Assembly (NCBI GenBank): GCA_015068055.1
Contig: SVLG01000022.1
Span: 1-29,426, forward strand
Length of the DNA: 29,426 nucleotides
From: Oscillospiraceae bacterium
GTDB taxonomy: Bacteria; Bacillota_A; Clostridia; Oscillospirales; Oscillospiraceae
Direction: 5' to 3'
Positions 1 through 29,426 of this stretch are shown here, one piece after another (position 1 is the stretch's first letter; each line of letters opens with the position of its first letter). The notes below the pieces were generated by a model. It saw only the letters and a list, made by a program, of their open reading frames with translations, was not told where the DNA came from and ran no database searches. The translations under genes and the position numbers were made by a program.

Positions 1-100
1 CGGCCAGAACGAACTGACCGTCGGCGCGCTTGGGCCCGAGACGCTTAGACTCGCTGTCACGGCCGTTACGGGTGCTGCCCATGCCTTTTTTATGTGCCAT
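1..100 (-). CDS. rpmA: 50S ribosomal protein L27, N-terminal part (cut by window edge)
   Basis: The first 33 residues begin [20 protein letters not shown], the conserved L27 N-terminus that reaches toward the peptidyl-transferase centre of the 50S subunit. The gene runs off the window at base 1. The start at 100 has a strong AGGAGGT ribosome site (111-117). An in-frame TAA lies three codons upstream of the ATG, so the protein cannot carry the N-terminal extension that the protease Prp removes in most Firmicutes. It lies 38 bases downstream of rplU in one operon, and the usual prp (ysxB) gene is absent from between them. Identification is certain. Confidence 0.97.
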
Positions 101-138
101 ATTGGATTACACCTCCTAAGTCAAATGTGTGTGGGAAA

Positions 139-453
139 TCAAGCGTTGATAGCGGTGATCTGGATCTTGGTGTAGGGCTGACGATGGCCCTGGGTACGCC
201 GGTAGTTCTTCTTGGGCTTCATCTTGTAAACGCGGATCTTCTTGCTCTTGCCGTTCTTCACCACGGTGGCGGTGACGGTAGCGCCGGCCACGACGGGAGC
301 GCCGAACACGGAAGATTCCTCGTCAACGATGGCCAGAACCTGGTCGAAGGTGACGGTCTCGCCGGCTTCCACGGGAAGCTTCTCAACGAAAACGACATCA
401 TCCACGGCCACGCGGTACTGCTTACCGCCGGTAACGATGACAGCGTGCTTCAT
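139..453 (-). CDS. rplU: 50S ribosomal protein L21
   Basis: The 104-residue protein begins [15 protein letters not shown] and ends with KIQITAIN-A. The KQYRV start and the GHRQPYTKI near the end are typical of L21, and the length is normal for the family. L21 binds 23S rRNA in the large subunit. The frame stays open upstream to 546, but the start at 453 is chosen because homology begins there and a purine-rich AGGCAGGA ribosome site sits just upstream. First gene of rplU-rpmA, transcribed from the promoter at 534-562 through a structured leader. Confidence 0.97.
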
Positions 454-527
454 GAATACATCCTGCCTTTCTGCAGACTCGCTCTCCGGGGTGGGATCGC
501 TCCGCTTGTAAACCCCCTCAATGCGGC
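454..527 (-). ncRNA. Candidate L21 leader (autoregulatory 5' UTR of rplU)
   Basis: This roughly 75-nt untranslated leader lies between the predicted transcription start (about 527) and rplU. In RNA sense it carries GAGGGGG then ACCCC further on, which can pair, a CCGC/GCGG pairing option, and a CUGC-AGAAAG-GCAG hairpin that overlaps the ribosome site region. Firmicutes are known to carry an L21 leader motif ahead of rplU. Assignment to that class is by position and general appearance, not by a covariance-model match. Confidence 0.5.
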
Positions 528-533
528 CAGAAT

Positions 534-562
534 AATATACCATCAAAGACGCCGCTTGTCAA
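534..562 (-). promoter_or_regulatory. Sigma-A promoter of rplU-rpmA
   Basis: On the minus strand, a perfect -35 TTGACA (557-562) and -10 TATATT (534-539) are separated by exactly 17 bases. The promoter lies in the gap between vanY and rplU and points into rplU. Confidence 0.85.
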
Positions 563-576
563 CAGAAATTTCTGTT
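561..576. repeat. 16-bp perfect palindrome at the rplU -35 box
   Basis: AACAGAAATTTCTGTT is a perfect palindrome. It shares two bases with the -35 hexamer of the rplU promoter and lies just past the end of vanY. It could be a regulator-binding site or a weak hairpin; no U-tract follows it at a distance typical of a terminator. Confidence 0.6.
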
Positions 577-588
577 TTCTTTAAAAAA

Positions 589-1479
589 TCAGCTTTCCGG
601 AGCCGGGTTTTCTTCGCTGTAAATATCCCGGTAAAGGGAGACAAACTGCTCGAGGCAGATACCGTTTTCCATGATATATTTGGCAGCTTCCACGCCCACA
701 TAGCGGAAGTGCCAGGGTTCATAAATAACACCGGTAACGGACTGAGGGGCATCGTAGCTGGTGGTGCCGCTGTGTTCCTTGGGGTAGCGGACGATAAAAC
801 CGTAGTCCTGACAGTTTTTGCTCATCCACTGGTAGAGAGCGGTGTTCTCCAGCGAGGAGTCTTTCAGCTCATAGTAGCGGTCGGTGATGTCGGCGGCGAG
901 ACCGAGCTGATGCTCGCTGGTGCCGGGGAGAGCCACGATGGTCCAGGCAGTGGCCCGGTCATAGCCCTGATTGAGCTTGCGCTGGAAGTTGGCGGACTGG
1001 TCGGCGTAGGTTCGGTAGGTGGAGGAGAGATAGACGCTGAGACCCTGTGCCTTGGCAGCATCCATAAAGAGCGTCAGCGCCTCGCTGGCCCGGTTATCAA
1101 AGCGCTGGCCGTTGCCCATGTCGGCAAGGGGCGGCTCATATTCGTCGATGCTGTTCCAGTGGTTCACCAGTGTGTATTCCCAGCTGTTAATGTCAATTTC
1201 CGGAGGAGCGGGCAGCCCGGCAGCCAGAGCGCGGCCCGCGGGGGAATTGGGATCCGGTGTGGGTTCCGGGGTAGGTGTCGGTTCCGGTGTCGGTGTGGGA
1301 GCCGGGGTGGGCGTGGGCGCCGCGGTGGGTTCCGGTGTGGCCCAGACAACTTCCTCCACGGGGGCGGGAGACGGCTCCGCCTGAAAGCCGGGAGAGAGCA
1401 GGCGGATGATATAAACCACCGCCAGTGCAATGATGAGCAGTATCAGGATAATGAGTCGGGGTATGTTCTTTCGTTTCAT
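589..1479 (-). CDS. Membrane-anchored VanY-type D-alanyl-D-alanine carboxypeptidase (M15B)
   Basis: A 296-residue protein with an N-terminal membrane anchor (about residues 8-28), a Pro/Thr/Glu-rich spacer (about 35-80, repeated PTPTPEP units) and a C-terminal M15B peptidase domain. The zinc motif is visible as SEHQLGLAAD (H190, D197) and EPWHFRYVG (E254 catalytic, H257). Family members remove the terminal D-alanine from peptidoglycan stem pentapeptides outside the membrane. The flexible spacer would let the domain reach into the wall. The gene starts 6 bases after sigK, with GAGGAA inside the sigK 3' end as its ribosome site, so the two are probably co-transcribed. That suggests a role in spore cortex or mother-cell wall remodelling, but this is inference. 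VanY alone does not imply vancomycin resistance; no vanH/A/X/R/S is nearby. Confidence 0.88.
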   Translation of the reverse strand: MKRKNIPRLIILILLIIALAVVYIIRLLSPGFQAEPSPAPVEEVVWATPEPTAAPTPTPAPTPTPEPTPTPEPTPDPNSPAGRALAAGLPAPPEIDINSWEYTLVNHWNSIDEYEPPLADMGNGQRFDNRASEALTLFMDAAKAQGLSVYLSSTYRTYADQSANFQRKLNQGYDRATAWTIVALPGTSEHQLGLAADITDRYYELKDSSLENTALYQWMSKNCQDYGFIVRYPKEHSGTTSYDAPQSVTGVIYEPWHFRYVGVEAAKYIMENGICLEQFVSLYRDIYSEENPAPES

Positions 1480-1485
1480 GGAGTG

Positions 1486-2175
1486 TTATTCCTCGTCCAG
1501 TTCTTTTTTCAGCTTTTCCAAAGCCCGCTTTTCGATGCGGGAGATATAGGAGCGGGAGATGCCGCAGAGGGCGGCGGTTTCCCGCTGGGTTTTGGGTGTT
1601 TGCCCGTCCAGTCCGTAGCGCCAGAGGATGATCTGCCTTTCCCGGGGTGTAAGGACCGTGTCGATGAGGCCCCGGAGCGAGGAACAGAGTTCCCGGCGGC
1701 CAAAGTCCTCGGCCATGTCACTTTCGTCACAGAGTGTGTCCAGCAGGGAGAGGGAACTGCCATCCCCGTCGGCTTCCAGCGTTTCGGAGAGAGAAATATT
1801 CCCTGCGGTCTTTTTGAGACTTCGGAAATACATCAGTATCTCGTTTTCGATGCAGCGGGAAGCATAGGTGGCGAGTCTCACGCCCTTATCCGGCCGGTAG
1901 GTGCCGATACCTTTGATAAGGCCAATGGTGCCGATGGAGATGAGATCGTCCTGATCACACTCAGCGCTGTAGTATTTTTTCACGATGTGGGCCACCAGCC
2001 GGAGATTGTGCTCGATGAGGATGTTTCGGGCCTCCAGATCACCGGCACTGCTGCGTTCCACATAGGCGGCTTCCTCTTTGGCTGTGAGAGGCCGGGGAAA
2101 GGAGCCGGCCCGGTCCCCCAGCCGCAGCGAGAGCAGACTGCTCTGAAAGAGAAGCATGAATACGCCTGAAAGCAT
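1486..2175 (-). CDS. sigK: RNA polymerase sporulation sigma factor SigK, uninterrupted
   Basis: 229 residues with sigma-70 regions in order: region 2 with EHNLRLVAHIVKKYY (55-69) and DDLISIGTIGLIKGI (76-90), CIENEILMYFRSL (108-120), and region 4 with LTPRERQIILWRYGL (175-189) and the helix-turn-helix ETAALCGISRSYISRIEKRA (199-218). The LVAHIVKK form and the N-terminus MLSGVFMLL...FPRPLTAKEE resemble SigK rather than SigE. SigK directs late mother-cell transcription during sporulation. The first 20 or so hydrophobic residues look like the inhibitory pro-sequence removed by SpoIVFB. The reading frame is continuous, so no skin-type element splits it here. Start at 2175 has a GGGAGG ribosome site partly inside a hairpin. 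Followed closely by vanY. Confidence 0.9.
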   Translation of the reverse strand: MLSGVFMLLFQSSLLSLRLGDRAGSFPRPLTAKEEAAYVERSSAGDLEARNILIEHNLRLVAHIVKKYYSAECDQDDLISIGTIGLIKGIGTYRPDKGVRLATYASRCIENEILMYFRSLKKTAGNISLSETLEADGDGSSLSLLDTLCDESDMAEDFGRRELCSSLRGLIDTVLTPRERQIILWRYGLDGQTPKTQRETAALCGISRSYISRIEKRALEKLKKELDEE

Positions 2176-2178
2176 TTG

Positions 2179-2202
2179 ACCAACCTCCCAAAATCGGTTG
2201 GT
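2179..2202 (-). promoter_or_regulatory. Hairpin overlapping the sigK ribosome-binding site
   Basis: In RNA sense ACCAACC (2196-2202) pairs with GGTTGGT (2179-2185). The GGGAGG ribosome site lies in the loop and 3' arm, four bases from the sigK ATG. The stem could reduce SigK translation. Seen in sequence; function is inferred. Confidence 0.4.
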
Positions 2203-2240
2203 ATCAGCGTATTCCGCTCCGGCCAGTCCCTATTCGCTCT

Positions 2241-3176
2241 TTATTTGCCGCACTTGGCGCTCAGCCACTTGAGAATGTCGTCGTATACCTCGTCCCGGTT
2301 TAGTTCGTTGAGCATCTCGTGCCGGCCGCCGGGGTAGAATTGGACGGTGACATCCTTCATACCCGCCTTGCGGAAGGCCTGATAGGCCCGGATAACGCCC
2401 TTGCCCTTTTCCCCCACGGGGTCACGGTCGCCGGACATGAAGTGGATCGGCAGGTCCTTTTTCATTTTCCGGAGATTCTGGCTCTGCGTGATAAAATCAA
2501 TGCCTCCGAACATATCCGCAAGCATGCCGACGCTGGGGATCCAGCCGCAGCGAGGGTCGGCCACATAGGCATCCACAGCCGCCTCGTCCCGGCTGAGCCA
2601 GTCGCAGTTGGTGCGAAGCTTTACAATGCCCCTGTTGTAGCTGCCGAAGGCCATGTCGTAGAGAAGCCGGCTCTTATAACGGCTGCCTCTGCGCTTTATC
2701 TCCAGCGCGGCAACGGCAAGCCCGCCCTTGATGAGCAGGCGGGGCTGATGTCCGGTGCCGGAGAGGATGACACCGTCGAGGCCGGTCTGGCAGCGGATGA
2801 TATAAGTCCGGCTCAGGAAGGAGCCCATGGAGTGACCGAAGAGATAGTAAGGCTTGCCGGGGAAGCGGGCGCAGGTGAGATCGTGGAGGGTACGCATATC
2901 CTCCACAACGTTGATCCAGCCATTCTCGTCGCTGAAGCAGCCCATGTTCTCCGGGGCAAGGATGGATGCACCGTGGCCCAGATGGTCGTTGAGAACCACG
3001 ATGAAGCCGTTTTCTGCCAGAAAATGGGCGAAGTCATCGTAACGCTCTATATGCTCGGCAATGCCGTGAGCAATCTGAACGATGGCCCTGGCTTCTCTTT
3101 CCGGCATATACTCCCGGTAGCGTATCGGTGTTTTGCCGTCCGAAGATAAAAATGTTGCTTCCGACATTCGTACCAT
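2241..3176 (-). CDS. Alpha/beta hydrolase, lysophospholipase / monoacylglycerol lipase-like
   Basis: 311 residues with the Hydrolase_4 (serine aminopeptidase S33) layout. VQIAHGIAEHIERYDDFAHF (33-52) is the typical oxyanion-side segment, GHSMG (114-118) holds nucleophile S116, SGDRDPVG gives the acid (D250 or D252), and GGRHEMLNE gives H286. Close relatives hydrolyse monoacylglycerols or lysophospholipids. No signal peptide is seen, so it should be cytosolic. Start at 3176 is preferred over an upstream ATG at 3221 because AGGGGG lies at proper spacing and homology begins here. It is divergent from glpK across 74 bases holding a perfect palindrome. Glycerol released by the enzyme would be the GlpK substrate, which makes a shared lipid-glycerol role plausible. 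Exact substrate is not known. Confidence 0.82.
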   Translation of the reverse strand: MVRMSEATFLSSDGKTPIRYREYMPEREARAIVQIAHGIAEHIERYDDFAHFLAENGFIVVLNDHLGHGASILAPENMGCFSDENGWINVVEDMRTLHDLTCARFPGKPYYLFGHSMGSFLSRTYIIRCQTGLDGVILSGTGHQPRLLIKGGLAVAALEIKRRGSRYKSRLLYDMAFGSYNRGIVKLRTNCDWLSRDEAAVDAYVADPRCGWIPSVGMLADMFGGIDFITQSQNLRKMKKDLPIHFMSGDRDPVGEKGKGVIRAYQAFRKAGMKDVTVQFYPGGRHEMLNELNRDEVYDDILKWLSAKCGK

Positions 3177-3194
3177 AGCAATTTCCCCCTGTCG

Positions 3195-3209
3195 GTGGTA
3201 TAATACCAC
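3195..3209. promoter_or_regulatory. 15-bp palindrome between hydrolase and glpK (candidate operator)
   Basis: GTGGTATAATACCAC is a perfect palindrome with a single central base. It contains TATAAT on the plus strand and TATTAT on the minus strand, so a bound protein could cover -10 regions in both directions. No convincing -35 at 17 bases was found for either gene, which fits activator- or repressor-controlled promoters. Operator function is inferred. Confidence 0.45.
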
Positions 3210-3250
3210 TATTATAATCAAATATCACCAAAAATCAAGGAGGATGCCCC

Positions 3251-4759
3251 ATGAAGCCACATATTATCGCTCTCGATCAGGGAACCACCAGCTCCCGCGC
3301 CATTGTCTTTGATGCAGCCGGGCACATTGTGACCATGGCCCAGCACCCCTTTGAGCAGATCTATCCCCAGCCCGGCTGGGTGGAGCATGACCCTATGGTG
3401 ATCTGGGCCTCGGAGAAGCAGGCGCTGCAGGAGGCCTTTGAGCAGAGCGGCCTTGCTGCCTGCGACATTGCGGCCCTCGGCATCACCAATCAGCGGGAGA
3501 CCACCATCGTCTGGGAAAAAGCTACCGGCCGCCCTATCCATAATGCCATCGTCTGGCAGTGCCGCCGCACGGCGGCCGATTGCGAGAAGCTCATCGAGCG
3601 CGGTCTCACGGACTATGTCCGGGAAAAGACCGGTCTTCTCATCGATGCCTACTTCTCCGGCAGCAAGATCGCGTGGATCCTTGAACATGTGGAGGGGGCC
3701 AGAGCGCGGGCCGAGCGGGGGGAACTCCTCTTTGGCACCGTGGAAACCTGGATCATCTGGCAGCTCACCGGTGGCCGGGTCCACGTTTCAGACTACTCCA
3801 ATGCCAGCCGCACCATGCTCATGGACATCGAGAAACTCCGTTGGGACGAAAGACTCTGTGCCGAGGTGGGTGTGCCCATGTGTATGCTGCCCCGCCTCGT
3901 AAGCAACAGCGAGGTCTATGGCAGCGTGGCCGGGGGCATCGAGGGGCTGGAGGCTCTGGCGGGCGTCCCCATCGCGGGCGCCGCCGGCGACCAGCAGTCG
4001 GCTCTGTTGGGTCAGGGCTGCATCAGTCCCGGCGAGGCCAAGAATACATACGGCACCGGCTGCTTTGCCATGATGAGTACCGGTACCACGTCGCCCCGGA
4101 GCGCCCATGGCCTCGTTACCAGCGTGGGCTGGGCGATTGGAAATTATGTAAACTATTGTCTGGAGGGCAGCGTCTTCAACGCCGGCAGCAACGTTCAGTG
4201 GCTCCGGGATGAGCTGCAGCTGATCCAAAGTGCTGCCGAGACGGAGCCGCTGGCGCTGAGCGTACCGGATAACGGCGGGGTCTATATGGTACCGGCTTTT
4301 ACGGGGCTTGGAGCGCCCCACTGGGACATGTATGCCCGGGGTGTCATCACCGGCCTGACCCGGGGCACCAACCGGGCCCATATGGCCCGGGCGGTTTTGG
4401 AGGGCATTGCCTACCAGGTGAAGGACCTCATCGACGCCATGGAAAAGGACGCCGGAGCAGCCCTGCAGAGTCTGCGGGTGGACGGCGGCGCCTGCGTCAA
4501 CGGATTTTTGATGCAGTTCCAGTCGGATATCCTGCAAAAACCCATCGACCGGCCAAAAATGGTGGAAACCACGGCACTGGGCGCGGCCTTCCTGGCGGGC
4601 CTTGCCGTGGGGGTCTGGCAGGATGTGAGCGACATACAGCACCTTCGTGAATCGGACAGAGTATTCACGCCGGAGATGGAAAAGGAGAAGGCGGAGAAGC
4701 TCTGCCGCCGCTGGCTCCGGGCGGTAAGCTGCAGCCTCGGCTGGGCAAGGGAAGAATAA
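3251..4759 (+). CDS. glpK: Glycerol kinase
   Basis: 502 residues, full length for the FGGY kinase family. GTTSSRA (11-17) is the phosphate-binding loop, TNQRETT (79-85) contacts glycerol, GDQQSALLGQGC holds catalytic D247, and the FGGY signature region is GGVYMVPAFTGLGAPHW (342-358). It phosphorylates glycerol to sn-glycerol-3-phosphate with ATP in the cytosol. The loop before D247 (225-238) is SVAGGIEGLEALAG and lacks the His-Phe-Phe/Tyr-Gly element that HPr phosphorylates in Bacillus and Enterococcus GlpK. Start at 3251 has an AAGGAGG ribosome site. No glpF or glpD lies alongside; the neighbour is a divergent monoacylglycerol-lipase-like gene. Ends in a hairpin terminator. Confidence 0.96.
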   Translation: MKPHIIALDQGTTSSRAIVFDAAGHIVTMAQHPFEQIYPQPGWVEHDPMVIWASEKQALQEAFEQSGLAACDIAALGITNQRETTIVWEKATGRPIHNAIVWQCRRTAADCEKLIERGLTDYVREKTGLLIDAYFSGSKIAWILEHVEGARARAERGELLFGTVETWIIWQLTGGRVHVSDYSNASRTMLMDIEKLRWDERLCAEVGVPMCMLPRLVSNSEVYGSVAGGIEGLEALAGVPIAGAAGDQQSALLGQGCISPGEAKNTYGTGCFAMMSTGTTSPRSAHGLVTSVGWAIGNYVNYCLEGSVFNAGSNVQWLRDELQLIQSAAETEPLALSVPDNGGVYMVPAFTGLGAPHWDMYARGVITGLTRGTNRAHMARAVLEGIAYQVKDLIDAMEKDAGAALQSLRVDGGACVNGFLMQFQSDILQKPIDRPKMVETTALGAAFLAGLAVGVWQDVSDIQHLRESDRVFTPEMEKEKAEKLCRRWLRAVSCSLGWAREE

Positions 4760-4760
4760 A

Positions 4761-4790
4761 AAAGGGTGCGTCCCACGGGACGCACCCTTT
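4761..4790. terminator. Bidirectional terminator between glpK and sdaAA
   Basis: AAAGGGTGCGTCCC (4761-4774) pairs with GGGACGCACCCTTT (4777-4790). The perfect stem is flanked by A and T runs on both sides, so it serves glpK (plus) and sdaAA (minus). Confidence 0.92.
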
Positions 4791-4792
4791 TA

Positions 4793-5659
4793 TCACTCTT
4801 TTAACCTTGCTGTGATCTCCATACCCTTGGGCGTTGTCGCAAGACCGCCGCGGCTGGTTTCCCGGAGACTGGGATCCATGGCCTCGCCCACCTCGCGCAT
4901 GGCGTCGATGACCTGATCGACGGGGATGGCACTCTCAATGCCGGCGAGGGCCATGTCCGCCGCGGCCAGCGCGTTCACCGCGCCGCCCACGTTGCGCTTG
5001 ACACAGGGGACTTCCACCAGACCCGCCACCGGGTCACAGACCAGTCCCATGAGGTTTTTGAGAGCCATGGCGCAGGCGTGGCCCATCTGCTCCAGTGTGC
5101 CGCCCTGCAGCGCCACCAGCGCTGCCGCAGCCATGCCGGAGGCGGAACCGATCTCTGCTTGACAGCCGCCGGCCGCGCCGGCCAGTGAGGCCCGCTGGGC
5201 AATGATCTGTCCGGTACCCGCGGCCACATAAAGTGCCTTGACGATATCTTCCTCCGCGGCTCCCCGGTCTTTCCAGCAGCTGTAGAGTACCGCGGGCAGA
5301 ACGCCGCAGGCTCCCGCTGTGGGAGCGGCCACGATCCGGTGCATACAGGCGTTGGCGCAGCCCATTTTCAGCGCCCGGGCGATGACCCGGCCGGAAAAGC
5401 TGCCGCTGAGAGGCTCATGGGTTTTGAGGTACTCGTCCATCCGGCCGCCCTCGCCGCCCACAAGACCGCTGCGGGAGCGCATGGCGGGGTCATAGCCCTC
5501 CACCGAGGCTTTCATGACGTCCCAGAGACGGCACATCTTTTCCCAAGAAATCTCCGGACTTATGTCCTGATCCCGGGCATCGTCCAGCTGGATGGCCTGC
5601 CAGACGGGGACCTTTTCCGCTCCGCACAGTTCCTGCAGTTCCATAAATGATCTGAACAT
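4793..5659 (-). CDS. sdaAA: L-serine dehydratase, iron-sulfur-dependent, alpha subunit
   Basis: 288 residues matching the Firmicute SdaAA catalytic subunit, which deaminates L-serine to pyruvate and ammonia using an oxygen-sensitive [4Fe-4S] cluster. Likely cluster cysteines are C166 (GGCQAE), C208 and C219 (CDPVAGLVEVPC). The HRIVAAPTAGACGVLPA segment (107-123) is strongly conserved in the family. Length is normal. The ribosome site is AAGGAGG. It lies 15 bases downstream of sdaAB, and the two form one operon, with the two-subunit arrangement typical of anaerobic Firmicutes. Confidence 0.95.
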   Translation of the reverse strand: MFRSFMELQELCGAEKVPVWQAIQLDDARDQDISPEISWEKMCRLWDVMKASVEGYDPAMRSRSGLVGGEGGRMDEYLKTHEPLSGSFSGRVIARALKMGCANACMHRIVAAPTAGACGVLPAVLYSCWKDRGAAEEDIVKALYVAAGTGQIIAQRASLAGAAGGCQAEIGSASGMAAAALVALQGGTLEQMGHACAMALKNLMGLVCDPVAGLVEVPCVKRNVGGAVNALAAADMALAGIESAIPVDQVIDAMREVGEAMDPSLRETSRGGLATTPKGMEITARLKE

Positions 5660-5674
5660 GGTTTCGCCTCCTTC

Positions 5675-6337
5675 TCAGCCGCTCACATGGAGGTAGTTTA
5701 CCCGAAGCACATTGGGGTGGGCCGCAATGAGCTCGGCGGCATCCCGGCTCAGGGGCTGGTCAATTTCCAGAACCATGACGGCTCTGCCGCCGCGCTTGTC
5801 CCGGAAGAGCTGCAGCGTGGCAATGTTGATGCCCTGGCCGGCCAGTCTTGAGGATACCTCCGCCACGATGCCGGGGACGTCGTTATTATGGATGATGAGG
5901 GTGTTATGCTCGGCGGAAAAGCTCACATCCACGCCGCCCAGCTTTTCCACCCGGATGCGTCCGCCGCCGATGGAGGCGCACTGAACGCTGGTCTGTGCGC
6001 CGTTGACACCCCGGAGCGTAAGAAGGGCGGTGTTGGGGTGAGCGCCGCGCAGCTCCCGGCGTAGAATGGTAAAGCGGAGCCCCGCTTCCCCGGCCAGTGC
6101 AAAGCTCACCGGGATGCGTTCGTCATCCGGAGTCAGACCCAGAAGGCCCGCCACCAGCGCCTTGTCGGTACCGTGGCCATCGCCGGTGTCGGCGAAGGAG
6201 CCGTGGAGGATGATTTCCGCCTCGGCAGGGACCTCACCCAGCAGCTGCCGGGCGATGAGACCCATACGAACAGCCCCCGCCGTATGGGAACTGGAGGGAC
6301 CCACCATTACCGGGCCCAGAATGTCAAAGAGGTTCAT
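5675..6337 (-). CDS. sdaAB: L-serine dehydratase, iron-sulfur-dependent, beta subunit (ACT domain)
   Basis: 220 residues from MNLFDILGPVMVGPSSSHTA, the hallmark SdaAB start with the SSSHTAG motif. The N-terminal catalytic-fold domain ends near residue 145 and is followed by an ACT domain (NDVPGIVAEVSSRLAGQGIN), which in this family is thought to sense L-serine. An open frame extends upstream to 6445, but the start at 6337 has AAAGGAGG immediately upstream and matches family length. First gene of sdaAB-sdaAA, with its own promoter, divergent from murC. Confidence 0.95.
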   Translation of the reverse strand: MNLFDILGPVMVGPSSSHTAGAVRMGLIARQLLGEVPAEAEIILHGSFADTGDGHGTDKALVAGLLGLTPDDERIPVSFALAGEAGLRFTILRRELRGAHPNTALLTLRGVNGAQTSVQCASIGGGRIRVEKLGGVDVSFSAEHNTLIIHNNDVPGIVAEVSSRLAGQGINIATLQLFRDKRGGRAVMVLEIDQPLSRDAAELIAAHPNVLRVNYLHVSG

Positions 6338-6366
6338 ACATGCCTCCTTTTCTTTCTTTTTTGCCA

Positions 6367-6395
6367 AGTATATACCCGGCGGCGGGAAAATACAA
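6367..6395 (-). promoter_or_regulatory. Promoter of sdaAB-sdaAA
   Basis: On the minus strand, TTGTAT (6390-6395), a 17-base spacer and TATACT (6367-6372) lie 30 bases before the sdaAB start. Confidence 0.65.
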
Positions 6396-6404
6396 GGGAG
6401 ATGC

Positions 6405-6433
6405 TTGTAATCCGGTGGAGAGCGGGTTATAAT
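6405..6433 (+). promoter_or_regulatory. Promoter of murC operon
   Basis: TTGTAA (6405-6410), a 17-base spacer and a perfect TATAAT (6428-6433) lead into murC. The promoter is divergent from the sdaAB promoter. Confidence 0.75.
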
Positions 6434-6464
6434 ATAGTTTGACAAATTATGTGGGAGAGATTTG

Positions 6465-7838
6465 ATGATTTCCTTTTCTGAGTTTTATCGCCCGGGCTGT
6501 AAAGGGCACCTGATCGGGGTGGGCGGCGTTTCCATGTCGCCGCTGGCCGAGGTGCTGCGGGGGGCCGGTCTTGTGATCACCGGTTCCGACAGCAACGAGA
6601 GCGCCAATGTGCGTCATCTGCGTGAGCTGGGCATTGAAGTACATATCGGCCACTTTGCGGAGAATATCGCGGAAGATGTGGACTTTGTGGTTCGCACCGC
6701 TGCCGTACATGAGGAGAACCCCGAAATTATGGAAGCCCGGAGCCGGGGCATCCCTGTTTTTGAGCGGACCCAGGCCTGGGGCGCCATCATGCGTGAGTAT
6801 GATAACGCCATATGCATTGCGGGTACTCATGGTAAGACCACCACCACTTCCATGTGCACCCATATCATGATGGCCGCCGAGCGCGACCCCACCGTGATGA
6901 TCGGCGGTACGCTGCCGCTGCTGAATGCCACCCACCGGGTGGGCCGCGGCGACACCATCGTAATGGAGTCCTGCGAGTATTATAACTCCTTCCACGCCTT
7001 CAATCCCACCGTGGCGGTGATCCTCAACATAGAAGCCGACCATCTGGATTTTTTCAAGGATCTGGAGGACGTGGAGAAATCCTTCCGCAAGTTTGCGGAG
7101 CAGGTGCCGGAGGGTGGCTTTATCATCGCCAATGCCGACGATGCCAACACCATGGAGACCCTTTCCACCCTGCAGCGGGATATTATCACCTTTGGCCTTG
7201 GGAAGGATGCCGATATTCATGCCGAGAACATCCAGACGCTGGGCGCCACCACGGATTTTGACCTTTATTACCGGGGCGAACTCTATACCCACGTACAGCT
7301 TCATGTGCCCGGCCTCCACAACATCAGCAATGCTCTGGCTGCCAGCGCCGCGGCCATTTCCCTTGGCTGCAGCGGTGCTGCCGTGCGTTACGGTCTCGCG
7401 GGCTTTACCGGCGCGGGCCGCCGCTTTGAGTATAAGGGGAAGTTTAACGGTGCGGACATCTACGACGACTATGCCCACCATCCCAGTGAACTGAGCGCCC
7501 TGCTGGATGCGGTGGAGCCGCTGGGGTATCGCCGGGTGATGGTGGTGTTTCAGCCCCATACCTACTCCCGCACCCACGCTTTGTTTGATGATTTTGTGGC
7601 GCAGCTGAAGCGGCCTGATGTCTGCTATCTGGCGGAAATCTTTGCTGCCCGGGAGAAGAATACCATCGGCATCTCCTCGGCGGATCTGGCGAAAGAACTG
7701 CCCAATGCCCTGTTCTTTGCCGATAACCGGGAGCTGGAAAAGAGTCTCCGGGCGGCGGCCTCCCCGGGAGATCTGATTCTCACCGTGGGTGCCGGTGATG
7801 TGTACCGTATTGGCGAGGCACTTCTTGCCAATGGCTGA
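6465..7838 (+). CDS. murC: UDP-N-acetylmuramate--L-alanine ligase
   Basis: 457 residues with all three Mur ligase domains. The UDP-binding N-domain holds HLIGVGGVSMSPLAEVL (15-31) and SDSNES. The central ATPase domain has GTHGKTTTT (120-128). NIEADHLDFF is characteristic of Mur ligases, and the C-domain has DDYAHHPSE and FQPHTYSRT. It adds L-alanine to UDP-MurNAc in the cytosol, the first amino-acid step of peptidoglycan synthesis. The ATG at 6465 is chosen; a TTG three bases upstream is possible. GGGAGAG is the ribosome site. It is followed by a DUF975 gene after 13 bases and stands apart from ddl-murF, which lie 2.7 kb downstream beyond an opposing gene. Confidence 0.96.
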   Translation: MISFSEFYRPGCKGHLIGVGGVSMSPLAEVLRGAGLVITGSDSNESANVRHLRELGIEVHIGHFAENIAEDVDFVVRTAAVHEENPEIMEARSRGIPVFERTQAWGAIMREYDNAICIAGTHGKTTTTSMCTHIMMAAERDPTVMIGGTLPLLNATHRVGRGDTIVMESCEYYNSFHAFNPTVAVILNIEADHLDFFKDLEDVEKSFRKFAEQVPEGGFIIANADDANTMETLSTLQRDIITFGLGKDADIHAENIQTLGATTDFDLYYRGELYTHVQLHVPGLHNISNALAASAAAISLGCSGAAVRYGLAGFTGAGRRFEYKGKFNGADIYDDYAHHPSELSALLDAVEPLGYRRVMVVFQPHTYSRTHALFDDFVAQLKRPDVCYLAEIFAAREKNTIGISSADLAKELPNALFFADNRELEKSLRAAASPGDLILTVGAGDVYRIGEALLANG

Positions 7839-7851
7839 GAAAGGAGAAAGC

Positions 7852-8574
7852 ATGTATCCCATAAACAGAGGAGAAATCAAGGCGCTGGCCCGGGAGCGTA
7901 TCCGTACTGTGCAGCCCAGCCCCCTGATGGTGGGCGCTGCCTACTTTGTCATTACCTGGGTCATCGGCATGGTGGCGGCCCGGATGCAGGGGACCACATT
8001 CAGCTTTGACTGGGACCTCTTTGAGTCCACCGGCGATGCCGTGCAGGCTTTTACCCTCTATCCCGAGCGGATTACCGGCATCTACCAGATTCTGGCTCTG
8101 GCCATTGATCTGGTCTCTATGGTGCTGGGCGTGGGCATGACGCTCTATGCCCTCCGGGTAAGCCGCGGCGTGAAGGCCGGCGTGGGTGATCTGTTTGACG
8201 GCTTTGGCTTTTTCTTCAAGATCGTCTGGCTGAACCTTCTGATGTCGGTCTATGTTTTCCTGTGGTCGCTGCTGCTTTTCATTCCCGGTATCGTTGCGGC
8301 TTACCGCTATTCCATGGCAACCTACCTGCTGCTGGATCACCCCGACTGGCGGGTGAGCCGCTGCCTCAAAGAGAGTAAGCAGCTGATGAAGGGCCATAAA
8401 TGGGAGCTTTTCGGTCTGGATCTGAGCTTTTTTGGATGGTATCTGCTGACGGCCATCCCCGTGGTGCAGGTTTATGTGACCCCATATGTGCAGCTGGCCC
8501 GTGCCGAGTTCTATAACCGGCTGGTGGGCGCGGTCCCCTTCTCTGCGGAGGAAAAGGCCCCCTGGGAGTACTGA
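7852..8574 (+). CDS. DUF975-family integral membrane protein
   Basis: 240 residues. The start MYPINRGEIKALARERIR is typical of DUF975 proteins, which have several hydrophobic segments and no known enzymatic motif. Hydrophobic stretches lie near residues 20-40, 75-100, 120-155 and 190-210. A good AAAGGAG site precedes 7852; the frame remains open upstream inside murC but homology begins here. It sits between murC and an amidohydrolase gene with short gaps, so it is probably co-transcribed with both. Function unknown. Confidence 0.8.
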   Translation: MYPINRGEIKALARERIRTVQPSPLMVGAAYFVITWVIGMVAARMQGTTFSFDWDLFESTGDAVQAFTLYPERITGIYQILALAIDLVSMVLGVGMTLYALRVSRGVKAGVGDLFDGFGFFFKIVWLNLLMSVYVFLWSLLLFIPGIVAAYRYSMATYLLLDHPDWRVSRCLKESKQLMKGHKWELFGLDLSFFGWYLLTAIPVVQVYVTPYVQLARAEFYNRLVGAVPFSAEEKAPWEY

Positions 8575-8593
8575 AGAAAAGAAGTAAAAAGAG

Positions 8594-9391
8594 ATGCGGG
8601 AAAAACACAGGGTGATTGACAGCCACTGTCACATCTATCCGCCTAAAATTGCGGCAAGGGCTATCATGGGTACCGATCACTTTTACGGTACCCATTCCCT
8701 TATGGATGGCACCACCGCCACGCTTCTGCGGGAAGGGACGGCCGCGGGGGTGGACCATTTTGTGGTCTGTTCCGTAGCCACAACGCCCCATCAGGTGCAG
8801 TCCATCAACCGCTTCATCGCCGCCGAGGTGGCAGCCAGCGAAGGCCGCTTTACCGGCCTTGGTACGCTCCATCCCGAAAGCGACAACATCAAACGGGATG
8901 TGGAGGAGATCCTGGCCCTGGGTCTTAAGGGCGTGAAGCTCCATCCGGACATTCAGGCCTTCAAGCTGGATGATTACCGCTGTCTCAAGATGTATGAGCT
9001 TTGCGAGGGGCGGCTCCCCATGCTGATCCACACCGGGGACGACCGCTATGACTATTCCAATCCCAACCGGATGCGCCCCATTCTGGAAACCTATACGGAG
9101 CTTACCGTCATCGGTGCGCACTTTGGGGGCTGGAATGTCTGGCATGAGGTGCCGCAGCTCTACGGTCTGCCCAACTTTTATGTGGATTGTTCCTCGTCCC
9201 AGGGCTTTCTGCCGCCCCAGCGCATTCGTGAGCTTCTGGACGGCTTTGGCGCCGGGCGGGTGCTTTTCGGCACGGACTATCCCATGTGGTATGCCGACGA
9301 TGAGCTGGAGCAGCTGCAGGAACTGGGGCTGACAGAGGAGGAACTGGACCTCATCCTGCATAAAAACGCCGAAAAGATCTACGGCATATGA
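8594..9391 (+). CDS. Metal-dependent amidohydrolase (amidohydrolase-2 / TIM-barrel)
   Basis: 265 residues with the metal-binding pattern of the amidohydrolase-2 group: DSHCHIYP (H11, H13), GVKLHPD (H117), LIHTGD (H146), GAHFGG (H176) and FGTDYPM (D228). Members include decarboxylases and hydrolases of small ring or amide compounds; the sequence does not tell which substrate is used. Length is somewhat short but the barrel appears complete. The start at 8594 has only a weak purine-rich leader, so translation may depend on read-through from DUF975 20 bases upstream. Last gene of the murC unit, closed by a hairpin terminator. Confidence 0.82.
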   Translation: MREKHRVIDSHCHIYPPKIAARAIMGTDHFYGTHSLMDGTTATLLREGTAAGVDHFVVCSVATTPHQVQSINRFIAAEVAASEGRFTGLGTLHPESDNIKRDVEEILALGLKGVKLHPDIQAFKLDDYRCLKMYELCEGRLPMLIHTGDDRYDYSNPNRMRPILETYTELTVIGAHFGGWNVWHEVPQLYGLPNFYVDCSSSQGFLPPQRIRELLDGFGAGRVLFGTDYPMWYADDELEQLQELGLTEEELDLILHKNAEKIYGI

Positions 9392-9424
9392 AAAAAGCGA
9401 GACGCAGTGAGCGTCTCGCTTTTT
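9392..9424. terminator. Bidirectional terminator, amidohydrolase / exonuclease
   Basis: GCGAGACGC (9397-9405) pairs with GCGTCTCGC (9411-9419) around loop AGTGA. A-run before and T-run after serve both convergent genes. Confidence 0.92.
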
Positions 9425-9425
9425 G

Positions 9426-10394
9426 TTAAGGCAGGGTCTTTCGGGGTTTTCTGTGGTGGCGGGCCCTACGGCGGCTCTGGGCAGCCTTGTCCCGGTAGAG
9501 CTTTTCCATCTCCTCATCGGCCCGGTAGACAATGCGGTTCACGGCCCAGTCTTCCTCCTCGGTCTTGCGGAACTTCAGCCGAACCAGGAACTTGCCGTGC
9601 TCCTCACACTGGAGGAGAGACATATAGCGTCGGTCGCCCTGGTTGACCCAGCGGGTCACTTCCATGGCCTTGCCGCAGTCGGGGCAGCAGAGCTTCGTCA
9701 CTTCCTCGTCGGCAAAGGCCTCACTTCGGGCGGAGTAGCCGGTGAAAGCCCGGTGTTCCAGCGCGTCGGCCCCTTCCTTCTGCGATTCCCGGGGGAGGCG
9801 GGTGGAGAGCTGTCGGTTGGCCTCGTCATAGTGTTCGTAGCCGTCTTCAAAGTCCAGCTTGGAGCAGACAAGAGCGGTGTTGTAGGCGTCACCAAGAGCA
9901 TCGTGGGCCACGCGGGTCTGCTCAATGCCGAAATGCTCCATGGCCGTGGCCAGAGACTTCTGGTTCTTGTCGCCGCCGGTCTGGACGTTGTAGATGAGCT
10001 GAAGGTTGACCCACTGGTCGATCCAGTCCCAGTCCAGGTCGTGGACGATGATGTTCTGCTCCATGATGCGCCGGTCATCATAGCCCCAGGTGATGAACAC
10101 GGCACCCTCGCCGCACCACTCCCGGAAGCGGTCAAAGACCACCGGGAAGGTTTCACCGTGGCTGAGACGCTCCTTGTCGATGCCGGTGAGCTTCTTGACC
10201 TTGTAGTGCATGCGGCGGAAGTACACGGGCTTTACGTCCGACTGAAACTCCTCCGCCGGACAGAAATTCTCATCCAGCTTTACGGCGCCGATCTGAATGA
10301 TCTCGCCGCCCAGATGGATGGGAAGGTAATTATAAATGGATGCGTTGGAGCTCATGGCCTGGTTCCATTCCAGGTCCAGTACGATATATGCCAT
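9426..10394 (-). CDS. DEDDh-family 3'-5' exonuclease with C-terminal zinc ribbon
   Basis: 322 residues. The exonuclease core is seen as DLEWNQ (D7, E9), WGYDDRRI (D106/D107) and HDALGDA (H164, D169), the DEDDh set that binds two catalytic metals. It resembles KapD-like and epsilon-type exonucleases that trim DNA or RNA 3' ends. After residue 230 come a possible zinc ribbon (CCPDC at 236-240, CEEHGK at 263-268) and a strongly basic tail (RRRARHHRKPRK), both suited to nucleic-acid binding. Single-gene unit with its own promoter. The natural substrate is not evident. Confidence 0.85.
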   Translation of the reverse strand: MAYIVLDLEWNQAMSSNASIYNYLPIHLGGEIIQIGAVKLDENFCPAEEFQSDVKPVYFRRMHYKVKKLTGIDKERLSHGETFPVVFDRFREWCGEGAVFITWGYDDRRIMEQNIIVHDLDWDWIDQWVNLQLIYNVQTGGDKNQKSLATAMEHFGIEQTRVAHDALGDAYNTALVCSKLDFEDGYEHYDEANRQLSTRLPRESQKEGADALEHRAFTGYSARSEAFADEEVTKLCCPDCGKAMEVTRWVNQGDRRYMSLLQCEEHGKFLVRLKFRKTEEEDWAVNRIVYRADEEMEKLYRDKAAQSRRRARHHRKPRKTLP

Positions 10395-10427
10395 TGGCTG
10401 ACCGCCCTTTCCTATAACAACCCGAAT

Positions 10428-10456
10428 ATTATAGCAAAGCCCGGCAGAAAGTACAA
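10428..10456 (-). promoter_or_regulatory. Promoter of the DEDDh exonuclease gene
   Basis: Minus strand TTGTAC (10451-10456), 17-base spacer, perfect TATAAT (10428-10433), 34 bases before the start codon. Confidence 0.75.
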
Positions 10457-10499
10457 TCCCTTTTTATGTTTTCTCTGCGCATAAATCCCAAACAAATAT

Positions 10500-10528
10500 T
10501 TGCCCTGTGCATAAAATTATGGTATAGT
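10500..10528 (+). promoter_or_regulatory. Promoter of ddl-murF
   Basis: TTGCCC (10500-10505), 17-base spacer, TATAGT (10523-10528), 35 bases before ddl, in the divergent gap shared with the exonuclease promoter. Confidence 0.65.
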
Positions 10529-10563
10529 AAAAAAGTTCAGTTTGATGACCCGGGAGGGGTGCT

Positions 10564-11592
10564 ATGAAAATTGTGGTTTTGTGCGGGGGGTTCTCCCGCG
10601 AGCGCGATGTGTCGGCCAGTACCGGTACGGGCGTGGCACGGGCTCTGCGTATGCGCGGGCACCGTGTGGCGCTGGTGGATCCCTTTTTGGGGCTGGATCA
10701 GCTGCCGGAGGATCCGGACGCACTTTTTACCACAGAAGACCGCGATGAGCTGTTTTCCGTTCGGGAGGCGGAGCCGGATCTGGATGCGCTGAGGGCTCTT
10801 CGCCCCGGGCGGCGTATGATCGGCCCCGGTGTGCTGGAGCTTTGCGAGGCGGCGGATATAGCCTTTCTGGCCCTGCACGGCGGCGACGGCGAGAACGGCC
10901 GACTGCAGGCGGCGCTGGACATGTACGGTGTACCCTATACGGGCAGCGGCTATCTGGGCAGCGCCCTTGCCATGGATAAAGAGGTCAGCAAGAACATGTT
11001 CCGCCACTGCGGGGTTCCCACGGCGGAGGCTGTGGTACTGCGCCGCGGTGAGAGTGCCGGGGATTTCCCGCTGCCCTGTGTGGTAAAGCCCTGCAGCGGC
11101 GGTTCCTCCGTGGCCACGGCCATCGTCCGGGAACCGGATGCGCTTGCAAAAGCGGTGGCTGCCGCCTTTGACTGCGGCGATAAAGTTCTTGTGGAAGAAT
11201 ACATAGCCGGCCGTGAGTTCACGGTGGGTGTACTGGACGGCCGGGCCATGCCCGTCATCGAGATAAAGCCTCTCTGCGGTTTTTATGACTATAAGAATAA
11301 GTATCAGGCGGGACTCACCGAGGAAATCTGCCCCGCCCCGCTCAGTCCGGAGGATACCGGGCGGGTGCAGCGTCTGGCGGTGGAAGCCTGCGCAGCCCTC
11401 CATGTGGATGCCTATGGCCGGGCGGACTTTCTTATGGACGAGGCGGGCCGTATCTTCTGTCTGGAGGTCAACACCCTGCCGGGCATGACACCCACCAGTC
11501 TCATTCCCCAGATGGCGGCGGCCATGGGTATGGATTATGGCCAGCTATGCGAAAAAATTATAGAAGTTTCGTTAAGGAAGTATGAGATATGA
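10564..11592 (+). CDS. ddl: D-alanine--D-alanine ligase
   Basis: 342 residues of ATP-grasp fold. The N-terminus MKIVVLCGGFSRERDVS is typical, followed by ALHGGDGENG, GSALAMDKEVSK, VVKPCSGGSS (ATP lid), LVEEYIAGREFTVGVL and the metal site LEVNTLPGMT. The omega loop FYDYKNKYQAG has the tyrosine form seen in D-Ala-D-Ala ligases, not the D-Ala-D-Lac loop of VanA/VanB. It makes the dipeptide that MurF then attaches, in the cytosol. GGGAGGGG is the ribosome site. The stop overlaps the murF start by 4 bases (ATGA), so the two are translationally coupled. Confidence 0.96.
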   Translation: MKIVVLCGGFSRERDVSASTGTGVARALRMRGHRVALVDPFLGLDQLPEDPDALFTTEDRDELFSVREAEPDLDALRALRPGRRMIGPGVLELCEAADIAFLALHGGDGENGRLQAALDMYGVPYTGSGYLGSALAMDKEVSKNMFRHCGVPTAEAVVLRRGESAGDFPLPCVVKPCSGGSSVATAIVREPDALAKAVAAAFDCGDKVLVEEYIAGREFTVGVLDGRAMPVIEIKPLCGFYDYKNKYQAGLTEEICPAPLSPEDTGRVQRLAVEACAALHVDAYGRADFLMDEAGRIFCLEVNTLPGMTPTSLIPQMAAAMGMDYGQLCEKIIEVSLRKYEI

Positions 11593-12941
11593 CCGGAATG
11601 ACCCTGCGTGAGATCGTGGCCGCGGTGGGCGGCAAGTGGTGCGGCGAGGAATCGGCACTGGATCGCTGCGCGGAAAACGTAGTCACCGACAGCCGTGCGG
11701 CGGGTGAGGGAAGCCTTTTCATTGCCATCCGCGGTGAGCGCACCGACGGACACAAGTATATCCCGGATGTGCTGAAGAAGGGGGCCTTGGCCGTGTTCTG
11801 CGAGGAGGCGGCGGAGGGAGAGCCCCGAATCGTGGTGGACGATGTGATGAAGGGGCTCCATGTCCTTGCCTCCTGGAATCGCTCCCGTTTGCCCATTCCC
11901 TATGTGGCTGTTACCGGCAGCGTGGGCAAGACCACGGCCAAGGAGATGGTCTATGCGGTGCTTTCCGCACGCTACCATACGTTCAAAACCCCCGGCAGCC
12001 TCAACGGTCAGGTGGGTATCCCCGTGGCCTTTATGTCGCTCTCGGCAGAGCATGAGGCCGCTGTGGTGGAGATGGGCATCTCCCTGCCCGGCGAAATGGA
12101 GCGCATCGCCCGGGTGGTAAGACCGGATATGTGCATTTTCATGAACATTACCGACGCCCATCTGGAGGCGCTTCATGACCGGGCGGGCATTCTCCGGGAG
12201 AAGAAGGCCATCCTTTCCTCCTCGCCGTCCTTTGCCCCTGTGGTGGTAAACGGCGACGATGATATGCTCCGCACCCATGACTTTTTCCGTCCCACGGTGC
12301 GCTTCGGTCTGGGTGAGCACAACGATGTCCGCGCAGAGAACATCCGCGCCAACGCCGACTGCAGCGAGCAGTACTGCGATATTGTCTCCGGTGACCGTCG
12401 CTTCTCCGTGACCATCCCGGCCTATGGCAACTATATGGTCTATGCCGCGCTGGCCGGTGCCGCTGTGGGCTTTGCGCTGGGCCTTACAGACGAGGAGATC
12501 CGTGAGGGCATTGCCGCCTATGAGACGGTGGGCCACCGCTCCCGGGTGATGAAGCTCAAAGACTTTACCCTCATCGACGACTGCTACAACGCAAATCCCA
12601 CGGCCAACCGTGCGGCAGTGACCTCCATGCTGGCCCTTCCCGGCCGACATATCTGTGTTATGGGCGTCATGCGCGAACTGGGTGAGAACTCCCACAGCTT
12701 CCATGTGGAGGTGGGCCGCTTTCTGGCGGAGCAGGGAATTGATCTGCTGCTGACTCAGGGGGACGAGGCCGCGTATTTCCACGAGGGCGCGCCGGAGATC
12801 CCCGGCGGCCACTATGGAAACAAGCAGGAGCTGGCCGCAGCCTTGAAAGAACTGCTGCAGCCCGGCGATGTGGTGCTGGTTAAGGCTTCCCGCGGCGCGG
12901 CCTTTGAGGACATTGTGACAGAAATCCTGAACTGGACGTAA
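11589..12941 (+). CDS. murF: UDP-N-acetylmuramoyl-tripeptide--D-alanyl-D-alanine ligase
   Basis: 450 residues. The N-domain has TDSRAAGEGSLFIAIRGER, the ATPase motif is GSVGKTTAKEM (110-120), GSLNGQVGIP and EMGISLPGEM follow, and the C-domain has DDCYNANPTA and VMGVMRELGENS. It adds D-Ala-D-Ala to the UDP-MurNAc-tripeptide, the last cytosolic amino-acid step. Start at 11589 overlaps the ddl stop; an alternative ATG is at 11598. The coupling fits the fact that Ddl's product is MurF's substrate. No T-rich plus-strand terminator follows directly. Confidence 0.96.
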   Translation: MTGMTLREIVAAVGGKWCGEESALDRCAENVVTDSRAAGEGSLFIAIRGERTDGHKYIPDVLKKGALAVFCEEAAEGEPRIVVDDVMKGLHVLASWNRSRLPIPYVAVTGSVGKTTAKEMVYAVLSARYHTFKTPGSLNGQVGIPVAFMSLSAEHEAAVVEMGISLPGEMERIARVVRPDMCIFMNITDAHLEALHDRAGILREKKAILSSSPSFAPVVVNGDDDMLRTHDFFRPTVRFGLGEHNDVRAENIRANADCSEQYCDIVSGDRRFSVTIPAYGNYMVYAALAGAAVGFALGLTDEEIREGIAAYETVGHRSRVMKLKDFTLIDDCYNANPTANRAAVTSMLALPGRHICVMGVMRELGENSHSFHVEVGRFLAEQGIDLLLTQGDEAAYFHEGAPEIPGGHYGNKQELAAALKELLQPGDVVLVKASRGAAFEDIVTEILNWT

Positions 12942-12966
12942 AAAAGCGGGCGGCTTATAGCCGCCC
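12940..12966 (-). terminator. Terminator of the DUF6809-like gene
   Basis: GGGCGGC (12948-12954) pairs with GCCGCCC (12960-12966), loop of five. On the minus strand the hairpin is followed by GC and six T. It abuts the murF stop codon; on the plus strand there is no T tract. Confidence 0.8.
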
Positions 12967-13224
12967 CTACGACAATATATCCAGCATCAGCAGGGCGCCG
13001 CAGCGCCAGCCGAGAACAAAGGCATCGCACTCCCCGTAGCTCTGAGCGTTCCAGCTTTCCAAAAGCGACTTGCGATAGGCCTCCCGGCCTGCCTCGCTGA
13101 GCTCCTTTTGAAACTGGTCTTCCAGTTCTATGGCGGCGTTCAGGTGCTTTTGCTGCTCTTCCCTGTGACCTTCTACCAGCCGCTCGGCGGCGTAGTCCCA
13201 CCACAGGCTTTCCAGTATGTGCAT
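12967..13224 (-). CDS. Small DUF6809-like protein
   Basis: 85 residues, mostly helical, with MHILESLWWDYAAE at the start, a charged middle (HREEQQKHLNAAIELEDQF) and a C-terminal CDAFVLGWRCGALLMLDIL. This layout, with a final FxxGxRxGAxLMLE-like helix, matches my memory of DUF6809, a small family common in Firmicutes and their mobile elements. No function is known. Ribosome site AAAGGAGGGG, its own consensus-like promoter and its own terminator all support a real single-gene unit. Confidence 0.7.
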   Translation of the reverse strand: MHILESLWWDYAAERLVEGHREEQQKHLNAAIELEDQFQKELSEAGREAYRKSLLESWNAQSYGECDAFVLGWRCGALLMLDILS

Positions 13225-13245
13225 GGTATCCCCTCCTTTGGGGAT

Positions 13246-13274
13246 ATAGTAGCATCATGCGTAAGATATTTCAA
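13246..13274 (-). promoter_or_regulatory. Promoter of the DUF6809-like gene
   Basis: Minus strand TTGAAA (13269-13274), 17-base spacer, TACTAT (13246-13251), 21 bases before the ATG. Confidence 0.7.
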
Positions 13275-13329
13275 GATGGTATCATACACAAGATTTTTAT
13301 CTCTTTTTTGTTTAATTTGAGGTGTTTTG

Positions 13330-13530
13330 ATGGCTTTTAAAGATAAGGAACAAGCGTCCAAATATAAAAATGACTTTGCACGCTCTGCTTATGACCGCAT
13401 TGGTATCACGCCCAGCAAAGAGCGCGGACAGGCGATTCGTGCGGCGGCGGCCAGAGCCAATCAGAGTGTAAACGCCTACATACTGCAGGCGGTGGAAGAA
13501 CGCATGAAGCGTGAAGAAAGCTCCCCTTGA
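13330..13530 (+). CDS. Small Arc/CopG-type ribbon-helix-helix protein
   Basis: 66 residues: MAFKDKEQASKYKNDFARSA, a short strand-like DRIGITPSK, then two helices RGQAIRAAAARANQSVNAYI and LQAVEERMKRE. The strand plus helix, helix, with SVNAYI as the second-helix start, is the usual Arc-like ribbon-helix-helix pattern of small DNA-binding proteins and antitoxins. No toxin gene is adjacent; the divergent neighbour is the DUF6809-like gene. GAGGTG lies 6 bases before the ATG. An extended -10 (TGGTATCAT) near 13277-13285 may serve it. The stop codon lies in the loop of the terminator. Confidence 0.7.
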   Translation: MAFKDKEQASKYKNDFARSAYDRIGITPSKERGQAIRAAAARANQSVNAYILQAVEERMKREESSP

Positions 13531-13548
13531 GAAAAGGGGAGCTTTCTT
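13514..13548. terminator. Terminator overlapping the ribbon-helix-helix gene end
   Basis: AAGAAAGCTCCCC (13514-13526) pairs with GGGGAGCTTTCTT (13536-13548). The TGA of the plus gene is in the loop. Symmetric flanks allow use by the minus operon ending at 13559 as well. Confidence 0.85.
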
Positions 13549-13558
13549 ATATCCATGA

Positions 13559-15157
13559 TCAGTACCACAAAAATCCCAGCAGGAAGATGCGGATGCACTG
13601 CTGACCCAGGGAGTAGCGCACCCGGACGGGGCACTCGCTGACAGCGCCGCCGTCGGAAGCGGTGCAGGTGATGACCGCGTTGCCGGGAGCCACGGCGGTG
13701 ACAAAGCCCTCGGCGTCCACGGTGACCACGCTCTCGTCGCTGCTCTGCCAGCTGTAGCTGCGCTCGGTGACATTGTCCGGCTGGATGTTGGCCCGGAGAA
13801 TGGCGGCGCCCTTGTAGTTGAGTTTCAGAGTGTCCTCGCTGAGGATCAGGGCGGTGGAGCGGACCAGCGCGGGGATGGTCTCCTCGGCCAGCAGTACGCC
13901 GCAGTCGCTGCAGAGCTGCTGCCGGATGCCCTCCTGCTCATAGAAGGGCTCCTGCGTTACTACCCAGTCTCCGGCCACATGGGGCGCGATCTCCCGGGTA
14001 TCCACCACCTTGCCGCAGAGCTGGCAGAGGCACCGCTCCTCACCGCTTTCCTCGAAGGTGGCCTCGGTGACGGTTTCCCAATCGCCGGGCACATGGCCGG
14101 GCTCGGTGAAGTCATCCGGATAGCTGTAACCGCAGTCGGAGCAGGCGTAGGTGGTAAAGCCCCAGTCGGTGCAGGTGGGTGCGGTGACAACGCTGCCGAG
14201 TTCGGTATTGTCACAGTCGTGTGGATAGAGGTCCCTGGTGTACTCGTAGACTTCCCGGCTTTCAAAGGTGGAGTCCAGGCGGTCCACGGACATAGTCCAG
14301 TGGAGGTTTTCGCCGCAGTCGGCTGCGCAGTAGGCCCGGCGGTCGGCATTGTCCTCAAAGAAGGTGATAAAGCCGCTGAGCTTGTTGGCGCTGCTGTAGA
14401 GGACAACAGAGCCGCCCTCATCGTTGTGCTGGTGGTGCATGCCCACCAGACCGCCGTCGTGGACATAGCCATGGCAGGAGGTGTAGCCCTCGATATGTAC
14501 GGTGCAGCCGTTGATGGAGCAGTAGCCCACGGCCAGAACGCCGCCGGTGAATTGCTCACACTTGCCGTCAAGCTTTTCGTCCACATGGATGAGCTCGGAC
14601 TTTACGCTGCAGCTTTTGAACTCCGCCGTGCCGAAGCCGGCGATGCCGCCCACGCCCACCATGGTACCGCCGCTGTGAAGCTCTACGCTGCCGTCCAGAG
14701 TACAGCCCTCAATGACGGCGTTCTCCACGTAGCCGGCCAGCAGGGCTGCAAAGCAGTCCTCGTCGGTCGTGACATGGATGCGGGCATTTTTCAGCGTCAG
14801 ATTTTTGACGGTGGCATCCTTGAGAACGGAAAACATGCCGGCAAAGACGCTGTCGTATTCCTTGTGGTTGCCGTCCACCGTGGTGGCTCTCTCGGCACCC
14901 ACTGTGTTTACGGACAGGTTATAGATGCAGTAGCCTGCGCCGTCCAGCGTGCCGGAAAAGGCCATGGGAGTCCAGTCCTCGCCGTCCATGTTGATGTTGG
15001 CGGCGAGAACATAGCTGGCTGTGGGGTCGTTGGCCATGGCGCGAAGGCCCTCGGCGTTGCGAATCTCGATGACATCGGGGGTATCGGCCAGCGCGGTCAG
15101 GCTCCATACCGGGAGCAGAGCCAGTATAAGCAGCAGGCAAAGCCATTTTTTTGTCAT
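13559..15157 (-). CDS. Secreted GLUG/Ig-like surface protein with CxxCG repeats
   Basis: 532 residues. A signal peptide (1-24, cleavage after ALA) leads into a region with GLUG-like beta-helix features (about 30-265: GTLDGAGYCIYNL, GGIAGFG, GGLVGM). Next come three spaced repeats ending in CxxCG (339-343, 378-382, 416-420), two of them after H-V-x-G-D-W. A bacterial Ig-like (Big_2) domain follows (about 435-515: SSDESVVTVDAEGFVTAVAP). The last 13 residues are hydrophobic (CIRIFLLGFLWY), with no LPxTG motif or S-layer homology domain. Third gene of an operon with two PIG-L paralogues, overlapping the previous stop by 4 bases. No enzyme motif is seen. Likely an adhesive, scaffold or substrate protein at the cell surface. 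Confidence 0.75.
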   Translation of the reverse strand: MTKKWLCLLLILALLPVWSLTALADTPDVIEIRNAEGLRAMANDPTASYVLAANINMDGEDWTPMAFSGTLDGAGYCIYNLSVNTVGAERATTVDGNHKEYDSVFAGMFSVLKDATVKNLTLKNARIHVTTDEDCFAALLAGYVENAVIEGCTLDGSVELHSGGTMVGVGGIAGFGTAEFKSCSVKSELIHVDEKLDGKCEQFTGGVLAVGYCSINGCTVHIEGYTSCHGYVHDGGLVGMHHQHNDEGGSVVLYSSANKLSGFITFFEDNADRRAYCAADCGENLHWTMSVDRLDSTFESREVYEYTRDLYPHDCDNTELGSVVTAPTCTDWGFTTYACSDCGYSYPDDFTEPGHVPGDWETVTEATFEESGEERCLCQLCGKVVDTREIAPHVAGDWVVTQEPFYEQEGIRQQLCSDCGVLLAEETIPALVRSTALILSEDTLKLNYKGAAILRANIQPDNVTERSYSWQSSDESVVTVDAEGFVTAVAPGNAVITCTASDGGAVSECPVRVRYSLGQQCIRIFLLGFLWY

Positions 15158-16626
15158 ATCGGTTTATCTCCTTCCTGTGTTTTTCGTCGCAGCGCGAAGG
15201 CAGCGGCCAGTGCGCCGCAGGCGATCACAGATACGGCGGCAATGGCAAGGGCCAGCTGCCGTTTTTCTTTTTCAATTTCCGCGGCAAGACGCGCCGCTTC
15301 TTCCTCGGCGGCCCGGCGCTCGGCCTCGGCCTGCCGTGCGGCTTCTTCCGCGGCCAGCCGCTCCGCTTCGGCCCGGCGCTCGGCCTCGGCCTCGGCGGCA
15401 AGGCGCGCTGCTTCTTCTTCGGCAGCCCGCTTTGCAGCATCGTAAAGCTCAATATTATCAAAGAGAGTATCGGTATTCCGGTCGTCCCCTACGGTGGAGT
15501 AATAGAGGCCGTAGTCACAGGAGGGGTAGCCTGCCAGCGCTGCGGCGGTGGGGCTGTCAAAAAGCCAGCTTCCGTAAAAGGGGACCTGTGAGGGGTGGCG
15601 GCGGAAGGCCTCCTTGGCAAGCTGAAAGGCGGTGGAGCCGCCGAACATCTCAAGAGGACTGTCAAAATCCAGCCGCACAGACTTTTCCGGGTGGTTGTGG
15701 ACATAGAGTTTTTGAGGCGTCCAGACACCGTAAAGCGCTGCGGTATCGGGATATGCCGTTTCGTCGCCGCTCAGCTGCCAGCCGGCCAGTGCCGTGAGGC
15801 AGTTGAGGATGTGAGCGCCGTGGCCATACTCGCCGTCTCTGGCATGGGTCACCACCACCTGCGGCTGAAAGCGCCGGAAAAGCTCCACCTGCCAGCCCTC
15901 AAAGTCGTTCCAGTAAACACCGCTGCCGTTATAGGCGCGGATGGTGTCGTTGTAGCCGATGTTTCCCATATCCCGGAAGGGGCCAAGAACGGGATAGTTT
16001 CGCAGACCGCAGCACCAGAGTCCGTCCAGCAGCTCGTTCATCCGGTCGGCGTGGTCATAGTGCTTGACGAAGTAGGCGGTCTGCACCCTTGCGCCCTGAG
16101 AGATGCACCAGGGGATGAGTCCGGCGAAAAAGAGCTGGTCATCATCGGAGTGGGTGGGGAGAAAGAGAACGTCAGCCTTGTCCCAGACCGGCTCCCAGTC
16201 CTGCACCCAGTCCTGCTTTTCCCCGGCGGAGAACACGAAGATATCACAGAGGTGGATGGGGGTATCAAAGCGGAGGGTCACTTCCGTGGAGCCGATGTCT
16301 CCCACATACTCATGGAGATAGCCGTACTGACCGCAGGGGCGTTCCTCGCCGTTTACCAGCAGCGTCCAGCGTTCCGGCGGTTCGGCAAACTCCAGATATA
16401 CCGCGCCGATCTCTTCCGCGGCGCGGATGTGCAGCTGGCCGGGGATGAGGCGAAGGCGGGAATAGCCATAGTCATCGTAGAGCTCCAGCTGCAGGGGCTG
16501 GTCGTTCCAGAGAAGATCGCAGTCGTGGCTGATGAGCCGCGCCTCATTCTCCGCCGCCTGCACGCCGATGCTCAGCGGGCAGAGCAGTAAAAGGACAACC
16601 AGCGCCGTTAAAAGACGCTTACTCAC
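15154..16626 (-). CDS. Extracytoplasmic PIG-L/LmbE-type deacetylase, membrane-anchored (paralogue 2)
   Basis: 490 residues. Signal peptide about 1-24 (ends VQAAE), an N-terminal beta-rich domain (about 28-145), then a PIG-L domain with PTHSDDDQLFF (H159, D161, D162) and VVTHARDGEYGHGAH (H261, H269, H272). These match the zinc and catalytic positions of LmbE/MshB-type N-acetyl-sugar deacetylases, with HSDDD replacing the usual HPDDE. After residue 395 comes an Ala/Glu/Arg coiled coil (396-457), then one membrane helix (458-479) and a short tail RRKTQEGDKPI. The topology puts the enzyme outside the membrane. It overlaps both neighbours by 4 bases. It is homologous to the gene upstream, including LYYSTVGDDRNTDTLFDN near 374-391. 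Substrate unknown; a wall, surface or host glycan is plausible. Confidence 0.82.
   Translation of the reverse strand: MSKRLLTALVVLLLLCPLSIGVQAAENEARLISHDCDLLWNDQPLQLELYDDYGYSRLRLIPGQLHIRAAEEIGAVYLEFAEPPERWTLLVNGEERPCGQYGYLHEYVGDIGSTEVTLRFDTPIHLCDIFVFSAGEKQDWVQDWEPVWDKADVLFLPTHSDDDQLFFAGLIPWCISQGARVQTAYFVKHYDHADRMNELLDGLWCCGLRNYPVLGPFRDMGNIGYNDTIRAYNGSGVYWNDFEGWQVELFRRFQPQVVVTHARDGEYGHGAHILNCLTALAGWQLSGDETAYPDTAALYGVWTPQKLYVHNHPEKSVRLDFDSPLEMFGGSTAFQLAKEAFRRHPSQVPFYGSWLFDSPTAAALAGYPSCDYGLYYSTVGDDRNTDTLFDNIELYDAAKRAAEEEAARLAAEAEAERRAEAERLAAEEAARQAEAERRAAEEEAARLAAEIEKEKRQLALAIAAVSVIACGALAAAFALRRKTQEGDKPI
15290..15450. repeat. GC-rich imperfect repeats encoding the Ala/Glu/Arg coiled coil
   Basis: Short imperfect repeats (GCGGC, CGGCCTCGGC, CGCTCGGC and similar) encode the alternating Ala/Glu/Arg coiled coil of the second PIG-L paralogue. 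A related run lies at about 16900-17095 in the first paralogue. The two runs could recombine. Confidence 0.6.
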
Positions 16627-18326
16627 TTCCTGTCGTTCTCCCGATAGAATTCTTCCAGACTGTAGTTTTCATCGGGACGGTAGGCGGGTTCTTCCTCGTA
16701 ATCCTCGTCCTCATATTCATACTCCTCCTCGTAGCGGGGTTTGCGCTGTCTGGGAGGGGCGTTCTTCCGTTTCTTTTTTCGGGGACGGCTCAGGGCCAGA
16801 ACCAGCAGCGCCACCACGGCAGCCACCAGCACCGGCACAGCCATGGCCGCAATCTGCAGGAGCTTGTCGCCCTTGAGTGCAGCATTATGTTCCTCCAGCC
16901 GCCGCTCCAGCGCCGCCTGGCGCTCCGCCTCTTCGGCCTGCTGGCGGGTGATGCGATCCAGCTCGTCCTGAGCGGCCTTCTCGGCGGCGAGGCGTTCCGC
17001 TTCCTCGGCGGCAAGGCGGGCGGCCTCGGCTTCGGCTGCGGCGCGCTCGGCTTCTTCCGCGGCAAGGCGGGCGGCCTCCTCGGCTTCCTTCTGCTCCCGG
17101 ACGGGCCAGAGGTCGAGATTATCGAAGAGTGTATCCGTGTTCACATCGTCGCCCACGGTGCTGTGGTAAAGACCGTAGCGGTTGACGGGGTTCTCGGTGA
17201 CCTCGCTGGCCAGCGTCTGCCCGTAAAGCCAGCTCATCTGACCGGGGTACCAGGTCTGGCTCACCTCATACATAAAGGCGTCCTGACCGACCTTGTAGGC
17301 GGTGCGGCCGTCGAACATGTCCAGCGGCGTATCGAAGTCCAGCACCACTTCCTTGTCCTGCTGCAGGTGGACATAGACCTTGGGCAGCTCCCACACGCCG
17401 TACTTTTCGGCGCTCTCGGGGTAGCTTTCGGGGTTGTTGGAATGCTCAATGGCATCGATGCAGAGCTGGGTATAGATGATGTGGCCGCCGTGGCCGTACT
17501 CGCCGTTGACCGCGTGGGTCACCACCACCTGAGGCTTATAGCGGCGATAGACCTCCACACAGCTGCCGATGAGTTCCTCCTCGGTGAAACCGGTATCGAT
17601 ATAGCTCTGGAGAGTGCTGTCCCGTTCCTCGTCCCGGTAGTGGCCCATCTCGGGATAATGGTGAATGCCGCTGGCCCAAAGACCGTCCAGCTGTTCGTGG
17701 ACGCGGTTGGGGTGGGTGTAGTGGTTGATGAAGTAGGCCACCTGAATGCTGGCACCCTTGCTGAGAACCCAGGGAATGAGGCCGCAGAAGGTGTACTGGT
17801 CATCGTCGGAGTGGCAGGCCATCAGCAGCACGTCCACCTTCTCGGGCTGTTCGGCCCAGTCGTGGACCCAGTCGGGACGGGCGCCTTCGGAGATGAAGTA
17901 GAGGTCGCTGATGCCGGTCTCCTCGTGGAAGGTCATGGTGAGCTCCGTGGCGGAGAAACCGCCCACATACTGCTGCTGCCAGCCGTTCTCCCCGCAGGTA
18001 CGCGTTTCACCGTTTACCTCCAGCGTCCAGGCGGCGGGGTATTCATCCCGGCCGGTCTGGTCAAAGCGGGCGTAGATGCCGCCGATGGGCGTGGCGCAAG
18101 TGACCTTGATGACGGCGCCTGCGGGTACGGTGCCGCGGGTAAAGTAGCTGTTGTCCTTCATATCGTTGCCGAGCACACCGCCGTTGCAGAGAATGGAACA
18201 CTGGGCGGTCAGGTCGGTGGCCTCGGCTTCCGTGCTTTCCGCTTCCGCAGCCGGTGTATCCGTGGCATAAACCGGCACGGTCAGAAGCATTGCCACGCAA
18301 AGGATCAGGGGGATAAGTCGTTTCAT
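16623..18326 (-). CDS. Extracytoplasmic PIG-L/LmbE-type deacetylase, membrane-anchored (paralogue 1, acidic tail)
   Basis: 567 residues. Signal peptide 1-21 (cleavage after VYA), a beta-rich N-domain (about 40-155), then a PIG-L domain with MACHSDDDQYTF (H172, D174, D175) and VVTHAVNGEYGHGGH (H271, H279, H282). A long Ala/Glu coiled coil (411-485) is followed by a membrane helix (488-512), a basic stop-transfer segment (RPRKKKRKN) and a cytoplasmic tail very rich in Glu, Asp and Tyr (531-567). First gene of the three-gene operon; GGAGG lies before the ATG. It resembles its downstream neighbour along the whole extracellular part, so it probably arose by tandem duplication. Known PIG-L enzymes remove acetyl from N-acetylglucosamine-type sugars; activity here is inferred. 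No clear consensus promoter was found upstream, although the gap is AT-rich. Confidence 0.82.
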   Translation of the reverse strand: MKRLIPLILCVAMLLTVPVYATDTPAAEAESTEAEATDLTAQCSILCNGGVLGNDMKDNSYFTRGTVPAGAVIKVTCATPIGGIYARFDQTGRDEYPAAWTLEVNGETRTCGENGWQQQYVGGFSATELTMTFHEETGISDLYFISEGARPDWVHDWAEQPEKVDVLLMACHSDDDQYTFCGLIPWVLSKGASIQVAYFINHYTHPNRVHEQLDGLWASGIHHYPEMGHYRDEERDSTLQSYIDTGFTEEELIGSCVEVYRRYKPQVVVTHAVNGEYGHGGHIIYTQLCIDAIEHSNNPESYPESAEKYGVWELPKVYVHLQQDKEVVLDFDTPLDMFDGRTAYKVGQDAFMYEVSQTWYPGQMSWLYGQTLASEVTENPVNRYGLYHSTVGDDVNTDTLFDNLDLWPVREQKEAEEAARLAAEEAERAAAEAEAARLAAEEAERLAAEKAAQDELDRITRQQAEEAERQAALERRLEEHNAALKGDKLLQIAAMAVPVLVAAVVALLVLALSRPRKKKRKNAPPRQRKPRYEEEYEYEDEDYEEEPAYRPDENYSLEEFYRENDRK

Positions 18327-18485
18327 AGGGGTCCTCCATATATGAAAATCGTGAGTGCATACTATAAGACACTATATTATAACACAGTATTTTGCCAAGA
18401 GCCAGATGTTTTTTCAAAAAGCACCGTTGAAAGAATTGGCAGCAGGGTGTAATATGAAGAAAACAACCATGAAAAGGAGACGGCT
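18327..18485. other. Divergent intergenic region, PIG-L operon / U32 gene
   Basis: This 159-base gap is AT-rich near 18360-18400, with several TATAAT- and TATAGT-like hexamers on the minus strand. None has a good -35 at 16-18 bases, except a weak TTGAAA...CAAAAT pair. The plus-strand promoter of the U32 gene is clear. The start site of the PIG-L operon cannot be fixed from sequence. Confidence 0.5.
18427..18455 (+). promoter_or_regulatory. Promoter of the U32 gene
   Basis: TTGAAA (18427-18432), 17-base spacer, TAATAT (18450-18455), 30 bases before the GTG start. Confidence 0.65.
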
Positions 18486-20516
18486 GTGAAGAAAGCAGAG
18501 ATACTGGCCCCTGCCGGGGCCATGGAACAGCTCTACGCTGCGGTGCGCTGCGGCGCAGATGCGGTGTATCTGGGTGCCACGGGCTTCAATGCCCGGCGCA
18601 ATGCCGCCAACTTCGATGAGGAAACTCTGCCGCAGGCGGTGAGCTACTGCCATGGTCGGGGTGTAAAGGTCCATGTGACGGTGAATACCCTCGTGATGGA
18701 CAGTGAAATGCGCCAGCTGGAGGAGACCGCGGAACTTCTGGCCATGAGCGGGGTGGACGCCGTCATCATTCAGGATATGGCTGTACTGGAACTTTTTAAA
18801 AAGCGCTACCCCGGTATTGAGCGCCATTGCTCTACCCAGGCCGCCGTACACAATGTGGACGGGGCCAAGCGGATGGAGGAGCTGGGCTTCCAGAACGTGG
18901 TGATGGCCCGGGAACTGACGCTGGAGGAAATGCGTGCCATCAGTGATGCGGTTAACATAAAAACAGAGGCCTTTGTCCACGGCGCCCATTGCATGGGCCT
19001 CTCCGGTGCCTGCTACCTTTCCGGCATGCTGGGAGGCCGCAGCGGCAACCGCGGCCTTTGCGCCCAGCCCTGCCGACTGGACTGGCGGGTGGGGAAAAAG
19101 GATTACGCCCTCTCTCTGAAGGACATGTCCCTGATCTCCGAACTTCGCCGGATGCAGGAGGCCGGAGTGAGCCTTTTCAAGATCGAGGGCCGCATGAAAC
19201 GCCCGGAATACGTGGCTGCAGCGGTTACCGCCTGTCGTCTGGCCCGGGAGGGGAAGGACTACGACGAGGACACTCTGCGTAAGGTTTTTTCCCGCAGCGG
19301 CTTCAGCGACGGCTATCTAACGGGCCGACGCACTGCGGATATGTACGGCAACCGCAGCAAGGAAGATGTGGTGGGTGCGGAGAAAGTTTTCAAGAATCTT
19401 CAGCAGCTATACAAGGCGGAAACGCCCCGGATTTTAGTTGACATAACTTTCAAGGCCCGCGAGGACGGAAGCTCTCTTACCCTTTCTGACGGGGAGCGCA
19501 GCATTACCGTGGAAGGGGAGACGCCCCAGCGGGCTATGAACCGGCCTCTGGATGAGGAGGGCGCCCGGAAGAACCTCTGCAAGCTGGGCGGCACGCCCTT
19601 TGGCCCCGGCGATTTTAAGGCGGAGATCGGCGAGGGACTCATGCTGCCGGTGTCGGCGCTCAACGCCCTGCGCCGTGAGGCGGCGGAGCAGCTTCTTCAG
19701 GAGCGCAGCCGCATTGTGCCCCATGAGCGTGTGGATGCAGAGATACCTGCGGCGGAGGCGCATACAGCCGGTGAGCAGGAGATATGGGCGCGGTTTTTCC
19801 GGGCAGAGCAGATCCCCGAACAGGAGGACTATGCCAAGGTGATCCTGCCTCTGAGCGGAATCGACGAGGGCGTTATCACCCGTTTTGGCCGCCGTCTCTG
19901 CGGCGAACTACCCGCCGTCTGCTTTCCGGAGGATGAGCCGGCGCTGGAAAAGAGTCTGGCTGCGCTCAGGGATAAGGGGCTTGAAGAAGTCATGGCGGAC
20001 AACGCCTACGGCATCGCGCTGGCCGGACGGCTGGGGCTGCGGATACGGGGCGGCTTCGGATTGAATATCCTCAACACCCGTGCCCTCTGCGCCTATGAGG
20101 AAATGGGGCTGGAGAGTGTGACGGTGAGTTTTGAGCTGGCTATGGGTAAGGTGAAGGCACTGGGCGGAAAGCTCCCCCGGGGGATCCTTGCGTATGGGCA
20201 TCTGCCGCTGATGCGCTGGCGCAACTGTCCGGTGAAAGCCTTTCAGGGCTGCGCCGCCTGCGGCGGCAGGGGTTCGCTTACCGACCGGCTGGGGCTGCGT
20301 TTTGATGTGGAGTGCGGGGACAAAAAGTTTTCCAGTCTTCTGAACAGCGTGCCCCTGCACATTGCCGATAGGGATCTCCGGGGACTGGATTACCTCCTGC
20401 TTTACTTTACCCGGGAGAGTGCGGCGGACTGCGCACACATTACGGAGGACTTCCGTCTCCGGCGAAAGAGTGAGGATAAGCGCACCGGCGGACTCTATTA
20501 CAGGGAACTCTTATAA
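18486..20516 (+). CDS. U32 family protein with C-terminal DUF3656-like region (RlhA-like)
   Basis: 676 residues from a GTG start with AAAGGAGA upstream. The N-terminus ILAPAGAMEQLYAAVRCGAD and the signature EAFVHGAHCMGLSGACYLS are diagnostic of U32. Four cysteines (C169, C176, C192, C196) are placed like the iron-sulfur ligands of RNA-hydroxylating U32 proteins. The long C-terminal half, ending near a CPVKAFQGCAACGG segment, fits the DUF3656 type. In E. coli the member of this size, RlhA, is needed for hydroxylation of 23S rRNA C2501; older annotations call the family collagenase-like peptidase. An rRNA-modification role is the best guess. Single-gene unit with promoter and terminator. Confidence 0.85.
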   Translation: MKKAEILAPAGAMEQLYAAVRCGADAVYLGATGFNARRNAANFDEETLPQAVSYCHGRGVKVHVTVNTLVMDSEMRQLEETAELLAMSGVDAVIIQDMAVLELFKKRYPGIERHCSTQAAVHNVDGAKRMEELGFQNVVMARELTLEEMRAISDAVNIKTEAFVHGAHCMGLSGACYLSGMLGGRSGNRGLCAQPCRLDWRVGKKDYALSLKDMSLISELRRMQEAGVSLFKIEGRMKRPEYVAAAVTACRLAREGKDYDEDTLRKVFSRSGFSDGYLTGRRTADMYGNRSKEDVVGAEKVFKNLQQLYKAETPRILVDITFKAREDGSSLTLSDGERSITVEGETPQRAMNRPLDEEGARKNLCKLGGTPFGPGDFKAEIGEGLMLPVSALNALRREAAEQLLQERSRIVPHERVDAEIPAAEAHTAGEQEIWARFFRAEQIPEQEDYAKVILPLSGIDEGVITRFGRRLCGELPAVCFPEDEPALEKSLAALRDKGLEEVMADNAYGIALAGRLGLRIRGGFGLNILNTRALCAYEEMGLESVTVSFELAMGKVKALGGKLPRGILAYGHLPLMRWRNCPVKAFQGCAACGGRGSLTDRLGLRFDVECGDKKFSSLLNSVPLHIADRDLRGLDYLLLYFTRESAADCAHITEDFRLRRKSEDKRTGGLYYRELL

Positions 20517-20522
20517 AAAGCG

Positions 20523-20549
20523 AAAGCGCCCTCCGTGAGAGGGCGCTTT
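20523..20549. terminator. Bidirectional terminator, U32 gene / SLOG gene
   Basis: AAAGCGCCCTC (20523-20533) pairs with GAGGGCGCTTT (20539-20549) around CGTGA. It overlaps the first two bases of the minus gene's stop codon complement. The T tract is better on the minus strand. Confidence 0.88.
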
Positions 20550-21045
20550 AAAATTCCAGCGGTATCTGTATGACTTCCTTCGTTTTGTCCAACGCATATT
20601 GCAGGGTGTAGAGACTGCCGCCGCTTTTTCCCTCACAGCAGGCAATGAGGATATGTGCCTTGTCCACCATGTAGCGGTTGCGCTCCATCATGCACTCTCG
20701 GCTGTAGTTCTGCCGCAGCACAGTCTTCTCGTCGCAGAGAGAAAGAATGGCGGCGTAACGCTGCTGCTGCGCCTCGCTCCAGCTCTCTGCCTGTCCGGCG
20801 TAGGGGACGGCGGCCTCCAGCCGGATGTCGGGATAGCTTTTTTTCAGAGCCAGCACAGCTTCGGCAAAATAAAGGTCGCAGCCCTCGGCCATGCCGCAGA
20901 TAAAGCGGCGGACACCGGCGGAGGCGACGGCCTCGCAGACATCGTAAATATGCTTTTTCAGCGCAACGCAGCGGGGATCATCCTCGTTATAGCCCCAGGG
21001 CAGCTTTTTGGGCCGGTGCCCGGTGAATGTGCAGACGCTTTCCAT
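20548..21045 (-). CDS. SLOG family / DUF1273 protein (YpsA-like)
   Basis: 165 residues. The start MESVCTFTGHRPKKLPWGY is the typical DUF1273 N-terminus. ICGMAEGCDLYFAEAVLALK and EGKSGGSLYTLQYA match the Rossmann-like SLOG fold, which is predicted to bind nucleotides or their derivatives. The Bacillus member YpsA affects cell division, but mechanism is unclear, and many homologues exist on phages and plasmids. Start at 21045 is chosen for the GAGGAGAT site and homology; the frame is open seven codons further. Single gene, ending in the shared terminator. Confidence 0.82.
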   Translation of the reverse strand: MESVCTFTGHRPKKLPWGYNEDDPRCVALKKHIYDVCEAVASAGVRRFICGMAEGCDLYFAEAVLALKKSYPDIRLEAAVPYAGQAESWSEAQQQRYAAILSLCDEKTVLRQNYSRECMMERNRYMVDKAHILIACCEGKSGGSLYTLQYALDKTKEVIQIPLEF

Positions 21046-21108
21046 GGACTCATCTCCTCGGCGCATATTGTACTCCTCGTGGGAAAATTAGTCAAAAGGA
21101 TTTGGCTC

Positions 21109-21136
21109 TTGTAATTTGATTATTTTGTAGTATAAT
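21109..21136 (+). promoter_or_regulatory. Promoter of pcrA
   Basis: TTGTAA (21109-21114), 16-base spacer, perfect TATAAT (21131-21136). The predicted transcript has a leader of about 70 nt. Confidence 0.7.
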
Positions 21137-21167
21137 ACGTTCAGAGAGAAAAATGCGATACAAACCT

Positions 21168-21199
21168 GTCGTCTGGGGACTTCTCCAGGCGACTTTTTT
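21168..21199 (+). terminator. Attenuator-like hairpin in the pcrA leader
   Basis: GTCGTCTGG (21168-21176) pairs with CCAGGCGAC (21185-21193), nine pairs including one G-T, followed at once by TTTTTT (21194-21199). It lies inside the pcrA leader, between promoter and ribosome site. No plus-strand gene upstream needs it, because the U32 gene already has its own terminator. It therefore looks like a conditional terminator. Confidence 0.65.
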
Positions 21200-21213
21200 A
21201 TGGAGGATACTGA

Positions 21214-23604
21214 ATGGACACCATCTTCCGTCAGCGCTACACGGCGGCCCGCCGGGCGGTGATTGCCTCGGAGTTTCAAAATCTCAACCCCATGCAGCGC
21301 GAGGCCGTGCTGACCACGGAGGGGCCGCTTCTGCTGCTGGCCGGTGCCGGCAGCGGCAAGACCACGGTGCTGATCCACCGGGTGGCCAATCTCCTGCGTT
21401 ACGGCTGCGGCTCTGACAGCGAGGCGCTGCCCGCCGGGACAGGGGAGCGGGAGTTACATATGCTGGAGGAGGCGGCCGCGGGGAAGCGGGCGATCACCGA
21501 TGAGATCCGTGATCTCTGCGCCCTGAATGTACCTGCCCCCTGGCAGATCATTGCCATCACCTTTACCAACAAGGCGGCCGGGGAACTGAAGGCCCGTTTG
21601 GAAAAGCGGCTGGGCAGCGAGGCCTCTGCCGTCTGGGCCATGACCTTCCACAGCGCCTGTGCCCGCATCCTTCGTCGGGATGCGGATCGTCTGGGCTTCA
21701 GCAAGAATTTTACCATCTACGACAGCGCCGACTCTCTGGCTGTGATGAAGCGGGTTCTGAAGGAGCTGGATGTGGACGAGAAGGTCTTCCCGCCCAAGGC
21801 CATGCTTGCTGCCTGCGCCCGCTATAAGGACGCCATGCTTACACCTGCTGCCTATGTGGACCAGGAGCAGCTCAGCGGTGACATCCGCCGCTACCGCACC
21901 GCCCAGATCTGTGCCGCCTATGCCAAGCGACTCCGGGATGCCGACGCCATGGACTTTGAGGATCTGCTCTACCATTGCGTGCTGCTGCTGCGGGACAACG
22001 AGGACATCCGTACTTATTACCAGCGGAAGTTCCGCTATGTACTCATCGACGAGTACCAGGATACCAACCATCTCCAGTACCGCATGGCCGCCATGCTGGC
22101 CGGGGGTGAGGAGAACTTCTGCGTGGTGGGTGACGACGACCAGAGCATTTACCGCTTCCGGGGCGCCACCATCGAGAATATCCTGAACTTTGAAAAGCAG
22201 TACCCGGATGCCCGCACCATCCGGCTGGAGCAGAACTACCGCTCCACCGGCAACATTCTGGCTGCGGCCAATGCGGTTATTGCCAACAACAGGGAACGCA
22301 AGGGCAAAAATCTCTGGACCGAAGCGGGAGCGGGTGCTCTTATCACCCACTATGTGGCCCGCAACGAGGATGACGAGGCCGACTTTGTGGCGCGACGCAT
22401 CGTACAGGGCGGCGGCAGCCCCCGGGACTTTGCGGTGCTCTACCGCACCAATGCCCAGTCCCGGAGCATTGAGCAGGCCTTCAAGCGCCGTCAGGTGCCT
22501 TACCGCATCTTTGGCGGTACCCGCTTCTTTGACCGGGCCGAGGTCAAGGATATGCTGGCCTATCTTTGGGTGGTGGCCAACCCCAGCGACGAGACCCGTC
22601 TGCTGCGTATCGTCAACAATCCGCCCCGGGGCATCGGTGCCGCGAGTTTGGAAAAGGCGCAGGAGCTGGCTGCCCGGGACGGACTCCCCCTCTTTGAGGT
22701 GCTGCGCTGTGCCCGCCAGTATAGTGAGCTGGGCCGTACCGCCGGGAAGATGGAGGACTTCTGTGAGATGATCCGGGAACTGCAGGAGGAACTGTCTTCT
22801 GCCGACCTTGGTGAGTTCTACGACGTGCTGCTGGACAAGACCGGTTATGTCCGGGCGCTGGAAGCCAAGAAGAACGATGAGGATCTGGCTCGCATCGAAA
22901 ACGTCTACGAGCTCAAGACCAGCATGGTCAAGAGTGCCGAGGAGAACGACGGCGGCGACCTCTATGCCTTTCTGGATGAGGTAGCCCTCTATACCGATCT
23001 GGATAACTACGATCAGGACGCCGACTGCGCCGTGATGATGACCATGCACGCGGCCAAGGGTCTCGAATTCCCGGTGGTCTTTGTGGTGGGCGCGGAGGAA
23101 GGTCTCTTCCCCGGCCTGCAGGCCATTGGTGACGAGAGTTCCATGGAGGAGGAACGGCGGCTTTGCTATGTGGCCATCACCCGGGCCAAGCGGGAGCTTT
23201 ACATCAGCAGTGCCGCCCAGCGTATGCTCTATGGCCGCACCAGCGCCAACCTGCCCTCCCGTTTTCTGGAGGAGATCCCGCCGCAGCTTCTGCAGCGGCA
23301 GGGAATGCGCCCCCGGGAGGACCGACGGGAGAGCGACGACTATGTGCTGCCCCGACATATGTCGACTCCCAGCCGTTTCGCGGCTCCCAAGGCGGCACCT
23401 CCCAAGCCCCGCAGCAACCTTTCTGCACCTGCTGTGCCTGCTTTCAGCACCGGTGACGACGTGGAGCACAAGGCCTTCGGCCGTGGGGTGATCGTGAAGC
23501 TCACACCCATGGGCGGCGATGCGCTGGCGGAGATCAACTTCGCCGAGCACGGGGTAAAGCGCCTGATGCTTCGCGTGGCGGCGGCCAGCATGAAGAAGGT
23601 CTGA
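21214..23604 (+). CDS. pcrA: ATP-dependent 3'-5' DNA helicase PcrA (UvrD/Rep family)
   Basis: 796 residues with the SF1A motifs in order: LNPMQREAV, Walker A AGAGSGKTT (43-51), TFTNKAAGELKARL, DEYQDTNHLQYRMA, VVGDDDQSIYRFRGA, LEQNYRST, MTMHAAKGLEFPVVF and CYVAITRAKRELYIS. The last 50 residues (GDDVEHKAFGRGVI...) form the Tudor-like C-domain that in PcrA contacts RNA polymerase. It unwinds DNA in repair and at transcription-replication conflicts. An insertion of about 40 residues lies between motif I and TFTNKAA (about 65-108) compared with Bacillus PcrA as I remember it. GGAGG precedes the ATG. Followed after 9 bases by a YjjG-like gene. Confidence 0.95.
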   Translation: MDTIFRQRYTAARRAVIASEFQNLNPMQREAVLTTEGPLLLLAGAGSGKTTVLIHRVANLLRYGCGSDSEALPAGTGERELHMLEEAAAGKRAITDEIRDLCALNVPAPWQIIAITFTNKAAGELKARLEKRLGSEASAVWAMTFHSACARILRRDADRLGFSKNFTIYDSADSLAVMKRVLKELDVDEKVFPPKAMLAACARYKDAMLTPAAYVDQEQLSGDIRRYRTAQICAAYAKRLRDADAMDFEDLLYHCVLLLRDNEDIRTYYQRKFRYVLIDEYQDTNHLQYRMAAMLAGGEENFCVVGDDDQSIYRFRGATIENILNFEKQYPDARTIRLEQNYRSTGNILAAANAVIANNRERKGKNLWTEAGAGALITHYVARNEDDEADFVARRIVQGGGSPRDFAVLYRTNAQSRSIEQAFKRRQVPYRIFGGTRFFDRAEVKDMLAYLWVVANPSDETRLLRIVNNPPRGIGAASLEKAQELAARDGLPLFEVLRCARQYSELGRTAGKMEDFCEMIRELQEELSSADLGEFYDVLLDKTGYVRALEAKKNDEDLARIENVYELKTSMVKSAEENDGGDLYAFLDEVALYTDLDNYDQDADCAVMMTMHAAKGLEFPVVFVVGAEEGLFPGLQAIGDESSMEEERRLCYVAITRAKRELYISSAAQRMLYGRTSANLPSRFLEEIPPQLLQRQGMRPREDRRESDDYVLPRHMSTPSRFAAPKAAPPKPRSNLSAPAVPAFSTGDDVEHKAFGRGVIVKLTPMGGDALAEINFAEHGVKRLMLRVAAASMKKV

Positions 23605-23613
23605 GGTGAGGTT

Positions 23614-24291
23614 ATGGTAAAAGCCGTTTTTCTGGATGTGGACAACACCCTTCTGGACTTTGAAAAGTGTTCCATTGCCGCCATGCGGCGGGGTTTTGAG
23701 GAGCTGGGCCTTACTTATACCGACAAGGTTTACGAGACCTTTCTGCCTATCAATGTTGGTCTCTGGCAGGCCATGGAGCGCGGGGAGATCACCCAGCAGG
23801 ACATTTTTGACACCCGTTGGAACAAAATCTTTGCCGTCCTTGGCATCGAAGCCGATGGCATAGACTTTGAAGCCCGCTTTCGCCGGGGACTCCATGAGGG
23901 TGCGGAGCTGGTAGAGGGGGCACCGGAGATCCTTGCCTATCTCTCGGAGCGTTATCCTCTCTATGTGGTCAGCAACGGCCCTCAGCACCAGCAGGAGTAC
24001 CGGCTGGAAAAGGCGGGGCTTCGCAAATGGCTCACCCGGGTCTTTACCTCGGAATGGGCCGGGGCCAATAAGCCGGAGCGCCTCTTTTTCGAGCGCTGCT
24101 TTGCCGAGCTTCCCGGTCTTGACCCTGCCGACTGCATGATCGTGGGCGACTCCCTGACGGCGGACATCGCCGGGGGCACAGCCTTCGGCATGCAGAGCTG
24201 CTGGTTCAACTTCAAGGGTCTGCCCGTGCCGGAGGATCTGCAGGCAGATCATTGGGTGGGAAGCCTTGCGGAACTGCGGGATTATCTTTGA
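23614..24291 (+). CDS. YjjG-like HAD nucleotidase
   Basis: 225 residues. The HAD motifs are DVDNTLLDF (D8, D10), SNGPQHQQEYRL (motif II), a lysine in the ANKPERLFFE segment, and GDSLTADIAGG. The DVDNTLLDF start and NGPQHQQ are typical of YjjG-type 5'-nucleotidases, which dephosphorylate pyrimidine and non-canonical nucleotides and so help keep damaged nucleotides out of DNA. Nine bases after pcrA, with GAGG close to the start; probably co-transcribed. A house-cleaning link to the helicase is possible but not shown. Confidence 0.87.
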   Translation: MVKAVFLDVDNTLLDFEKCSIAAMRRGFEELGLTYTDKVYETFLPINVGLWQAMERGEITQQDIFDTRWNKIFAVLGIEADGIDFEARFRRGLHEGAELVEGAPEILAYLSERYPLYVVSNGPQHQQEYRLEKAGLRKWLTRVFTSEWAGANKPERLFFERCFAELPGLDPADCMIVGDSLTADIAGGTAFGMQSCWFNFKGLPVPEDLQADHWVGSLAELRDYL

Positions 24292-24355
24292 AACGCCGGA
24301 CTCCCAGGCAAAGGAGGGAACGGATAATCTTAACGAAATATTAATATCTACCTTG

Positions 24356-24384
24356 TTGACGAGGCGCTGAATATACTCTATAAT
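24356..24384 (+). promoter_or_regulatory. Promoter of the CNNM/CorC gene
   Basis: TTGACG (24356-24361), 17-base spacer, perfect TATAAT (24379-24384). It gives a leader of roughly 190 nt before the gene. Confidence 0.85.
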
Positions 24385-24415
24385 CAGCAGAAATATCCGG
24401 AATAAGGGGGGCGTG

Positions 24416-24445
24416 ATGCTGTATAATGGACGAAAGCGCCAGTGA
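24416..24445 (+). CDS. Possible 9-codon leader peptide
   Basis: ATG to TGA encodes MLYNGRKRQ, preceded by an AAGGGGGG ribosome-like site and located inside the CNNM-gene leader upstream of its large hairpin. Basic residues dominate the end. It may be chance; position is the only support. Confidence 0.25.
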   Translation: MLYNGRKRQ

Positions 24446-24487
24446 TGCCAAGCCAAAGAGATTCTGTATTAATAATATGTTGATAGA

Positions 24488-24533
24488 AAGACATGACCCG
24501 TACATCTGATTATGGATATACGGGCCATGTCTT
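24488..24533 (+). other. Large hairpin in the CNNM-gene leader
   Basis: AAGACATG (24488-24495) pairs with CATGTCTT (24526-24533). After one A/C mismatch, CCCGTA (24497-24502) pairs with TACGGG (24519-24524). No clean T tract follows, so it may be an anti-terminator arm, stability element or weak terminator. Confidence 0.7.
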
Positions 24534-24584
24534 GTGCTGTTTGAAGCCGAAGTATTTTACTGAACAGGAAAGAGGATTGTTTCT

Positions 24585-25904
24585 ATGGACTCCATAGGTT
24601 TTTTGTTGTTATTCCAAGTCGTACTTATCGCACTCAACGCCATATTTGCCAGTGCGGAAATCGCCGTGCTGTCCATCAATGAAACGAAGTTCGAGCGCAT
24701 GGCCGAGCAGGGTAATACGCGCGCCAAGCGTCTTTTCCGCCTGACGCAGGAGCCTGCAAAGTTTCTTGCCACCATTCAAGTGGCTATCACGCTGTCCGGC
24801 TTTTTGGGCAGTGCGTTTGCAGCGGATAATTTCTCCGAGCCTCTGGTCGAATGGATTCTGAGCCTGGGAGTCAACATTCCGAGCTCCACGCTCGACAGCA
24901 TGGCCGTTGTGCTCATCACGCTGATCCTGTCCTATTTCACCCTGATTTTCGGTGAGCTTGTCCCCAAGCGCATCGCCATGAAAAAGTCGGAGCAGCTTGC
25001 TATGCATATCTCCGGTCTCGTGAGCGGCATCTCGATGGTGTTCAAGCCGGTGGTCTGGCTTCTTTCCGCTTCCACCAACGTTGTTTTGCGGCTTTTCGGG
25101 ATCGACCCCAATGAGGCGGAGGATCAGGTCAGTGAGGAAGAGATCCGTATGCTGGTGGACGCGGGCAGCGAGAAGGGCACGATCGACCGCCAGGAAAAAG
25201 AGTTTATTCAGAACGTATTTGAGTTCAACGACACGACCGCCGGAGAAGTTGCCACCCATCGCACGGACGTGATCATTTTGTGGCTGGAAGACAGTGAAGA
25301 TGTCTGGGCGGAGACGATCCACAGCAGCCGCCATACCCTGTATCCGCTGTGCGACGGTTCGCCCGACAATGTCATCGGCATTCTGAATGCCAAGGACTAC
25401 TTCCGTCTGGATCAGAAAACCAAAGAGAGCATTCTTGACGCTGCTGTGCGTCCGGCGTATTTTGTACCCGAGACCCTTAAGGCCGATGTGCTGTTCCGCA
25501 ACATGAAGAGAGAGCGCACACCCATGTGTGTGGTTTTGGACGAGTACGGCGGCATGGTTGGCATCGTGACCATAAACGACCTGCTTGAAGAGCTGGTGGG
25601 CGATCTGGGTGAGGTTACGCCGGAGGAACAGGCTGCCGAGCCGCACATAGAGCAGATTGATGCCATGACGTGGGCGCTCATCGGCAATGTGGAGCTGGCG
25701 GAAATTGAGAAGGCTATCGGCATAGATATCGGCATGGAAGAGGTGGATACGTTCACCGGCCTCATTTTCAACGAGCTGGGCATGGTTCCCGCCGACGGCG
25801 ATCATGATACCGAACTGACCTTCAAAGGCCTCTGGATCCAGATCAAGCGCATCGAGAATCACCAGATCGAAGCGGCCATCATCAAAAAGACAGACGCTAT
25901 GTAA
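24585..25904 (+). CDS. CNNM/CorC-type hemolysin-family membrane protein (DUF21-CBS-CorC_HlyC)
   Basis: 439 residues. An N-terminal DUF21 membrane domain (about 1-185) carries NAIFASAEIAVLSINETKFE and TLIFGELVPKRIAMKKSEQ. A CBS pair follows (about 205-335, with CVVLDEYGGMVGIVTINDLLEELVGD near its end), then a CorC_HlyC domain (about 350-435). Related proteins such as CorB/CNNM export Mg2+ or other divalent ions, with the CBS pair binding Mg-ATP; the hemolysin name is historical. Start at 24585 has AGAGGAT upstream. Base composition is somewhat lower in GC than the flanking genes, hinting at a different history. Stand-alone gene behind a long structured leader. Confidence 0.88.
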   Translation: MDSIGFLLLFQVVLIALNAIFASAEIAVLSINETKFERMAEQGNTRAKRLFRLTQEPAKFLATIQVAITLSGFLGSAFAADNFSEPLVEWILSLGVNIPSSTLDSMAVVLITLILSYFTLIFGELVPKRIAMKKSEQLAMHISGLVSGISMVFKPVVWLLSASTNVVLRLFGIDPNEAEDQVSEEEIRMLVDAGSEKGTIDRQEKEFIQNVFEFNDTTAGEVATHRTDVIILWLEDSEDVWAETIHSSRHTLYPLCDGSPDNVIGILNAKDYFRLDQKTKESILDAAVRPAYFVPETLKADVLFRNMKRERTPMCVVLDEYGGMVGIVTINDLLEELVGDLGEVTPEEQAAEPHIEQIDAMTWALIGNVELAEIEKAIGIDIGMEEVDTFTGLIFNELGMVPADGDHDTELTFKGLWIQIKRIENHQIEAAIIKKTDAM

Positions 25905-26000
25905 AGAAGTCCTTCGGTCGATCTGCGGTAAAAATACCCCGGTGGCCAATGACGGGGCTTCATAAAACGGTTGCAGGGACAGCAATGTGTTTTGCGGCGC

Positions 26001-26037
26001 AGTCTATCTGATCATTTGTGAAATGATCAGATAGACT
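26001..26037. repeat. Perfect 17-bp inverted repeat with 3-base loop
   Basis: AGTCTATCTGATCATTT (26001-26017) and its exact complement (26021-26037) flank GTG. It is AT-rich with no T tract on either side, so it is not a standard terminator, though it may end or protect the CNNM transcript. Confidence 0.85.
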
Positions 26038-26135
26038 ATACCCTGTGATTGAATACGTACATCATCTTACGACACATGGTTGGGGGCAGTAAGCAGGGTG
26101 CGGTTTGCGCTGCACGAAAGCCTGCCTGCACATAC

Positions 26136-26172
26136 AACAAAAACGGCTCGTATCGCAAAGATACGAGCCGTT
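26136..26172 (-). terminator. Terminator of the HAD phosphatase gene
   Basis: AACGGCTCGTATC (26142-26154) pairs with GATACGAGCCGTT (26160-26172). On the minus strand the hairpin continues into TTTTTGTTG. Confidence 0.85.
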
Positions 26173-26208
26173 AACTGTCTTATGGGTCCCCGTTGCGCAG
26201 GAACGTTT

Positions 26209-26829
26209 TTATAAAAGCTCCTTGAAGCTGTGTATATAAGCGTCGCAAAGCCGACGCATTTCTTTTTCGTATGCGGCAGCGCTTTCGTCATACACGCCGC
26301 AGACGCGCATACCGGCGGTTTTGGCCGTCCGGAGAGCCTTAGGGCTGTCGTCCACAAAGAGGATATCCTCCATGGAGCAGTTCAGCCGCTCTGCCGTCAT
26401 GCGGAAGATCTCCGGGTTGCCCTTATCGGTTCCAAAATCATCGCAGGACCAGACGTTATCAAAAAGCTCCCAGAGGCCGAGTCTTTTGAGACAGGGGTCA
26501 AGGGTCAGGTGCGGGCCGGCGGTGAGGATGCTGAGACTGTGGCCGCGGCCTTTCAGCGTTTTCAGCGTGTCGATTACGCCGTCCTTGGCGGGGATGATCT
26601 GTGCATATTCCCTGTAGAGGTTTCGTCCCAGAGCCTCCTGAAAATTGGCGGGAACACCGAGTCTGGTGAAGTATGCCACCTTCCCGGCGGTATCCATGGG
26701 CGTGATGATTTCCACGATGTTGTCGGGGTGTTGAACGGCGAACTCGTCCAGCGTGCGGAGAATGACGCGCTCGAAAGCGGGCATGGAATCCACCAGCGTG
26801 CCGTCGAAATCGAAAAGATAAGCGGTCAT
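26209..26829 (-). CDS. HAD-superfamily hydrolase (phosphoglycolate phosphatase-like)
   Basis: 206 residues with DFDGTLVDS (D7 nucleophile, D9), SILTAGPH (motif II), DKGNPEIF with the motif III lysine, and FVDDSPKALRTAKTAG (motif IV). The helical cap between residues 15 and 80 is the subclass I type seen in Gph and beta-phosphoglucomutase relatives. Substrate cannot be told. The ATG at 26829 is preferred over a GTG six bases upstream because AAAGGAG is correctly spaced for the ATG. It follows the tRNA-Leu gene and its hairpin, so it may be expressed by read-through from the strong tRNA promoter. Confidence 0.83.
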   Translation of the reverse strand: MTAYLFDFDGTLVDSMPAFERVILRTLDEFAVQHPDNIVEIITPMDTAGKVAYFTRLGVPANFQEALGRNLYREYAQIIPAKDGVIDTLKTLKGRGHSLSILTAGPHLTLDPCLKRLGLWELFDNVWSCDDFGTDKGNPEIFRMTAERLNCSMEDILFVDDSPKALRTAKTAGMRVCGVYDESAAAYEKEMRRLCDAYIHSFKELL

Positions 26830-26850
26830 GGTCACAACTCCTTTCGGCTA

Positions 26851-26886
26851 AAAGCAAAGCGCCGCGAACTTTCGTTCGCAGCGCTT
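26851..26886 (-). terminator. Terminator behind tRNA-Leu
   Basis: AAGCGC and GCGAAC (26857-26869) pair with GTTCGC and GCGCTT (26874-26886) with one mismatch and a 4-base loop. On the minus strand TTTGCTTTT follows. The outermost base is the last A of the tRNA CCA end. Confidence 0.75.
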
Positions 26887-26974
26887 GGTGCGGGAGAAGA
26901 GACTTGAACTCTCACGTCTATGATGGGACACAGGCACCTCAAGCCTGCCTGTCTACCTATTCCAGCACTCCCGC
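26886..26974 (-). tRNA. tRNA-Leu (anticodon GAG)
   Basis: 89 nt including encoded CCA (26886-26888). Acceptor GCGGGAG pairs with CTCCCGC. The anticodon arm CAGGC-TTGAGGT-GCCTG places GAG at 26938-26940. A long variable arm (class II, TGTCCCATCATAGACGTG) supports leucine, and the T arm is GAGAG-TTCAAGT-CTCTT. It reads CUC and CUU codons. Confidence 0.95.
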
Positions 26975-26991
26975 TTGTTGAGGCAAGGGCT

Positions 26992-27020
26992 ATTATAGCC
27001 ACCTTACCTCAAATTGTCAA
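26992..27020 (-). promoter_or_regulatory. Consensus promoter of tRNA-Leu
   Basis: Minus strand TTGACA (27015-27020), 17-base spacer, TATAAT (26992-26997): a perfect sigma-A consensus. Its -35 box overlaps the stop codon of the GT-C-type gene at 27017-27019. Confidence 0.93.
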
Positions 27021-28243
27021 CCATTATTTTTCCTGTTTTTCGAAATTTTTTTCGATGCCTCCGGGAGGGAGGCGAGCATATACGCGCAAACCATTGCGGC
27101 CGCAAGGATCAGTGCCCAGCTTCCATAGCGCATGGGATGAAGATAACGCATCTTCAGATAGGCATGGTAGCCAAGCAGGGAGGCATAGGAGCAGAGAAAG
27201 GGAAGGGGGAGCAGGGGCAAAGCGGTCAGGGTCAGCAGAAAGGAGAGAATGTCCGCGCCGTAAAAATAGCGGTCATGCATGTGCGGGAGAAAGAGAGGGA
27301 CGCAGATTACCGTTAAGGTAAAGGCCGCCAGCAGTGCCCGGTTGTTGAGTCGCCGCCGCTTCATGCAAAGCCACCAGAGGAGGATGCAGCAGAAGCTGAA
27401 GGCCGCCGAGATACCAAGCCGGCCCAGCCGGACTTCATCTCCGCCGCCTTTGTAGAAGGCGTAGAGGGAAGGAGAGTTGTAGTTAAGGCCGCTGCCGATG
27501 CTGCCGGCCTGATCAAAGTAGAGGGTAATGGTATCCATGAAGGGATAACCTGCCAGCACCGCAGGAAGAACAGCCGCCACATAGGTGGCCGGAAAGATCC
27601 ACATATCCCGCCAGCGGATGCGCCCGGTGAAGAACAGTACAAAGAACACGGGCATGAAAAATACCGCCTGCAGTTTGAAGGAGAAAGAGAGGCCCATGAA
27701 AACCAGGGAGAGCTTTGGTCTGTTGTCAAGGGCTGCCCAGATGGCCCAGACGGCCAGAGCCACATAGACGCCGTCGCACTGGCCCCAGTAGGCGCCGTTC
27801 AGAATCACCGTGGGCAAGAGCAGCGTGCCGCAGAAGGCGGCAAGACGGAGGGCAGGCTTATCTGTATAGAGAGAAACGAGCCGCAGACCACCCCAGGCCA
27901 GCAGCACATCGAAGGCGATGGAGAGGAACTTGATGAGATGGAGATCGGAATAGTTCGTATAGGAGAAGGCGGCGAGGAAGTAGAGGTAGGGGAGGTTGTA
28001 GTTGCCGACACGGTGCCGCAATGCTTTCACGCCGCCGTATTGCCGGAAAAAGTCCACCCAGCGGGTGAGGAAGTTCTGGTAGTCCAGCGTCTCGTGGTCA
28101 AGACAGAGAAAACGCAGAGAAAAAGCCACTGCCAGCAGCGCGGCGGCACAGAGCCAGTGGAGCCTTGTTTTTAAAGTTTTTTCCTTATATAAAATAAAAA
28201 GACTTAATGCAAAGGCGGAGAGGAGAAAAAAGGCAGCAATCAT
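27017..28243 (-). CDS. GT-C-type polytopic membrane glycosyltransferase (Gpi18-like mannosyltransferase family)
   Basis: 408 residues with about ten hydrophobic segments. The first extracellular loop carries acidic residues after a membrane helix (RFLCLDHETLDYQNF, D49, D54), as in GT-C enzymes that use polyprenyl-phosphate sugars. LPHMHDRYFYGAD near residue 323 resembles the conserved H-x-R-Y motif of this group. I place it with the bacterial Gpi18-like mannosyltransferases (COG5542 type); the sugar and acceptor are unknown. AGGGAG precedes the ATG. A basic tail (KKISKNRKNN) ends the protein. Single gene divergent from rpoB. It could add sugars to surface polymers. Confidence 0.75.
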   Translation of the reverse strand: MIAAFFLLSAFALSLFILYKEKTLKTRLHWLCAAALLAVAFSLRFLCLDHETLDYQNFLTRWVDFFRQYGGVKALRHRVGNYNLPYLYFLAAFSYTNYSDLHLIKFLSIAFDVLLAWGGLRLVSLYTDKPALRLAAFCGTLLLPTVILNGAYWGQCDGVYVALAVWAIWAALDNRPKLSLVFMGLSFSFKLQAVFFMPVFFVLFFTGRIRWRDMWIFPATYVAAVLPAVLAGYPFMDTITLYFDQAGSIGSGLNYNSPSLYAFYKGGGDEVRLGRLGISAAFSFCCILLWWLCMKRRRLNNRALLAAFTLTVICVPLFLPHMHDRYFYGADILSFLLTLTALPLLPLPFLCSYASLLGYHAYLKMRYLHPMRYGSWALILAAAMVCAYMLASLPEASKKISKNRKNNG

Positions 28244-28271
28244 GGATGAAACTCCCTGAAAATGAAAAAAT

Positions 28272-28304
28272 GCTCTTGACAGGTCAAGAGCTCATTGGTA
28301 TAAT
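28272..28304 (+). promoter_or_regulatory. rpoB promoter with inverted repeat over the -35 box
   Basis: TTGACA (28276-28281), 17-base spacer and TATAAT (28299-28304) form a perfect consensus. GCTCTTGAC (28272-28280) and GTCAAGAGC (28283-28291) make a perfect dyad centred on the -35 box. Confidence 0.92.
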
Positions 28305-28310
28305 CAATCG

Positions 28311-28497
28311 ATATGTTTTTGCTTAGTGCGGAATAACCCACTTTCCAGTAACCACAGTTTAACAGATTGCCACGGAAAAATCAACAGGAAACTGAAGAAT
28401 TTTATCAACGCTGCCGGGCGTGTACAAGCCCGGGTCCGAAAGAGTCAATAACATGCCAGAGCGCCGGAGACGGCGCCGAAGTAAAGGAGATAGAGCG
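28311..28497 (+). other. Long untranslated leader of rpoB
   Basis: About 190 nt from the predicted start to the rpoB ATG. Two hairpins are visible: CCGGGC/GCCCGG (28414-28433) and GCGCCG-GAGA-CGGCGC (28461-28476), the latter 10 bases before the AAAGGAG ribosome site. No coding frame with support was found. The length suggests post-initiation control, not demonstrated. Confidence 0.55.
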
Positions 28498-29426
28498 ATG
28501 CCAAAAGATGTCTACTACGGTAAGACCCTCCGAAAGAGCTTTGCCCGCAGCGACGAGATCCAGGAGATGCCCCATCTGCTGGAGGTCCAGAGGGATTCCT
28601 ACAGGAACTTCCTTGAGAAGGGCCTGCAGGAAGTGTTCCGCGATGTGGCCGCTGTTACCGACCACTCCGGCAACCTGGAGCTGAGCTTCGTCAGCTACAC
28701 CATGAACGAGAGCCCCAAGTACTCCGAGGAGGAGTGCAAGGCTCGCGATGCCACGTATGCCGCGCCCCTGAAGGTGGGCGTGCGTCTGCGCAACCGCGAG
28801 ACCGAGGAGATCAAGGAGCAGGAGATCTTCATGGGCGACTTCCCCCTGATGACCGAGAGCGGCACCTTCATCATCAACGGTGCGGAGCGTGTCATCGTCT
28901 CCCAGATCGTCCGTTCCCCCGGCATCTACTTCGATAAGAAGACCGACAAGACCAACGCCTCCATCTACACCTCCCAGATCATTCCTTACCACGGTGCCTG
29001 GCTGGAGTGCGAGACCGATCTCAACGACCTTTACTTTGTCCGCATTGACAAGACCCGTAAGCTCCCCGTGACCCTTCTGCTGAAGGCTCTGGGCGCTTAC
29101 AAGGAGGACAAGCCCTACACCTGGCTGAGCTGCATCCCCAGCGTCAACGCCGGCTGCATCACCTCCGATGCCATCCGCGAGTGCTTTGGCAACGACCGCT
29201 TCATCAACACCACTCTCGACCGGGACACCTGCATCTCCCGCGACGAGTGCCTCAACGAGATTTACAAGAAGCTCCGTCCCGGTGACCCCGCCACCCCCGA
29301 AACCGCCGACGCCCTGCTGGACAGCTTCTTCTTCGATCATCGCCGCTACGACATCTCCAATGTCGGCCGCTACAAGTTCAACAAGAAGCTCTCCCTCTAT
29401 CCCCGCGTGGCCGGCTCCTGGTGCGC
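28498..29426 (+). CDS. rpoB: DNA-directed RNA polymerase beta subunit, N-terminal part (cut by window edge)
   Basis: 309 codons run to the window end without a stop. The start [20 protein letters not shown] is followed by [20 protein letters not shown], the usual RpoB N-terminus, then [20 protein letters not shown] and [15 protein letters not shown], which are nearly invariant across bacteria. These belong to the protrusion and lobe domains of the RNA polymerase beta subunit. AAAGGAG precedes the ATG at 28498. rplJ/rplL, normally just upstream, are absent; the gene has its own strong promoter. Rifampicin-site residues lie beyond the window. Confidence 0.98.

Follow-up and report, generated by a model that had tools for sequence, protein, structure and literature searches.

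Exported, membrane-anchored PIG-L proteins with a beta-helix partner: a candidate de-N-acetylation system for envelope glycans in Clostridia

Most of what is known about the PIG-L superfamily concerns GPI synthesis and small-molecule pathways. MshB, Mca, and BshB (LmbE-like superfamily, PIG-L domain, CE14) are located in the cytosol, and their substrates are small thiol precursors. The teicoplanin/A40926 deacetylases and diacetylchitobiose deacetylase use the same catalytic fold for sugar N-deacetylation, serve other pathways, and are not known to be exported and anchored. Another clostridial membrane-associated member is Pig-L of Clostridioides difficile (CD23150), for which the title of the publication names biofilm and virulence effects and whose described passages mention no partner like the beta-helix protein treated here (PMC12613277). 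Multicomponent transmembrane glycosylation systems, as outlined in parts of a review, consist of a GT2, a GtrA flippase, and a GT-C (PMC8035078); "deacetyl" has 0 occurrences in the text of this review. The locus presented here is assembled from parts of known kinds, i.e., a PIG-L/CE14 fold, a CBM32-like domain, and a GLUG-type beta-helix, and we regard the pairing of an exported PIG-L protein with its own beta-helix partner as a new variation. No such combination was found in the literature titles and abstract openings searched, which lay mostly outside the subscription journals.

The stretch of DNA analyzed here (the window, 29,426 nucleotides from a gut-type member of the clostridial Oscillospiraceae) harbors three genes on the minus strand that overlap by 4 bases each (GTGA and ATGA), exactly as the earlier note had described them: gene A (16623 to 18326; 567 amino acids [aa]), gene B (15154 to 16626; 490 aa, GTG start), and gene C (13559 to 15157; 532 aa). 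A promoter-like site on the same strand 5' of A (TTGGCA-16-TATAGT, 18371 to 18398; consensus match only) and an intrinsic-terminator-like hairpin of 15 bp just 3' of C (13514 to 13548, minus strand; −28.7 kcal/mol for the folded 61 nucleotides, z −6.8; fitting the terminator pattern on either strand) make the trio look like a single transcription unit. A peptidase U32 gene (18486 to 20516) lies divergently upstream of A, and a VanY-type D-alanyl-D-alanine carboxypeptidase gene is located at positions 589 to 1479 of the window. A reading as a defense system was dropped after PADLOC returned 0 matches.

Protein A is an exported, C-terminally membrane-anchored PIG-L protein. Its CBM32/DOC/F5-8C-like beta-sandwich (residues 34 to 148; 17883 to 18227, minus strand, as for all features of A, B, and C below), which matches, among others, CBM32 structures in complex with galactose or Tn antigen, is followed by the PIG-L/LmbE catalytic domain (residues 163 to 396; 17139 to 17840), a long helix with predicted coiled coil (residues 407 to 480; 16887 to 17108), a C-terminal transmembrane helix by hydropathy (residues 492 to 510; 16797 to 16853), and a predicted cytoplasmic tail of about 55 residues that is basic and then acidic. 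The AlphaFold2 (AF2) model of A (mean pLDDT of 84.6, with low confidence over the transmembrane helix 492 to 510) has the Rossmann-like PIG-L fold. B is a second exported PIG-L protein with a C-terminal transmembrane helix by hydropathy (residues 458 to 476; 15199 to 15255). The metal-binding signature of PIG-L/LmbE-like proteins (HxD1D2 plus H) is present in A as HSDDD (H172, D174, D175; 17799 to 17813) and GEYGHGGH (Y277, H279, H282; 17481 to 17504), where H282 is the third metal ligand and aligns with His147 of MshB; the equivalents in B are HSDDD (16138 to 16152) and GEYGHGAH (15811 to 15834). The earlier note had made its proposal dependent on a metal site, and the site is intact in 120 to 122 of the 122 alignment rows (H 120, D 121, and D 121 for HSDDD; Y277, H279, and H282 122 each). 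A and B thus differ from MshB, Mca, and BshB in the export of the domain, the CBM32-like domain in front, and the helix and transmembrane segment behind, and the proline of the MshB motif HPDD is mostly replaced by S, G, or A in their family. They also differ from C. difficile Pig-L, compared by description only, which in the described passages has its predicted transmembrane segment near the N terminus (residues ~22 to 35) and not at the C terminus (PMC12613277).

The best named family matches of A and B are MshB and Mca, but the scores fall short of the NCBIfam equivalog cutoffs (A, 38.0 versus 224.35 bits for MshB and 18 versus 182.5 bits for BshB1; B, 36.7 versus 277.15 bits for Mca). The Pfam PIG-L gathering score of 28.2 bits is likewise not reached by A and B (25.7 and 21.7 bits), nor by the relative P0245 and the L123 fusion protein described below, whereas it is passed by the relatives P0246, P0248, P0253, P0313, and L132. 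The teicoplanin/A40926 and diacetylchitobiose deacetylases match A with lower Z scores of 16.1 to 19.6. The family matches, together with the occurrence of amidases in the superfamily, might speak for surface amidases whose N-acyl target is not a sugar or is a small molecule, comparable to the mycothiol derivatives processed by Mca/MshB-like enzymes; we consider this very improbable, since the anchoring, the CBM32-like domain, the fusions to a beta-helix, and the neighboring glycan genes favor a polymer. Export of the PIG-L domains is supported by the signal peptide and the C-terminal transmembrane helix with its basic flank, by lipobox-anchored relatives, and by the fusion of PIG-L to the secreted C, so that the surface location proposed in the earlier note is borne out at the level of sequence. 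Among 141 PIG-L proteins, loose patterns assigned a C-terminal transmembrane helix without lipobox to 115 and a lipobox without transmembrane helix to 14, at least one of which is false; by reading, the latter arrangement also occurs in L131, L132, L133, and L135. Two lipoproteins combine PIG-L with a C-terminal esterase-like domain, namely P0248 (Pfam Esterase, 19.7 bits, below cutoff) and P0250 (by eye). Such an architecture possibly combines N- and O-deacylation and would fit a polymer bearing acyl groups.

Protein C is a secreted protein consisting of a right-handed beta-helix (residues 27 to 306; 14240 to 15079), Cys-rich beta repeats with CxxC pairs (residues 320 to 428; 13874 to 14200), a Big_2 Ig-like domain (residues 432 to 517; 13607 to 13864), and a conserved hydrophobic tail ending in GFLWY (residues 516 to 532; 13562 to 13612). 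Its AF2 model (mean pLDDT of 90.3) shows the right-handed beta-helix of GLUG-type surface proteins, and C is closest in fold to the beta-helices of IgA1 proteases and their relatives. C differs from IgA1 proteases (M26) in the lack of an HExxH zinc-protease motif; this motif occurs in none of 121 members of the C family, and a protease is ruled out by sequence. No known catalytic motif was found in C, and the beta-helix contains the invariant polar residues D95, E201, H233, E268, R273/R274, Y276, and E283. An LPxTG-type motif of sortase substrates is present in none of A, B, and C. Many proteins of the C family close with a hydrophobic stretch of the form QWLIxILLFGWLWY, perhaps for anchoring in the membrane or wall; it terminates 21 of 1608 called genes, all of them tagged as C and some fetched twice. 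The search for C homologues yielded 1042 matches at an E value of 1e-3, which may include proteins with only partial similarity. Other long open frames (G605, G545, G504, and G662) also match the repeat/Ig/tail part, which suggests that this part could be a cassette common to other surface proteins.

The earlier note had asked whether the trio is conserved as a unit and had named rarity of the neighborhood in relatives as evidence to the contrary. A genome scan with the A/B alignment resulted in 271 confirmed loci (no relative was confirmed with P0001 alone), and A, B, and C occur together in 0 of the best 80 of these. For the examined genomes, the full trio as a conserved unit is therefore rejected. 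According to tblastn, PIG-L and C are adjacent in only two of the same 80 loci, L001 and L002, where some loci end at contig ends and 8 of 78 have less than 2 kb downstream of PIG-L. Both have one PIG-L gene; C begins on the final PIG-L base in L002 and 3 bases past the PIG-L gene in L001, and on the other side both have a divergent U32 peptidase gene, as in the window. A 1165-aa protein of L030, tagged by the C profile at positions 391 to 487 only, was not counted as C. In metagenome matches, the longest contigs coincide in size for the homologues of A and B (8045; 4335), B and C (330096; 6980), and A and C (96364), which suggests that these are neighbors on a few further contigs.

A and B are 41% identical and form sister clades within one 13-row group of the tree (100/100), which is best explained by an old duplication. 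The single PIG-L genes of L001 and L002 belong to the clade of B (100/99), so that the synteny shared with the window is that of B and C; on the tree, A would have been either lost from the lineages of L001 and L002 or added in the window. Tandem pairs of exported PIG-L genes recur in L037, L039, L071, and G627 (G627:C9), and C was not found in the first three of these loci.

A partnership of PIG-L and C is evident from natural fusions. The homologue search begun from such a fusion in genome G002 (L123, 7743 to 9950; lipobox GLCAC) brought the collected proteins to 322, six of which contain both domains. P0244 (the query's own protein) and P0245 are lipoproteins with PIG-L preceding C and are placed in a branch with lipoproteins; P0246 has the same order and a C-terminal transmembrane helix and is weakly placed; and P0253, P0256, and P0313 have the reverse order, a C-terminal transmembrane helix by reading, and a clade of their own outside A/B (100/98). 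Most simply, the link between PIG-L and C was made at least three times, the B-C operon included. In G002, the fusion gene shares 4 bp with a neighboring gene, which encodes a leucine-rich-repeat lipoprotein (L123, 6601 to 7746).

The two domains also co-occur across genomes. C and PIG-L were detected in 6 and 21 of 200 genomes in the family of G002, in 3 (beta-helix C) and 9 of 200 in that of G013, and in 3 and 8 of 200 in that of G014, with at most seven candidates scored per genome and the first family searched by single proteins and the other two by profiles. In the family of G013, five of the eight matched genomes have the Cys-repeat/Ig/tail part only (from position 301), were not counted as C, and are absent (0/5) from the nine PIG-L genomes. 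All 12 C genomes hold PIG-L, as do 9 of 9 after removal of the three centers, which had been chosen for having PIG-L; the product of chance probabilities, which ignores kinship and draft quality, is 9.5e-12. Within the genus of G002, C and PIG-L are each present in 9 of 9 genomes, three of which (G002, G098, and G170) are also part of the family sample. The order of G002 provides weak evidence with C in 2 of 295 genomes (E value of 1e-30; at most four candidates scored per genome), and in one of the two, G481, the match spans positions 28 to 244 only. In G214 (contigs G214:C133 and G214:C178), the C gene runs into a contig end and a PIG-L gene is located at the end of the other contig; C and PIG-L might be neighbors in the real genome, which has four PIG-L matches in total.

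The absence of the full trio from the examined loci, the adjacency of C and PIG-L in only 2 of 80, and their location on separate contigs in G627, G629, G675, and G856 could be taken to mean that three surface genes were acquired independently, came together by chance, and share no function. This reading is already disfavored and hardly credible in view of six fusions in both orders and the co-occurrence in 12 of 12 C genomes and in 9 of 9 genomes of the G002 genus. The separate contigs of these four genomes rather indicate that PIG-L and C are tied by more than linkage. The functional connection between the two that the earlier note assumed is thus upheld by the fusions and by the co-occurrence (12/12 and 9/9).

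The neighborhood of the wider PIG-L family bears on the substrate. Neighbors were counted over 78 loci, because the codon-model gene caller made no PIG-L call in L032 and L067. In 28 of them, at least one of four genes was located within five genes of PIG-L, i.e., those for NAGPA (phosphodiester glycosidase), a GT2-GtrA fusion, U13, and a PGA_cap-like protein, often with short gaps or 4-base overlaps; in 49 of the best 80 of 271 loci, PIG-L has none of the tagged partners. Within four genes of PIG-L, NAGPA was matched 23 times versus 0 among 520 genes farther away, and the corresponding figures are 14 near versus 0 farther out for GT2-GtrA (beside PIG-L in 14 of 78 loci) and 18 versus 0 for U13; the profiles were built from these neighbors, and the counts are not independent, since many loci are related (Fournierella, Parasporobacterium, and Mageeibacillus groups). 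U13, by reading a membrane-anchored protein, has no Pfam match and comes after NAGPA in many of the PIG-L clusters (L038, 12109 to 13164, and relatives). C is located two to three genes from the NAGPA-U13-GT2/GtrA cluster in L124, L127, L128, and L129, i.e., four of the eight loci with full-length C in the genus of G002, and adjoins NAGPA in another family (L140).

In systems that combine GT2 with GtrA, sugars including GlcNAc are linked to lipid, flipped, and added to wall polymers outside the membrane, according to parts of the review cited above (PMC8035078). An anchored, outward-facing PIG-L protein encoded beside such genes, a likeness to transmembrane glycosylation systems seen in part of the wider family, would most simply deacetylate amino sugars of their product, and the neighborhood points to the cell's own envelope glycan and not to mucin or to glycans on C. 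Foraging, with A and B deacetylating GalNAc or GlcNAc of mucin, chitin-derived, or plant-associated oligosaccharides and C binding the polymer, would agree with the long stalk, with the CBM32-like N-terminal domain, which is also known from enzymes acting on host glycans, and with the gut or rumen named in the record titles of many relatives. It nevertheless seems unlikely, because none of the scanned recurrent clusters (NAGPA, GT2-GtrA, PGA_cap, and one without Pfam match; one representative each) is degradative, and the titles, which were the only source here, name no animal for some relatives (L006, L019, L025, and L062). Still less probable is the deacetylation of peptidoglycan GlcNAc or MurNAc for lysozyme resistance with C binding peptidoglycan: the surface location, the wall-directed Ig/Cys-repeat partner, and a stalk that could reach the wall are compatible with it, but the GT2-GtrA and NAGPA association would not be expected, and the peptidoglycan deacetylases known so far belong to CE4.

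We therefore regard A and B as probably outward-facing de-N-acetylases of the cell's own envelope glycan and C as a dedicated glycan-acting partner. The computations show the export signals, the PIG-L fold of A, the conservation of the catalytic residues, the partnership of PIG-L and C, and the clustering of the wider family's genes with GT2-GtrA and NAGPA; activity, substrate, the role of C, and the division of labor are what we infer. As metal-dependent de-N-acetylases of the PIG-L/LmbE (CE14) superfamily, A and B would act outside the cytoplasmic membrane, to which the C-terminal helix would tie them, with the long helical stalk reaching outward and the CBM32-like domain possibly gripping the glycan. 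They most likely take N-acetyl groups off amino-sugar residues that are probably added outside the membrane via the polyprenyl-phosphate-sugar route, and the resulting free amines would alter the surface charge. The beta-helix of C may bind or process the same glycan, with the Cys-repeat/Ig region and the hydrophobic tail presumably placing it at the surface, and A and B may act on different positions or stages. More tentatively, and with somewhat more doubt than trust on our part, an undescribed, widespread clostridial module could be composed of a membrane- or lipid-anchored PIG-L protein, a GT2-GtrA sugar exporter, NAGPA, and an anchored accessory protein, with C, bearing a conserved polar site, added in some lineages as either an enzyme in its own right or a subunit conferring specificity; the module would then be a PIG-L-based counterpart of the CE4 deacetylases of other cell-surface glycans.

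Where surface glycans carry free amines, resistance to antimicrobial peptides, the binding of phages, and recognition by the host can change. The trio looks like an unstudied route to an altered charge of a bacterial surface glycan, with enzymes that are predicted. If so, the PIG-L superfamily has an exported branch tuning envelope-glycan charge in many Clostridia, and a large set of uncharacterized beta-helix/Big_2 proteins would be placed in a pathway. The fusions and the GT2-GtrA/NAGPA clusters provide a concrete gene list for joint testing. The window itself differs from transmembrane glycosylation systems: its called genes include no GT2-GtrA profile match and no NAGPA gene, so that a GT2 sugar-lipid synthase and a GtrA flippase do not share the cluster, and only a distant GT87 gene recalls these systems. 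This gene for a membrane glycosyltransferase (27017 to 28243), the nearest glycosyltransferase noticed, is located about 9 kb from the trio, and its product is possibly an acceptor-side enzyme.
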